Positions 1 to 64,000 of a stretch of DNA of 64,000 nucleotides are shown here, in pieces (positions within the stretch are counted from its first letter, which is position 1; every line of letters begins with the position of its first letter). The stretch is from Methanobacteriota archaeon (GTDB lineage Archaea > Thermoplasmatota > E2 > JACPAO01 > JAHWKR01), in assembly GCA_019347805.1 (NCBI GenBank), contig JAHWKR010000001.1, forward strand, positions 23,119 through 87,118, read 5' to 3'. The notes below the pieces were generated by a model. The model was given only the letters and a program-made list of their open reading frames with translations, was not told where the DNA came from and made no database searches. The translations under genes were made by a program, and so were the position numbers.

Positions 1-1
1 C

Positions 2-637
2 TTCGATGTCGACGGTGTCGTCCTCGACCGCGGCAAGCGCTTCGCCCGCGTCGGTGCGACCGAGGGCGCTGGCGCACCGGAGACCGGCGAGGGCTATGCG
101 CGCTATCGGGAGACGGCGGACGCCATCCCGCTTCGGGCCGTCCCGGGCGATGTCGGCGGCCGGCATTATGCCAATTCGACGGAGCATGACGAGCGGGGGT
201 ACACCACCGAGGTGCCGGCGACGCGCGTCGCGATGGTCGACCGGCGCAACCGCAAGCTTGGCGATATCGACACGCTCCACCAAGGGCTTATTTTCGAGGG
301 CGACAAGGACGCACCGCTCGGCATCATCGCCTTCGGGTCGCCGGTGCCGGTCATCCGCGAAGCGCTCGCGCTCGCGCGTCCGCAGGGGGTCGCCGGGGAG
401 TTGTGCGTGATGCGTCGGCTTTTGCCCCTCCCGCGCGCGGAGCTGGACGCGTTCTTCGACCGCCACGAACGGGTGCTCGTCGTCGAGGGCAACAGCACGG
501 CGCAGCTCCTTTCCCATCTGCGCGCCCATTGTCCGGAGGCGCATCGTGCGGAGAGCCTGCTCAAGTATGACGGCGACCCGTTCCGGGTCGACGAGGTCCT
601 GGCGGCGGTCATGCGGCCGTCGGAGGTGACCGCATGA
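2..637 (+). CDS. korA: 2-oxoacid:ferredoxin oxidoreductase alpha subunit, C-terminal part (5' truncated by window edge)
   Basis: Frame open from base 2 (FDVDGVVLDRGKRFARVGATEG...); content such as HLR..., 'RVLVVEGNSTAQLLSHLRAHCPEA' typical of KorA C-terminus; overlaps start of KorB-like ORF by 4 nt. Confidence 0.85.
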   Translation, partial: FDVDGVVLDRGKRFARVGATEGAGAPETGEGYARYRETADAIPLRAVPGDVGGRHYANSTEHDERGYTTEVPATRVAMVDRRNRKLGDIDTLHQGLIFEGDKDAPLGIIAFGSPVPVIREALALARPQGVAGELCVMRRLLPLPRAELDAFFDRHERVLVVEGNSTAQLLSHLRAHCPEAHRAESLLKYDGDPFRVDEVLAAVMRPSEVTA

Positions 638-1545
638 CGGACGGTCATCGCCTGCCGACGGAGACGGGCCGCGCGTTCGCCGATTTCAAGGACAAGGCGC
701 CCAACTGGTGCCCCGGGTGCGGCGATTTCGGGGTGTTGGGGGCGATGCAGCGGGCGGCCGCCGAACTCGACCTCGACCCGGACCGGACCGTGCTCGTCAC
801 CGGGATCGGCTGCTCGGGCAACGTCACGGCGTTCTTCCGCACCTACGGGTTCCATGGCGTGCACGGTCGTGCGCTCCCGGCGGCGACCGGCATCAAGCTC
901 GCCGACCCCGCATTGACCGTCTTGGTGGCGGGTGGTGACGGGGACGGTTTCGGCATCGGGCTCGGCCATCTGGTCCATGCGGCAAGACGCAACCTCGATG
1001 TGACCTACATCGTCATGGACAACCAGACCTATGGCCTCACGAAGGGCCAGGTGTCGCCGACCTCGGCGCAAGGGTTCGTCACCAAGACGACACCGGACGG
1101 TTCTCCGGATGCGCCGGTCGATGCGTTGGCGTTGTCGCTCATCGCGGGCGCCACTTATCTCGGGGTCGGCTTCTCGGGCGACATCAAACGCCTCACGGAG
1201 CTCATCAAGGGCGCTGTCCGGCATGAAGGCTTCTCGCTCGTGCAGACGATGAGCCCGTGCGTGACGTTCAACAAGACGAACACGTTCTCGTGGTACAAGG
1301 ACCGCCTGGTGGACCTAGAAGCGGAGGGGCACGACCCGACAGACCGTGCCGCCGCGCTGCATCAAGTGACGCGGACCGACGGGCGCATCCCGCACGGCCT
1401 CATCTTCAGGACCGAGCGGCCGCCGTTGCATCGCGCGGTCGGCGTGCTGGGCGGGCGCGAGGCGGCGCCGGCGACCGAGGACCTCGAGTTCACCTTGCGG
1501 AGTCGGGCGGCCGACCTGAAGGCGTTGCGTGACCGGTTCGCCTGA
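634..1545 (+). CDS. korB: 2-oxoacid:ferredoxin oxidoreductase beta subunit
   Basis: NWCPGCGDFGVLGAMQRAAAEL..., GIGCSGN, GGDGDGFGIGLGHLVHAARRNLDVTYIVMDNQTYGLTKGQ TPP-binding motifs. Confidence 0.95.
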   Translation: MTDGHRLPTETGRAFADFKDKAPNWCPGCGDFGVLGAMQRAAAELDLDPDRTVLVTGIGCSGNVTAFFRTYGFHGVHGRALPAATGIKLADPALTVLVAGGDGDGFGIGLGHLVHAARRNLDVTYIVMDNQTYGLTKGQVSPTSAQGFVTKTTPDGSPDAPVDALALSLIAGATYLGVGFSGDIKRLTELIKGAVRHEGFSLVQTMSPCVTFNKTNTFSWYKDRLVDLEAEGHDPTDRAAALHQVTRTDGRIPHGLIFRTERPPLHRAVGVLGGREAAPATEDLEFTLRSRAADLKALRDRFA

Positions 1546-1751
1546 GGCTTCATGATTCCGGCCTCGTTCGGCGCATCGTACGTCGTGTCGGTCTGGTGGT
1601 CCTCGCCATCATTTTGTGCGGCATCTCTTGCGGCAAGACCGGCAACCCCGTATGCGTGCCGTTCAGCCGCACCGTCACCTCACAGACCGACGCCGCGTCG
1701 TCGCACGGACCCGTCGCCTCCAGTGCGAGACGCACACAGAGAGCGCGCTTG

Positions 1752-3677
1752 TCATCGCGTGGAGGCGACGCCCGAGGGGCTAGCGGTCGCGACGTCATGA
1801 AGTCGGGTGCTCTTGTCGGCGGCCCGTTTCAACACCATGAGGGAACCGCCGAGCGCGGCAAGGAGCGTTGCGGCCCAGACGCCGAGGAGCACGCTCGTGT
1901 CGAGTGTCGAGGCGACGTTGACGATGCGATAGCCGACGAGCACGTCGGTCTGGCCCAAGGCGGAGTCGAAGACGTCCTCAGTCTGGATGGTCATGACCAT
2001 GTTCATGGCGAGCACGGTGGCGAAGGCGGCGACGAGGATGGGCGCAGGGTGGGGGATTCGGTCGTGGCGGGCGCCGAGGTACCAGAGACCGAGCATGAGG
2101 GGCAGGCCGATGAAGAGCGAGCCGAGCAGTTGGATGCCTGTGGCGTAGGGTTGCAGGACGCTCTCTTCGGGGTTGACGAAGCCGCCGCTTCGGGAATAGA
2201 ACGTGGTGATCGTGTTGCCGGTGCCCCAAAGCATGAGGCCGGTGACGATCGCGAGCCCGGCGAACAAGAGGAGCGTCATGGGGGCGCCGTGATGGGCGAG
2301 GCGCGGACGCAATCCGGTCTCGGCGAGCTGGATGCGCATGGCGAAGAACGGCAGGACGAGCGCGACGGCGCCGATGCGGATGAGGAGGTTCGGTGTGGGC
2401 CCGAAGTGGTCCAACGACGGTAGCGCCAAGAGCAGGAACCAGGTGAATAGCCAGATGCCGATGACGGTGGTGGCGAGGAAGAAGAGGCGGTCGTACTTCG
2501 CCTGGCCGTTGATGCCATGGTCGTCGCGCAGGTGGCGCAACCAGGCTTTTGCGCTCCAGCGGTGGACGCCCCAGCCGCCGAAGAGCAGGAGGAGGAAGAT
2601 GGAGGCGCCGCGCGAGTTCATGGCGAAGACGCGTGACGTGTCGGAGCCGGACGGTGTGTAGACCGGTTCGGGGAAGAGGACCAGCAGGTTGAGAGCGAAG
2701 GTGGCTGCCCACAGCCAAGTCTCGGTGCGGTGCAGGGGGATGAGACTGCGTTGGAAGCTGAGGCTCCGTCGGTCGCGCAGGTCACCCCAGACGATGAGCC
2801 GGGTGTGCCAGACGGTGGTGGCGATGGCGGCGGAGAGCGAGATGGCGAGCAGGTAGTAGAGGAGGACGCGGTTGGTGGCGACGAAGCCGCCGGTCGGTTC
2901 GGCGTCGGCGCCGAGGGCGTAGTAGACGAACTGGTGCACGAAGGTGCCGCCGACGAGGACCAATGTAAGGGCGGTGAGGACGAGCCGTGTGCGGTGGCTG
3001 TCGGCGTGCGTCGGCCGGATGAAACGTTCGCGCATGAGGCGCGGGGCGATGAGGGCCATGACGCTCATGGCGCCGAGGAGGATGAGGATGAGGGTGACGA
3101 GGGCGAGGACGAAGACCGCCATGGGCAGGAAGCTGGCGGAGTCGTGGAAGATGAACGAGGCGCGCAGCATGATCATCCCCTCGCCGGGGATGGTGAACGA
3201 GTTGACGAAGATGGTGAAATGGAGGAAGAGGAGGCCGGTGGTGCTCGCGATGATGCCGAGAATCGGGACCATGCGTCGCTTGGGGGCGCGTGGCGAGAGG
3301 GAGGCGAGGACAGTGGCGAGGCCGATCCCGGCGAGGAGGGCGCCGAACAGGATGCCGCCGTCGTTGCGGGCGACGAGTCCGGCGGAGACCTCGGAGGAGA
3401 GCGAGTCCTTGAACATCTGTTGGGTCTGGTACCAGGCGAACATCATCAGCCCGCCGATGAAGAGGAGGATCCCCATGAGGACAGCTGGGCGATGATGCAG
3501 CGGGCGCGGGTCGTGTCGGGCGGTGGCCTCGCCCTCGGTGCCGCCGAACCAGCGGGCGAGGCGGTCCGCGGTCCGGTCCGCGGCCGAGGCGACCGCGGTG
3601 CTGACCTCATCGGCCCTCGGGAGGGTGATCCCGAGGAGGCTCGATCGTGCGGGAGGTCGTGGCACCGAGCCATTCAT
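1752..3677 (-). CDS. multi-pass membrane protein of unknown function
   Basis: 641 aa ORF with many hydrophobic TM-like segments (e.g. LMGILLFIGGLMMFAWY, LILILLGAMSVMALIAP); no family recognised. Confidence 0.7.
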   Translation of the reverse strand: MNGSVPRPPARSSLLGITLPRADEVSTAVASAADRTADRLARWFGGTEGEATARHDPRPLHHRPAVLMGILLFIGGLMMFAWYQTQQMFKDSLSSEVSAGLVARNDGGILFGALLAGIGLATVLASLSPRAPKRRMVPILGIIASTTGLLFLHFTIFVNSFTIPGEGMIMLRASFIFHDSASFLPMAVFVLALVTLILILLGAMSVMALIAPRLMRERFIRPTHADSHRTRLVLTALTLVLVGGTFVHQFVYYALGADAEPTGGFVATNRVLLYYLLAISLSAAIATTVWHTRLIVWGDLRDRRSLSFQRSLIPLHRTETWLWAATFALNLLVLFPEPVYTPSGSDTSRVFAMNSRGASIFLLLLFGGWGVHRWSAKAWLRHLRDDHGINGQAKYDRLFFLATTVIGIWLFTWFLLLALPSLDHFGPTPNLLIRIGAVALVLPFFAMRIQLAETGLRPRLAHHGAPMTLLLFAGLAIVTGLMLWGTGNTITTFYSRSGGFVNPEESVLQPYATGIQLLGSLFIGLPLMLGLWYLGARHDRIPHPAPILVAAFATVLAMNMVMTIQTEDVFDSALGQTDVLVGYRIVNVASTLDTSVLLGVWAATLLAALGGSLMVLKRAADKSTRLHDVATASPSGVASTR

Positions 3678-4113
3678 CCGGGGCGGGGCGTTTCAAGCTG
3701 TTGGCGGGTCCGGCTGGGGCCGAATGGCCGAAGGGGCGTTGGTGCGCTCTTCCCCGACCCCTCACGACACGCGTCGTTCTGACAAGAAAGCCCATATACC
3801 CTGCTCGTCCACCGCCGCCTTTGTGGCTGGTCCATCGACCGCTCAAGGAGTCCCGGTGACCGGGTCGGGGGGAACTGCGGAATCTGTTCCGTCCCCCAAG
3901 GAGTGGGGCGATTCCCGCTCTTCAAACCCTATCACCATAATCCTTAAGTACCTCGATGTTGGCTCGCCACTTGTCCCGTGCGACCGCCAACTCCGGCGGT
4001 CCGTTCATGCGCCGTGTTCGAACGGCGCAGGATGGGCCCGACGGATGCGGCGGCTCGCAATCCTGAAATAGAACGATGGATTCGGACAAAATCCCCTGGA
4101 AGGTGAAAGAAAG

Positions 4114-5067
4114 ATGAAAACCCGTACCAAATCGGTCCTCTTCGCCGTGTTCTTCACGGCGCTCGTCGCTGTGAGCATCACGCCGACGGCGCAGGCGCAA
4201 GACAGCCCCCTCAGCCCTGCTTGTACCAGTGTCGCTGACGCCAGCATCTCTGGCACATTCGCACCGCTGTCGTTCAAGCGGCTCAAGCCCATCACCGGAT
4301 TCGAACCGATCACCGTCGATTTCGCATACAAGTCCAGTGGGGGCTCCAAGTCGGTGACGCAGGTCCCTGTGACGTTCTCCTACACGGTCGACAAGTCCTG
4401 GGCGCAGGTATCGCTCGACAAGACGACGGCCTTCGCGGCGGTCAGCGATTCGGCTCAGGAAAAGAGCGTAGAACTTCCGGTCACCGTGTCGGTCGCGTTC
4501 ACCCAGGCCGCTCCCGCCTTCGAGCAGGTCAACATCAAGGTCACCGCCACCCCCGGCGATGGGACCTGTGTGAAGAAGGCCGCCCCGACCACCGTCGAGA
4601 TCCCGATCAAGGCGGACTTCTACGAGCGCTACCAGGCCCGCTTCGAGAAGACCATCCACAAGACTGGCCAGAACGCGCAGATCCAGATCCCGCTGACCGT
4701 CGAGAACCTCGGCAATGCGGGCATCCAGATCCGGTTCAAGATCAACGAGAAGACGTCGGACAAGCTGAACTTCGCGCCTCCGGGCCCGCAGATTATCCAG
4801 AGCACGATCTCTGGTGGCGAGAACAACAAGCTCACCATCCCGATCGATGTCCAGACGCCCTTCAAGAACGGCTACGAGAACCGCCGTGACCAGCTTATCC
4901 TCGATATCGAAGGGAACGCTGCGGACGAATCGACCATAGCGCTGACGAGTCTGCAACTCACCGCGGTCATCCAGACCCAAGGTGTCTATGTCCCCGGCTT
5001 CGGGGCCGTGTCCATGCTCTTCGCGCTCCTCGGCGCGATCTTCATGACCCGCCGCTTCCGCGAATAG
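4114..5067 (+). CDS. secreted/surface protein with signal peptide and PGF-CTERM-like C-terminal anchor
   Basis: N-term MKTRTKSVLFAVFFTALVAVSITPTAQAQ; C-term VPGFGAVSMLFALLGAIFMTRRFRE; SD-like GGTGA before ATG. Confidence 0.85.
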   Translation: MKTRTKSVLFAVFFTALVAVSITPTAQAQDSPLSPACTSVADASISGTFAPLSFKRLKPITGFEPITVDFAYKSSGGSKSVTQVPVTFSYTVDKSWAQVSLDKTTAFAAVSDSAQEKSVELPVTVSVAFTQAAPAFEQVNIKVTATPGDGTCVKKAAPTTVEIPIKADFYERYQARFEKTIHKTGQNAQIQIPLTVENLGNAGIQIRFKINEKTSDKLNFAPPGPQIIQSTISGGENNKLTIPIDVQTPFKNGYENRRDQLILDIEGNAADESTIALTSLQLTAVIQTQGVYVPGFGAVSMLFALLGAIFMTRRFRE

Positions 5068-5131
5068 ACACTGCACCACCTTCCAGGTCTCTCTTCCCCA
5101 TGCTCTTCCTCTGTACCTTTCTATCGGTGAC

Positions 5132-7471
5132 ATGATGCGGAGCCGTACGAACCCGAGAACATCCGCTTGGATCCTCGTCCTATTGTTGGGTCTTGGCGCG
5201 CTCGGCGTGATGCTCCCCTTCACCGGGCCCGCCACGGCGCAGGACCCGCCGCCGGCCCCTGTTCCTGAGCCGTCCAACGTCACCACACCACACCAGGACG
5301 ACGTGGTCCAGGTCGGCGTCTTCACAGACAAGCAGTTCGCCTTCCTGGACGAAGGCGAGATCATGCAGGTCCGCCTGACCTATCAGGACGCGAGCATCCA
5401 ACCGACGGCTTTCACAAAACCGGGCATCACTGTCTGGTGTCGGGGCCAGAACGTGACCGCCCAAGGCAACTGGGCGTTCGCCCCACCTCCACCAGTGCCG
5501 TTGAGCCGCGGTCAGACCGCATACGCCGATTTCTCGATCCTCAGCACCCGAAGACCGCATCCTGAAGTCTTCACGGTCCAGGTCACGTGTACGTCCGCGG
5601 AGTTGCCTGGGCGGACCATCGCCGAATTCAATCTCACCGCGAAGGCGAAGCCGTACTACTATACGGCGGTCGAGATCGCGGAGTTCCTTCAGCCCCTGTC
5701 TCCGGACCAGGAGTTCCAGGTCCCGATCCGCATCAAGAACAACGGCAACCAGCTCGCCCACTATTCCGGTGAGATCTTGCAGCCGCCCGTCGGGTGGACG
5801 TTCTCCAAGCCGCCGGACGTGATGATCCCTGCTGGTGAGGAACGCATCGTCAACGTCTCCGGTATCGCGCCACGCGACCAGCTCCTTTACCTCTTCCATT
5901 CCGAAGGCGTGCGCGTCAACTACTTCCCGACCGAGGATCCCGGCAAGGGCCAGGTCGTCTTCGTCCCCCTCACCGTGGACGGTGTCTACGTCCATCCGGC
6001 GCTCATCCCGCTCACCCTACTCGCCCTCATCATCCTGGGCACGCTCATCTTCATGGCGGTCCTCGCCAAACGGCAGATCGAGGAGCAGATCCTCGGCAAG
6101 CCCGTTCCGCCATGGCGCATCCCGGTCGAGCGCGCCTATCTCGAGGAGCTGGAGAAGACGGACCCGGACGAGCATTACATCGTCCGGCATTACCTCATGG
6201 AGGAAGAGCACGCATCGGCGCTCTTGTGGTACCACCACTTCAAGAAGGCGACCAAGAAGGACCGCATCGCCGAGACGAAGTGGTACAAGACCAAGAAGAA
6301 GCAGGAGCGAAAGATCGCCAAGCTCGAGAAGGAGCACGTCAAACTCTCGAAGAAGTGGGAGCGCAAGATCAAGTTCCTCGAATGGCGCCGCCGGCGCAAG
6401 CTGAAGAAGGTCGACCGCAAACTCAAGGCGCTCAACAAGGGGCTCCAGGCGAAGCTCGACAAGGCGCACAAGAAAGAGGTCGCCAAGCTCAAGAAGCGCT
6501 TCAAGAAGGACAAGAAGAAGCTCCGGAAGCGCCAGAAGAAGGCGGAGAAGAAGACGCTCCGCAAGCACGACAAGGCCGTGCGGAAAGAGGAGCGCAAGCT
6601 CTACCGCGAGAACCGCAAGCGCGCCAAGCGTGGCGACGATCTCCTGCCACCGCCCGAGATCCCCGAGCCGGAGATGCCGAAGCTCCAGGTCGAGGAACCG
6701 CAATACCCGGAGCGCCCCATCGCCCAGGAGATGCTCCTTTCGGAGACGAAGTTCCAGAAGAAGGCGGACCGCATCAACACGCGCTTCGACAAGAAGCGTG
6801 CCCGCAAGGAGGCCAAGCGCGACCGCATCCTCGCCCGCCACCGGGCCCGCGTCGACGGCAAGACGCAGCGCCTCCTGGCCAAGGTCCCGCCGGAACCGAC
6901 GACCCATCTCTACGACCACGATGAGTACGTCCCCGAGGACGAGGTCATCGTCGAGGACGACCGGAGCGCGCTTGCCCGCTGGTTGAACATCCCGACCCTC
7001 GAGGAGCGCGAACTGGCACGGCGACGGATGGAGGTCCATCAGGCCCAGCGCATCCGCCTCAAGGAAGCCGGAGACGAAGAGGGACTGAAGCACCTCGAAG
7101 CCGAATGGAAGGAAGAGCGCAAGCGTATCAGGACCGAGCGCAAGGAACACGCGCTCGCGGCCCACGCCGCCGTCAAGGAGGAAGAGGCGATGGCACGTCA
7201 GCGCCGCAAGGACGCCCGGCGCCGCGCCAAAGAACTCACTAAGGAAGCGAAGGCTGAGTCGAAGGAGATGCGCGTCGACCAGAAGGTCAAGGCGAAGGCC
7301 GAGCGCGACGATCCGACGAAGGTTCCGGTCAAGACGCCTGCCTCCGCTGCACCGTCCTCGGGGGCTGAGGAGTCCCGGCTCAAGCTCCGCTTCGGCCGTC
7401 GCAAGGCGGAGAAGTCGGAAGAGGGAAAAGCCGAAAGCCCCGCCACCGCCGCCGACAAAGGTCAGGAGTAG
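5132..7471 (+). CDS. membrane protein: signal peptide, extracellular region, one TM, long K/R/E-rich cytoplasmic coil
   Basis: Signal peptide LLLGLGALGVMLPFTGPATAQ; TM LIPLTLLALIILGTLIFMAVLAKRQ; then ~450 aa dominated by K/R/E. Confidence 0.8.
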   Translation: MMRSRTNPRTSAWILVLLLGLGALGVMLPFTGPATAQDPPPAPVPEPSNVTTPHQDDVVQVGVFTDKQFAFLDEGEIMQVRLTYQDASIQPTAFTKPGITVWCRGQNVTAQGNWAFAPPPPVPLSRGQTAYADFSILSTRRPHPEVFTVQVTCTSAELPGRTIAEFNLTAKAKPYYYTAVEIAEFLQPLSPDQEFQVPIRIKNNGNQLAHYSGEILQPPVGWTFSKPPDVMIPAGEERIVNVSGIAPRDQLLYLFHSEGVRVNYFPTEDPGKGQVVFVPLTVDGVYVHPALIPLTLLALIILGTLIFMAVLAKRQIEEQILGKPVPPWRIPVERAYLEELEKTDPDEHYIVRHYLMEEEHASALLWYHHFKKATKKDRIAETKWYKTKKKQERKIAKLEKEHVKLSKKWERKIKFLEWRRRRKLKKVDRKLKALNKGLQAKLDKAHKKEVAKLKKRFKKDKKKLRKRQKKAEKKTLRKHDKAVRKEERKLYRENRKRAKRGDDLLPPPEIPEPEMPKLQVEEPQYPERPIAQEMLLSETKFQKKADRINTRFDKKRARKEAKRDRILARHRARVDGKTQRLLAKVPPEPTTHLYDHDEYVPEDEVIVEDDRSALARWLNIPTLEERELARRRMEVHQAQRIRLKEAGDEEGLKHLEAEWKEERKRIRTERKEHALAAHAAVKEEEAMARQRRKDARRRAKELTKEAKAESKEMRVDQKVKAKAERDDPTKVPVKTPASAAPSSGAEESRLKLRFGRRKAEKSEEGKAESPATAADKGQE

Positions 7472-7477
7472 TCGTTC

Positions 7478-7870
7478 ATGGCACAGGTAGACGAGCCCGG
7501 GAACCCTGCGGTCCCGGCGCGCACGAAACAGGAAGAGCGACGGCTCCGCAAGATGCGCAAAGAGGCGGCCAGGGCAGCCAAGCGCGCGGAAAAAGAGCGG
7601 GCCAAGGCCGAAAAGCGCGCTGAGAAGGAGGCGGCCAGGGAGGCGAAGCGCGCCGAGAAAGAGGCCGCGAAGGAAGCCAAGCGCGCGGCCAGAGCGGCCA
7701 AGAAAGCGGCCCCCGCCCCGCCGACCGAGGCGGTTGGTGTACCGGGCTCTCTGGAGTCGACCCGTTCTGACGATCCCGAGCCCGCGGAGCCCGCTGCCCC
7801 TCGGGGCAAGGGTGACCCCAAGCGCCTGAAGAAGTACAAGGAGGCGCTGCGTAGGGAGCGCCGCTCATGA
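7478..7870 (+). CDS. small A/K/E/R-rich coiled-coil protein
   Basis: RAEKERAKAEKRAEKEAAREAKRAEKEAAKEAKRAARAAKKAA; starts 6 nt after previous stop; overlaps next ORF. Confidence 0.7.
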   Translation: MAQVDEPGNPAVPARTKQEERRLRKMRKEAARAAKRAEKERAKAEKRAEKEAAREAKRAEKEAAKEAKRAARAAKKAAPAPPTEAVGVPGSLESTRSDDPEPAEPAAPRGKGDPKRLKKYKEALRRERRS

Positions 7871-8940
7871 CCCGTGCACTCATCCTCGTCATCCTCCTTT
7901 TCGGCATGCTCATCTCCGGCTGCTTCGGGGAGCCAGAGGACGAGGATGGTCTTGCGAAGGACGTCGAGGAAGACGGCTGGGACGTAACGGTCACGAAGTT
8001 GGACGGCTCCACCCAGAGCTATCGTGTCCGCAGCGATCCCACCAAGGCCGACAAGGACGGCGATGGGTTGGACGACCAGGTCGAGATGTTGGAACAGACA
8101 GACCCGAACGACGCCGACACTGACGATGACGGGCTTCTCGACGGCCAGGACGTGGAGATCGAGTCCGACGACAAGCGTGCCGAAGCGTGGAAGGAGCGTG
8201 GCATCGCCCATGACGACCGGGGCGACATGAGTGTCTTCCTCGGCGAGCGCGGCACGGACACGTTCAGCCGCGGCGGCGACCCCCGGGATCAGGACACAGA
8301 TTCCGACGGCCTCATGGACGGCGTGGAAGCAGGTGGTTATGAGGTCGTCGTGAACGGCGAGTCACGCACGGTCCGCACCGGCGTCTTCTCGGAGGACACG
8401 GACGGCGACATCATCTGGGACGGTGACGAAAGAGACGTTGGTCTCGACCCGACGATGAAGGACACGGACGGCGATGGCGTGGCGGACGGTGTCGATGTCG
8501 ATCCGTGGCGCGACCTCCATGTCCGTTTCGTCGTCGACGCGGTCGAAGTCGCAGCACCGGGTTCTTTCTGGTTCGAGATCTTCGCCTCCGGCGTCGACCA
8601 CGAGACCCCGCACGGCGATGCCTCGAGTCCGGCTTCGACGTTCACGAGCGGTGCCCTCGACATCGACGACACGGCCGGCAACATACGGAACCGACAGCAC
8701 AACGCCACGCTCGGTGTGACCGCGTTCGTGCAAGAAGGGAACGCCATGCGTTCCCTCGACCTCTTCAGCGATACGGCGGGCGAGCAGTTCGTCCGCGTGC
8801 GCCTGCATGCCGTCGACGGTACCCTGCGCATCGGCACCGACCCCCCCGGCGACCCTTGGCCACAGAACGACCGTTTCTCTGGCCCCGATGGCTCCGTGTC
8901 GTTCCACATCGAGCCGGCCGAGGCACCCGGGTCCCCCTGA
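7867..8940 (+). CDS. lipoprotein with thrombospondin type-3-like Ca-binding repeats
   Basis: Lipobox LLFGMLISGC; DKDGDGLDDQ, DADTDDDGLLDGQD, DTDSDGLMDG, DTDGDGVADGVDVDP repeats; ATGA overlap with upstream ORF. Confidence 0.85.
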   Translation: MTRALILVILLFGMLISGCFGEPEDEDGLAKDVEEDGWDVTVTKLDGSTQSYRVRSDPTKADKDGDGLDDQVEMLEQTDPNDADTDDDGLLDGQDVEIESDDKRAEAWKERGIAHDDRGDMSVFLGERGTDTFSRGGDPRDQDTDSDGLMDGVEAGGYEVVVNGESRTVRTGVFSEDTDGDIIWDGDERDVGLDPTMKDTDGDGVADGVDVDPWRDLHVRFVVDAVEVAAPGSFWFEIFASGVDHETPHGDASSPASTFTSGALDIDDTAGNIRNRQHNATLGVTAFVQEGNAMRSLDLFSDTAGEQFVRVRLHAVDGTLRIGTDPPGDPWPQNDRFSGPDGSVSFHIEPAEAPGSP

Positions 8941-9036
8941 GGCCTTCGGCATCCTGACCAAAATGTTTAGAAAGGCAGGAAAGGAGGCACCTCATGGGTC
9001 CGCCTCCTGAGGACATAGCGACGGTTGCAAAAGCCG

Positions 9037-9044
9037 TTATATAC
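9037..9044 (+). promoter_or_regulatory. putative archaeal TATA box (TTATATAC) for the 9068 gene
   Basis: AT-rich octamer about 30 nt upstream of the start in a GC-rich background. Confidence 0.5.
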
Positions 9045-9067
9045 GTCCCAAGGGTGCGACCCTCCAG

Positions 9068-9763
9068 GTGACCGCCATGTCTGCCATGCGAACCCTAGTT
9101 GCGAGTGCTGTGGTCCTCTTCTTGTTGGCCGCGGTCGTCCCGAACGCGAGCGCCCAGACCGGACTCGTTGCGACGAAGCTCGACACGTCCAGTTCCGAGA
9201 CGATCTTCCCGAAGGCGGAGGGCGACGGCCTGCCGCAGGGCGACCTTGCGAATCAGGCTTTCGTGCGGGCGCAGTTCTGCTGGGAAGGACAGGGCGCGAT
9301 GAACCCGGACAGCACGAAGGAATGGAGCCTGACCGTCGCGATCGCTGCGCCGGAATGGGCGGAAGTGACCACTTCTGACGGTCCGTTCAGCCTGGTCCCT
9401 CCGACAGGACCGACGACCGGTGCCGAGTGTGATGAGCGGTTCGAATGGGCCCTGAAGGGTGGACCGAAGGCGGATGCGCCGAACGGCACCACAGGGGATG
9501 TCCAAGTGACCTTCTCCATCGAAGGTCCGGCGGAGATCGGCACCTACAAGAAGCCGGTGTTCACGTCAGACACCGTGGCATTGAAGCTGAAGGCCGCCGA
9601 CCCTGGCAACGACCCCCTCGCCGAGCTCAACAACCCCGGCACCACCGGTGGCGGCGGCGGTGGCGGTGACGACCCGGAGACCCAGGAGGGTTCCGCTCCG
9701 GTCGCGCCCTTGACGGCGCTATTGGGCCTGGCCGTTTTGGCGTTCGCGCGCCGCCGGTTCTGA
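9068..9763 (+). CDS. secreted protein with C-terminal TM/Arg-rich anchor
   Basis: Signal peptide VASAVVLFLLAAVVPNASAQ; C-term GGGGGGGDDPETQEGSAPVAPLTALLGLAVLAFARRRF. Alternative in-frame ATG at 9077/9086 possible. Confidence 0.75.
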   Translation: MTAMSAMRTLVASAVVLFLLAAVVPNASAQTGLVATKLDTSSSETIFPKAEGDGLPQGDLANQAFVRAQFCWEGQGAMNPDSTKEWSLTVAIAAPEWAEVTTSDGPFSLVPPTGPTTGAECDERFEWALKGGPKADAPNGTTGDVQVTFSIEGPAEIGTYKKPVFTSDTVALKLKAADPGNDPLAELNNPGTTGGGGGGGDDPETQEGSAPVAPLTALLGLAVLAFARRRF

Positions 9764-9923
9764 GCCGATTCCCGTTCCTCTTCCCCCGGTCACTTTTTTT
9801 CGAGTACTTTCGGTCATCCCAGGCTTGCCTTTTTGTTCACCCTCTCGGCCTCGGGAGCCCATGCAGCACCCGGTCCAGACCCGTGGGCAAAAACCAAATA
9901 TTACCCACACCCATGGTGGGGTG

Positions 9924-10157
9924 ATGGAAGAAATCCGCCTCGACGATAGGGGTCGCGTCACGGTGCCCAAGGAGTACCGCTGGATCTTCGAAGGTCGCCG
10001 CGTGGTGCCGATCCTGCTCCCAGACGGCGTCCTCCTGTCCCCCCTCGAGGGCGACATCACAGCCCCGGAGGATCTCGACGCGCTGGTGGCGAGCGGCGAG
10101 GAAGAGGCGGTCCGGGAAGCGTCGCACCGCCTGCGGCGCTCGCGCGGAGACGATTGA
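9924..10157 (+). CDS. AbrB/SpoVT-type DNA-binding (VapB-like antitoxin)
   Basis: MEEIRLDDRGRVTVPKEYRWIFEGRRVVPILLPDGVLLSPLEGD: swapped-hairpin AbrB pattern; directly upstream of PIN ORF. Confidence 0.75.
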   Translation: MEEIRLDDRGRVTVPKEYRWIFEGRRVVPILLPDGVLLSPLEGDITAPEDLDALVASGEEEAVREASHRLRRSRGDD

Positions 10158-10158
10158 G

Positions 10159-10524
10159 ATGGACACCGCCGACCTGAACCTGGTGCTGGCCGCCGTCCTT
10201 CCGGACGACGCGCTCCACGAACGAGCGGAGGCCCACCTTCAGAGAGGCCCACGCCTCCTCGTCCCGTTCTCAGTCGGCATCGAGCTTCTATTGGTCTGTG
10301 GGCGTTTCGGTTTGCCCCGCAAGGAGGCGCTGGGTCTCGTCGAGGAACGTTTCGATGTCGAACGTCCGGAGGTGCTCTATTCGGCCGCTCGGTCACTGGA
10401 CCTGGGCAAGATGACGACGACGTTCGACGCGGTCCACTTGGCCGACGCTCTGCATCGCCGCGGAGCGCTCCACACCGCCGACCAGCGCCTCCTCGATTCC
10501 CCCTGGCCCACCGTCCCTTTCTGA
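10159..10524 (+). CDS. PIN-domain protein (VapC-like toxin)
   Basis: MDTADLNLVLAAVLPDDALHERAEAHL... DAVHLADALHRRGALHTADQRLL; ATG 1 nt after antitoxin stop. Confidence 0.75.
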   Translation: MDTADLNLVLAAVLPDDALHERAEAHLQRGPRLLVPFSVGIELLLVCGRFGLPRKEALGLVEERFDVERPEVLYSAARSLDLGKMTTTFDAVHLADALHRRGALHTADQRLLDSPWPTVPF

Positions 10525-10555
10525 ACCCCCGTCAGCAAAACGTTCATCCCCACCC

Positions 10556-11452
10556 TTGGCCCTCCCACCGGTGATGCCCGCGACGTTGGAGAGCCTGACG
10601 GACACGTTCGAGGAGCTGGTGCGTCGGGCCGCGCGGAGCATCACGCCGGATGTCCGCGAGGCGCTCGAGCGGGCGGTCGCGACCGAGCCGGACGAGACGG
10701 CGAAAGGCGTCTTGCAGACCCTTCTTGCGAAGGCGGCGAAGGCCAAGCGGGCGGGTCATGCGCTCGCGTCGGACACCGGCATCGTGACTTTCTTCGTGCG
10801 CGTGGGTTGTCATTTCCGTGCCTTGGAGGAATTGGAATCGTCGCTCCGCGAGGCCGTGGTGCGGGCGACGAAGCACGAACCGCTGTCCGAGTTCGTCGTC
10901 GACCTCAAGACGGGTGCGCCGAAGAAGGGCAACGTCGGCATCGGCGTGCCGGTGGTGCACACGGAGATCGTCGCCGGATCGGCCGAGTGCGAGGTCCTGG
11001 TGCTGCTGAAGGGTGCGGGGTCGGAGCAGCTCACCACCTTGTGGGACCTGCCCGCGTCGACCACGCCGCAAGACGTCGGACAACGGCTCCACGACCTCAT
11101 CCTCGAAGCGGGTGGCAAGCCGTGTCCGCCGCTCATCGTCGGGGTCGGTATGGGCGGGACGCCGGAACAGGCGCTCATGCTCTCACGCATCGCGCTCTCG
11201 CGCAAGGTCGGAGCGGTCAACACGGACCCGACGGTGGCGGAGTGGGAGAAGACCTGGCGCACCCACATCAACGGCTCGGGGATCGGGCCGATGGGGCTCG
11301 GCGGTGAGACGACGGTGCTCTCCGTGCATGCCGAGGTGGCGGACCGCCATCGCGCGTTCTGTCCGGTCGGGGTGTCGGTCGCCTGCTGGTCGGACCGGCA
11401 TGCCTCGGTGCGCATCGATGCCGACGGTGTCGCGCATCCCGGCTGGAAGTAG
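10556..11452 (+). CDS. class I fumarate hydratase alpha-type subunit (variant Fe-S site)
   Basis: KPCPPLIVGVGMGGTPEQALML, NGSGIGPMGLGGETTVLSVHAE, VACWSDRHA motifs; usual CQDTG motif reads ASDTG. Confidence 0.85.
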   Translation: MALPPVMPATLESLTDTFEELVRRAARSITPDVREALERAVATEPDETAKGVLQTLLAKAAKAKRAGHALASDTGIVTFFVRVGCHFRALEELESSLREAVVRATKHEPLSEFVVDLKTGAPKKGNVGIGVPVVHTEIVAGSAECEVLVLLKGAGSEQLTTLWDLPASTTPQDVGQRLHDLILEAGGKPCPPLIVGVGMGGTPEQALMLSRIALSRKVGAVNTDPTVAEWEKTWRTHINGSGIGPMGLGGETTVLSVHAEVADRHRAFCPVGVSVACWSDRHASVRIDADGVAHPGWK

Positions 11453-11454
11453 CC

Positions 11455-12177
11455 TCACGGCAACGTGATGAGACCGAACGACAGCATGAGCGCGGTGATG
11501 GCGAGGCCGACGAGGGCGATGTAGGCCAGGAGGTTCCAGTGCATCACCTTGCGGCCGTCGAGGACGCCGAACGGGAGCAGGTTGAAGAGGCCGAGCACCG
11601 CGTTGATGATCATGACCACTTCGGCGACGGCGAAGCTCAGGCTGCCGCTTGTCCCGATGCCGATGGTGAACGGATAGGCGATGGTGAAGATGACCAGATT
11701 GGTCAAGGGTCCGGCGGCGCTGATGATGCCGTTCTCGTTCTTGCGCACCCAGCCCGAGATGACGACCGCTCCGGGGGCGGCGAAAAGGATGGGGAACTGG
11801 GTCGCGGCGATGATGGCGATGGGCAGGACGAGGCCCCACCATTGGACACGGAACTCGGCCCAGTGGCCGTAGTATTGGGCGACGAACTTGTGCGCCAGTT
11901 CATGCAGCAGGAAGGCGGTGCCCGAAGTGAGCGCCGAGACCGCGAGGATGGTGCCGAGGTCGAAACCGCTGATGGCGAACGTTTTGCTGAAGGAGAAGTA
12001 GAGGGCGAAGATGATGGTCAAACCGACGATGGCGGCGATGAGGTGGAGCACCTCCGTCCCGGAGGTGTGGAAGCCGGCGCGACGGCGGCCGTGGCCCCAG
12101 GTGACGTGCGGTTCATATTCGCCGTGGCTCGGGCGGTGGTGCAGGTTGCGTCGGGGGTCGGCGTGGTGTCTGCACAT
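11455..12177 (-). CDS. M50 (site-2 protease-like) membrane metalloprotease
   Basis: HELAHKFVAQYYGHWAEFRVQWWGLVLP (HExxH) plus NLLPFGVLDGRKV (NxxPxxxLDG). Confidence 0.85.
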   Translation of the reverse strand: MCRHHADPRRNLHHRPSHGEYEPHVTWGHGRRRAGFHTSGTEVLHLIAAIVGLTIIFALYFSFSKTFAISGFDLGTILAVSALTSGTAFLLHELAHKFVAQYYGHWAEFRVQWWGLVLPIAIIAATQFPILFAAPGAVVISGWVRKNENGIISAAGPLTNLVIFTIAYPFTIGIGTSGSLSFAVAEVVMIINAVLGLFNLLPFGVLDGRKVMHWNLLAYIALVGLAITALMLSFGLITLP

Positions 12178-12186
12178 GGTCGGTCG

Positions 12187-13386
12187 TCAGAACACGGAGC
12201 GAAGGATCTCTCCCAGCGCGAGATAGGTGCCAATGGCGCTGCCGACGTTGGCGAGCGCGGCGACCATGATGACGCGCATGACCTGGTTGTTGAACATGTC
12301 CTTCATGGTGACGAGGTGGGCGAGGCCGTTGAAGTCGGCCACGGTCGGTTTGCGCACGAAAGCCTCGGTGAGTCCGGCGAACCAGCCGGCCGCCAAGGCC
12401 GGATTGAGGCTCGTTATGGGGGCGGCGATGAAGGCGGTGATGATGGAGAGGATATGGCCGCGGGCGATGAGCGCACCCAAGGCGGACAACGCGCCGTTGA
12501 TGACGACCCAGTAGAGCGCGGCGTTGACGAGCCGTTCATAGCTCCCGGTCTGGTAGGCGTCCCAGGCGAGCCAGCCGAAGAGGGCGAGGACCAGGAGCGG
12601 GATGCCGTAGCCGATGATCTTGCCCCAGCGGATCGATTTGCGGGGGATGTGCTCCAGGAGTTCGAGCGAGACGGGGCTCGGGTCTTCCAGTTGTTTCTTG
12701 ATGCCCTGCAGGTGCCCGGCACCCACCACGCCGACCACTTTCTTGGTGTTGCCTTCGGTGGCGTCCATGATGCGGGTGGCGAGGTAGAGGTCGCGTTCGT
12801 CGATGACGACGCTCTTGATGGAGGGCGCGAACTCGCCGAGCTCTTCCATCATGGTCGTGATGACGTCCTGGTCGAGCAGCTTGTCGACCGGTTCGCGTTC
12901 CTCCTCCTTCTCGGCGCCGACGAGCGCGCGCATCAGTTCCCACAGGATGCGCATCTTCTCGCGGAAGCCCATCACGGCGAAGGCGCGCTTGAAGGTGACC
13001 CCGATGTCGCGGTCGGCGAGCGCCACCTCGGCGCCCGACGCCTCGCCGGCCCGGAGCGCCTCGAGCATCTCGGCGCCCGGTTCGACGCCTTCGGCCTCGC
13101 CCATGCGGCGCTGGTAGGAGGCGAGGAAGGTCTGGGCGAGGAAGAAGTAGAGCGTGGTGCCCTTCAGGAGCTTGGTGAACGGGGTCGCTTCCCATTCCTT
13201 GCGGTTGGTGATCGCCTTGTGGCGCACTTCGTCCAGTTCGACGGCGACGGTGTCGGGGCGGAAGGTCTCGATGGCCTCGCGGACCTCTTCGACGGAGCTC
13301 TTCGAGACGTGGGCTGTCCCGACGAGAAGGATGTTGTCGCCGATCTGGACCTGCATGGGCGATTGCGGCCGAAGAGGGGCGTTCAT
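12187..13386 (-). CDS. TraB family protein
   Basis: VQIGDNILLVGTAHVSKSSVEEVREAIETFRPDTVAVELDEVRHKAI ... VVGVVGAGHLQGIKKQL; C-terminal TM helices. Start chosen at internal ATG 13386. Confidence 0.85.
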   Translation of the reverse strand: MNAPLRPQSPMQVQIGDNILLVGTAHVSKSSVEEVREAIETFRPDTVAVELDEVRHKAITNRKEWEATPFTKLLKGTTLYFFLAQTFLASYQRRMGEAEGVEPGAEMLEALRAGEASGAEVALADRDIGVTFKRAFAVMGFREKMRILWELMRALVGAEKEEEREPVDKLLDQDVITTMMEELGEFAPSIKSVVIDERDLYLATRIMDATEGNTKKVVGVVGAGHLQGIKKQLEDPSPVSLELLEHIPRKSIRWGKIIGYGIPLLVLALFGWLAWDAYQTGSYERLVNAALYWVVINGALSALGALIARGHILSIITAFIAAPITSLNPALAAGWFAGLTEAFVRKPTVADFNGLAHLVTMKDMFNNQVMRVIMVAALANVGSAIGTYLALGEILRSVF

Positions 13387-13450
13387 AAAAGGGCTCCGAG
13401 AGGATTGTCTCAGGGAAGCCTTGACGGGACCGGAAAAGGGGCACCGTCCC

Positions 13451-14557
13451 TCAGGGACCAGGGTCCGGACGTGGCGGCCGAGGTGCGGACAAGGCAACGG
13501 TGCGGTAAGTGGGAAGTGTGGCCAGGTGGGCCGACACGGCGTCCACCAGACGGCCGACGTCGCCGGTGAGCGGGTCTTCGGCCGGGATGCCGAACTCCTC
13601 TTCCAGCCGCGAACAGACCTCCCCCACCTCCCCACGCTCGAGGTGCATGGGGTTGACCGCGAGGGCGACCACCTTGGCGCCGCCGAGCGTCTCGATGAGG
13701 TCGATCTCGGTCGCGATGTCGCCGATGGTGAACGACGGGTGCGAGAACAGGGCCCGTTGCACGCGTCCGGGGGCGACCTGGAGGATGACCGCGTTCGGTG
13801 CCGCGCCGTGCAGGACCGAGAGGGCGACGCCGGAGAAGGCGGGGTGGCGGATGGACGCCTGGCTGTAGAGGAGGACCAGTTCCTTGCCGCGCCGGGCGAC
13901 GTCGACGACCATCCGCTCGACCTCTCCAGCCGCGAAATCTCCTGGAAGGCGGTCGATGACGCAGCCGGCGTCGGGGCCGAGCATGCAGCCGGTCTGGCCG
14001 GTCGCGACGAAGCCTGCGTCCATGCCGCGCGAACGCATCTCGCGCAGCATCTCGATGGCGGTGATGCGCTTGCCGATGTCGCAGTCCATGCCGGCGATGA
14101 CCACCCGGGGCACGTCGAGTTCGGTGACGGAACCGTCCATCACCCGGAGCCTCTCGGGGACCTTGCGGACGTCCAGGATCTTCGCCCCGCCGGACGACGC
14201 CGCGGTGGCGAAGCGTTCCTCCTCGGACAGGAACCTGTGGAGGCCGTTCACGACGTCCAGACCGGCGCGCAACGCCTCCTCGATGGCGTCCTCGAAGCCG
14301 GGCGGGAAGAAGCCGCCGGGGTTCGCGACACCGATGTAGAGCGTCTCGGGGTCGTGCAGGAGCGCCTGGTCGAGCGATGCGACCACGGGGATGCCGAGAG
14401 GGCGGCCGCAGACCACTTCGCCGGCGTCACGTCCGGCCTGGGTCGAGTCGATGACGCAGACCACCGGGTCGGCGACAGAGTGCAGGACCAGTCCGTTGGC
14501 GGTCTTGCCGGGTGGGGTGCCGAGGTGGGCCTCGGCGAGGACGACGGCGCGGGGCAC
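13451..14557 (-). CDS. DUF1611 family protein (DgcN-like)
   Basis: YIGVANPGGFFPP, VVNGLHRFLSEEERF, GMDCDIGKRITAIEM, ATGQTGCM patterns. Confidence 0.8.
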   Translation of the reverse strand: MPRAVVLAEAHLGTPPGKTANGLVLHSVADPVVCVIDSTQAGRDAGEVVCGRPLGIPVVASLDQALLHDPETLYIGVANPGGFFPPGFEDAIEEALRAGLDVVNGLHRFLSEEERFATAASSGGAKILDVRKVPERLRVMDGSVTELDVPRVVIAGMDCDIGKRITAIEMLREMRSRGMDAGFVATGQTGCMLGPDAGCVIDRLPGDFAAGEVERMVVDVARRGKELVLLYSQASIRHPAFSGVALSVLHGAAPNAVILQVAPGRVQRALFSHPSFTIGDIATEIDLIETLGGAKVVALAVNPMHLERGEVGEVCSRLEEEFGIPAEDPLTGDVGRLVDAVSAHLATLPTYRTVALSAPRPPRPDPGP

Positions 14558-14610
14558 AGGTCGCGCTCAATGGGCCGCGAGATAAAGGCTCGCCGGCTGT
14601 GCGCCCAAGG

Positions 14611-15294
14611 TCAAGCCGTGAGCGGTCGCAACGCGGCCCGCACCGGGCTCCCGTCCGCCCCGGCGAGCCGGAGCGGGAGGGCGGAGATTTCGTAGTGGCC
14701 CGTGGCGACGCCGGCGAGGTCGAGCCATTCGAGGAACGCGCGGCCGGCGCCGAGGAGCGTGCGGTGGGCAGGGTGGTCTTCGTCGACAGTACCGGTGCGT
14801 GCATCGACGCTCGGCGTGTCGATGCCGATGAGGCGCAACGGGCCGCCCGAGAGCGTCTTGGCGAGTGTGGGGGAGACACCGGGCGTGCGCTCCGGCACAC
14901 CTGCGATGTCGCGCACGGTGTCGGTGCGAAGCAGCAGCCGTTCCGCCTTCTTCCAGGTCTCCGGTGGCAGCCCGGCGCGGCGGCAGGCGGTGCTGAGGTG
15001 GCCGCCACGCAGAAGAAGCGCCCCGTCGTCGCTGGCGAGGTCGGCCACCTCTTCGCGCAGGTCGATGACGAGGCAGGGGCCCCAGAACCGGTCGAGCTCG
15101 AGCGCGTCGACCGCCGTCCCGCCGGGGACGAAGTGGAGCGGGGCGTCGACGTGGGTCCCGGTGTGCGTGCTCATCACCAGTCGTGAGACGGCGACATAGG
15201 GCTCGGTCTCGAGGTGCGGCACCCGTTCATAGGCGGGGTCACCGGGCCAGACGGGGAAGCCAAGGTCGAGCCGTCGCGTGATGTCCAGCGTCAC
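14611..15294 (-). CDS. cyclase family protein (kynurenine formamidase-like)
   Basis: SMSTHTGTHVDAPLHFVPGGTAVD-type motif (STHTGTHVDAPLHF); GIDTPSVDA. Confidence 0.85.
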   Translation of the reverse strand: MTLDITRRLDLGFPVWPGDPAYERVPHLETEPYVAVSRLVMSTHTGTHVDAPLHFVPGGTAVDALELDRFWGPCLVIDLREEVADLASDDGALLLRGGHLSTACRRAGLPPETWKKAERLLLRTDTVRDIAGVPERTPGVSPTLAKTLSGGPLRLIGIDTPSVDARTGTVDEDHPAHRTLLGAGRAFLEWLDLAGVATGHYEISALPLRLAGADGSPVRAALRPLTA

Positions 15295-15346
15295 GGCGAC
15301 CTGGAGGAGGTCGGGTCCAATACGCCTTCCCCTCGCCCGTCACGAC

Positions 15347-15910
15347 CTATTGCAGGTCGAAGATGGCGTTGCAGCGCGAGCAGAGGAGGTCTTGCGCGTC
15401 GGCGAGAAGATCAGTGTCATCGTCGTCCTCGAGCACCCGGTAGGCGGCGCCGCCGAGGTCGATGAAGAAGTCGTGCGTGGCACCGCACTCGGGGCAGGTG
15501 GGAAGGGTGCGGCCATCTGTCGTGGTCCGCTGGCCCGCTTTTCCGGAGCGGTGCGGGTGTTTGTTGCGGATGACGCGTGGCTGCGGGGTCGCCTGGGGGA
15601 CGAGGCTGAGGATCGCCTCCAGGACCGCGTGGGCATCGACGGGGCGCTTGCAGTTGAGGCAGGTGATGGTGTGGACGCCTTCCAGGTCGCCCTCGGCAAG
15701 GAGTTCGGTGTCGTGGTCGTCCTCGAGGACCCGGTAGGCGGCGCCGTCCAGTTCCAGGAGGTAGCCGCCGGTCGCGCCGCAATGGGGGCAGGGCACGTGG
15801 TCCTGCTCGTCGACGACCGGTCGGCCGCTCGTTCCACCCGTTCCGGTGCCGTCGCTCTTGGCGGTCGTGTGGCGGACGTGGCGGAGGCGGGGAGGGGCGG
15901 AGCGGCGCAT
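15347..15910 (-). CDS. duplicated CxxC zinc-ribbon-like protein
   Basis: Two repeats: CPHCGATGGYLLELDGAAYRVLEDDHDTELLAEGDLEGVHTITCLNC and CPECGATHDFFIDLGGAAYRVLEDDDDTDLLADAQDLLCSRC. Confidence 0.7.
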   Translation of the reverse strand: MRRSAPPRLRHVRHTTAKSDGTGTGGTSGRPVVDEQDHVPCPHCGATGGYLLELDGAAYRVLEDDHDTELLAEGDLEGVHTITCLNCKRPVDAHAVLEAILSLVPQATPQPRVIRNKHPHRSGKAGQRTTTDGRTLPTCPECGATHDFFIDLGGAAYRVLEDDDDTDLLADAQDLLCSRCNAIFDLQ

Positions 15911-16124
15911 GATTGTCGGCGAGCGCGGCGAGCCGCATCCCCTATATGGCGCTGTCGGTGGCTTCGGCCGATGTGTGCACGAAAGGAGAGATGAAGTGCC
16001 ACGAGGAGCGGCATGGAACGGTGCGTCGAGGTGTTCCGGGCCACACCGCGAAGGTCCAAATACCCGCGCGCCTTTTGCGTTCCGACGCGGTTCGTGTCAA
16101 CCTTTAGCCTGAGCGACCCCCAAA

Positions 16125-16137
16125 CAGTTTTATATCA
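16125..16137 (+). promoter_or_regulatory. putative TATA box (AGTTTTATATCAA) upstream of tRNA-Lys/rpoH
   Basis: AT-rich element in a GC-rich background upstream of the tRNA. Confidence 0.4.
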
Positions 16138-16216
16138 AACCTGGGTACGCCGGCGATACTCTCGGTCCAAGGACAGGGGTCGTCTGAGCCTGAGGTAGGC
16201 CGCATGGGCCTGAAAT

Positions 16217-16290
16217 GGGCTCATAGCTCAGCTAGGTAGAGCATCCGGCTTTTAACCGGGCGGTCCAGGGTTCGAATCCCTGTGAGCCCG
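16217..16290 (+). tRNA. tRNA-Lys (anticodon TTT)
   Basis: GGGCTCATAGCTCAGCTAGGTAGAGCATCCGGCTTTTAACCGGGCGGTCCAGGGTTCGAATCCCTGTGAGCCCG folds as cloverleaf: acceptor GGGCTCA/TGAGCCC, T-arm GGTTCGAATCC, anticodon TTT. Confidence 0.95.
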
Positions 16291-16396
16291 CTTGGCTACA
16301 GGCGGCCGGGTCCGACGACCGGGAGTAGGCGGGCCCCTCATGCGGAAAGTTCTTCCGCGCGACGGGGTGAGTCCGCCGTCCCACGAGGCGCCGACC

Positions 16397-16657
16397 ATGT
16401 CCGAGGAACCCGAGACCGTGCAGGTGTTCAACGTCTTGAACCATGAACTCGTCCCTGTCCACGAGGTCTTGGACGAGGACGAGGCGAAGGCGCTCATGGC
16501 CCGTTATGGGGTCAAGGAGGACCAACTCCCGAAGATCCAGGTCGCGGACCCCGCCGCCCGCGCCGCCGGCGCCCGGCCTGGTGACATCATCCGGGTCGTC
16601 CGCATGTCGCCCACGGCAGGCAAGGCGGTCGCTTATCGTTTCGTCGTCGAGTACTGA
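16397..16657 (+). CDS. rpoH: DNA-directed RNA polymerase subunit H
   Basis: VFNVLNHELVPVHEVLDEDEAKALMARYGVKEDQLPKIQVADPAARAAGARPGDIIRVVRMSPTAGKAVAYRFVVEY, Rpb5 C-terminal type. Confidence 0.95.
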   Translation: MSEEPETVQVFNVLNHELVPVHEVLDEDEAKALMARYGVKEDQLPKIQVADPAARAAGARPGDIIRVVRMSPTAGKAVAYRFVVEY

Positions 16658-16762
16658 AAGAATGGTCCCTAGCCCCCTTCCCCGGTCCGCCCCCCGTCTG
16701 TCCCGCTCCTTCCTGCACCCGCCCCTGTCCACTCTTCCCTACCCCCCTCCGGAGGCATCCTG

Positions 16763-19700
16763 TTGAGAGAACTGGTCGACTCATTCTATCGCGAGCGCAC
16801 CGTGGTCAACCACCACATCGCGTCCTACGACGACTTCCTGCACCGCCGGCTCCAGACCATCATCGACAACATCCGGATCGGTGACGAGACGGCGGAGAAG
16901 GGCACCATCCAGACCGACATCGAGGGCTATCTCATCAAGCTCGGCAAGATCTCGGTCAAGCGCCCGATCGTCAAGGAGGCCGACGGTTCACTCCGTCCGC
17001 TCACCCCGATGGAAGCGCGTCTCCGGAACCTGACCTACCAGGCACCGGTCTACCTCGAGTTCATCCCGGTCATCGACGGCGTCGAGCACGAGGCGGAGAC
17101 CGTGCAGATCGGCAAGCTGCCGATCATGATCAGTTCCTCCCACTGCAACATCGCCCGTTCCACCTTCGAGGAGGAACTCGGCCACCCCATCTCGGACGAG
17201 GAGTACGAGATGCGGCTCGCCAACGTCCAGGAGGACCCCCTCGACCCGGGCGGCTACTTCATCTCCAACGGCACCGAGCGTGTCCTCATCACGCTCGAGG
17301 ACCTCGCGCCGAACCGGGTGCTCGTCGAGTTCACCACGCGCTACGGCACCGAGGTCGAGGTCGCCAAGGTCTTCTCGCAGCACGAGGGCTACCGCGCCCT
17401 TGTCATCGTCGAGAAGAAGAAGGACGGCACCATCATGGTGTCGGTCCCCGCGGCCTCCGGTCAGATCCCCATCGTCGTGCTCCTTCGAGCGCTCGGCATG
17501 GAGTCGGACGAGGAGATCGTCAACGCCGTCGGCGGCACGCGCAACCCCGAGCACAGCCGCGCGATGGAGCCCTACATCCTCTCCAACATCGAATATGCGG
17601 CCATGGAGCTCCAGGTCACCAACACCGAGGAGGCGGTCGGCTATCTCGGCAAGCGCCTCGCCGGTGGTCAGGCCAAGGAGTACCGCATCAAGCGCGTCGA
17701 GGCCTTGATGGACCGCAACCTCCTGCCCCATCTCGGCAACGACCCCGAGGACCGCATCACCAAGGCGGTCTTCCTCGCCCGCATGGGCCAGGCGGTGCTC
17801 GAGCTCACCCTCGGCCTGCGCGAGCCGAACGACAAGGACCACTACGCGAACAAGCGCCTCAAGCTCGCCGGGGACCTCATGGAGGACCTCTTCCGCGTGG
17901 GATTCATGGCGCTCGCGAAGGACCTGAAGTACCAGATCGAGCGCGCCCACGCCCGTGGCCGCGAGATCAAGATCTCGACGGCGGTACGCTCCGATGTGCT
18001 CACCCAGCGCCTCTTGCACTCGCTCGCCACCGGCAACTGGGTCGGCGGCCGCGCCGGTGTGTCGCAGCTTCTCGACCGCACGTCGAACCTGTCGGCGTTG
18101 TCGCACCTGCGGCGCGTCACATCGCCCCTCACCCGGTCGCAGCCCCATTTCGAGGCGCGTGACCTGCACTCGACGCAGTGGGGCCGCCTGTGCCCGAACG
18201 AGACCCCGGAAGGTCCGAACTGCGGTCTGGTCAAGAACCTCGCCTTGACGGTCGAGATCTCCGAGGGCTTCCCCGAGAAGGAGGTCGAGAAGATCCTCAT
18301 CGACTTCGGCCTCAAGCCGGTCGAGCGTGAGGCCACCGGCGCCCGCATCTACCTCAACGGCGACCTGGTCGGGCTGCACGACGACCCGTCCGGATTGGTC
18401 GCGAAGATCCGCGAACGCCGCCGCAAGGGATTGCTCTCCAACGAGGTCAACATCTTCTACGACGGCGAGGGCGACGACATCATCATCAACTGCGACGCCG
18501 GCCGTGTCCGTCGCCCCCTCGTGGTGTGCGACAACGGTGTGCCCACGGTGAACGACGAGATCCTGCGCGACCTGCGCGAGGGCCGCATGACCTGGTCCGA
18601 CCTCATCAACGAGGGCATCGTCGAGTACATCGACGCGGAAGAGGAGGAGAACTGCTACATCGCGCTCGACAAGCCCGACATGTCGCGCAAGTCGTCCGAC
18701 GAGCAGCCCCCCGACCACATGGAACTCGACCCGATGGTCATCCTCGGCATCGGCTCCAGCCTCGTCCCCTATCCCGAGCACAACTCGTCGCCCCGTATCA
18801 CCATGGGTGCGGGTATGGGCAAACAGTCGCTCGGCTTCGGCAACTCCAATTACCGCATCCGGCCCGACACGCGCGGCCACCTCCTACACTATCCGCAGCG
18901 GCCCCTCGTGCAGAACCATGCCGCGCGCTACATCAACTTCGACCGGCGCCCGGCCGGCCAGAACCTCATCGTGGCGGTCATGTCCTTCCATGGCTACAAC
19001 ATGGAGGACGCCATCGTCATGAACAAGGCCGCCATCGAGCGCGGCCTCGGACGTTCCACCTTCTTCCGGACCTACACGGCGGAGGAGCGGCGCTATCCGG
19101 GTGGTCAGGAGGACCACTTCGAGATCCCGGACCCCGAGTCGCGCGGTGTGCGCTCGGAGGAGATGTACACGAACCTCGGCGAGGACGGCCTCATCGCCCC
19201 CGAGGTCGGGGTCACCGGGGGCGACGTCCTGGTCGGCAAGACCAGTCCGCCCCGTTTCCTCGAGGAACCGACGGACATCCTGACGCCGCAGAAGCGCCGC
19301 GAGACGTCTCTCACGGTGCGCCACGGCGAGACCGGCTACGTCGACACCGTGATGCTCTCGGAATCCATCAACGGTTCGCGCATGGTCAAGATCAAGGTGC
19401 GCGACCAGCGCATCCCCGAGCTCGGCGACAAGTTCGCCTCCAAGCACGGGCAGAAGGGTGTCGTCGGTCTCATCGTCCCGCAGGAGGGCATGCCGTTCAC
19501 GCAGGACGGTCTCGTGCCTGACCTCATCATCAACCCGCACGCCATCCCGTCGCGGATGACGGTGGCCCACGTGTTGGAGATGATCGGCGGGCTTGTGGCG
19601 AGCGTCGACGGCCGCATGGTCGACTCGACCGCCTTCTCGGGCGAGATCGAGGAAGTGCTGCGCGAGGCCCTCACGAAGAACGGCTTCAAGCACAACGCGC

Positions 19701-20158
19701 GCCAGACGCTCTACGACGGCCAGACCGGGCGCAAGCTCGAGATGGACATCTTCATCGGCTGCATCTACTACCAGAAGCTCCACCACATGGTGGCCGGCAA
19801 GATCCACGCCCGCTCGCGCGGCCCCGTGCAGATCCTGACGCGCCAGCCGACCGAGGGTCGTGCCCGTGACGGTGGTCTGCGGTTCGGTGAGATGGAGCGT
19901 GACTGCCTCATCGGCCATGGTGCCTCGATGGTCATCAAGGACCGGCTCCTCGACGAGTCGGACGCCACGACCCAGTACGTGTGCGGCAACTGCGGCCACG
20001 TCGCCATGCTGGACCGGCGCGGCTTCTATCGTTGTGACGTGTGCGGCGACGACGCGGACGTCCACCCGGTCGAGATGAGCTATGCCTTCAAGCTGCTCCT
20101 GGATGAGCTGAAGGCGCTCATCATCGCTCCGCGTGTCAAGCTCGTCAACCTGGTGTAG
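16763..20158 (+). CDS. rpoB: DNA-directed RNA polymerase subunit B (unsplit)
   Basis: 1131 aa, motifs [50 protein letters not shown] start. Confidence 0.98.
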
Positions 20159-20172
20159 AGGAGGAATAACAG

Positions 20173-22881
20173 ATGCGTCCCAGTACCAACGTCCCCAAGA
20201 AGATCGGCAGCATCGAGTTCGCCCTCCTCTCCCCGACCGAGTCGAGAGGCCTGTCGGCGACCAAGGTCATCACTGCCGACACCTACGACGATGACGGCTT
20301 CCCCATCGAGATGGGTCTCATGGACCCGCGCCTCGGTGTCATCGAGCCGGGTCTCCGCTGCAAGACGTGCGGCCAGAAGGTCGGCGACTGCCCGGGCCAT
20401 TTCGGCCACATCGACCTCGCCATGCCCGTCATCCATGTCGGGTATGTCAAGACCATCCGCAACTGCCTCCGCGCGACGTGCCGCGGTTGTGGCCACCTGC
20501 TTCTCACCGAGTCGGAGAAGGGCCAGTTCCGCGCCCGCTACGACCAGTACATGGTCGAGGCGAAGGACACCGGCCCGCTCTCCAAGCGCATCGTCAAGGT
20601 CGCCTCGACGGCCCAGGTCTGTCCCTCGTGCGGTCGCGAGCACGGAACGATCGACGTCGACAAGCCGACGACGTTCCGCGAGAACCAGCACAAGATGACG
20701 CCCTCTGAGGTGCGCGAGTGGCTCGAGAAGATCCCCGACGAGGACCTTCCGCTCCTCGACATGAACCCGGAGGTGGCGCGTCCCGAATGGATGGTGCTCA
20801 CCGTCCTCGCCGTCCCGCCGGTCACGATGCGGCCTTCGATCACACTCGATTCCGGTGAGCGCTCGGAGGACGACCTGACCCACAAGCTCGTCGATGTCAT
20901 CCGCATCAACCAGCGCCTGCAGGAGAACCGCGACGCCGGTGCCCCGCAGCTCATCGTCGAGGACCTGTGGGAGCTCCTGCAGTACCACTGCACGACCTAT
21001 TTTGACAACCAGACCGCCGGCATCCCGCCTGCGCGTCACCGCTCCGGCCGTCCCCTCAAGACCATCTCGCAGCGCTTGAAGGGCAAGGAGGGCCGCTTCC
21101 GTTCCAACCTATCGGGTAAGCGCGTCAACTTCTCGGCCCGGACGGTCATCTCGCCCGACCCGAACCTGTCCATCAACGAGGTGGGTATCCCCGAGGCGTC
21201 GGCCCGTGAGCTCACGGTACCGGTCCGTGTCCACCTGAGGAATTTCGAATGGTGCCGCGCCATGGTCGAGCGCGGTCCGCGCCCCGAGGACCTGCCGGGC
21301 GGCATCTACCAGCCGGGTGTCAACTATGTCTTCCGTGCCGACGGCCGCCGTGTCAAGGTGACCGAGAAGAACCGCGAGGAGGTCGCGGAGCGCCTCGAGC
21401 TCGGTTCGACCATCGAACGGCAGATGATGGACGGCGACGTCGTCCTCTTCAACCGGCAGCCGTCGCTGCACCGCATGTCGATGATGGCGCACAAGGTCAA
21501 GGTGATGCCCGGCAAGACCTTCCGGTTCAACCTGCCGTGCTGTCCGCCCTACAACGCCGATTTCGACGGCGACGAGATGAACCTCCACGTCCTTCAGGGC
21601 GAGGAGGCGCGCGCCGAGGCGGAGATCCTCATGAAGGTGCAGGAGAACATCCTTTCACCGCGCTTCGGCGGTCCCATCATCGGCGCCATCCACGACCACA
21701 TCTCGGGCTGCTTCCTCCTGACCTGGAAGAACCCGAAGATCGCCGTCGAGGAGGCGTCGCAGGTGTTCGCCCGCATCGGTTTCCGCGGCAACATGCCGGA
21801 GGTGCACCGCGAGGGCCCGGACCGCATGTACGTCTACGGCAAGGACATGTTCTCGTGCATCCTGCCCAAGGGCATCAATCTGCGCTTCCGCTCCAACGCG
21901 TGCCCGCCCGGCATCTCCGACGAAGAGGCCATAGAGCGCGACTATCTCGTCGACATCGTCGACGGTGAGCTGCTGTCGGGGGCCATCGACGAGCGTGCGA
22001 TCGGCGCGTTCAAGGGGGTGCTGCTCGAGAAGATCGCCCGTGACCTTGGCAACGCCGAGGCGGCGCTCTTTTTGGACCGCGTCACCAAGCTCGGCACGGG
22101 CTACATCACGATGCGGGGCTTCACCACCTCCATCGACGACGAGGACATCCCGGACGAGGCGCAGCGCGACATCGCCACCAAGATCCAGCGCGCCGAGCGG
22201 CAGATCGACGCCCTCGTCGAGTCCTACAACCTCTGGCAGGACCCGGCTGTCTCCCCCAAGGAGAAGGAGGAGCGTGGTCTCCAGGCCCTTCCGGGTCGCA
22301 GTCTCGAGGAGACGCTCGAGTTGGAGATCATGAAGGTGACCGCCCAGACCCGTGACGGTGCCGGTGAGACGGCGTCGCACTTCCTCGGCATGGACAACCC
22401 GGCCGTCATCATGGCGCGCTGCGGCGCGCGTGGTTCCATGCTCAACCTGTCGCAGATGGCCGGTTGTGTCGGACAACAGGCCGTCCGTGGTGAACGCATC
22501 CACAGAGGCTACCAGCAGCGCACCCTGCCGCACTTCAAGCGCGGCGACCTCGGTGCGTCCGCCAAGGGCTTCGTGGCGTCGAGCTACAAGACCGGCCTCT
22601 CACCGACCGAATATTTCTTCCACTCCATGGGTGGGCGTGAGGGGCTTGTCGACACCGCCGTCCGTACCAGCCGGTCCGGTTACATGCAGCGGCGTCTCAT
22701 CAACGCCCTCGAGGACCTCAAGGTGGAGGCGGACAACACGGTCCGCAACACCGCGGGCACCATCATCCAGTTCACGTACGGCGAGGACGGCGTCGACCCG
22801 TCCCGTTCGGTGCGCGGCACCCCGGTCGACCTGGCCCAGGTCTTCACGGAAGCAGAGAAGGAATTGAAGAGGAAGGCTTAG
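20173..22881 (+). CDS. rpoA1: DNA-directed RNA polymerase subunit A'
   Basis: [58 protein letters not shown]. Confidence 0.98.
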
Positions 22882-22892
22882 GAGGACCGGAC

Positions 22893-24503
22893 ATGGCTGC
22901 CAATCCCAGTACCGTAAAGGCGCTCGAAGGCCGCGGTTTCGACAAGGAGACCGCGGAGAGGCTCGCCGAGGGCCGGACCCTCAAGGACATCCAGGGCCTC
23001 GACAAGAAGGGGCTCATGGAGCTCGGCTTCACGGGCAACGAGGCCCAGGACGTCATCGAGAAGCTCGCCAAGGCGAAGCGCCCGAAGGCGCCGTCGGCCC
23101 GCAAACCCAAGGAACCGGCCGTGCACGAGGTCCTCGAGGCCTACGTCGACGTGCCGGAGGAGTGGACCGCGGAAGAGGAGAAGCTGCGCGACCGCATCAT
23201 CAAGAAGGTCGAGAAGCTCAACGAGGGCGTCCACGAGCACGAGATCGTCGTCATGCCGCACCGTGTGATGCGCGAGATCATCAAGATGGCCCTCGAACGC
23301 GACGCCGATGCGAAGCTCATCGACCGTGTCGTCGAAAAGAGCGTCGACGTCTTGCGCCGCATCCGCATCGACCCGACCGAGGCGGTCGGCATCGTCGGCG
23401 CCCAGTCCATCGGCGAACCGGGTACGCAGATGACCATGCGTACCTTCCACTACGCCGGTGTCGCTGAGATCAACGTCACGTTGGGTCTTCCGCGTCTCAT
23501 CGAGATCGTCGACGCGCGCCGCCAGCCGTCGACGCCGATGATGAACATCTATCTCCAGGAAGGCTGGAACGCCGACGCGGCGAAGGCCCAGGTGGTCGCC
23601 AACGAGATCGAGACGACCTACCTCAAGGACGTCGCGGCCATCGACACCGACATGGTCGAGCTCAAGCTTGTGATCCGCCCCGACAAGGCGAAGATGAAGG
23701 TCAAGTCGCTGACCCGCGACGACCTCCTCGACATCCTCAAGAAGCTCCGCAAGGCGAAGGCGGAGCCGGTGCCGGAGTCGGACGAGATCGAGGTCATCCT
23801 CGATGAGCCCGGCTTCAAGCGCCTGCAACAGGTGCAGCACCAGGCGTCCAACATCAAGGTCAAGGGCCTCGACGGCATCAAGCGGGTCGTCATCCGCAAG
23901 GAGACCGGCCACGGCTACGTCATCTATTCCGAGGGTTCCAACCTCGCCGACGTGCTCAAGGTCCGGGGCGTCGACCCGCGAAGGACGACCACGAACGACA
24001 TCCAGGCCATCTACGAGGTGCTCGGCATCGAGGCCGCGCGCAACAAGATCATGGAGGAGGCCTACGCCACGCTCAGCGAGCAAGGGCTTCTTGTCGACCG
24101 GCGGCACCTCATGCTGGTCGCCGACGTCATGACCGCCGACGGCTCCGTCAAGGCCATCGGTCGCCAGGGCATCTCCGGTCAGAAATCGTCCATCCTGGCC
24201 CGTGCCGCGTTCGAGATCACGGTCGACCACCTCTTGCGCGCCGGCATGCGCGGCGAGAACGACCACCTGCAGGGTGTGGCCGAGAACATCATCGTCGGTC
24301 AACCGGTCAACATCGGCACAGGTGCCGTGCGGCTCGCGGTGGACCAGAAGAAGTTCGCCGAGGTCAAGCCCATCCCCCTCCCCCCGCCCCCGGTCCGCAA
24401 GGAGCCGACCCCTGTCTTGGAGGAAGAGCCCCTGCCGCTCGAGGAACCTGAAGAGGAGCCCGAGACGGAAACGGCCGAGGGTGAAGTCACCAGCGAGACA
24501 TAG
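22893..24503 (+). CDS. rpoA2: DNA-directed RNA polymerase subunit A'' with N-terminal HhH-like and C-terminal Pro/Glu extensions
   Basis: [48 protein letters not shown]. Confidence 0.97.
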
Positions 24504-24525
24504 AGAAGATTAGGAGAGACCCCGT

Positions 24526-24825
24526 ATGGATGTGAACCGCGCATTGCGCTCCGCCGTCACCACGGGCAAGGTCCTTCTCGGCGGCGACCAGACCATGAGG
24601 TCCATCGCCGACGGGAGCGCCAAGCTCGTCGTCGTCAGCTCGAACCACCCCGAGACCGAGGCGCTCAAAGACGCCGCGAGCAAGAAGAACGTACCTGTCT
24701 ACGAGTTCCCTGGTCGTCGCACCGAGCTCGGCCCCGCTTGCGGCAAGCCGTTCCCGGTCGGCGTCCTCTGCGTCCTCGACCCGGGTGCGAGCGACGTGCT
24801 CGGTCTTAAAAAGGAGGCCGCGTAG
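24526..24825 (+). CDS. rpl30e: ribosomal protein L30e
   Basis: MDVNRALRSAVTTGKVLLGGDQTMRSIADGSAKLVVVSSNHPETEALKDAASKKNVPVYEFPGRRTELGPACGKPFPV; position between rpoA2 and nusA. Confidence 0.92.
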   Translation: MDVNRALRSAVTTGKVLLGGDQTMRSIADGSAKLVVVSSNHPETEALKDAASKKNVPVYEFPGRRTELGPACGKPFPVGVLCVLDPGASDVLGLKKEAA

Positions 24826-24917
24826 TACTAGACGCGACGCCCTGACCGCCTCGGCCATTGGTCGGTCCGGTCTTATAGGGCGTCCGCGTACGGCGAATCA
24901 GCCGCATAGGTGTTCCG

Positions 24918-25412
24918 ATGGGCGAAGTCACTCTTTCCATGGAAGCGATGCAGATCATCGCGACCGCAGAAGACGTCATCCTCAAAGAGGCCCGCAAACA
25001 GATCCTGAAAGGCAAGGACGCGGGCGAGAAGGCCCCGGTCGGCCAACTCAAGATCAACATCATGGACCTTGTGGAGGAGGAGGACAAGATCACCTTCCTC
25101 GTCGGCAAGGGCCAATTGGGTCTTGCGCTCGGAAAGGGCGCGCGCAACCTCGAGGCGCTCAAGAAAGTGTTCGGCAAGGAGGTCAAGGTGGTCGAATACG
25201 ACGACGACCTCGAGCGCTTCGTGCGCAACCTGTTCAAGCCGCACACCATCGAGACCATCTCGGTCGAGTCCGAGGAGGACGGCATCTTCGTCCGCTGCGT
25301 CGTCAAGCCCGAGGACAAGGGCAAGGCCATCGGCAAGGCCGGACGCAACATCAACGTCGTCAGGACGTTGGCGCGGCGCCACCACAACATCTCGGAGCTG
25401 AAAGTCGAGTAG
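24918..25412 (+). CDS. nusA: archaeal NusA-like KH-domain transcription factor
   Basis: NIMDLVEEEDKITFLVGKGQLGLALGKGARNLEALKKVFGKEVKVVEY ... RCVVKPEDKGKAIGKAGRNINVVRTLARRHHNISELKVE. Confidence 0.92.
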   Translation: MGEVTLSMEAMQIIATAEDVILKEARKQILKGKDAGEKAPVGQLKINIMDLVEEEDKITFLVGKGQLGLALGKGARNLEALKKVFGKEVKVVEYDDDLERFVRNLFKPHTIETISVESEEDGIFVRCVVKPEDKGKAIGKAGRNINVVRTLARRHHNISELKVE

Positions 25413-25489
25413 ACTTTCAGTGACGAGACAGTGACCCGAGCCGGCCCGAGGTCGGCGAGGGGAACATCAGCGAATTGAAGGTCGAGTAG
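25386..25489 (+). repeat. direct duplication of nusA 3' end (NISELKVE-stop encoded twice with synonymous differences)
   Basis: 25386-25412 aacatctcggagctgaaagtcgagtag; 25463-25489 aacatcagcgaattgaaggtcgagtag. Confidence 0.8.
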
Positions 25490-25630
25490 ACCTTCGCGCT
25501 CGTCTCTTCCTTCCCTTTCCCGTTTCTTTTCTTCATCCTGATGAGCGAGCGACAGCGCCGTCGATCGTTCCGATACGTGGATCCGCCGAGGCCTACCAGG
25601 ACCGGACGGCGGCCCCGCTCACACAAGAAG

Positions 25631-25884
25631 AAAAGTCCGTCCAAAACCGGGACGGACCCTTGGAGGGGTGGAGAGGGACCCCCTTGCGGGGGTGCTTGGA
25701 GGTATCGGTTGAGCCTGACCCCCCGAAGGGGGCTTGGAGGTATGCAGCGATGAGAGGGACCCCCGTGCGGGGGTGCTTGGAGGTATCCGGTGAGAGGGAC
25801 CCCGCCCCGAGGGGGCGGGGGTGTGGTGGCGTGGTGGTGCGTGCGTTCCCGCCCGAAGGCGGGGAGGACGCGCTTGCGCGTGTC
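25631..25884. repeat. hairpin array 1: about six GC-rich stem-loops with GGAGGTAT-type tails
   Basis: GTCCGTCC..GGACGGAC; GACCCCCTTGCGGGGGT; GACCCCCCGAAGGGGGC; GACCCCCGTGCGGGGGT; GACCCCGCCCCGAGGGGGCGGGG; CCCGCCCGAAGGCGGG; three copies of (GC)TTGGAGGTAT. Confidence 0.85.
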
Positions 25885-26026
25885 CTCAACGTTACAAAGC
25901 ACTAGACGCAGATAAGAGGTTCTGAAGCCGTGGACGGACGAACAGCGGGGGCTTTCCGGGGCCCGATCCGCCGGCTCTTGAGTATCCAGGCAAACCTTAT
26001 GCGCCGTCCTCTTCTCGACGGCCTCC

Positions 26027-26815
26027 GTGCTCGCCGTCCAGACCCGTCGCCTCGGCAAGACCTTTCGCACCGGCGACCTGGATGTCCCGGTGCTGCACGA
26101 GGTCGACCTCGCCGTCCCGCGCGGGGCCTTCGTGAGCCTGATGGGGCCCTCCGGTTCCGGGAAATCGACGCTCCTGCACCTGGTCGGGCTCCTCGACACG
26201 CCGACCGTCGGCGGGGTGCGCCTGATGGGCCGCGACACGCGCCGCCTCGATGCCGACGGCCGCGCCAGGGCACGTCGCGACCTCGTCGGTTTTGTCTTCC
26301 AGTCGTTCCACCTCGTCCCGTCCGCGTCGGCGTTGGAGAACGTCATGCTGCCGATGGCCTTCGCCGGGGTGTCGCGCCACAAGCGGAAGAAGCGCGCCGA
26401 GGCGCTCCTTGAAGAGGTCGGCCTCACGGACCGCGTCAAGCACAAGCCGAACGAGCTTTCGGGCGGTCAGAAACAGCGGGTGGCGATCGCCCGTGCGCTC
26501 GCGTTGGACCCGCCCATCATCCTCGCCGACGAACCGACCGGCAACCTCGATTCAAAGACATCGCGAGAGGTGATGACGCTCTTTTCGCGTCTCCACGGCG
26601 AGGGCAGGACCATCGTCCAGGTGACCCATGACGAGGAGATGGCGCGCTATGGCGACCGCATCATCGACATCCGCGACGGCCGTATCGTGCAGGAGCGCGA
26701 CCGCACCGGACTCGTGCGTCGGGTGCGACCGACCGCGGAAGCAACGGACGGGCCGACGACCGCGTTGGGCCAGGTGGCCGATGTTCGCCTCAAGCGCGAG
26801 GGGGTGCGACCATAA
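26027..26815 (+). CDS. ABC transporter ATP-binding protein (LolD/MacB type)
   Basis: MGPSGSGKSTLLHLVGLLDTPT (Walker A), NELSGGQKQRVAIARAL (signature), IILADEPTGNLDSKT (Walker B); GTG start. Confidence 0.95.
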   Translation: MLAVQTRRLGKTFRTGDLDVPVLHEVDLAVPRGAFVSLMGPSGSGKSTLLHLVGLLDTPTVGGVRLMGRDTRRLDADGRARARRDLVGFVFQSFHLVPSASALENVMLPMAFAGVSRHKRKKRAEALLEEVGLTDRVKHKPNELSGGQKQRVAIARALALDPPIILADEPTGNLDSKTSREVMTLFSRLHGEGRTIVQVTHDEEMARYGDRIIDIRDGRIVQERDRTGLVRRVRPTAEATDGPTTALGQVADVRLKREGVRP

Positions 26816-26835
26816 TCGTCCTCGAAGCGCTCCGC

Positions 26836-28062
26836 ATGGCGATGCGTTCGCTCTGGACGCACAAAACGCGCTCGCTTCTGACCATCCTCGGTGTCGTCAT
26901 CGGCATCGGTTCGGTGCTCGCGGTGGTGACGCTCGGTGCGTCGTTCGAAGAAAGTGTGGTGTCGCAGTTCGACGCCTTCGACCAGCGCTCGGTCTTCGTC
27001 ATGGCGAACGACGGCTCGACACCACATGGACCACCGGACCCGGGGCAGTTCGGTCTCATCTTCACCGAGATCGACCGGCAAGCGCTCGCGGCGATGTCTG
27101 GAGTGGAACGGGTGCTCGCCGAGGGCAAGGTGCCGGTCGCGGGCCTCGCCTATGGTGAGATGGAATCACCCTACAAGGAGCTCAGCGCGGTCGACCTGGC
27201 GGCGCAGGTGCTCGCGGCGGAGCGGTTCGCATCAGGCGGCGTCTTCATGTCGGGTGAAGAGGAGGCGGTGCTCGGTGCGACGGTCGCTGAGCGCCTCGGG
27301 GGCGGCACGGCGGTGGAGATCGGCAGCGAGATCGGCCTGCGCTATCCCGACGGCACGTTGCGCACCGTGACGGTGACCGGGGTCCTTGCGGACCAGGAAG
27401 GGGTGTTCGAGGAGGCGGACGGCCAGGTCTACGTCCCGCTCGAGCCGTTCTACACGACGATGCGCAAGAGCCCGTCCACGGCTGAGGAGGTGCGTGTCTA
27501 CAGCGCCCTCACGGTCCTCGTGGGCGACCCGCGCGACGTCGTCCAGGTGCGCGACCGCATCGAGGCCCACATGCAGGACGAGAGCGATGCGAGCCGGCTC
27601 CTTGTCGGTTCGACGGAGATCCTGGTCATGACGCCGGGCGACATCACCGACCAGATCAGCGCCGCCTTCGCGCAGATCACCACGTTCATCGGCGCGATCG
27701 CCGTCGTCTCGCTCCTCGTCGGTGCCATCGGCATCGCCAACATCATGCTGGTCTCGGTGGCGGAGCGGACGCGCGAGATCGGCGTCATGAAGGCAATAGG
27801 GGCGCTCGACCGCGACGTCCGGTCGCTCTTTCTGTTCGAGGCGGTCCTGGTCGGCCTCCTCGGTTCGCTCCTCGGCATCGGGCTCGGCCTCGGCGGCGGT
27901 GCGATGCTCGTGCGTTTCCTCTTCGAGACGACGGTGACGTTGCCGTGGGACTGGCTCGTCGTGTCGGTCGGGGTCGGGGTGTTCGTCGGCGGTCTGGCGG
28001 GTTACCTGCCCGCCAGACGGGCGACGAAGATCGATCCGGTCCTGGCGCTCGCACGCGAATGA
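26836..28062 (+). CDS. ABC transporter permease (MacB/FtsX type)
   Basis: LRMAMRSLWTHKTRSLLTILGVVIGIGSVLAVVTLG; GAIGIANIMLVSVAERTREIGVMKAIGALDRDV; GYLPARRATKIDPVLALARE. Confidence 0.93.
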   Translation: MAMRSLWTHKTRSLLTILGVVIGIGSVLAVVTLGASFEESVVSQFDAFDQRSVFVMANDGSTPHGPPDPGQFGLIFTEIDRQALAAMSGVERVLAEGKVPVAGLAYGEMESPYKELSAVDLAAQVLAAERFASGGVFMSGEEEAVLGATVAERLGGGTAVEIGSEIGLRYPDGTLRTVTVTGVLADQEGVFEEADGQVYVPLEPFYTTMRKSPSTAEEVRVYSALTVLVGDPRDVVQVRDRIEAHMQDESDASRLLVGSTEILVMTPGDITDQISAAFAQITTFIGAIAVVSLLVGAIGIANIMLVSVAERTREIGVMKAIGALDRDVRSLFLFEAVLVGLLGSLLGIGLGLGGGAMLVRFLFETTVTLPWDWLVVSVGVGVFVGGLAGYLPARRATKIDPVLALARE

Positions 28063-28077
28063 ACAGTGCGCGAGAGA

Positions 28078-28490
28078 AGAAAGGGACCCCGCCCCTTGCG
28101 GGGCGGGGGCTTGGTGGTGTGGTGGTCCTTGCGTGCGTCTGTGCGGCAAAGCCGCGGTGATCGGGACCCCGCCCGTTTCCGGGCGGGATGTGGTGGTGGT
28201 GCGTGCGTGGACGAGAGGGACACCCCACGCCCGAAGGGCGCGGGGGTTCGGAGGTATGGCTTTTTAAGAGGAAGGAGACCCGCATTCTCATGCGGGGAGG
28301 TGTGGTGGTCGGAGGTATCGATTGATCGGGACCCCGCCCGTTTCCGGGCGGGGTGTGGTGGTGGTGCGTGCGTGTTTGAGAGAGACCCGCACTTTCGTGC
28401 GGGGAGGTGTGGTGGTCGGAGGTATCGTTTGAACGGTACCCGCCCAAGGGCGGGAGGGTGGCGTGGGGGTGCGTGCGTCGGCGCGGCCCG
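28078..28490. repeat. hairpin array 2: about eight GC-rich stem-loops alternating GGAGGTAT and GTGGTGGTGCGTGCGT tails
   Basis: GACCCCGCCCG-TTTC-CGGGCGGG (twice), GACCCGCAT-TCTC-ATGCGGG and GACCCGCAC-TTTC-GTGCGGG followed by identical GAGGTGTGGTGGTCGGAGGTATCG. Confidence 0.88.
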
Positions 28491-28755
28491 AGGACCGTGC
28501 GCCGTCATGTCTACCAAATCGGTACGTTCTTGAACGCGTCTCAAGCCCTGTGCCTTCGAACAGTGGAGGAGGCCCGGAAAGTCTTCACTTGTCGTCTGAC
28601 CGCTCTGGACAAGCGACCCCTCCGAAGACATGTCGAATGGGCCCTCGCCGCAAGCTTCATCCGTCGCTGCCCCAGACCATCGCCGGCCCCCACTGGGTGC
28701 CTTATGCCCTGCTTGGAGCGTCCGCCGCCCCTCCCCTGGAAAAACCCCCATTACG

Positions 28756-28765
28756 GTTATATAGG
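28756..28765 (+). promoter_or_regulatory. putative TATA box (GGTTATATAG) for rps12 transcript
   Basis: AT-rich box in GC-rich background about 130 nt before rps12 ATG. Confidence 0.55.
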
Positions 28766-28810
28766 GGAACCTGAATCGGCGGCCCTACTCCGGCGCAGGG
28801 TGCCGTCTGA

Positions 28811-28873
28811 AGGCCCCCGCCCCGCCCCCCTGTCCTACCGCGTAGTAGGAAGAGGTGGGGCGTCGGAGGGCCT
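28811..28873 (+). promoter_or_regulatory. candidate structured rps12 5' leader (nested stem)
   Basis: AGGCCC...CGCCCC...TCCTAC-cgcgta-GTAGGA...GGGGCG...GGGCCT. Confidence 0.45.
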
Positions 28874-28887
28874 GAAAGAGGATCACT

Positions 28888-29316
28888 ATGGCAACCGGAC
28901 TCAACGCGGCCCGTAAACTCCAGGCGGAACGGCAGAAGTTCCGCTGGTCGGACCGCTATTACAAGAGGCGTGTACTTCGGCTCAAAGAGAAGGCCGACCC
29001 GCTCGGGGGTGTCCCCCAAGCCCGCGGCATCGTCGTGGAGAAGGTCGGCATCGAGGCGAAACAACCGAACTCGGCCATCCGCAAGTGCGTGAAGGTGCAG
29101 CTCATCAAGAACGGTCGTCAGGTGACGGCGTTCGCTCCCGGTGACGGCGCCATCAACTACATCGATGAGCACGACGAGGTCATGATCGAGGGCATCGGTG
29201 GCCGCATGGGACGTTCCTACGGTGACATCCCCGGTGTGCGCTTCAAGGTCATCCAGGTCAACAGCGTCTCGCTCATCGAACTGGTGCGCGGCAAGAAAGA
29301 AAAACCGATGCGGTGA
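28888..29316 (+). CDS. rps12: ribosomal protein S12 (uS12)
   Basis: [71 protein letters not shown]. Confidence 0.97.
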
Positions 29317-29320
29317 GCCC

Positions 29321-29971
29321 ATGGTCGAAGAAGAATCCCCCGTCGTCGAAGAGGTCGAAGCGACCGAGGAGTCGGAGCTCGCCCCCGAGGAGCCCGCCAT
29401 CCACATCCCGGTCCCGCCGCTCTTCGGCAAGTACAGCATGGACGACATCGTGGTCGCCGACCCCGGTCTCGTCCGCTACGTCAACCTGCGCGGCATCGCC
29501 ATCCCCCACCAGGGCGCGAAGTACGCCAACCGCCAGTTCGGCAAGGCGAAGACCTCCATCGTGGAGCGTCTCGTGAACGCCATGATGCGCGGTGCGGAGT
29601 ACACGGGCAAGAAGCTCAAGTCGTACAAGGTCGTCGAGGACGCTTTCGCCATCATCGCGGAGCGCACGAAGGAGAACCCGGTCCAGATCCTCGTCCAGGC
29701 CCTCCAGAGATGCGCGCCGAAGGAGGAGATCACCCGTCTCCGTTATGGTGGGATCAAGGTCCCGAAGGCGGTCGACTGCGCGCCGCAGCGCCGCCTCGAC
29801 ATCGCCCTGCGCAACATCGCCAAGGGGGCCCGCGAGGCCACCTTCAAGACGAAGAAGACCGCCGCCCAGTGCCTTGCGGACGAGATCCTCAAGGCGTCCA
29901 AGGGCGACATGGCGAGCTTCGGCGTGGCGAAGAAAGAGGACATCGAGCGCGTCGCCAAGTCGGCCCGTTAG
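29321..29971 (+). CDS. rps7: ribosomal protein S7 (uS7)
   Basis: IVERLVNAMMRGAEYTGKKLKSYKVVEDAFAIIAERTKENPVQILVQALQRCAPKEEITRLRYGGIKVPKAVDCAPQRRLDIALRNIAKGA. Confidence 0.97.
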   Translation: MVEEESPVVEEVEATEESELAPEEPAIHIPVPPLFGKYSMDDIVVADPGLVRYVNLRGIAIPHQGAKYANRQFGKAKTSIVERLVNAMMRGAEYTGKKLKSYKVVEDAFAIIAERTKENPVQILVQALQRCAPKEEITRLRYGGIKVPKAVDCAPQRRLDIALRNIAKGAREATFKTKKTAAQCLADEILKASKGDMASFGVAKKEDIERVAKSAR

Positions 29972-30128
29972 ACCCGCCGCCCGGCTCGACGGATAGCTTT
30001 ATCCGACCATGCCGGGCGAGCCTGTCCACCCTCCCCCCTCTCCTCCCCGTGACTCTCCCCCGACGTTCATCCCGGCACGTGGCCTTGCCCCGGAGCCGGT
30101 CATCACCGTCCAACCCGAGGCCGCTCCC

Positions 30129-32330
30129 ATGGGACGCAAAGAGGACAACATCAAGAAAGCGAAGAACATCATGCACGAGTTGGACCGCGTGCGCAACATC
30201 GACATCGCGGCCCACATCGACCACGGCAAGACCACGCTCTCGGACAATCTGATCGCTGGCGCCGGCATGATGAGCGAGGAACTCGCGGGCAAGCAGCTCG
30301 CGCTCGACTTCGACGAAGAGGAGCAGGCCCGTGGCATCACCATCAACTCCGCCTCGGCGTCCATGGTGCATGATTACAACGGCGTCGACTACCTCATCAA
30401 CCTCATCGACACCCCGGGTCACGTCGACTTCGGTGGCGACGTCACGCGCGCCATGCGCGCGGTCGACGGTTGTGTCATCGTCTGTTGCGCGGTCGAGGGG
30501 CCGATGCCCCAGACCGAGACCGTGGTCCGGCAGGCGCTCCGTGAGAAGGTGCACCCGGTGCTCTTCATCAACAAGGTGGACCGGCTCATCAACGAGCTGA
30601 AGGTCACGCCCGAGCAGATGCAGGAGCGCTTCGTCAAGTGGATCACCCAGGTCAACCGCCTCATCGCCAAGACCGTCCCCGGCGAGTTCAAGGAGAAGTG
30701 GAAGGTAGCACCCGGTAACGGCACGGTCGCCTTCGGCTCCGCCTACCACAACTGGGCCATCACCGTGCCCTACATGCAGCGCTCCGGTGTCACGTTCAAG
30801 GACATCATCGAGATGAACATGAACGGCCAGACCAAGGAGCTCGCCAAGAAGGCACCGCTTTCGAAGGTCCTTCTCGACATGGTCATCACGCGCCTGCCGT
30901 CGCCGAAGCTCGCGCAGGCCTACCGCATCCCGCACATCTGGCACGGCGACCCCGAGTCAACGGCCGGCAAGTCGATGATCGAGACCGACTCCAAGGGCCC
31001 GACCGCGTTCATGGTGACGAAGATCATCGTCGACCCGCACGCTGGCGAGGTCGCTTTCGGTCGTCTCTATTCCGGTTTCCTCGAGCGTGGGCAGGAGCTC
31101 ACGGTGCTCGGCACGAGCCACAAGAACCGTGTCCAGCAGGTCAGCATGATGGTCGGCGCCGACCGGGTCACCGTCGAGCGCGTCGTCGCCGGCAACATCG
31201 CCGCCGTGACGGGTCTCAAGGACGCCATGGCCGGTATGACCGTCGGGTCCGACCCCGAGATGGCGCCGTTCGAGAAGATCGTCCACGTCTCCGACCCGGT
31301 CGTCACCAAGGCGGTCGAGGCGAAGCACATGAAGGACCTCCCGAAGCTGGTCGAGGTCATGCGTCTCATCAACAAGGGCGACCCGTCGCTCGAGGTCAAG
31401 ATCGACCAGGAGACCGGCGAGCACCTGATGATGGGGATGGGTGAGCTCCACCTGGAGATCATCGAGAACCGCATCAAGCGCGACTTCGGTCTCGAGATCA
31501 CGACCGGTGAGCCCATCGTCGTCTACCGTGAGTGCGTCAAGGGCGACAACCGCTCCCACGCGTTCGAGGGCAAGTCGCCGAACAAGCACAACCGCTTCTA
31601 TTTCGTCGTCGAACCGCTCGAGGAGAACGTCGTCAAGGCGATCCACGACAACGAGATCCCGTCCGACGCGAAGAAGTTCCAGAAAGAGGTCGAGCGGGGC
31701 CTTATCGAGCTCGGCTGGGACAAGGACCAGGCCAAGAAGGTCAAGGACATCCAGGGCACGTGCGTGCTCGTCGACGGCACGAAGGGTGTCCAGAACTTGT
31801 TCGAGACCTTCGAACTGATCAAGGACGGTTTCAAGGAGGTCGTCAACCGCGGTCCCCTCGCCGGTGAGCCGGTGACCGGGCTGAAGGTGGTCCTGATCGA
31901 CGCCAAGCTCCACGAGGACGCGGTCCACCGTGGTCCCGGCCAGGTCATCCCGGCGGTGCGCAACGGTGTCTATGGTGCGATGGTCCTCGCGGGCCGCACG
32001 CTCCTTGAGCCGATGCAGAAGGTCGTCGTCGATGTCCCGCAGGACATGATGGGCGACGTGACGCGTGAGATGCAGACCCGCCGCGGTGTCATCGAGGACA
32101 TGGCCGGCGAGGGCGACAGGAGCATCATCACGGCCAAGGCGCCGGTCTCGGAGATGTTCGGGTTCGCGGGCGCCATCCGCAGTGCGACCGCAGGCCGTGC
32201 CCTCTGGTCGACGGAGAACCTCGGCTTCGAGCCGCTCGACCCGAGCCTTCTCGACAAGATCACGCGCACGGTGCGTGAGCGCAAGGGGCTCAAGCCCGAG
32301 CCCTACGACGCGGCCTACTACGCCGGGTAG
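30129..32330 (+). CDS. fusA: translation elongation factor EF-2
   Basis: VRNIDIAAHIDHGKTTLSDNL, DTPGHVDFGGDVTRAMRAVDG, HEDAVHRGPGQVIPAVRNGVYGA. Confidence 0.97.
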   Translation: MGRKEDNIKKAKNIMHELDRVRNIDIAAHIDHGKTTLSDNLIAGAGMMSEELAGKQLALDFDEEEQARGITINSASASMVHDYNGVDYLINLIDTPGHVDFGGDVTRAMRAVDGCVIVCCAVEGPMPQTETVVRQALREKVHPVLFINKVDRLINELKVTPEQMQERFVKWITQVNRLIAKTVPGEFKEKWKVAPGNGTVAFGSAYHNWAITVPYMQRSGVTFKDIIEMNMNGQTKELAKKAPLSKVLLDMVITRLPSPKLAQAYRIPHIWHGDPESTAGKSMIETDSKGPTAFMVTKIIVDPHAGEVAFGRLYSGFLERGQELTVLGTSHKNRVQQVSMMVGADRVTVERVVAGNIAAVTGLKDAMAGMTVGSDPEMAPFEKIVHVSDPVVTKAVEAKHMKDLPKLVEVMRLINKGDPSLEVKIDQETGEHLMMGMGELHLEIIENRIKRDFGLEITTGEPIVVYRECVKGDNRSHAFEGKSPNKHNRFYFVVEPLEENVVKAIHDNEIPSDAKKFQKEVERGLIELGWDKDQAKKVKDIQGTCVLVDGTKGVQNLFETFELIKDGFKEVVNRGPLAGEPVTGLKVVLIDAKLHEDAVHRGPGQVIPAVRNGVYGAMVLAGRTLLEPMQKVVVDVPQDMMGDVTREMQTRRGVIEDMAGEGDRSIITAKAPVSEMFGFAGAIRSATAGRALWSTENLGFEPLDPSLLDKITRTVRERKGLKPEPYDAAYYAG

Positions 32331-32336
32331 GGGGGT

Positions 32337-32372
32337 CTGGGGGGAAGGGGCGGCTTAGCCCCTTCCCCCCAG
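32337..32372. terminator. perfect 15-bp stem-loop directly after EF-2 stop (function inferred)
   Basis: CTGGGGGGAAGGGGC-ggctta-GCCCCTTCCCCCCAG, preceded by GGGGGT. Confidence 0.55.
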
Positions 32373-32612
32373 GGACCCGCCCACAGGTCTCCTCCCCACC
32401 TTTTCCTACCTCCTTTTTTCATAGTTTTCCGTCCGGCGGAGAGCGGCACCCTCGCCGACCCGATCGGACCGCTCTTGTCCCAGATGCGGCTCCATGGCTC
32501 CTTTTCAAGGTGTGACACCTCAGTGTCACGCGGCCGGTCCGCTCGCGGCTTTGACACGTCTACCGCGGCTTCACCGTGTTTTTTTACCATGCCCTTGCAT
32601 GACGGTACTGTC

Positions 32613-33467
32613 ATGGCGTCGCCGTCCGAGGGTCCACGCAAGGGGTCAGGGGAGCGTCCGTCCGGTCGCAAGGCCAGCGAAGGCAAAGGCACGAAGAGCG
32701 GGGGTGCGCCTGCGGCGAGCGGCGAGTCCCAGGAGAAGACACCGGCTGTGCCGAAGAAGGGCCGCCCGGTGCGCATCCTGCTCGTTGAGGATTCGCCTGA
32801 ATCCGTGTCTTTGTTCCGTGACCTCGTGACGGAGATCGAGAACCTGGACCTCGACGTGGAATGGTGCGATCGCCTGTCGAAGGCCTTGACGGCGGTGAAA
32901 GACGCCGAGTACGATGTCGTCTTCCTGGACCTGCTCTTGCCCGATTCGCTCGGCATCAACACCTTCGAGCGCTTCGACAAAGAGGCGCCGGACGTGCCGA
33001 AGGTCGTGATGAGTTCGCTCGACGACCCGAGCGTCACCAAGCGGGTGCTCAAGGAGGGCGCGGTCGGCTTCCTGCAGAAGACGGGCCTGACGCCGCACAT
33101 GTTGCGCGACCAGGTGCTCGAGGCGCTGAAGCACCGCAAGACCGAGGAGGAGAAGAAGATCGAAGAGCTCGACCCGGACGAGCGGTTCCGCCTGGAGGTG
33201 CTCGACCATTACCCGGACGGGGTGTTCGCCTTCGGCTGGGACGCGTCCATCAAGTATTCCAATCGCAGGGCGCGCGACCTCATCGCACCGGGTGTCGCCC
33301 AAGGCCTGTTCAATTTCCTGTTGCAGTCTCCCGATGTGACGGAGACCACCATCATGGTGAAGGACCCGGACCGCAGGAAGGGCGAGGTCCATGCGCGTCT
33401 CGAGTCGATCAAGATCCATGACGAGCGCGTCCACATCATGATCGTGCGCCCGATGGACCCTGAATAG
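32613..33467 (+). CDS. response regulator receiver (CheY-like) domain + PAS-like C-terminal domain
   Basis: VRILLVEDSPESVSLFRDLVTEIENLDLDVEWCDRLSKALTAVKDAEYDVVFLDLLLPDSLGINTFERF ... KVVMSSLDD. Start ambiguous (32589 or 32613). Confidence 0.85.
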   Translation: MASPSEGPRKGSGERPSGRKASEGKGTKSGGAPAASGESQEKTPAVPKKGRPVRILLVEDSPESVSLFRDLVTEIENLDLDVEWCDRLSKALTAVKDAEYDVVFLDLLLPDSLGINTFERFDKEAPDVPKVVMSSLDDPSVTKRVLKEGAVGFLQKTGLTPHMLRDQVLEALKHRKTEEEKKIEELDPDERFRLEVLDHYPDGVFAFGWDASIKYSNRRARDLIAPGVAQGLFNFLLQSPDVTETTIMVKDPDRRKGEVHARLESIKIHDERVHIMIVRPMDPE

Positions 33468-33644
33468 TCGGGCGCTGGCCCGCTCGGGCGGCCGCATGTC
33501 CAAGGCGGCTGGACCACCGGTAAGGACAAGACGGGTCGGCCCGTCGCCCTGTCGATCGCACCCGTTCCGGGTGCGCATGAGGTGCGTCCCATCCAGGAGA
33601 AGGTATCCGCTCCGTCGCCTCCCGAACCGTCCTTCCCGGGCCTT

Positions 33645-34379
33645 ATGGCAGGGAAGACGCGACACCGCTTGTCGTTCCTCGTCACGCTCCTCATGGTCTT
33701 GATGGTCGTGCCGGCGCCGGCCGATGCCCAGACCGGGGACCGGAGTCAGATCATGCTCCTGGAGTTCCATGGCCCGGCAGAGATCTCTTCCGGGGCGTCG
33801 TTCCACGTGCCGGATGCGCCGCATCCCCATCTCTGTGCGCGCGTCGAGGGGCAAGACGCCTTCGCGATCATGGCGCAGGACGGGTCGCTTGTCATGTACG
33901 AGACGGGCGGGACGGGTGCGGCCTGTCGGGATCTGCCGGGCTCGGGGGTCTATCACGCCGTCGACGATGTCCGCCTGCGCGTGGTCGCGTTCATGTTGCC
34001 ACCCATCGAGGCGTCCAATCCGGGGGTCACGGTCCTCGTCGGGCGCGGCGCTGGTGTCCTCCTTCCGGGACTCTCGCCGGAGAGGTCGGTCGGCGTGAAC
34101 GTCGACCCGGGTTGGCGAGCCACGGTACTGGATCTCGGCGACCTGTCTGTCGTGGGGCGCATCGAGGGCCCGAAAGAGGTCGGCGGACTCGCCATCGGTA
34201 GAGAGGGTGCATGGTCGAGCCGTACCATCGTCGTCGTGGACGAAGCGGGCCGCACCGGCGATGTGCGGGTCGCGTGGGAGGACCCGCTCTGGTTCCGTCC
34301 CGAGCCGACCATCGGCCACATGGGCGTCGTCGTCGCGATGTCGCTCTTCTTGGTGTTCTATCGTCCGCCGCGGCCGTAG
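33645..34379 (+). CDS. secreted protein with signal peptide and C-terminal TM
   Basis: MAGKTRHRLSFLVTLLMVLMVVPAPADAQ; C-term IGHMGVVVAMSLFLVFYRPPRP. Confidence 0.65.
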   Translation: MAGKTRHRLSFLVTLLMVLMVVPAPADAQTGDRSQIMLLEFHGPAEISSGASFHVPDAPHPHLCARVEGQDAFAIMAQDGSLVMYETGGTGAACRDLPGSGVYHAVDDVRLRVVAFMLPPIEASNPGVTVLVGRGAGVLLPGLSPERSVGVNVDPGWRATVLDLGDLSVVGRIEGPKEVGGLAIGREGAWSSRTIVVVDEAGRTGDVRVAWEDPLWFRPEPTIGHMGVVVAMSLFLVFYRPPRP

Positions 34380-35224
34380 AGTGCGGCCTGTCCGCGTTCC
34401 GGTGGATGCACGTGCATGTGGATGTCGGGGTCCTTCGCCCGTTCTTCCAATGGCCCGAGCGCGTCGAGCGTGACACCAGGGTGTTTCTTCTCGAGGGCGA
34501 CGATGAACTCTTCGATGGTGTCGTCCATGACGTTCGCGACGAGGACGTTGAGCCGTTCGTTTCGCAAGGTCTCGAGCAGAGTGTCGACGATGAGGTCTTC
34601 GGTCTTCTTGACGATCTCGTCGGCCCCGGGCACCCGTTTGAGCGTCTCGTACGCAGGGACCTTCTGCAATGATTCCTGGACGATGCCGTGCAGTTCGCCG
34701 CGGCGGCGGTCCAAGGCGTCGGCGACGGCGCGGGGAACGTGCATGCGACCGACCATGGCGCGGCCGGTCTCCAATGATCGCACCATGACGGCGTCGGTGA
34801 TCTCGCGTGCCAGGACGCCGGAGTAGCGGGAGAGGATGCTTTGGACGAAGCGTTCGCCGAACACCATGTTGGCGGCCCGGACGAACCGGGCGGCGATGAC
34901 GACGACCATGAGGATCTGGATGTTGGACAACACAGGCGTGGTGAGAGGGATGGCGGCGAACGGTTGCAGGAAGTTCTCCCGCACGAACCGGAGGGCGTTC
35001 TCGGAGCGGCCCATGCGGAACAGGAAGTCCATGCCGAAGACGACGCAGATGGAGACGTCGACGATGATGACCGAGAGGTCCTCCTGGTCGGGGATGGGCA
35101 CGCCGAGATGCTCGATGACACCCATGTGGGGCAGGAGGAAGATGCCGATCGAGACGAGCGCCAGGACGGCGAGGAGGAACTCGAAGGCACCGGTCGGTTC
35201 ACGGAGCTTGCTGCGGCCGGCCAT
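34358..35224 (-). CDS. four-TM voltage-sensor-like membrane protein with cytoplasmic helical tail
   Basis: FEFLLAVLALVSIGIFLL, IIVDVSICVVFGMDFLFRMGRSENALRFVRENF, ILMVVVIAARFVRAANMVFGERF. Confidence 0.65.
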   Translation of the reverse strand: MAGRSKLREPTGAFEFLLAVLALVSIGIFLLPHMGVIEHLGVPIPDQEDLSVIIVDVSICVVFGMDFLFRMGRSENALRFVRENFLQPFAAIPLTTPVLSNIQILMVVVIAARFVRAANMVFGERFVQSILSRYSGVLAREITDAVMVRSLETGRAMVGRMHVPRAVADALDRRRGELHGIVQESLQKVPAYETLKRVPGADEIVKKTEDLIVDTLLETLRNERLNVLVANVMDDTIEEFIVALEKKHPGVTLDALGPLEERAKDPDIHMHVHPPERGQAALYGRGGR

Positions 35225-35410
35225 GCGGCTTGAGCAGGGGGCGGCACTCTTGTGGTTGACGGTAGGGCCGGGCCGTACAGGTCAAGCTGCCCTGGGAGAG
35301 CGGCGGAACATCACCGGTGCGGCCGCGAGAAGGGGAACAGGCCAAGACGGGCATGACCGGACCCTTTTTCCGAGGCGGGTCCATGCCGCGCCCCCGTACG
35401 GAGTCCACAC

Positions 35411-36772
35411 ATGATGCAGTCGCTTATGGGCACCGAGGCGCGCCCGAACATCAAGGTCCCCATCCCGGGCCCGAACGCGCAAAAGATCGTCGATAAGGAC
35501 CATGAATGGGTCGCGACGACGACGAAAACGAGTCCCATCGCCGGAAAGCGTGGCATCGGTTCGGTGGTCGAGGACGTCGACGGCAACATCCTGTTGGACT
35601 TCACGGCCGGCATCGGTGTGGTCAACCTGGGCCACTGTCACCCGGCGGTCAACAAGGCGGTGCAGGAGCAGATGGCGTCGCTCGTGCATTTCGCGGGCAC
35701 CGATTTCTATTACGAAGTGCAGGCCGAGTTGGCGAGGCGCTTGGCCGAGAAGGCACCGGGCGCGAAGCGACGCAAGGTGTTCTACACCAATTCGGGCGCC
35801 GAGAGCGTCGAGGCGGCGATCAAGGTGGCGAAGTGGTCCGCCGACCGCCGCCAGTTCCTTGCCTTCCAGGGCGCGTTCCATGGCCGTACCGCCGGTGCCG
35901 GGAGTCTCACGGCGTCGAAACCGGTGCAGCGGGCGCGCTTCTTCCCGACCATGCCGGGCGTGACGCATGTGCCGTACGCCAATCCCTATCGCAACGTCTG
36001 GGGGATCGACGGCTATGACGAGCCAGAGGAACTGGTCTCGCGCACGATCGGCTATCTGGAGGATTTCGTCTTCAAGACCCATCTGCCACCGGACGAGGTG
36101 GCGGCGTTCTTCACCGAGCCGGTGCAGGGCGAGGGCGGCTACATCGTGCCCCCGAAGGGCTTCTACAAGCGCCTGAAGGGCCTTTGCGAGGACCACGGCA
36201 TCCTCTATGTCGCGGACGAGGTGCAGACCGGCTTCGGGCGCACCGGCAAGTGGTTCGGCATCGAGCACGAGGAGGTCGAACCCGACATCATGACGCTCGC
36301 CAAGGGCATCGCCAACGGGTTCCCGATGGGGGCCTGCGTGTTCGATGCGGAGCTCGATTTCGGCGTCAAAGGGGCCCACTCCAACACCTATGGAGGCAAT
36401 CTCATCTCCTGTACGGCGGCGCTCACCGTGATGGACGTCCTGGAGAAGGAGCCGATCTTCGACAACGTCGAGGCACGCGGCAAGGAACTCAAGAAGGGCC
36501 TGATGGAGATCCAGGAGGACGAGCCGCGGGTCGGCGACGTCCGGGGCCGTGGGCTCATGGTGTGCGCCGATTTCGTCACCGACCCGAAGACCAAGGGCTT
36601 CGACACGGAGGGCCGCGACAAGATGATCGAAGCGTCTTGGAAGCGCGGCCTCATGCTCTTGCCGTGCGGCAAGTCGGGCATCCGCTTCATCCCGCCCCTG
36701 GTCGTCTCCCAGGAGCAGGTCGAGGGCGCTCTTGAGGTGTTCCGCGACGCGGTCAAGGCGGTCTACGCCTAG
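35411..36772 (+). CDS. class III PLP-dependent aminotransferase (4-aminobutyrate/acetylornithine type)
   Basis: DFTAGIGVVNLGHCHPAV, NSGAESVEAAIKVAK, FTEPVQGEGGYIVPPKGFYKRL, VADEVQTGFGRTGKWF, TLAKGIANGFPMGA. In-frame ATG also at 35414/35429. Confidence 0.95.
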   Translation: MMQSLMGTEARPNIKVPIPGPNAQKIVDKDHEWVATTTKTSPIAGKRGIGSVVEDVDGNILLDFTAGIGVVNLGHCHPAVNKAVQEQMASLVHFAGTDFYYEVQAELARRLAEKAPGAKRRKVFYTNSGAESVEAAIKVAKWSADRRQFLAFQGAFHGRTAGAGSLTASKPVQRARFFPTMPGVTHVPYANPYRNVWGIDGYDEPEELVSRTIGYLEDFVFKTHLPPDEVAAFFTEPVQGEGGYIVPPKGFYKRLKGLCEDHGILYVADEVQTGFGRTGKWFGIEHEEVEPDIMTLAKGIANGFPMGACVFDAELDFGVKGAHSNTYGGNLISCTAALTVMDVLEKEPIFDNVEARGKELKKGLMEIQEDEPRVGDVRGRGLMVCADFVTDPKTKGFDTEGRDKMIEASWKRGLMLLPCGKSGIRFIPPLVVSQEQVEGALEVFRDAVKAVYA

Positions 36773-37071
36773 GCGACGTGGCCCTTCGGTCGTACCGGGA
36801 CAGGTCGCTCCACCCCTTCCGGGTCTCCAGGCCATCCGGTGGAGCCTCAGGCGTCGCGTGGTGTCACGCACAACAGTACAACCCACCAGGGCGAGCGGAG
36901 ATGGGGGGCCGAGCCGCGAACGGCATCTGGCGACCACTCAAAGGACAGATCGACCCAAAAACGAGTGGTTGAGAAGGGGAAAATGAGGTGGAAAGAGAGG
37001 GCGTCTGGTCTGCGCGGTCCCCTGGCAGGTGGTAGAACGGGACCGTCCGCGCGACGCCTCGTGTGCTCCGT

Positions 37072-37308
37072 CTAGGAGCGGTCGATGCGGGGGCCTGCGA
37101 CGACGCCGGCCTCTTCGAGGGTGTGGGGGCCTTCGAGCTCTGCGAAGTACTTCTGCAGGGCGGTTTCCACGCTCTTGGAGATCGACTGGTTGCTGAGGAG
37201 CTTGAGGCCGTGCAGCTTGATGTGGTACTCGAGGGGCACCTTGACCTTCATCTCTTTCAGTTCGTTACCGGTCTTCTTCTCTCCGTAGAGCCACTTGTCA
37301 ACGAGCAT
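37072..37308 (-). CDS. small ribbon-helix-helix-like protein
   Basis: ELKEMKVKVPLEYHIKLHGLKLLSNQSISKSVETALQKYFAELEG fits RHH beta-helix-helix pattern. Confidence 0.6.
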   Translation of the reverse strand: MLVDKWLYGEKKTGNELKEMKVKVPLEYHIKLHGLKLLSNQSISKSVETALQKYFAELEGPHTLEEAGVVAGPRIDRS

Positions 37309-37382
37309 TGTCTGTTTTTTCCTCCCTGTTCGGCCCGAGGGCCGTTCCTTCCTTCCCCCGGCAGAACAGATCCCACCCGACG

Positions 37383-37732
37383 GGTATCTCCCATACCCAA
37401 TCAGGGGTAGGGACAATACCCAAAAGGGTAGCGTCCCACACCATTCATTCGCGGGGATTCTGCCAACCTGTGACATGTATATATCTGTTGCGAGACGGGT
37501 GCTCGGCCCGAAGTCCTGCGAGTGAATAGGTAGCGAGAAGACCCCCTTATGGGTAGTGTTGTTACCTATTAGGGGAGTCACAATGGCCATACAAGGGAAC
37601 CTGTATACCTACAGGAAACAGGTGGGAGGGGGCAATAGGGTCCTGGTGGTCTCGCCCTTCCCGTACAAAGGTGGCTTTTGATACCTATATCACTGGAGAA
37701 AGACCCTCTCTGAATGGGTAGTTTGACTACCC
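37383..37732. promoter_or_regulatory. intergenic cluster of GGGTA/TACCC inverted repeats (candidate operators)
   Basis: ATACCC-AAAA-GGGTAG, GGTAGTGTTGTTACC, CCTGTATACCTACAGG, and GGGTAG-TTTGA-CTACCC at 37716-37732. Confidence 0.65.
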
Positions 37733-37742
37733 TGATGCGTGC

Positions 37743-38279
37743 ATGGACACAGGCTTTGCAGGACGCTTGGCGGAACCGTTCCTCCTGGCGCTCCTTAGGA
37801 ACGGTCCCAACCACGGGTACGGCCTCTTCCAGGAGCTGGAGGCCGCCTTCGGACCCGGTGCCATAGCGAAAGCCAGGGTCTACCAGTTGCTCCGCCGCCT
37901 CGAGGAGGAGGGCCTGATCGCCGCCGTCGAGGGTAGCGGCAACCGTAAGCAGTACCGCCTCACAGAGGAGGGCGGGGCCACCCTGGACGAGATGGGCTCC
38001 CGACCGCCTGAGTTTTTCAATCTCCTCCGTGCTTTGTTCCCCGGGATGGGAGCCCCCGCCACCGACCAGGCGGCAGGACCAGAGGAGATCCCCCGTGACG
38101 GTGCCCGCCCGCAATCCAGTTGCCCCGGCTGCGACGCCCTACAGGTGTCCATGGAGCGCACCCTCCCCCAAGCCGCCCTTACCATCAAGGTGCTGCGAGA
38201 CGGCCCCCAACGGCTCCACATCGAATCCTGCGTCGTCGGACTGGCCCTGAGAAGGCTGGCGGCGAGCATGTTGCCTTAG
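37743..38279 (+). CDS. PadR-family transcriptional regulator
   Basis: EPFLLALLRNGPNHGYGLFQELEAAFGPGAIAKARVYQLLRRLEEEGLIAAVEGSGNRKQYRLTEEGGATL. Confidence 0.88.
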   Translation: MDTGFAGRLAEPFLLALLRNGPNHGYGLFQELEAAFGPGAIAKARVYQLLRRLEEEGLIAAVEGSGNRKQYRLTEEGGATLDEMGSRPPEFFNLLRALFPGMGAPATDQAAGPEEIPRDGARPQSSCPGCDALQVSMERTLPQAALTIKVLRDGPQRLHIESCVVGLALRRLAASMLP

Positions 38280-38404
38280 AGAAAGGCCATTCGCCCCTCC
38301 ACAACAGGGACGTTCGGGAGGACGCTAGTCCTCTTTACCCAACAGGTGACGTGCGGTCGCGCGGAGCGCGACATGGGCCGTCACGAGCGAGGTGAAGAGC
38401 GACG

Positions 38405-39568
38405 TCAGTCCTCTTTGCCGAGCAAGTGGCGGGCGATTATGATCTTCTGGATCTGGTTGGTCCCTTCGTAGATGCCGCAGATGATGGAGTCGCGGAAGTA
38501 GCGCTCGACGGGGTATTCCTGTGAGAACCCGGCGCCGCCATGCACCTGGACCGCGTCGCGGGTCACGCGCACGACCATCTCGGCGGTGAAGAGCTTCGCC
38601 TGCGCGACCGCCAAGCGGTAGTCCTCGCCCGCCATCTTCAGGGCGGCCGCCTTGTAAACCAGCGCGCGTCCGGCTTCGACGCCGGTGGCCATCGTGGACA
38701 GGAGGTCCTGTACCATCTGGAAGTCGGCGATGGGCCGCCCGAACTGTTCACGGGTCTGTGCATAATCCAATGAGGCGTCGAGGGCGGCCTGTGCGATGCC
38801 GACGGCTCCGGCGGCGACCGAGATGCGGCCGTTCAGCAGGATGGCCCGGATGATGTCCCACCCTTCGCCTTCGGCGCCGATGCGGTTCGCGACCGGGACG
38901 CGGCAATCCTTCAGGATCAACTCGGCGGTGGGAGAGGAGCGCAGGCCGAGCTTCTCCTGGGTCCACACCGTCCCGCCCTCGAACCCGGGGGTGCCCTTTT
39001 CCACCAAAAAAGCGGTGATGCCTTCGTGCTTCTTTTTCGGGTCCCATTCGTTGACCCTGGCGAAGACGACGACGTAGTCGGCCTTGGCGCCGTTGGAGAT
39101 CCACAGCTTGCGGCCGTTCAGGACATAGGAGTCGCCGTCGCGCTCGGCCGATGTGCGCAGGCTCGCGGCGTCCGACCCGGAGCCGGGTTCGGTGAGCGCC
39201 CATGCCCCCTGCTTCGTCCAATCAGCAAGCTGCGGGATCCATTCCTTCTTCTGTTCCTCGGAGCCGGCCTGCAGGATGGTCATGCCGCAGAGGGAGGTGT
39301 GTACGGAGAGCGTTGTGCGGATACTGGAACAACCCTTCGCCAGTTCTTCGGTCATGACGATGTAGGAGAGGTAATCGAGCCCGGCCCCACCGAGCGCTTC
39401 CGGAAACGGCGCTCCGAAAATGCCCTGGTCGGCCATCTTCTGATAGACCGCGTCCGGGACCTTGCCTTCCCGTTCCCATTCCAGGACATAAGGAGAGATC
39501 TCGTTCTGGACGAACGTGCGCGTCGTCTGCCGGATGAGCTTCTGTTCGTCCGTGAAGGTCCAGTCCAT
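38405..39568 (-). CDS. acyl-CoA dehydrogenase
   Basis: GAWALTEPGSGSDAASLRT, WISNGAKADYVVVFA, QVHGGAGFSQEYPVERYFRDSIICGIYEGTNQIQKIIIAR. Confidence 0.97.
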   Translation of the reverse strand: MDWTFTDEQKLIRQTTRTFVQNEISPYVLEWEREGKVPDAVYQKMADQGIFGAPFPEALGGAGLDYLSYIVMTEELAKGCSSIRTTLSVHTSLCGMTILQAGSEEQKKEWIPQLADWTKQGAWALTEPGSGSDAASLRTSAERDGDSYVLNGRKLWISNGAKADYVVVFARVNEWDPKKKHEGITAFLVEKGTPGFEGGTVWTQEKLGLRSSPTAELILKDCRVPVANRIGAEGEGWDIIRAILLNGRISVAAGAVGIAQAALDASLDYAQTREQFGRPIADFQMVQDLLSTMATGVEAGRALVYKAAALKMAGEDYRLAVAQAKLFTAEMVVRVTRDAVQVHGGAGFSQEYPVERYFRDSIICGIYEGTNQIQKIIIARHLLGKED

Positions 39569-39697
39569 GGGTCGCCTCGCGGCCGCGAATCCTGGGTGCC
39601 AAAAAAGGGTTCGCCCGGCGAAGGGTCGTACAAGGCGCGGGAAGAGGTGTCCAACAACACCCTATAATGGCGAGGGGGGAGTGTCAGGCTGGTTCGT

Positions 39698-40798
39698 ATG
39701 TGGTCTATCGGTAGTGGTCCGAAAACGCTGCCCGCCGTCGTGGTGGGCCTTCTCCTGTTCGCGCTCCTGGTCGCCCCCGGTGCGCAGGCCGGGGTCTCTG
39801 AACAGCCCGTCCCTTGGATGAGCCCCTCGCAAGAGGATGAGCCCAAGGAGGACGAAGGGGTGCAGGACGGTTGGCAGGACCGGCCGAGCCCCACGTCTCC
39901 GTCCCCGTCCCGGGTGCCCGCGCCCCACATGGACGGCTCGGGCGAAGAGGAAGGCCCGCCGCTTCCGAGCGACGTGAGCCCGACCCAGCGGGTCCCGGCC
40001 CCGGCGATGATGGGGGATGACGGCGACGCGGGCCCTGATACGATCCCGGTCCCACCCGGCCGGGTCGAGCCCCGCGACCTCTTCGAACTCCCGGACATCC
40101 CTCCGGTCGGCGAGGAACCGGTCCAGCCCGAAGAGGCATGCCGCTGCGACACCCAAGTTCCGCAAGACGACGGCGTGGTCGTCATGGACACAGACGCAGG
40201 CGACGACTGGCTCCTTCCGGCGGCCGGCATCACCCTCGCCACCCTCGTCGGCGCGCTCCTGGTCCGCCTCGCGCTCCTTCTCGTCATCGCCGCCAAGGTG
40301 CGCCTTGGTTATCGCATCGAGCGCAGTGAGCTCCTTGAGCATCCGGTGAGGCGCACGATCGCCGACCACCTCGAAAAGAACCCGGGTGCGACGGCCGGTG
40401 AACTGGCGAACGTCGCTGGTGTCGCCTATGCGCGCGTCTGCTACCACCTCGCCATGATGGTGCGCGAACAGGCGCTTCGCGTGCAACGCGTCGACCACCG
40501 CAAGCGCTACTTCCCCTATGGGGCGCCGAAGCCCGACGAGGCGGAACTGCGCACGCGCACCTTGACGAGCCCCGAGCGTATGCCGGGACGCATCTTGACC
40601 TTCGTGCGTCGCGCCCCGGGTCTCACCGGGAGCCGATTGTCGCGCGCGCTCGGCATCTCGCCGGGGCACGCGCATTATCACCTGTCGCGTCTCCTCGACC
40701 ATGGTCTTCTCGAGGCGCGCAGGAAAGGCCGTGAGGTTCGCTACTACCTCACGACACGCGGTGCCGAGAAGGTCGGCGACGCGTGGGCGACCGCCTAG
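39698..40798 (+). CDS. membrane-anchored tandem winged-helix regulator
   Basis: N-term hydrophobic signal, TM LLPAAGITLATLVGALLVRLALLLVIAA, then HPVRRTIADHLEKNPGATAGELANVAGVAYARVCYHLAMM and GRILTFVRRAPGLTGSRLSRALGISPGHAHYHLSRLLDHGLLEARRKGREVRYYLT. Confidence 0.8.
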   Translation: MWSIGSGPKTLPAVVVGLLLFALLVAPGAQAGVSEQPVPWMSPSQEDEPKEDEGVQDGWQDRPSPTSPSPSRVPAPHMDGSGEEEGPPLPSDVSPTQRVPAPAMMGDDGDAGPDTIPVPPGRVEPRDLFELPDIPPVGEEPVQPEEACRCDTQVPQDDGVVVMDTDAGDDWLLPAAGITLATLVGALLVRLALLLVIAAKVRLGYRIERSELLEHPVRRTIADHLEKNPGATAGELANVAGVAYARVCYHLAMMVREQALRVQRVDHRKRYFPYGAPKPDEAELRTRTLTSPERMPGRILTFVRRAPGLTGSRLSRALGISPGHAHYHLSRLLDHGLLEARRKGREVRYYLTTRGAEKVGDAWATA

Positions 40799-41667
40799 TC
40801 GACCCAGTCGAGACCGATGTCGACACTGCGGGCCCAACGCGTCAAAGCACCGAGGGACACGCGGTCGGCATAGGGTGCATAATCGGCGGCGTTCTCCGGT
40901 GTGATGCCGCCGGAGGCCTCGATGCGCACCTCGGGCGCGATGGCGTGGACGATCTCGGCGAACCGACCCACCGTGGCGGGTCCCTGGTTGTCGACGAGGA
41001 TCATCGCCACGCCTTCCCTGGCGGCGATGGCCGCCTCTTCCTCGGTCTCGACCTCGACCTCGAGTGGGACATCCGGGTGCGCGGCACGGATGCGCCGGAT
41101 CGTCTCCGCGAGGTCGCCGCCGGCGCTGCGGTGGTTGTCCTTGATGAGCGCCTGGTCCCACAGGCCGAACCGGTGCGGGTCGCCGCCGCCATGCCAGACG
41201 GCGCGCTTTTCGCACAACCGGAATCCGGGTGTGGTCTTGCGTGTGGCCGCCACCTTGACCGTCGGTTGCACCTTGGCCAGTTCGGTCTGCACACGGCGGG
41301 TCAACGTGGCCACACCGGACATGCGTGCCATGACGTTCAGGACGGTCCGTTCGCCGCGCAGGAGCGCCCGCACAGGTCCTTGCACGTCGACAAGGCGCGC
41401 ACCGGCCGGGACCTCGTCGCCGTCGCGGACGAGCGCGGTCGCCTCGGCACCGACGAGCTGGAACAAGACCAGGGCCTCCTCGATCCCGGAGACGACGCAG
41501 GGCTCCCGTGTCACGACGGCCGCAGCGCCGGTCTGCTCGCTGAAGACGGGGTCGGTGGTGACGTCCAGCCAGGGGTCGCCGAGGTCCTCGTCCAGATAGG
41601 ACCGCAGTAGTGCCGGGTCGACATCGAGGACGATACCGGTCGATGTCTGCGGGCCACGGGCGACCAT
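40795..41667 (-). CDS. nadC: nicotinate-nucleotide pyrophosphorylase (quinolinate phosphoribosyltransferase)
   Basis: VLNVMARMSGVATLTRRVQ, ATRKTTPGFRLCEKRAVWHGGGDPHRFGLWDQALIKDNH, EASGGITPENAADYAPY. Start at internal ATG 41667 preferred. Confidence 0.95.
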   Translation of the reverse strand: MVARGPQTSTGIVLDVDPALLRSYLDEDLGDPWLDVTTDPVFSEQTGAAAVVTREPCVVSGIEEALVLFQLVGAEATALVRDGDEVPAGARLVDVQGPVRALLRGERTVLNVMARMSGVATLTRRVQTELAKVQPTVKVAATRKTTPGFRLCEKRAVWHGGGDPHRFGLWDQALIKDNHRSAGGDLAETIRRIRAAHPDVPLEVEVETEEEAAIAAREGVAMILVDNQGPATVGRFAEIVHAIAPEVRIEASGGITPENAADYAPYADRVSLGALTRWARSVDIGLDWVD

Positions 41668-41771
41668 GGTCTGTTCCACGACCGAGGCGACGGAACACCC
41701 GTATTTTAGCCGATTGGACGAGGTGGTAGACGCAGGCAAAGACATAAGCCCCCCACCCGGCTCCGCGGCGC

Positions 41772-42542
41772 GTGCGCATCGGCATCCTCGGCACCGGCGC
41801 CATCGGGACGGAGGTGGCCCGTTGGGCGCACCGTGACGACCAGGTGGAAGCCCTCTTCCTCTACGACATCCGGACCGAGGCTGCGACAGGCCTCGCCGCG
41901 GAATTGGAGAACGCGGTCGTGGTGGGTGACGCGGATGCGCTCATCGCCGCCTCAGACCTCATCGTGGAGGCGGCGACCGCCGAGGCGGCACGTGAGGTCG
42001 TGCCCAAGGCCCTCGCGGCGAAGAAGGACGTCCTCATGATGTCCATCGGCGCTCTTGTCGACGATGCGTTCCATGACGAGGTGCGCAGATCGGCGAAAGC
42101 GAATGGCGTCAAGGTCTACCTGCCCTCCGGCGCCATTGCGGGCATCGACGGCGTCAAGGCGGGGAGACTCGGAGGCATCAAATCGGTGACGCTTGTCACC
42201 ACCAAACCCCCTCAGGCCCTCGGTGTCGACGTCGACAAATGGACGCTCCTCTTCTCGGGTCCGGCGCGCGAGGCGATCCGCCTTTATCCCAAGAACGTCA
42301 ACGTCGCGGTCTGTCTCAGCCTCGCAGGCCTGGGTCCTGACGAGACCTGGGTCCAGGTGGTCGCGGACCCGATGGCGACGCGCAACCAGCACAAGATCAT
42401 CGTCGAGGGCGAGTTCGGGCGCATCCGCGCCGAGATCGAGAACCTGCCCCATCCGGACAATCCAAAGACCTCGTACCTGGCGTCGCTGAGCGCCATCGCG
42501 ACCTTGAAGCGGATCCTGGAGCCCGTCCAGATCGGGGCTTAG
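41772..42542 (+). CDS. nadX: aspartate dehydrogenase
   Basis: MRIGILGTGAIGTEVARWAH; LPSGAIAGIDGVKAG; NVNVAVCLSLAGLG; NPKTSYLASLSAIATLKR. GTG start; divergent from nadC. Confidence 0.9.
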   Translation: MRIGILGTGAIGTEVARWAHRDDQVEALFLYDIRTEAATGLAAELENAVVVGDADALIAASDLIVEAATAEAAREVVPKALAAKKDVLMMSIGALVDDAFHDEVRRSAKANGVKVYLPSGAIAGIDGVKAGRLGGIKSVTLVTTKPPQALGVDVDKWTLLFSGPAREAIRLYPKNVNVAVCLSLAGLGPDETWVQVVADPMATRNQHKIIVEGEFGRIRAEIENLPHPDNPKTSYLASLSAIATLKRILEPVQIGA

Positions 42543-42621
42543 CCGGTCTCGACGGGTGCAAGACGGCGAGGGCCAAGGCCGAAACCCAAAAAGCGGTCGC
42601 CCCCTCACCGGCCAAGGTCCC

Positions 42622-44190
42622 ATGCGTATCGTCCCCTTGTTTATCGTTTTCTTGCTCATCGCCACCGTCTGGTCCGGTTGCACGGCACCGGATGATGACG
42701 ATTCGGGCACCGGCGCCCCGCCGCCGGGAGCGTTCGACCCGCGCGCGCCTGAGGGGCCGCTTTTCGGTGAAGAAGGCGGGCTCGGGGCATCGGCGACGGT
42801 CGCCGCGGTCGGCTATGTCGACGACGACGAGCTGTACGACCTCTATCTCGGCGGCCCGGACGGCGGTCGTCTGCTCCTTGGCAAATCGGCGGGGCGGTTC
42901 CAGGACGCGACAGATGCGTGGAGCGCGGGCTGTCCCGGTTGTGAGATCACATCAGTGGCGATCGGGGACCTCGACGAGGACGGCTGGAGCGACATCGTCG
43001 TCCTTCTGGAGGATAGCTTGCGGGTATTCATGCATCAGGGCGACCGCTTCGTCGATGAGACGGACGAGCGGGTGTCGGACCCGGTCGGTGGTGATGCGCT
43101 CACGCTTGTCGACGTGACCAACGACGGGGCGCTCGAGATCCTCGTCGGTGCGAAGGACCGGCCGATCCAGGTCTACACGAACCACTTGAAAGTGGTGAAC
43201 ACGACGACGGGCGAGACGGTCTATGACCGCGCGTCGATGACCGAACCCAAGGAGGACCTGTCGTCGGAGGGCGCGACGTTGCGGTGGGATGCCGGTACGT
43301 TCCTCATGTCCGAGGGGTCGCCGGAGGGCACGGAGACGGACACGTTCCTCATGATGTATGTCGACACCGACCGTTATCTCGACCTCGTCGTCTCGACCGC
43401 CGAAGGGCTGCGGCTCCACTTGGCGGACGGGGAAGGCGGGTTCGGTGCGGCCGTGGAAGGTGCGGGCTTCGACGAAGATCCCGGTGCGAGGAGCCTGATG
43501 CCGATGGATGTCGAGAACACGCAGGTCTTCTATCTCCTTGCCGCGGGAGAGGAGGGTGTACGGCTCTACAAGAACACGGGGCGTGATTCGTTCGCCGACC
43601 GCAGCACGCTCCTTGGTGTGCCGGCGGGGATGAAGGCGCGTGCCGCTCTTCCGCTCGACCTCGACAACGACGGCTGGCTCGACATCCTGGTCTTGACCGA
43701 TCGTGGCTCGCGGGTCTTGTGGAGTGCGGGGGGCGAAGAGTTCTTCGAGGTGCGGGACCCGGGTCTTGGCACCACCGCGTATCCGATGATGGCGGCGGCC
43801 GATTTCGACCGTGACGGCAAGCTCGATGTCATCGCGTTCCCGGACGGTGAGGACGCGGTGCGCTACCGCAACATGGTCGACGCGGGGCCCTATTTCACGT
43901 TGCATCTCTTCGGCAACCAGTCCAATTCGGCGGGTCTCGGGGTCAAGACGACGTTGTCGTCGACGAGCCTCATCCAGTCCCGTCAGGCCGGGGGAGATGC
44001 GTCGGCGTCCGTCGCGGTACCCATCGACCCGCATTTCGGCATCGGCGAGAGCCGGGCGCCGGAGTATACGTTGGCGATCATATGGCCTTCGGGCATCCTG
44101 CAGTTCGAGGCCATCGACAAAGACCGGGTCGTCGACCGGAGGTTGCCCGCCACGGAGAGCGCGAAAGAGGCGCCGTGGGAAGAGTGTTAG
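42622..44190 (+). CDS. FG-GAP/VCBS-repeat lipoprotein with ASPIC/UnbV-like C-terminus
   Basis: Lipobox FLLIATVWSGC; DLDEDGWSDIVVL, DLDNDGWLDILVL, DFDRDGKLDVIAF; C-term ...HFGIGESRAPEYTLAIIWPSGI. Confidence 0.85.
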   Translation: MRIVPLFIVFLLIATVWSGCTAPDDDDSGTGAPPPGAFDPRAPEGPLFGEEGGLGASATVAAVGYVDDDELYDLYLGGPDGGRLLLGKSAGRFQDATDAWSAGCPGCEITSVAIGDLDEDGWSDIVVLLEDSLRVFMHQGDRFVDETDERVSDPVGGDALTLVDVTNDGALEILVGAKDRPIQVYTNHLKVVNTTTGETVYDRASMTEPKEDLSSEGATLRWDAGTFLMSEGSPEGTETDTFLMMYVDTDRYLDLVVSTAEGLRLHLADGEGGFGAAVEGAGFDEDPGARSLMPMDVENTQVFYLLAAGEEGVRLYKNTGRDSFADRSTLLGVPAGMKARAALPLDLDNDGWLDILVLTDRGSRVLWSAGGEEFFEVRDPGLGTTAYPMMAAADFDRDGKLDVIAFPDGEDAVRYRNMVDAGPYFTLHLFGNQSNSAGLGVKTTLSSTSLIQSRQAGGDASASVAVPIDPHFGIGESRAPEYTLAIIWPSGILQFEAIDKDRVVDRRLPATESAKEAPWEEC

Positions 44191-44202
44191 GAACGTGGGG
44201 GT

Positions 44203-44234
44203 CTGGGGGAGGGAACCTAGGTTCCCTCCCCCAG
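44203..44234. terminator. 32-bp perfect palindrome between convergent genes (function inferred)
   Basis: CTGGGGGAGGGAACCTAGGTTCCCTCCCCCAG, preceded by GGGGGT. Confidence 0.55.
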
Positions 44235-44288
44235 GTCATGTTACCGGATGTGAGCGGATCGAGGATGCAGGCCGGGATCCCGGTCGCC

Positions 44289-46007
44289 CTACCCGCTCTC
44301 GCCGACGTGATGCCGCCCCACGTCCAACGTCCCGAGCTCCTGCACCACTCCGCTCGGCCACTCCACCGTCACATCGGCCGTCCTGTGCTCAGCAAGACCG
44401 ACGGTCATGACGGGTGACAATCCGGTCTGGTAGCCGCCGGACGACATGTGTTCGCGCATGAGGACCCGTCCGTCGGGAAGCGTCACGTGGACCTTCACTC
44501 CGTAGCCATCGCGGTTCGACTCCACGCCTTCGAAGGTGAGTTGAAGCCAGCCGTTGTCACCGTCGCGGTCGTTCCGGAGCACTTCCGCCTTCTGTCCGTC
44601 GACGTTGACGCGGACGATGTCCTCGTCGCCGTCGTCGTCGAGGTCGACGGCGAGGATGGCGCGGGTGTTCGTGGTGCCGGCGAAGTCACCCGCCGAGCCG
44701 GTCGCTTCGCCGAAGCGGCCGTCGCCGAGGTTCCTGAAGAGGTGGTCTTGCCGGTCTTCGCAATATTCGCGGAAGGCGATGCAGTCGATGTCGTAGCGGT
44801 GCGGGTCGAGGGGCACGGCGCGGCCGACGGCGTGGGCGATGTCCTGCCAGCCGTCGAGGTCGTGGTCCAGCGCGGCAAGGCCCCAGCCGGTGCCGCGCGA
44901 CGCCGCTCCCAGGCCCCACGGCTTGTCCTTGGCCTTGAGGAACCAGCCTTCGGGTTGTTGCAGGAAGTAGGAGAGTCCGTCGGCCTGGAAGTTGGAGACG
45001 AGGATCTCGGGTCGTCCGTCGCCTGTGGTGTCGACGGTGAGGATGCCCATGGAGGTCTGGGTCTCGTCGACGCCCAACCGGTGGGCGCGGCTGACGAAAC
45101 CGCCGTCGCCGAGGTTGAGATAGAGGGCGTTCTTGGAGATGTCGTTGGCGGTGGCGATGTCGGGGTGGCCGTTGCCGTCGATGTCGCCGACGGCGACGCC
45201 GAGGCCTTTTCCGGTGTTGGTGACGCCGGTCCCGATGCTGATGTCGCGGAAAGTGCCGTTGCCGAGGTTCTCGAATAGGACGCTCGATTGGCGTTGGGCG
45301 ACGGAGATGAGCCCGGCGTAGTCTTGTCCGCTCGTTCCGACCGTGGCCGCCCTCCAGTCGAGGTTGTTGACGATGTAGAGGTCGAGGTCGCCGTCGTTCT
45401 CGATGTCGAGCCAGGCGACGCTTGTGCCTTGGCAGGGGTTCTTGCCGCAGGCGCCCGCCATGGTCACGCCGGCCGCGTCGGAGATGTCGGTGAAGTGTCC
45501 GGTGCCGTCGTTGTCGTAGAGCACGCCGCGGTCGTCGATGAAGACGTAGAGGTCTTCGTCGCCGTCGTCGTCATGGTCGCCGAAGGCGGCGCCGGTCCCG
45601 AAGCCGTCGACATTGAGCCCCGCTTCGTCGGTGATGTCTTCGAACACGAAGTCGCCGAGGTTGCGGTAGAGCTTGGCCGGATGGCCGCTCCCACCGGGCG
45701 GGAAGTAGAGGTCGACGCGGCCATCGCCGTCGACGTCCCCGGCCGCGATGCCGCCGCCGATGACGCTCGCGTAGGGAAGCGTGCCGCCGCTCCACTTGTG
45801 GCGCGTGAATTCGATGCCGCTCGTGTCGGTGACGTCCACGAAGGCCGCGCCGGCGTCGACGGTGGGGGACCAGCCGATCGGCACGCCCAATCCCATGGAG
45901 GGGGGTCCGTAGGCGTCGAGGAGGTCGGGGACGTTGGCGGCGTAGGCGACGTTGCCTCCGGCGATGAGGAGGATGACGATCGAGGCGGCGCGCCAGTCGC
46001 GGTCCAT
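44289..46007 (-). CDS. FG-GAP/VCBS + ASPIC/UnbV (CRTAC1-like) secreted protein
   Basis: Start MDRDWRAASIVILLIAGGNVAYAA; DVDGDGRVDLYFP, DHDDDGDEDLYVF; VHVTLPDGRVLMREHMSSGGYQTGLSPVMTVGL...TVEWPSGVVQEL. Confidence 0.88.
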   Translation of the reverse strand: MDRDWRAASIVILLIAGGNVAYAANVPDLLDAYGPPSMGLGVPIGWSPTVDAGAAFVDVTDTSGIEFTRHKWSGGTLPYASVIGGGIAAGDVDGDGRVDLYFPPGGSGHPAKLYRNLGDFVFEDITDEAGLNVDGFGTGAAFGDHDDDGDEDLYVFIDDRGVLYDNDGTGHFTDISDAAGVTMAGACGKNPCQGTSVAWLDIENDGDLDLYIVNNLDWRAATVGTSGQDYAGLISVAQRQSSVLFENLGNGTFRDISIGTGVTNTGKGLGVAVGDIDGNGHPDIATANDISKNALYLNLGDGGFVSRAHRLGVDETQTSMGILTVDTTGDGRPEILVSNFQADGLSYFLQQPEGWFLKAKDKPWGLGAASRGTGWGLAALDHDLDGWQDIAHAVGRAVPLDPHRYDIDCIAFREYCEDRQDHLFRNLGDGRFGEATGSAGDFAGTTNTRAILAVDLDDDGDEDIVRVNVDGQKAEVLRNDRDGDNGWLQLTFEGVESNRDGYGVKVHVTLPDGRVLMREHMSSGGYQTGLSPVMTVGLAEHRTADVTVEWPSGVVQELGTLDVGRHHVGESG

Positions 46008-46942
46008 CAGCGCCTCTCCTCCTTGACGCGTGTCGCGGCGAGCCCGGTCGTGCCGCTTGCCACCGCCGTCGGACGTGACATGGGGACCGGCGGACCGAGC
46101 GTCGTCACGCGGCCGTTGACGAGCCATGAGATGATGTGCCGTTGCGGGGCGGCGATGAGCAGCGCGAACACAGGCGCCTCGATGCGTCCGGACAAGGTCG
46201 CCGGGATGCCGATGAGGACGAGAAGGAGCGCCCACAACAGTTTCTCGAGTCGGCTGTGGGGACTCGTGGCGGGGTCGGTGATGGCGAAGAGGCCGATCAT
46301 GACCTGGAGCGGGTTGAAGGCGTAATGGAAGACGGTCGCGACGCCCCACGCGGCGTCATGCATGAGGTTCTGGTAGAGTGCGATGGCGCCGTAGGCGCTC
46401 CAGAGCAATGCGAAATACATCATGGCGAGGTCGAACCGTTTGACGCGGGTGGTCGCCACGGTGCCGAAGAAGAACATGAGGAGGAACGCCTGCAGGGCGC
46501 CGCCCCAGTCGACGACGCCGATGCGTGCCCCTGCGGCCGAGAAGAGCGATCCGGAGCCGAGGAGCAGGAGGACGGCCATCGCGAGGTTGTTGGGGTTGAA
46601 GAGGTGACGGCCGCGCCAACGGATGAGGTGCTTCGAGCCGACCATGATGACGGCGAGGAGCACGTAGGTCCAGACCGTGTAGCCCTGGATGACGAGTGTC
46701 GCGCCGAGGGCCCCGACGAGCGACGGCCAGGGGATGCGCCAGCCGCCGAAGCGGTAGCGCGAGGCGACAGCGTCGAGCGCGCCGGTGAGGCCCACGGTGA
46801 GCAGCACGTGCCACAGCGCGTTGGGATAGTCGAGGGTGAGGTTGACGACGATGAAGAACGTGGTCAGGTTGAGAAGCTGGAGCTTCGGGCCCTGGGGGAG
46901 CCGGAAAGTGAAGGGTCTCCGTGTCGCCGTGGCCGCCTCCAT
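46007..46942 (-). CDS. RnfD/NqrB-like membrane protein
   Basis: LFNPNNLAMAVLLLLG; MIGLFAITDPATSPHSRLEKLLWALLLVLIGIPA (RnfD-type TDPxTSP motif); TGATG overlap with next gene. Confidence 0.75.
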   Translation of the reverse strand: MEAATATRRPFTFRLPQGPKLQLLNLTTFFIVVNLTLDYPNALWHVLLTVGLTGALDAVASRYRFGGWRIPWPSLVGALGATLVIQGYTVWTYVLLAVIMVGSKHLIRWRGRHLFNPNNLAMAVLLLLGSGSLFSAAGARIGVVDWGGALQAFLLMFFFGTVATTRVKRFDLAMMYFALLWSAYGAIALYQNLMHDAAWGVATVFHYAFNPLQVMIGLFAITDPATSPHSRLEKLLWALLLVLIGIPATLSGRIEAPVFALLIAAPQRHIISWLVNGRVTTLGPPVPMSRPTAVASGTTGLAATRVKEERR

Positions 46943-47080
46943 GTCGTGCCTCCTACCCCTTGCGGGGCCACCAGGGTCACGAGGGGGGCCGCACCGTATA
47001 TATGCTGTGCTGTTCGTTAAGTGGCGTCGCGTGCCGGCTCGGCGCTACCTTTCTAAAGGGGGATAGCGACTGGACCGGAT

Positions 47081-49402
47081 GTGGTAACAGCGGTGGCGCG
47101 ATGCGCGCGGCGGAGTCTCCGCCGAGGTGGGGCCTTGTCCCTTGTCCTTCTTCTGACGCTCGCGTCGGCGCCCGCGGTCTCGGCCGAAGAGGGAGCGTTC
47201 GTCCTGGCGCGCGATGTCATCGACGACTCCGGGATCGGCTTCACGCAGGCACCGAACCGGCTCGGCCCCCCGGAGCCGGACATCGAGCCGCCGGTCTACC
47301 AGGTCTTCCAGGAGACGACGACGGGTGGCGCGTGCTGGGGCGACTATGATGTCGACGGCCGCCTGGACCTGTTCGTGACCGATTCCTATGGACCGGAGGA
47401 CGAAGGGCATGGTCGACTCTATCGCAATCTGGGTCGGGAGGCGGACGGCGTGGTGCGGTTCGCGGACGTGACCGAGGCTCAGGGGGTCCTCGTCAAGGGC
47501 ATCGGCCAGGGCTGCGTGTGGGGGGACTACGACAACGATGGCTGGCCCGACCTGTTCCTGACGTTCAGCGCGGTCGATTACGCGTTGCAGACGAACGTGC
47601 TGTTCCACAACAAGGGGGACGGGACCGGGTTCGAGGACGTCAGCGAGACAGCGGGTGTGTCGGGCGACGCGGACGACCGGGATTCCGATTGGAGTTGCAA
47701 CGCCAAGATCAAGACGGACGACGGTTTTCTCAACAAGTGCTGGTCGATGAGCGCGGCGTGGATCGATTACGACCTGGACGGCGACCTCGACCTCTATGTC
47801 GGCAATTATGTCGACGAGTCCGGCTCGGCGTGCACGGAGAACCCGTTCCCGAACCCGATCCTCTGCAACGGCCAGCCGAACCGGATGTACCGCAACGACG
47901 GTGGGCATCGTTTCACCGAGGTCGGGGGACTGCTCCAGGTGGACACCAACCGCGAGGCGACCTTCGGGCGCAGCCTCGGCGTCGTCGCGACCGACATCGA
48001 CGGTGACACCCTTCCCGATATCTACGTGGCGAACGATTTCGACGCCAACGGGCTCTATCTCAGGAACCGCATCGGCAACTTCCGCAACGTCGGGTCGGCG
48101 CTCGAGGTCGACGGGCTCGGGGAGAAGCTGCGCGGGACCACGCTTTATGGTCATCGGGCGGGGATGGGGATCGACGCCGCCGACTACAACAACGACGGCG
48201 CGGTGGACCTTGTGACGACCCATCTGCGTGCCCAATACGACGCGGTCTATCTTGCCTCCGAGCCCGGTGCTTGGCACGATGTCGGGAACCGGTCGGCGAC
48301 GCTGCGCGAGATCGCCTGGTCGATCAGCCGGTGGGGCGGAGGTTTCGTCGACCTCGACCGGGACGGCTGGAAGGACTATCTTGCCGTCTCCGGGCATCAG
48401 TTCTCGAGCCGCCCGGGGCCGGTCTCGCTCGCCATCAACCGCATGGGGGAAGCGGGCGTGCCGCGGACGGCCGAAGAGGTGCTCGTCTCGGACGAGGACA
48501 CATGGCGTCTTGCGACCGCGCCCTATTGGCCGTTCGGCAACGATTCAGTGGAATCCTGGCACAACCATCGTGGCGCCGCGTTCGCCGATTATGACGACGA
48601 TGGCGACATGGACCTTTTCGTCACCGCCCTTGAATCCCACAAAGCGGGGCTCGGCCGTCCGAAGCTGCTCCGCTTCGATGCCCTCGGCGCGGAGCCCGAG
48701 GTCGACCATCCGGACAATCCGGCTCGCGACTCGCGTTGGCTGCGGGTGACCCTGGAAGGCACCGACAATGCGCGTGACGCCATCGGGGCCAAGGTGCAGG
48801 TCATCACCGGGGACGGCTCCTCGCAATGGCAGTGGCGCTCCTCGGGGGCCTCCTATGGGGGCAACAACGATCCGCGGCTCCTCTTCGCGCTCGGCGGCGA
48901 GACCCGCGGCGAGGTCGTCGTCACCTGGCCCGGCAAACCCGATGCGCCGCAGACGCTCCCGTTCGACCTCGGGAGCGACAAGGGCCGTACCCTGCACATC
49001 GTCGAGGTGGAATCGGCGCCCCCGGCACGACCTGAATGGCGCGGTGAGCCGGTCTCCGAATCGGATGCCCTGCGACTTTCGTGGTCGATGAACCAGGCGG
49101 TCGATTTCGCGCATCACAAGGTCTACGCCACCAAGGACACCCGCTTCGACACCACCGATGCGCGCTCGTTCGTCTTCGAAGGGCCGAGCGGCGGCGGCCG
49201 TTTGAAGGGGCTCGAAGGGGGCGAATGGTACCTGTGGCTCGTCGCGGTCGACCAGGCGGGCCGCGAGTCGGAGCCGAGCGAGCGGATGGCGGTCGTCATG
49301 CCCGAGTCGGGCTTGCTGCCCGCTCCGGGGGCAGTCGTGACCCTGCTCATCCTCGTGGCGCTCATCATCGGCGTGCGCGGCCGGGCGGGGAGGCGCGTTT
49401 GA
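47081..49402 (+). CDS. FG-GAP/VCBS + ASPIC/UnbV protein with fn3-like domain and C-terminal anchor
   Basis: DYDNDGWPDLFLTF, DYDLDGDLDLYVGNY; GAKVQVITGDGSSQWQWRSSGASYGGNNDPRLLFALGGETRGEVVVTWPGK; C-term LLPAPGAVVTLLILVALIIGVRGRAGRRV. Confidence 0.88.
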   Translation: MVTAVARCARRSLRRGGALSLVLLLTLASAPAVSAEEGAFVLARDVIDDSGIGFTQAPNRLGPPEPDIEPPVYQVFQETTTGGACWGDYDVDGRLDLFVTDSYGPEDEGHGRLYRNLGREADGVVRFADVTEAQGVLVKGIGQGCVWGDYDNDGWPDLFLTFSAVDYALQTNVLFHNKGDGTGFEDVSETAGVSGDADDRDSDWSCNAKIKTDDGFLNKCWSMSAAWIDYDLDGDLDLYVGNYVDESGSACTENPFPNPILCNGQPNRMYRNDGGHRFTEVGGLLQVDTNREATFGRSLGVVATDIDGDTLPDIYVANDFDANGLYLRNRIGNFRNVGSALEVDGLGEKLRGTTLYGHRAGMGIDAADYNNDGAVDLVTTHLRAQYDAVYLASEPGAWHDVGNRSATLREIAWSISRWGGGFVDLDRDGWKDYLAVSGHQFSSRPGPVSLAINRMGEAGVPRTAEEVLVSDEDTWRLATAPYWPFGNDSVESWHNHRGAAFADYDDDGDMDLFVTALESHKAGLGRPKLLRFDALGAEPEVDHPDNPARDSRWLRVTLEGTDNARDAIGAKVQVITGDGSSQWQWRSSGASYGGNNDPRLLFALGGETRGEVVVTWPGKPDAPQTLPFDLGSDKGRTLHIVEVESAPPARPEWRGEPVSESDALRLSWSMNQAVDFAHHKVYATKDTRFDTTDARSFVFEGPSGGGRLKGLEGGEWYLWLVAVDQAGRESEPSERMAVVMPESGLLPAPGAVVTLLILVALIIGVRGRAGRRV

Positions 49403-51660
49403 GCCCCGGAGCCCGGCGTGGCAGGGGGCGGCCGTCGGGTATTGGAGCCGGTCTGTCCGTCGTTTTCGTCCTTCTTGTTTTCACGACGCCTTCCCTGGCC
49501 GGTGCTCCTCCGCCTTCGCTGCTTCCCGACTTCGTCGAGGAGCGCCGTTGGCCGAGTGTCCTCGCGACCGACGTGGCGGAGGCGAGCGGTCTCGATTTCA
49601 TGCATGCACCGTTCCGGGACGGTCGGCCGTCGCACCGCGAGTCGACCATGGGGGGCGCCTGTTGGGGGGATGCGGACCGTGACGGCCGGATGGACCTCTA
49701 CATCACGGACAGCATCGGGCCGGACGACGAGGGGTTGTCGCGGCTCTATCGCAACATGGGTCCGGACGCTTCGGGCCATGTCGCGTTCGAGGACGTGACG
49801 GAGGTGACGGGTGTTGGGGTGCATGGTGTGGCGCAGGGCTGTGTCTGGGGGGATTACGACAACGATGGTGACCAGGATCTCTTCGTGGCGGTCTCGCCGA
49901 CGACCTATTCGGCGACGACGAACCGCCTCTTCCGCAATGACGACGGCGCTTTCGTGGACGTCTCGGACGTGGCCGGGATCGAGGGCGACACGGACCACCC
50001 GGATTCGACCCTTGCCTGTCGCCCACTTCTCGAGACCGGGGAAGGGCTCGTGCCGTCCTGCTGGAGTGTCGGCGGCGCGTGGCTCGATCATGATGGCGAC
50101 GGGGACCTCGACCTCTATGTCGTGAACTACGGCGAGAGTCCGTCGGGTGCCTGTACGGGCGGCTACGGCGTCAACCCCGGCCTCTGTCTCGGCCAGGGGA
50201 ACCGGCTCTATCGGAACGACGGTGACGGCACGTTCACGGAGGTGGGGGAGGCGCTCGGTGTGGCGGTGAACGGGGAGGCGACGCGCGGGCGCAGCCTGGG
50301 GGTCATCGCCACCGACATCGACGGCGACGCCTGGCCGGACCTGTATGTCGCGTCGGACCTCGATGCCAATGCGCTCTATCTGAACGACGGCCGGGGCGAC
50401 TTCCGCTCTCTGGCGCGTGTCTATGGCGTCGACGGTGTGGGGCCTCGTCTCGTCGGCTCCGATGGCCATCGCGGGGGCATGGGTGTCGATGCGGCCGATT
50501 ACGACGACGACGGCCGTGTGGACCTCTTGAGCACGCATCTTCCGAACCAGTTCGATGCGGTCTATCGCAGCATCGACGTGGGTTGGACCGAAGTGGGCCG
50601 GAAGAGCGATGCGCTCACCGAGGTGGCAGGCATGGTCTCCCGCTGGGGCGGTGGTTTCTTCGATTTCGACCTTGACGGCCGCAAGGACCTCCTCATGGTG
50701 CATGGCCATCAATATGACGGCACACCGGGTCCGGTCTCGCTCATGTGGAACGACCATGGGGACTTCCGGCTCGTCGGTCCGCCCTTCTGGGCCTATGGCA
50801 ACGAGTCGGAGCGGATGTGGCGGGACCACCGGGCGGCGGCCTTCGCGGATTACGACGACGACGGGGACCTGGATGTCTTCGCGGGAGCGCTCGCCGCGAC
50901 GGACGGCGATAAGGCGGCAGAGGAGGGACGGCCGCGTTTGTTCCGGTTCAACACGATCCGGGCTGACAGCGTCACCCGCTCGACGGCGGAGGAGGCGATC
51001 GACGCGCCGCATTGGTTGCGGGTGACGCTCGTGGGGACCGACGGGCCGCGTGACGGCGTGGGGGCGCGCGTGCGCGTCACGACCGACGACGGGCGTTCAC
51101 AGTGGTTGTGGCGCGATTCGGGCGGTTCTTATCTGGGTGACAATGACCCCCGCCTCCTTTTCGGCTTGGGTGGTCGCGCACGGGGCGAGTTGGAGGTGGT
51201 GTGGCCGACGAAGGCGGACGAGCCGCAGCGCCTGGCGTTCGACCTCGCGGGCCGGAAGGGGCTGGCGCTCGTCATCGAGGAGCCGGACACGCGGCCCCCG
51301 GCGGCGGTCGGGTGGCGGTCTCTGCCAGAGGATGTCGGCGAAGGGTTGTTGCGTCTGTCGTGGAACACGACGTTCGCGACCGATTTTTCGGCCTATGTCC
51401 TCGAGTGGGGTGCGGGGGGCGAGGTGGTGGGGTCGGAGCGTCTCGAGGACCGTGCCACCGGAACGGTCGATCGTGCGCGGCCGGACGCCGCCGAATGGGT
51501 GCGTCTTCGCATCGAGGACTTGGGTGGCCATGTGTCGGAGCCGTCGATGGCGTTTGATCTTCGGTCCGCACCCGGAGCGGTGGCGGCGGTGCCGGCACCG
51601 CTCTTGGTGACCGCGCTCACAGCGGTCGTCGTCTTCGCAGCGCTGCGGCGACGATGGTGA
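49399..51660 (+). CDS. FG-GAP/VCBS + ASPIC/UnbV protein, paralogue of upstream gene
   Basis: TTG start candidate overlapping upstream TGA; GLSVVFVLLVFTTPSLAG; DYDNDGDQDLFVAV, DHDGDGDLDLYVVNY; LFGLGGRARGELEVVWP; C-term PAPLLVTALTAVVVFAALRRRW. Confidence 0.85.
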   Translation: MSPGARRGRGRPSGIGAGLSVVFVLLVFTTPSLAGAPPPSLLPDFVEERRWPSVLATDVAEASGLDFMHAPFRDGRPSHRESTMGGACWGDADRDGRMDLYITDSIGPDDEGLSRLYRNMGPDASGHVAFEDVTEVTGVGVHGVAQGCVWGDYDNDGDQDLFVAVSPTTYSATTNRLFRNDDGAFVDVSDVAGIEGDTDHPDSTLACRPLLETGEGLVPSCWSVGGAWLDHDGDGDLDLYVVNYGESPSGACTGGYGVNPGLCLGQGNRLYRNDGDGTFTEVGEALGVAVNGEATRGRSLGVIATDIDGDAWPDLYVASDLDANALYLNDGRGDFRSLARVYGVDGVGPRLVGSDGHRGGMGVDAADYDDDGRVDLLSTHLPNQFDAVYRSIDVGWTEVGRKSDALTEVAGMVSRWGGGFFDFDLDGRKDLLMVHGHQYDGTPGPVSLMWNDHGDFRLVGPPFWAYGNESERMWRDHRAAAFADYDDDGDLDVFAGALAATDGDKAAEEGRPRLFRFNTIRADSVTRSTAEEAIDAPHWLRVTLVGTDGPRDGVGARVRVTTDDGRSQWLWRDSGGSYLGDNDPRLLFGLGGRARGELEVVWPTKADEPQRLAFDLAGRKGLALVIEEPDTRPPAAVGWRSLPEDVGEGLLRLSWNTTFATDFSAYVLEWGAGGEVVGSERLEDRATGTVDRARPDAAEWVRLRIEDLGGHVSEPSMAFDLRSAPGAVAAVPAPLLVTALTAVVVFAALRRRW

Positions 51661-52744
51661 CGACGGCGAGGCAGAGCGGAGCCACGGGACCTGGGACCGC
51701 CAATGGTCGTCCTGTCGCGTTCGTGTGCGGGACGAAGAAGGTCCATGTGACGTCTGCGGCTTTGTCGTCGGCGTCCGTCACCTGGACATGGGCGATGTGC
51801 GGGCCGGGCCCCGGGGGCATTCCCGGATGGAAGAGAAGTCGGTCATCGCGCTCGCGTGGGGGCGGGAGCGGATCGCCGTCGAGTGTCCCGCGGGCCTCGA
51901 TGAGGGGGGCGGTCATGTTCCGGACGCGCACCTCGATGATGATCTCGGCATCCGGTTCCACGTCGGTCGTCGGGCGGATCGGTTCGAGGTGGAGCGCGGA
52001 CATGTTGGCGCGGGTCGTGATATGGTCATCGTGCTGGCCCATGTTGCCGGCCCAATCGCGGACGATGATGTGCACGGCGTAGACGGTCTCCGGTCGCAAC
52101 CGGTCCATGCGCACCATGTGGGCGGCGTTCAGGTCGCTGGCGGACGTGCGGTTCCAGTCGGGGCCGGTGCGGATCGCCATCTCGAGTCGGGTCGGTTCGT
52201 CTGTGCGCACACGATAGGTGAACCCGGTGGCGTTGATGCCGGTGGCGCCTCCCTCGACGATGATCGGAGGGGTGGTGTCGGTGCTGAGGGCGAGGCGTCC
52301 GTTGGTGGGGCCGGGCAGGCTGAGCCGCAACACGTCGCTGTCCTCTTCAACGCTGCGGTTGTAGACCCGGTCCGCTCCCTCTGCCTGCCATACCGCGGGT
52401 TCTGACCATTCGGCGAAGTAGGGAAAGTGTTCTTCGGGGACCGTGAAGGTGGGGACGATCTGTCCGCTCCTCTCGACATCGAAGGTCCCGCTCGCGATGC
52501 GGATCTCGATGACGAGCCGCTCGGAGTCGGTCGTGACGTTCCAGGCGTAGCGCTCAGCATCCCGTGCGGTGACGCGCCTCAGCTCGTCCGGGTCGCCTTC
52601 GTGGTGGGGCTCCTCGCCTGGGCTGAGTCCGACCACGTGGTCGACAGGCGGGCTCTGTTGTGCTGATACACCCCATCCGGTCAGGATGAGGGTCCCGATC
52701 GACACCATGCACACCCAGCGCGATGGGGCTGGATGCATGAGCAT
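51617..52744 (-). CDS. secreted protein with C-terminal TM/Arg anchor (paralogue of 59576-60718)
   Basis: Signal IGTLILTGWGVSAQ; TFDVERSGQIVPTFTVPEEHFPYF; C-term VPGPVAPLCLAVVTIVAAALRRRRPL. Confidence 0.75.
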   Translation of the reverse strand: MLMHPAPSRWVCMVSIGTLILTGWGVSAQQSPPVDHVVGLSPGEEPHHEGDPDELRRVTARDAERYAWNVTTDSERLVIEIRIASGTFDVERSGQIVPTFTVPEEHFPYFAEWSEPAVWQAEGADRVYNRSVEEDSDVLRLSLPGPTNGRLALSTDTTPPIIVEGGATGINATGFTYRVRTDEPTRLEMAIRTGPDWNRTSASDLNAAHMVRMDRLRPETVYAVHIIVRDWAGNMGQHDDHITTRANMSALHLEPIRPTTDVEPDAEIIIEVRVRNMTAPLIEARGTLDGDPLPPPRERDDRLLFHPGMPPGPGPHIAHVQVTDADDKAADVTWTFFVPHTNATGRPLAVPGPVAPLCLAVVTIVAAALRRRRPL

Positions 52745-52889
52745 GGGTAGGTCGGGCTGTGGGATATTCTTTTTGAGCCGGGTCCGGTGGGCCAGATGAC
52801 GTGTGGTCTACCTGTCGGCGTCATGTGCGCCTGGTCGCGTCGGTCCCGCTCCTTCAGGAAGCGGCAGGGCCGGAGGAGTAAGGTCTTTC

Positions 52890-53636
52890 TTAACGCGTGA
52901 CGACCTCGACCGAGCCGATGACCGGGTTGAGCCGCCAGCGTGTCTCTTGGTCGGAGCCTCTTGCGCTCTGACCGCCGCCACCGCCGCGTTGCTCGGCGAG
53001 CGACCGCTCGAGGTCCAGGTCGATGATGAGTTCGGTGGTCCCGTTGCCGCTCACTTCGAAGCTCTGGACGACCTTGGCCTGGCCTGTCGTGACCTCGATG
53101 GTGACGTTCTGGAAGTCGGAGGTGCGGACGCCCCACGCTTCGCTGATGTCGAGGCGGATCTGTTGGTATCGACCGGTCTCCAGCTCGGTGCCGCCAAGGA
53201 GTGCGCGGGTGTCGTTCTCGGCGAGACGCAGGAGGTCGATGGCGTTCTCGCCTTCCCAGATCGTCTCCCAGCCGCCTGTGGTGGTCGTGTTCCCGGTGTC
53301 GTTCCCGGTCGTGCTCCCGGTGTCGTTCCCGGTCGTCCCGTCCGTGGTGTTCCCGTTCGTCGTGCCGGTACCCGTGCCGTCGGTCTCGTTCCCGTCGTCG
53401 CCGCTCCGGTGCACGTGGACGCCGGTGAAGACGACCCAGAGTTCATGGAAATCGTCCTCGGGGGCGTCCTTGACATAGGCGACGACACGTCCTTCCTGTT
53501 CCGCCTCGGGGGTGATGGTGTCGCCGTCTCCGGTCGTGGTGTCGCGGTCGTCCTCGTCGTCGACGTCGCCGGTGCAACCGGACAGGACGAGGGTGATGGA
53601 CATCAGAAGGGTGATCAGGATGGTGCGGTGGTGCAT
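52890..53636 (-). CDS. DUF4382-type lipoprotein with Thr/Asn/Gly-rich repeat loop
   Basis: Lipobox SITLVLSGC; GRVVAYVKDAPEDDFHELWVVFTGVHVH ... DLLRLAENDTRALLGGTELETGRYQQIRLDI. Confidence 0.8.
   Translation of the reverse strand: MHHRTILITLLMSITLVLSGCTGDVDDEDDRDTTTGDGDTITPEAEQEGRVVAYVKDAPEDDFHELWVVFTGVHVHRSGDDGNETDGTGTGTTNGNTTDGTTGNDTGSTTGNDTGNTTTTGGWETIWEGENAIDLLRLAENDTRALLGGTELETGRYQQIRLDISEAWGVRTSDFQNVTIEVTTGQAKVVQSFEVSGNGTTELIIDLDLERSLAEQRGGGGGQSARGSDQETRWRLNPVIGSVEVVTR
53287..53334. repeat. 24-bp tandem repeat (2 near-perfect copies plus degenerate flanks) inside CDS
   Basis: gtgttcccggtgtcgttcccggtc / gtgctcccggtgtcgttcccggtc. Confidence 0.8.
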
Positions 53637-53817
53637 GGGTCTGCCTCACCGCGTGACGGCGCCCGGTCGCTTTTGTCCATTGTCGAGCCGGCTCAAGACA
53701 TATCAGACCCGACCGAGGTCCAGGTGGACCGGTCTCCATTGACAGTGGGGGCCGGAAGGACCGAAAAAAGTGCGGGGAGAAATGCAAGGATAAGAGAAAA
53801 ACGGTCGCGCCGACCGC

Positions 53818-54990
53818 TCAGGCCTGCCCCTCCGGCCGGTCGCCGCGCGGGTCGTCCTCGGTCCGTTCCACCTGGACGCTGCCGATGACCGGGGTCATGC
53901 GCCAGCCCTGGGTGCCTTGTTGGCGGACGGAGCGGTCGAGGTCGAGGTCGATGACCACCTGTGTGGTGGTGTTCGCTTCAACGGTGAACGTGCGGACCAC
54001 CTTCGCCTCGGTCTGGGCGACGGTGATGGTGACGTTCTCGCCGTCGGAAGCGCGGACGCCCCACGCTTCGGTGATGTTGATGCGGATCTGTGTGTAGCGG
54101 CCGGCGGCGAGCTCGTCGGCGCCGAGGAACGCCTTGGAGCCTTCGTCCGAGAAGCGCAAGAGATCGAGGGTGCGGGGTGTGTCGACCACGACGACCCACT
54201 GGCTGTCGTCCGACGTCTCGTTGTCGGTCTCGTTGCCGTCTTCCCCCGCCTTGTGGACGGTCACTTCGGAGAAGCGGATCCAGATCTCGGAGAACTCGTC
54301 GGTGGCGGCGTCCTTGATGTAGGTGGTCATGGTGCCGGTGCCGGTCGTCCCGGCCGTACCGCCGCCCGGGGTGCCATCGGTCCCGCTGGTCGTGCCCGTG
54401 CGGGAGCCTTCGGGTCCGCTCGCGTCCTCTTCGACGAGGACCTGGCCGATGACCGGGTTGAGTCTCCAGCCGCCAGTGGGCCCTTGTTGTATGAGGCTTC
54501 GGTCGAGGTCGAGGTCGAGGATGATGCGGGTCGTCTGGTCGGCCGAGACCTGGAAGGCGCGCACGACGCGCACCCAGCCCGTGGTGACGGTGATGGAGAC
54601 CTCGGAGCCGTCCGAGGCGCGAATGCCGCGGGCCTCGTCGACGGTGACGACGATCTGGTTGTAGGTGCCGGCGGACAGGTTGGCGTCGCCGAGGAAGGCG
54701 CGGGCGTCGGCGCCGGCGAAGGCAAGGAGGTCGATCTCCTTCGAGCCTTCGAAGACGGTCTCCCAGCCGGAGCCTTCGGTGTCGGGTTCGTCGCCGCTTT
54801 GGTCGGCTTCGCCTTCGTCACCTTGGTGGATGGCGACCTTCGAGAACGTGATGAACACGCTGGAGAACTCGGTGGTGGCGGCGTCACGGACATAGACGGT
54901 GACGCGGCCCTCGTCGTCGCCGACGCAACCGGCGAAGGTGACAAGAAGGAGGAGCGTGGCGAGGACGGGTGTGGTTTTTCTGAATGACAT
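53818..54990 (-). CDS. tandem-DUF4382 lipoprotein
   Basis: Lipobox LLLVTFAGC; two copies of VYVRDAATTEFSSVFITFSKVAIH... / TYIKDAATDEFSEIWIRFSEVTVH.... Confidence 0.82.
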   Translation of the reverse strand: MSFRKTTPVLATLLLLVTFAGCVGDDEGRVTVYVRDAATTEFSSVFITFSKVAIHQGDEGEADQSGDEPDTEGSGWETVFEGSKEIDLLAFAGADARAFLGDANLSAGTYNQIVVTVDEARGIRASDGSEVSITVTTGWVRVVRAFQVSADQTTRIILDLDLDRSLIQQGPTGGWRLNPVIGQVLVEEDASGPEGSRTGTTSGTDGTPGGGTAGTTGTGTMTTYIKDAATDEFSEIWIRFSEVTVHKAGEDGNETDNETSDDSQWVVVVDTPRTLDLLRFSDEGSKAFLGADELAAGRYTQIRINITEAWGVRASDGENVTITVAQTEAKVVRTFTVEANTTTQVVIDLDLDRSVRQQGTQGWRMTPVIGSVQVERTEDDPRGDRPEGQA

Positions 54991-55054
54991 GGTGGTTCGA
55001 CTCCGTGGTATGATCGTGATGAAAAGAAGAGGGAAGAGATGGACGGGTCAAGGT

Positions 55055-55567
55055 CTATTCGAACGTGCCTTCACCGGTGTAGGTGAGGTCATAGTCCGCG
55101 GTGTCTTCACCCGAGTGGACGGTGAGGACGCCGTCGCCGGAGACCGTGTAGCCTTCGTCGGTGCCGAGGAGCGTCAGGCTGCCTCGGAACTGTGCGCCTT
55201 CGCCGAAGGTGGTGCCTTGGGCGCTGAGGCGCCAGGCGTCGGCGTTGACGCCGGTCTGGGCGAGGGAGACGCCCTCGCCTGCGATGTTCGCTTCGATGGC
55301 GTAGCTCGTGCCGTCGACGGTGATCGTTGCGGTCACGGCCGGACCGAGCGTGTAGGCCGCCCGGTCCACACCCGCCCCGCTCGAGGTGACCACCACGTCA
55401 CCGGAGACGTCGACATCAAGGTCGAAGGCTTCGCCCGTCTCGCGGGACTCGGCAGCGCCCGTCGCGGTGACGTCCAGTTCGCGGTTCTCTTGTTCCACCG
55501 CCACGCTTCCCGTCGAGAGGACGAGGATGGCGGCGATGGTCAGGATGCTGGGGAGCATGGTTCTCAT
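55055..55567 (-). CDS. secreted protein of unknown function
   Basis: MRTMLPSILTIAAILVLSTGSVAVEQ signal; beta-rich low-complexity GVSLAQTGVNADAWRLSAQGTTF. Confidence 0.65.
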   Translation of the reverse strand: MRTMLPSILTIAAILVLSTGSVAVEQENRELDVTATGAAESRETGEAFDLDVDVSGDVVVTSSGAGVDRAAYTLGPAVTATITVDGTSYAIEANIAGEGVSLAQTGVNADAWRLSAQGTTFGEGAQFRGSLTLLGTDEGYTVSGDGVLTVHSGEDTADYDLTYTGEGTFE

Positions 55568-55750
55568 TCGCTGTACCTCCGTGGTCCGTGCGGACGGGGA
55601 GCGACCAGCAAGGCCTCATTGATAAGGTTTCCTTGAGAACGGGGAGATATGTAAAGTCCATTTTTCATGCCTGGTATGCATCCGGTCGGTTGCGATCCGG
55701 CCCGTTCCACAGGCTCGGGGCGAAGGGGACGGTACCTGAGGGTGACCGGC

Positions 55751-56245
55751 TCAGGAACAACCATGGTGCAGCCACACGTCGAGGTCGTAGACGACCCGGG
55801 GCCCGACCATGTGGTGCACTTCGACCGTGTAGGTCTGGTTCGTGGCGAGGGGTTCGTCGTGGACGCGATGCAGGTGGCCGCCGGTCGCCAGCCAGTCGCC
55901 TTTCACCATACCGTCGTTGTCGACCAGTCGGACCCGAAGGATCGCCTCCTCGGAGACCAAGGTGTCATTGCCGGGTTCGGTACGGTAGGTCATGATGACT
56001 TCGGCGTAGAGGAAGCAGGGCTGGGTGGTGAACTCCCATATGGCGCGGCTCACCGGATCGAGCCCCATGTCCGGTATAGGGTCGCCGTCGTCGAGCTTGC
56101 CCACCGCGGCCGGATAGGTGCCGACGAGGAGGGCGCCGTCGACATCGAGCGCGTGCAGGGGGGGTTCGCCGAGGTCGGCGCTGACAGGCATCGCGGTGGC
56201 ACCCAGGACAAGGGCAAGAAAACAGGTCGCGGTCAATGGATGCAC
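55751..56245 (-). CDS. small secreted protein of unknown function
   Basis: Signal MHPLTATCFLALVLGATAMPVSADLG; overlaps end of upstream secreted gene. Confidence 0.55.
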   Translation of the reverse strand: MHPLTATCFLALVLGATAMPVSADLGEPPLHALDVDGALLVGTYPAAVGKLDDGDPIPDMGLDPVSRAIWEFTTQPCFLYAEVIMTYRTEPGNDTLVSEEAILRVRLVDNDGMVKGDWLATGGHLHRVHDEPLATNQTYTVEVHHMVGPRVVYDLDVWLHHGCS

Positions 56246-57846
56246 GGGTCGCGCCTCCTTCCTGCTGCGATGGCCATGGCCGCCAATACGATCCCGACCG
56301 GGACGACGGGCGATTGGGCCGCAAGCGGTGGGTTTCCGGCGTTGTCGGGTGTCACCGTCACGGTAGCGTGGCCGTCGCGGAGGCGGAAGACCTCGGCCAG
56401 GTCCCCGTCCGGTTCAAAAAAGACGGCCTCTTCGATGGTGATGGGCGTCTGGCTCCCTTGCGCACCGCGCGCCTCAAGGAACAGGGTGATGATGTGGGCA
56501 CTGCGGCGTACCGGTACGTCCGGGGTCACGTCGAGACGGACGACACCGTTGTCGAAACGCACGTCCCACCCGGGAACGTCTCCGTGCGAATGAGACCCGT
56601 CTCCGCCTTCGGGGTGTTCGTGGGGACCGAACGGTTCGGCGCCGGTCACGGCGAGGACCGTCGGGTCGTAGATCAGGCGAAGTGTGTATCTTGCCACGCC
56701 TTCGAGCGGTGGGCGAACGAGTGTCAGCCGGTATTCGTGGGTGCGGCCTTGCTGGACGCCGCCGGTCTCGACCTTGAAGACGATGCCGCGCTCAAGGAGG
56801 CCGACCTGGGTGAGGGCAACGCGGACCGAGGTGACCGCGGCCGAGAGCGTCTCGAGGTCGCCAATGGCGGCAGCGTCGCGGAAGTGCGCGTAGGCGTCGT
56901 CGGTCTCGTTCATCACGCCTTCGCCGCGCAGGAAGAGTCCCGCGCGGTCGGCGCCGTACTGGAGCCAGGCATGTTCGGCCAGGACAGCACGGAGGGCGGG
57001 GGTCTCCTCGGCGGCGCGGAGGACGCCATAGGCGGCGTCGATGTTGCGCATCGCGTAGACGTCGAGCGGTTCGATGTCGCGGTCCAACTCGATGGCGACG
57101 AGCGGTGCGATGAGTCCCGGCCATGTGTCGGCATTGCGTTCATCGGGAAGGTCGGACAAGAGTGCGCGACCGCGGGTCGCGTTCTCGTTGAACGGCCGAG
57201 CGAGGTCCTCGGGCAGCCGTTCGGCCGCGGTGTCGACGAGAAGTCCCATGAGGGCGCTCGCACCGTCGGCGGTCGCGGCGGCGGCATCATGCATCCCGGC
57301 TCGTTCCAAGAGCATGGCGGTGAAGAGCGTCTCGCGGGCACGTGAGGCGAGCAGGGAATCGAGGTCTTTCGTGATGTTCTGTTGGTGGGGTGCCTCGGCC
57401 CGATGAGAGGCCCACTCAGGGATGCTCCAGCCGCCGCGGTCGCTGCGCGAATGGGCGAGCCGCATCCAGAGGTCGAGGGACTCCGCATCATTCGACTCAA
57501 GTGCGGCGAGGACGTTGTCGCGCACGAACGCGAGCAGGAGAGACTCGGCCGCGAGCGGTGCGGCGCCTTCTTCGGCGGGTCGGTGAAGCTGTGTCGACCA
57601 GGCGGCTTCGACGGGTCCTGTCGTCACGAGGCTGTGTGGAAAGAGCTCGTCACGCAAGTGGTCGAGCGCCGCCCGCCGGCTGTCCTCCCGTTGGTCGTGA
57701 TGGGCGGTGCGGAAAAGGCCGAGAGCGACGTTCAGTGCATCAGATGCTGACCCGTCGCTGCGGGTCAGGCCCTCGCCGCTGCCGCTCGGAGCGACGAAGA
57801 GGCCGGTGAGGAGGATGAACGTGAGGAGAACGGTGATGCGGGCCAT
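56233..57846 (-). CDS. secreted protein with cohesin-like C-terminal domain and TM anchor
   Basis: MARITVLLTFILLTGLFVAPSGSGEG; YTLRLIYDPTVLAVTGAEPFGP...FDNGVVRLDVTPDVPVRRSAHIITLFLEARG; C-term SPVVPVGIVLAAMAIAAGRRRDPCIH. Confidence 0.7.
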   Translation of the reverse strand: MARITVLLTFILLTGLFVAPSGSGEGLTRSDGSASDALNVALGLFRTAHHDQREDSRRAALDHLRDELFPHSLVTTGPVEAAWSTQLHRPAEEGAAPLAAESLLLAFVRDNVLAALESNDAESLDLWMRLAHSRSDRGGWSIPEWASHRAEAPHQQNITKDLDSLLASRARETLFTAMLLERAGMHDAAAATADGASALMGLLVDTAAERLPEDLARPFNENATRGRALLSDLPDERNADTWPGLIAPLVAIELDRDIEPLDVYAMRNIDAAYGVLRAAEETPALRAVLAEHAWLQYGADRAGLFLRGEGVMNETDDAYAHFRDAAAIGDLETLSAAVTSVRVALTQVGLLERGIVFKVETGGVQQGRTHEYRLTLVRPPLEGVARYTLRLIYDPTVLAVTGAEPFGPHEHPEGGDGSHSHGDVPGWDVRFDNGVVRLDVTPDVPVRRSAHIITLFLEARGAQGSQTPITIEEAVFFEPDGDLAEVFRLRDGHATVTVTPDNAGNPPLAAQSPVVPVGIVLAAMAIAAGRRRDPCIH

Positions 57847-57928
57847 ATGATCATGGGGGATGGAGAGAGGGGACAAGAAGGGAAGAGGGCAGGCCTTCTG
57901 AAGACCCTACCGGTCGTCCGCGACCGTT

Positions 57929-59098
57929 CTAGACGTGCGGGAGGCCACGGCCGGAGGCGGCGTCGCATCCGGTCTTGGCATGCTCGCCCTTGGTGATGTC
58001 CTCGACACCCTGCGCGAGCGCACTGCGCGTCGTGCCACCGTCGCCGGTCCACTTCTTGAGCGCGAGGCCCGAGACGTGCGGCGTGGCCATTGACGTGCCG
58101 CTGATGGTGTCGTAGCCGCCGCCCTTCCAGGTCGAAAGGACGCTGACACCGGCCGCTGCGAAAGCGACCTCGCCGTCGTTGTCGCCGCAGCCGTCGCTCG
58201 AGCCGCGGCTGGACCAGGACGCGACGGTCTTGGTCGAGTCGATGGCGGCGACGGCGACCGTGCTTCCGAGCGCACCGGGGTAGTCGATGCTGCCGAGGGA
58301 CGAGCCGTCGTTGCCGGCCGCCGCGACGAAGAGACCGCCGCCGGCGTTGAAGGCGTCGATGGCGTCGGACGAGCTCTGGCTGAAGCCGTCGCTGCCGATG
58401 CTGTAGGTGATGACATCGCAGACGTTGGTGCAGGCCTGGATGGCCGCGATGATGTCGGATCCGCTGCAGAGACCGCCGTTGTTGCAGACCTTGTACGAGC
58501 GGATGCTCGCTTCGGAGGCGACACCGTAGATACCGAGATTGTCGCTGCCGGCGTCCGCGGCGGCCGTACCGGCCGTGTGCGTGCCGTGGCCGTTGCCGTC
58601 CTCGCCATCGAAGAAGACGATGCGGTTGACGAGGTCGACGTGGTCGGAGTCGATGCCGGAGTCCAGGTGACCGAGGATGACGCCCGCGCCACCGCTCGTG
58701 GCGGTGATGGTGGCGTCGTTGTAGATCTGCTCGATACCGTAGGGGGTCTGGTCGGCGACACGGGTCTCGCCGCCGCCACCGCCGCCGCCGTCGCAGGGGT
58801 CGTTGTTCCGGTGGCACTGGAGGGTCGAGTAGGTGTTGTCCTCGACGGTGACGTCGGGGCGTTGTTTCAGTTCGTGGTAGCGTGTGACGTCGATCTCTCC
58901 GCCGATCCAGCCGATCTCGTACCATACATAGTTCGCTTGGAAGCCGGGCCAGGCGACGATCTCTTCCAGAACGCTCTGGGACGCCTTGATGTTGACTTCC
59001 TTGGTCGGGACCGCGAGGGGGTCGGCCGTGCCGGTCGGGGCGGTGAGGCCCAGGAAGGCGAGGCTGACCACGATGGCGGTCAAGGTGTGTTTGTTCAT
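57929..59098 (-). CDS. secreted subtilisin-like serine protease (S8)
   Basis: GVILGHLDSGIDSDH, GHGTHTAGTAAA, AAAGNDGSS, SGTSMATPHVSGLALK (complete D-H-S triad); signal peptide and prodomain-like N-terminus. Confidence 0.95.
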   Translation of the reverse strand: MNKHTLTAIVVSLAFLGLTAPTGTADPLAVPTKEVNIKASQSVLEEIVAWPGFQANYVWYEIGWIGGEIDVTRYHELKQRPDVTVEDNTYSTLQCHRNNDPCDGGGGGGGETRVADQTPYGIEQIYNDATITATSGGAGVILGHLDSGIDSDHVDLVNRIVFFDGEDGNGHGTHTAGTAAADAGSDNLGIYGVASEASIRSYKVCNNGGLCSGSDIIAAIQACTNVCDVITYSIGSDGFSQSSSDAIDAFNAGGGLFVAAAGNDGSSLGSIDYPGALGSTVAVAAIDSTKTVASWSSRGSSDGCGDNDGEVAFAAAGVSVLSTWKGGGYDTISGTSMATPHVSGLALKKWTGDGGTTRSALAQGVEDITKGEHAKTGCDAASGRGLPHV

Positions 59099-59575
59099 GT
59101 TTCGATACCTCCGTTCACGTCCGCTGGTGGTCGCGCGACAGACCTTGCGGTAGGGCCGTTGTAGACCTCCCGATGCAGACGCACGACCGTTGTCCGTTCG
59201 GACGAACGGTTGGCCCGGGGCACTCTCATGCTATGTATAGGCATGTCGGGGTGGCAACCTGTCGGCTGCAGGCTGTCAACCCTTGGGAACGGTGGCGTCG
59301 CGGAGACGGCTCGGCCAGAAATTCGTACCATCGGCGTCTAGAAGAGTCCTGAAATGACGATTTTTGCACCATGGATGTTTCGGGAAGTGGACGCTTTGCT
59401 CATTGTGAGCAGTCCACACGATTCACCAGAATAGTAGGATAAACCCTTCGCTTTACCTACGGAAACCACGCAGGGACTTGCAAAAGATCGAGAGGTGTGG
59501 AGCGGTCGAGTGCCGCTTCTTCCGCAATGCCCGAGCTCCCATGAACGGCGCAGGCCAGGCGGCGGCCGAGCGATC

Positions 59576-60718
59576 TCAGGTCACGTCGACGCCGTGGCTC
59601 CGCGGACGCCAGGCCAACGACACCAAGAGCGCCACGAGGAACGACACGACCCCCGCCCCTGGCGTCTCGCCCGCAGTGTCACCCGACCCCGACCCGACCC
59701 GGAACGACCATTGCTCGTGGTATCGGTTGCCGTGGACATCGTCGACCTCGACCGAGACACGGTGGGGGCCCTCCTCGAGCGGTGCCGGGGGCGTGTAGCG
59801 CAGGACGCCGTTCGTGAACGTCCACCCGCTCTCGATGGGTCGGAGGTCGAGGAACAGGCGCAGGTCATCCACCGATCCGGCGGAGGGGGCCTCGATGGCG
59901 ACCTCGATTGTGACCGTCGGATCGACGCCTGTGGCGTCCGGAAGTGGCGCAAGAGGCGTGATGGTCGGCACCGGGGCGCGCGGTCGGGGCGGCGTCGTGA
60001 CGGTATAGGTCTCGCTGGTCACATTGTTGCCGGCCCAATCCTCGAACACGACCCATGCCTCGTATTCCGTCTCGGGGTCGAGGCCCTTCACGGGGAACTT
60101 CTGGAGATAGGCGAAAACCGGTGTCGGGTTCTCGAGTTCCCGACCACCCTCGGCCGGCCGTATGCGCAGGTCGGCACGGGTCAGCTCGCCCGTGGTCGTC
60201 TCCTGGTAGTAGCCATTGTGGGCGAGTCTCTCGACGGGTCCGAGCGAGTAGGTGGGCGGGGTGACATCGCGTGTCAGTTCGAAGGTGCCTTGGACCGGCC
60301 CTTTGAACCCGAGGCGCAGGATCGTGTCGTCGCCGTCCTCGATGAAGCGGTAGACCTGCGCCGGGGCATTGGCGTTCCAGACATCGTCGCGGGGGAACTT
60401 GTGGAAGAGCGGATAGTGGTCCACGGCGACGTCCACGGAGGGCACCACCTGATGGTCCCGGTCCACATCGAACAGGCCGTCGGGGAACCGGATGTCACCC
60501 ACCACGAACCGTTCGATGAGGTCCATGTCCCACGCATAATGTTCGCCCTCCGTGTGCGCGTCGAGGACGAACCAGCCGGCCGGACCGTCATAGCGCGGCG
60601 GGGCATCGACCTGGAGCGTGATCATGAAATCAGGCCCTTCCTCGGCGGATGCCGAAGGCACAAGGGCGGGCCCGATGAGGGCCAAAAGGACGAGGGGAAC
60701 GATCACCGACACACGCAT
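59576..60718 (-). CDS. secreted protein with C-terminal TM anchor (paralogue of 51617-52744)
   Basis: Signal IVPLVLLALIGPALVPSASA; FDVDRDHQVVPSVDVAVDHYPLFHKF; C-term TPGAGVVSFLVALLVSLAWRPRSHG. Confidence 0.75.
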   Translation of the reverse strand: MRVSVIVPLVLLALIGPALVPSASAEEGPDFMITLQVDAPPRYDGPAGWFVLDAHTEGEHYAWDMDLIERFVVGDIRFPDGLFDVDRDHQVVPSVDVAVDHYPLFHKFPRDDVWNANAPAQVYRFIEDGDDTILRLGFKGPVQGTFELTRDVTPPTYSLGPVERLAHNGYYQETTTGELTRADLRIRPAEGGRELENPTPVFAYLQKFPVKGLDPETEYEAWVVFEDWAGNNVTSETYTVTTPPRPRAPVPTITPLAPLPDATGVDPTVTIEVAIEAPSAGSVDDLRLFLDLRPIESGWTFTNGVLRYTPPAPLEEGPHRVSVEVDDVHGNRYHEQWSFRVGSGSGDTAGETPGAGVVSFLVALLVSLAWRPRSHGVDVT

Positions 60719-60775
60719 GGCTGCCGGTAGTCGCGGCCCCCCTAAAGCGCTTCTGTCCCACGCGGTCCCGGAAGC

Positions 60776-61672
60776 TCAGGAATCGTTGGCCGCACCCGGT
60801 GTCGCGGCCCCGTAGGTCCACGAGCCGGCGCCGTCGGTGGTGCGCGACCATGAGCCGCTGTCGCCGCGCGTGTCGGTGAGCTCGACCGAGCGGTCCAGCG
60901 TCCGACCGTGAGGATCGGCGAACACCACGGTCTCGTTCGTGTCACTGAAGTCGAGGACGTGCAGGAGGTCGATGCGGAGATGGCCACCCGCCGGCACCGT
61001 CGTGTTGTTCGGCACCACATAGGCTGACGCATCGGGGAGGGTGGCCCAGGTCTCGCCCCAGACCGTCCAGCCGCCGACGTCGAACGGGGCATCGCCCCCA
61101 TTGTAGAGTTCGATCCATTCCAGCCCCACCTCGCCGGCGTTCACTTCCACCTCGTTCAGATAGACGTCGCACGAGGCGTCACCTTGCACCTGCCACCCGC
61201 GCACACGCACGTCCCAGTCGACCATGACACCCACATCGAGGCGTACCATCACCTCGTAGGTGCCGGCTGCGGGCACGATGCCCATGCGGTAGCCGTAGCG
61301 GGACTCCGAGAGCGAACGCTCCGAGAAAAAGGTGCCGTCGGCATGGTAGAACGCCGCGTGGAAGACATAGGGGATGCGCGGGTCGCTGCCGTCCGGCTTG
61401 CCGGAACTCGCGGGTTCATAGAGCAGGTCGAGCCGCAGGTCGCGATGGCACGGCCCTACGTCGAAGGGGAAGCGGATCTCATTGACAGCGCCATGGCCGA
61501 TGCCGTGGAGGCCGACCACGGACGTGCCGGACTCCCAATCAAGGTGGACGAGACCCGCATCGGCGCCCCATCCGCCTGGCAACACCACGACCAGGACAAG
61601 GAGCGCGACGCCCACCAGACGTACGCTGCGCACTCGACGGGAGACGGGAACAGGCCTGATAAGCGTTCTCAT
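60776..61672 (-). CDS. secreted lamin-tail-domain-like protein
   Basis: VYLNEVEVNAGEVGLEWIELYNGGDAPFDVGGWTVWGE...VPAGGHLRIDLLHVLDFSDTNETVVFADPHGRTLDRSV. Confidence 0.78.
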   Translation of the reverse strand: MRTLIRPVPVSRRVRSVRLVGVALLVLVVVLPGGWGADAGLVHLDWESGTSVVGLHGIGHGAVNEIRFPFDVGPCHRDLRLDLLYEPASSGKPDGSDPRIPYVFHAAFYHADGTFFSERSLSESRYGYRMGIVPAAGTYEVMVRLDVGVMVDWDVRVRGWQVQGDASCDVYLNEVEVNAGEVGLEWIELYNGGDAPFDVGGWTVWGETWATLPDASAYVVPNNTTVPAGGHLRIDLLHVLDFSDTNETVVFADPHGRTLDRSVELTDTRGDSGSWSRTTDGAGSWTYGAATPGAANDS

Positions 61673-61757
61673 GGCCGGGACAAAACCTAAAGCCGACCTT
61701 GGTGTGCCAAACCACACCATGGTGGTCGGAGGTCGTGAAACCGGACGGATCAGGTCC

Positions 61758-63875
61758 ATGTGGCGGGCCGGGTGGGCGATCACGATCGTCCTGGGTATCG
61801 CCGTACCCGTGGCCGGGGCCACCGACGCACCGACACCCCTTGCTGTGGACGTCACCGAGGATGTGGGCATCGGGTTCGTGCACGCGCCGAGCCGTTCGGA
61901 CTTGCCCCGCTTTCCCGACTACATGGGCGGCGGGGCATGCTGGGGCGACTACGACGGCGACGGCCGGATGGACCTGTACCTTCCCGACATGCTGGGCCCC
62001 TCCGGGACTGAACGGTCGACGCTCTACCGTAATGCAGGGCCCGACGACGAAGGAACCTGGCGGTTCGAGGATGTAACCGAAACGCAGGCGGTGGACCTTC
62101 AGGGCATGGGGCTGGGCTGTGTCTGGGGCGACTATGACAACGACGGCTGGCCCGACCTCTTCGTGACCTTCGCCACGATGGCCGATTCCGCGCGCGGCCA
62201 CACCCTGCTGCGCAACCTCGGCGACGGCCGTGGCTTCGAGGACGTGACTCGTGCGGTCGGTATGGACCTGCAGGCAGCCGACGAGGACCCGCCCTGCCTG
62301 GCCATGCACCGAACGGCAGACGGGGAGGTCCGGACGCTCTGCTTCGGGGTCTCCGCCGCCTGGCTCGACTTCGACCTCGACGGTGACCTCGACCTTTACG
62401 TGGGCAACTATGTGGAGATTCCCCACGGTGCATGCCGCTTTACCTCGTTCCCCAACCCGCTCTCCTGCCAAGGACAACCGAACCACCTGTGGCAAAACGA
62501 CGGCGACGGCACCTTCACCGAAATCGGGCGGGAGGCCGGGGTGGCTTTCAACAGCGACCGTTCGGGCGGCCGCACGCTGGGTGTGGTCGCCACCGATGTG
62601 GACGGCGACACGTGGCCCGACATCTACGTCGCCAACGACTTCGACGCCAACGCGCTCTTTCTCAACCAGCGCGACGGGACGTTCCGGGAAGTGGCCCGCG
62701 ACCGGGGCGTGGCGGCGACCGGCCACACCTTCAAGGAAGAGAACGGCCACCGCGCCGGGATGGGCGTCGACGCCCAGGACCTCGACGGCGACGGCCTCGT
62801 CGACCTGCTCTCGACCCACCTGCGCGACCAGTATGATTCGGTCTATCTCGGCGGTCGCGATGGGCGCAAGGCCGTCTGGTCGGAAGTGGCGGACGAGAGC
62901 GCCGCACTGGGGACGATCGCCCGGTCCATCTCCCGCTGGGGCGGCGGCTTCGTCGACCTCGACCTCGACGGCCACAAGGACTACCTCGTCGTGGCCGGCA
63001 ACCAGTACAACCAGGACCCCGGGCCCGTCCACCTGGCGCGTCAGGTCGACGGTGAGCTGGTGCTCGAGGAGGCACCACGCTGGCCCTTCGGTGAGGATTC
63101 ACCGGATTCGTGGCGCAACCATCGCGGCGCCGCGTTCGCCGACTATGACGACGACGGCGACATGGACGTGCTGGTCGGTGTGCTGCCGACCAAGGGCGAG
63201 GACACGCCCGAGCCACGGCCGCGCCTGCTCCGTTTCGACATCGTCGACCACGCTACCTCCGTCGCCCAGAACTCGGGTCCGCACTTCCTCCGCATCGTGC
63301 TCATCGGCACCGATTCGACGCGTGATGGCTTCGGGACCCACGTGCGGGTCGAGACCGCCGACGGTCACGTGCAACATCTCTGGAAAACCTCCGGTGCCTC
63401 CTACGGCTCCGGACACGATTCCCGGCTGCTTTTCGGACTCGGCGACGAGACCCGCGGCACGGTCACCGTGACCTGGCCCGGTGGAAAAGTACAGGGGCTC
63501 CTTGGGTTCGACCTCGGCGAGGCCACCGGCAACACACTCCGCACCGTCGAGAAGAACACAGACCCCCCTGCGGCACCCACGTGGACCGAGCATGGTGACG
63601 ACGGCATTTTGCGTTGGGGACGCAGTATGGCCGCTGATTTTTCGGCCTACCGCGTCTACGACGGTGCCGATCTTTTGGCCGAGGTCGACGACCGGGCGGC
63701 CACGTCCTTGGCCGTCGAGGGCACGGGGCCATTCCGCGTCACCGTCGTGGACACCGCGGGACACGAATCCGGTGACGAGGAGGGCCCGTTTGCGGCATTG
63801 CCCATGACCGGGCTCCCGCACGTCGTCCTTGCCATGTGCGCGCTCGTCATCGCGGCGCGACGGTCGCGTCGCTGA
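61758..63875 (+). CDS. FG-GAP/VCBS + ASPIC/UnbV protein with C-terminal anchor
   Basis: MWRAGWAITIVLGIAVPVAGA; DYDNDGWPDLFVTF, DFDLDGDLDLYVGNY; GTHVRVETADGHVQHLWKTSGASYGSGHDSRLLFGLGDETRGTVTVTWPGG. Earlier in-frame ATG at 61671. Confidence 0.87.
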   Translation: MWRAGWAITIVLGIAVPVAGATDAPTPLAVDVTEDVGIGFVHAPSRSDLPRFPDYMGGGACWGDYDGDGRMDLYLPDMLGPSGTERSTLYRNAGPDDEGTWRFEDVTETQAVDLQGMGLGCVWGDYDNDGWPDLFVTFATMADSARGHTLLRNLGDGRGFEDVTRAVGMDLQAADEDPPCLAMHRTADGEVRTLCFGVSAAWLDFDLDGDLDLYVGNYVEIPHGACRFTSFPNPLSCQGQPNHLWQNDGDGTFTEIGREAGVAFNSDRSGGRTLGVVATDVDGDTWPDIYVANDFDANALFLNQRDGTFREVARDRGVAATGHTFKEENGHRAGMGVDAQDLDGDGLVDLLSTHLRDQYDSVYLGGRDGRKAVWSEVADESAALGTIARSISRWGGGFVDLDLDGHKDYLVVAGNQYNQDPGPVHLARQVDGELVLEEAPRWPFGEDSPDSWRNHRGAAFADYDDDGDMDVLVGVLPTKGEDTPEPRPRLLRFDIVDHATSVAQNSGPHFLRIVLIGTDSTRDGFGTHVRVETADGHVQHLWKTSGASYGSGHDSRLLFGLGDETRGTVTVTWPGGKVQGLLGFDLGEATGNTLRTVEKNTDPPAAPTWTEHGDDGILRWGRSMAADFSAYRVYDGADLLAEVDDRAATSLAVEGTGPFRVTVVDTAGHESGDEEGPFAALPMTGLPHVVLAMCALVIAARRSRR

Positions 63876-63949
63876 TCGATGGTCTCTGGGTCCGCCAAGG
63901 GCGGAAAAGGATGGGAGAAGGAAAGGGAAGAGAATGTGCAAGACCGGAC

Positions 63950-64000
63950 CTAGATGGTCTCGGTCTCGCAGCTGCCGCTTCCGGCATGGTCCTGGGTGCT
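63950..64000 (-). CDS. possible C-terminus of a gene entering from the right edge
   Basis: Reverse frame ...STQDHAGSGSCETETI-stop; only 16 codons visible. Confidence 0.3.
   Translation of the reverse strand, partial: STQDHAGSGSCETETI

Follow-up and report, generated by a model that had tools for sequence, protein, structure and literature searches.

The window analysed here, a stretch of 64,000 nucleotides from an archaeal contig, contains two arrays of short hairpins that flank an ABC-transporter gene pair, one on each side. The pair comprises an ABC transporter ATPase gene (26027–26815, + strand; PF00005) and a gene for a MacB/FtsX-type permease (26836–28062, + strand; PF12704 and PF02687). 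Array I (25671–25863, + strand) occupies the spacer between a nusA-like KH gene (stop at 25412) and the ATPase gene (26027), and consists of four units plus a final hairpin at 25848–25863. Array II (28078–28490, + strand), with seven units and one mini-hairpin, has the permease gene (stop at 28062) on one side and rps12 (start at 28888) on the other. Both arrays are sense relative to their flanking genes, and a TTATATA box at 28757, 3′ of array II, is a likely candidate for the rps12 promoter.

The units of array II follow one plan: an TGAGAGGGACC-like lead, often preceded by NTGA, a GC-rich stem of 5–10 bp, a loop of 3–4 nt, and one of two tails, with GGAGGTAT standing at the end of tail A and tail B reading GTGGTGGTGGTGCGTGCGTG. 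Along the + strand, unit II-1 (28087–28108) is CCCCGCCCC-TTGC-GGGGCGGGG, with a 9-bp stem and a B-like tail; the mini-hairpin GCGGC-AAA-GCCGC (28143–28155) sits in the spacer between II-1 and II-2, separate from the units. Unit II-2 (28168–28187; CCCGCCCG-TTTC-CGGGCGGG, 8-bp stem) carries tail B at 28189–28209, and unit II-3 (28228–28240) has the core CGCCC-GAA-GGGCG, an imperfect lower stem, and the tail GGAGGTAT. Tail A follows both unit II-4 (28279–28296; CCCGCAT-TCTC-ATGCGGG) at 28297–28320 and unit II-6 (28386–28403; CCCGCAC-TTTC-GTGCGGG) at 28404–28427, while tail B follows unit II-5 (28331–28354; ACCCCGCCCG-TTTC-CGGGCGGGGT, 10-bp stem) at 28354–28374 and recurs in degenerate form after unit II-7 (28439–28454; CCCGCC-CAAG-GGCGGG). 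Units II-4 and II-6 are 90% identical over 60 nt; for II-2 and II-5 the figure is 92% over 64 nt. An RNA model predicts a two-layer G-quadruplex for tail A (−11.8 vs. −1.0 kcal/mol without the quadruplex) and none for tail B.

Array I shares the lead, stem type, and tails of array II and was absent from an earlier sequence-only reading of this locus. Its units, all on the + strand, are I-1 (25678–25693; ACCCCC-TTGC-GGGGGT) and I-3 (25759–25774; ACCCCC-GTGC-GGGGGT), both with the tail TGCTTGGAGGTAT, I-2 (25720–25732; CCCCC-GAA-GGGGG), with the tail CTTGGAGGTAT, and I-4 (25800–25820; CCCCGCCCC-GAG-GGGGCGGGG), with a B-like tail. Nearby, the 3′ end of the nusA-like gene (encoding NISELKVE-stop, 25386–25412) is repeated with synonymous differences 77 bp downstream, at 25463–25489. 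In each copy a hairpin of 7 bp or more spans the stop codon (GAAAGTC-GAGTA-GACTTTC and GAAGGTC-GAGTA-GACCTTC), and one pair is compensated between the two. Elsewhere in the window, long perfect palindromes with stems of 15 and 14 bp lie at 32337–32372, directly after an EF-2-like gene (30009–32330), and at 44203–44234; their similar ends, CTGGGGG...CCCCCAG, suggest another small palindrome family.

Compared with dinucleotide shuffles, array II contains five stems of at least 7 bp against a mean of 0.14 (maximum 2; none of 1000 shuffles reached five), and eight of at least 5 bp against 1.77 expected. Because its units are duplicates of one another and so are not independent, this excess is valid for the array as a whole rather than for eight hairpins singly. 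The array of GC-rich hairpins that the sequence-only reading had described at 28078–28490 is borne out. Its two alternating tails had been spelled correctly (tail A after the units at 28279 and 28386, tail B after those at 28168 and 28331), as had the units GACCCGCAT-TCTC-ATGCGGG and GACCCGCAC-TTTC-GTGCGGG, whose tails are indeed identical; the positions given for these two, about 28276 and 28383, were one base off, GACCC starting at 28277 and 28384. The change in the loop-closing pair from T-A to C-G, reported there as compensatory, is real, and a change from C-G to G-C also occurs in the array. We rejected a protein-coding repeat: no open reading frame over the array matches Pfam, was called as a gene, or has a coding score, and the unit spacings of 40, 53, and 107 are not multiples of three.

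A looser comparison of hairpin flanks across 1.30 Mb of the genome located a third array, likewise missing from the earlier reading, on contig C52 (17306–17565), with units such as TGAGAGGAAGGGGACCCCG-TCG-CGGGGCCTGGGGAGGT. This array is antisense to both of its neighbours, ftsZ and an NmrA-family gene. Units on C12 and C52 have lead and tail motifs in common and differ in their stems. In total the family comprises about 16 units, confined to one genome and grouped in three intergenic arrays. Exact gapped patterns found the unit only at arrays I and II in the whole assembly; when the same assembly was scanned with a looser pattern and with a profile of 49 positions covering all 16 units, no fourth array emerged, and the covariance model of the 16 units, in effect sequence-only, likewise gave no further arrays.

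Beyond this genome, BLAST of array II drew no match in any of the 80 further genomes of the class that were searched (three of the same order, none of the same family) or in plasmids or phages. A viral or plasmid origin was set aside, the sole match being 17 bases in a viral contig, without a hairpin. Rfam 15 gave no array match at the gathering score, the only hit in the window being a tRNA elsewhere, and nothing relevant at a relaxed threshold, where one chance match to the mir-4433 microRNA family appeared (E = 1.5). An ancestral element of the nusA–rps12 spacer was also rejected: other genes lie upstream of rps12 in the relatives read, and at nearly all of the loci searched tblastn placed no homologue of nusA, abcA, or macB immediately before rps12, so that no orthologous spacer was available for comparison.

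Compensated variation within array II is confined to the loop-closing pair, which is T-A, C-G, or G-C depending on the unit, and the lower stems of II-2 and II-3 are broken. For a wider sample we used 1.30 of the 2.94 Mb of the genome (44%), read as stretches, with hexamer-based gene calls made for this analysis. Stem positions in noncoding hairpin copy pairs (n = 36, a small set that includes related pairs) were compensated in 17 cases, broken on one side in 34, and broken on both sides in 8. Changes on both sides numbered 26, against 9 expected if the arms varied independently, and 17 of these 26 were complementary, compared with 26 of 102 in pseudo-hairpin controls, which are not hairpins. 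Arm-templated mutation would leave such a mixture of compensated and one-side-broken positions; strong selection would have purged the broken stems. Perfect stems can arise and be repaired through replication template switching, with no selection acting on RNA (PMC8794818), so compensated changes need no selection, and the paired base changes in the array do not show RNA function. The sequence-only reading had seen in them “selection for structure, not mere repetition,” which the tests do not support: only two loop-closing pairs are swapped, some stems are broken, the C52 array is antisense to its neighbours, and hairpins in this genome show no peak behind stop codons (below). The covariance model it had proposed, built from 16 units, contains zero consensus pairs, RNAalifold having been run on a poor MAFFT alignment in which arms of unequal length are misaligned. 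That reading had counted a lack of further copies, and equally a match to a known family, against its case. These grounds apply in part: no copies turned up in relatives, the genome holds three arrays only, and no known Rfam family is matched.

On balance we regard the arrays as probably a family of short palindromic DNA repeats, low in copy number and specific to this genome, duplicated locally and kept paired by templated repair. The family unit has an TGAGAGGGACC-like lead, a GC-rich stem of 5–10 bp, a loop of 3–8 nt, and a G/T-rich tail running to GGAGGT or TGCGTGCGT; copies stand in tandem with common flanks, and their stems are unlike yet paired. Within the spacer, the units would have multiplied through tandem duplication and unequal exchange, with a two-unit A-B duplication among the steps, which would give the alternating tails and is the simplest account of the order A-B-A-B. 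Template switching during replication, or templated repair from one arm to the other, would both keep and redraw the stems, and conversion between units would assist their repair. No dedicated cellular function would be required, and effects on DNA topology or on the 3′ ends of RNAs, if there are any, would be secondary. Of the options listed in the sequence-only reading, the “selfish palindromic repeat” comes closest to this account.

Several observations speak for palindromic DNA repeats of this kind: the tandem one-unit and two-unit copies, the restriction to three arrays with no BLAST match in relatives, phages, or plasmids, an orientation untied to transcription, the flat hairpin profile around stop codons (below), unrelated arrays of redrawn hairpins elsewhere in the genome, and the excess of paired double changes, which the published mechanism fits exactly (PMC8794818). 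Against them stand the flanks common to C12 and C52 despite different stems, which some factor might recognise, and the spread to a second contig, which pure slippage does not explain.

The units might instead be structured RNA in a 3′ UTR or spacer, acting in stability, processing, or transcription stop, with selection holding the stems, which we judge unlikely. The placement of both window arrays suits such a role, each lying 3′ of a same-strand gene and ahead of the next, with array II before the TTATATA box, and so do the pairing kept in nearly all units, the better folding of both strands than of shuffled sequence, and the quadruplex that the RNA model allows for tail A. Against it, the C52 array is antisense to its genes; with the window arrays being sense, the tails have no fixed relation to transcription. 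Among 948 genes, hairpins occur at about 2–4 per 100 genes in each 15-nt bin from −150 to +150 around the stop codon, with no peak downstream, and palindromes span the stop codon in 27 of the 948; this flat profile means that hairpins do not generally mark RNA ends in this genome. Nor does the array match Rfam, recur in relatives, or yield a consensus pair in the 16-unit model on its poor alignment. A run of at least five Ts follows a hairpin only once (TTTTT at 28261, after II-3), and an intrinsic terminator was rejected on this and on the antisense C52 units.

That the units are REP- or MITE-like mobile palindromes, moved in trans by a transposase, is improbable on present evidence. They are small, intergenic, and hairpin-shaped, and they occupy two distant loci with a common lead and tail and unlike stems. 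However, a search of the assembly for a Y1 (IS200/RAYT) transposase came back empty, though it was positive in 5 of 14 known genomes used as controls, the stems lack a GTAG or CGTC tag, the roughly 16 copies stand in three places only, and no target-site duplication came to light. A binding or topology site (for a nucleoid protein, gyrase-like binding, a cruciform, or a G-quadruplex) that insulates the transporter pair from nusA and rps12 would accord with the bracketing of that pair by the two arrays and with their G-rich tails, including the predicted quadruplex of tail A, but seems very improbable, as the third array adjoins ftsZ and has no such gene pair, the tails do not exceed shuffled ones in triplex potential, and tail B forms no quadruplex in the model.

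Redrawn stems are not confined to this family: in other intergenic arrays of the same genome, unrelated in sequence, the flanks are conserved while the hairpins between them are redrawn. Downstream of tRNA-Arg(tct) (L169 4457–4670; G000:C10), the 3′ end of the tRNA takes turns with its reverse complement, and each turn carries a hairpin of its own, four in all between 4500 and 4670 (e.g., GGCAC-TAC-GTGCC vs. GGACC-TGC-GGTCC). At L153 10444–11089 (G000:C1), the 3′ ends of tRNA-Val and tRNA-Gln are each repeated in tandem downstream with hairpins, and the stems of the tRNA-Gln copies are wholly different. Ten of 358 genes, including the nusA gene next to array I, have their own stop-codon region copied downstream, whereas control stretches upstream of the stop gave none of 358 at a distance of 200 or 300 nt and 2–3 at 60 or 120 nt; two of the ten lie near N runs, as possible assembly artefacts. 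Exact duplications beside N runs (L167 near 15519, L174 near 9443, and L165 near 1343) may be products of scaffolding, and the first two were given no weight.

Further intergenic tandem hairpin arrays of unrelated sequence were seen at L220 5560–6000, L194 13250–13420, L210 14640–15000, L179 3180–3360, L198 11100–11450, and L192 18684–18891, several of them containing a copy of the 3′ end of the upstream gene. A relative of the same order (G001) has a similar array with a 123-bp period at an apparent gene 3′ end (L250 16020–16310); judged by eye, its repeat unit resembles the 3′ terminus of a minus-strand, acyl-CoA dehydrogenase-like gene. We tentatively raise the possibility, itself doubtful, that a replication or repair process of this lineage repeatedly turns gene and tRNA 3′ ends into arrays of fresh perfect hairpins between conserved flanks, of which the window arrays would be mature products. 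If true, this would be a natural system in which “compensatory” hairpin changes arise through mutation alone. The array studied here is a cautionary case: its seemingly textbook RNA covariation can be accounted for by duplication of DNA palindromes together with their templated repair. In the same genome, this mutational route could be tested directly on several independent arrays, which adjoin protein genes as well as tRNAs.

The terminal repeats of Escherichia coli tyrT (rtT) are tandem repeats that start with a copy of the tRNA 3′ end. The tRNA-Val, tRNA-Gln, and tRNA-Arg arrays of this genome are like them in this respect, whereas the window arrays contain no copied tRNA end. BoxC and other intrastrand triplex motifs place a C-rich arm, a loop, a G-rich arm, and a G-rich tail in the same order as our units (PMC4666352), but a BoxC-like triplex was rejected, as the tails fit the third strand no better than shuffled tails do. 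Hairpins produced by template switching, or quasipalindrome mutation, offer a parallel, in that replication errors create and mend their perfect stems and give paired changes without selection; there they were followed in RNA genes along phylogenies, whereas here the comparison is between copies within one genome (PMC8794818).

REP and BIME elements are described as GTAG- and CGTC-tagged GC-rich palindromes of 20–40 bp, intergenic and clustered, with subfamilies that differ by complementary stem residues (PMC3733652, PMC2817692), and as usually exceeding 100 copies dispersed over the genome (PMC2817692). Our arrays are likewise clusters of short intergenic palindromes of 20–40 bp with complementary stem differences. 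Unlike REPs, no unit has GTAG or CGTC at the stem edge (leads are GGGA, GAGA, or GTA, and tails start with GAGG, TGTG, GCTT, or similar), all units of one array share one orientation, and there are about 16 copies in three arrays rather than the usual >100. A search for RAYT (PF01797) gave no match in this genome, which is about 91% complete; as CGTC repeats have been reported without a dedicated transposase, this weighs mainly against the GTAG kind. Judged by tag, Y1 transposase, and copy number, the defining features that were tested, the arrays are not REPs.

Mitochondrial repetitive hairpin families, which include sponge RHE, fungal double-hairpin elements, and yeast GC clusters, are local, genome-specific, and often tandem (PMC2800124). 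The types “blue15” and “yellow18” differ by a few complementary substitutions, and no adaptive function is known for these families (PMC2800124). The arrays described here differ in lying on an archaeal chromosome and in having far fewer copies; they are alike in being a local intergenic hairpin family with complementary substitutions, a likeness of kind that implies no common ancestry. By analogy, the arrays resemble REPs and mitochondrial RHEs in form and probably also in behaviour.
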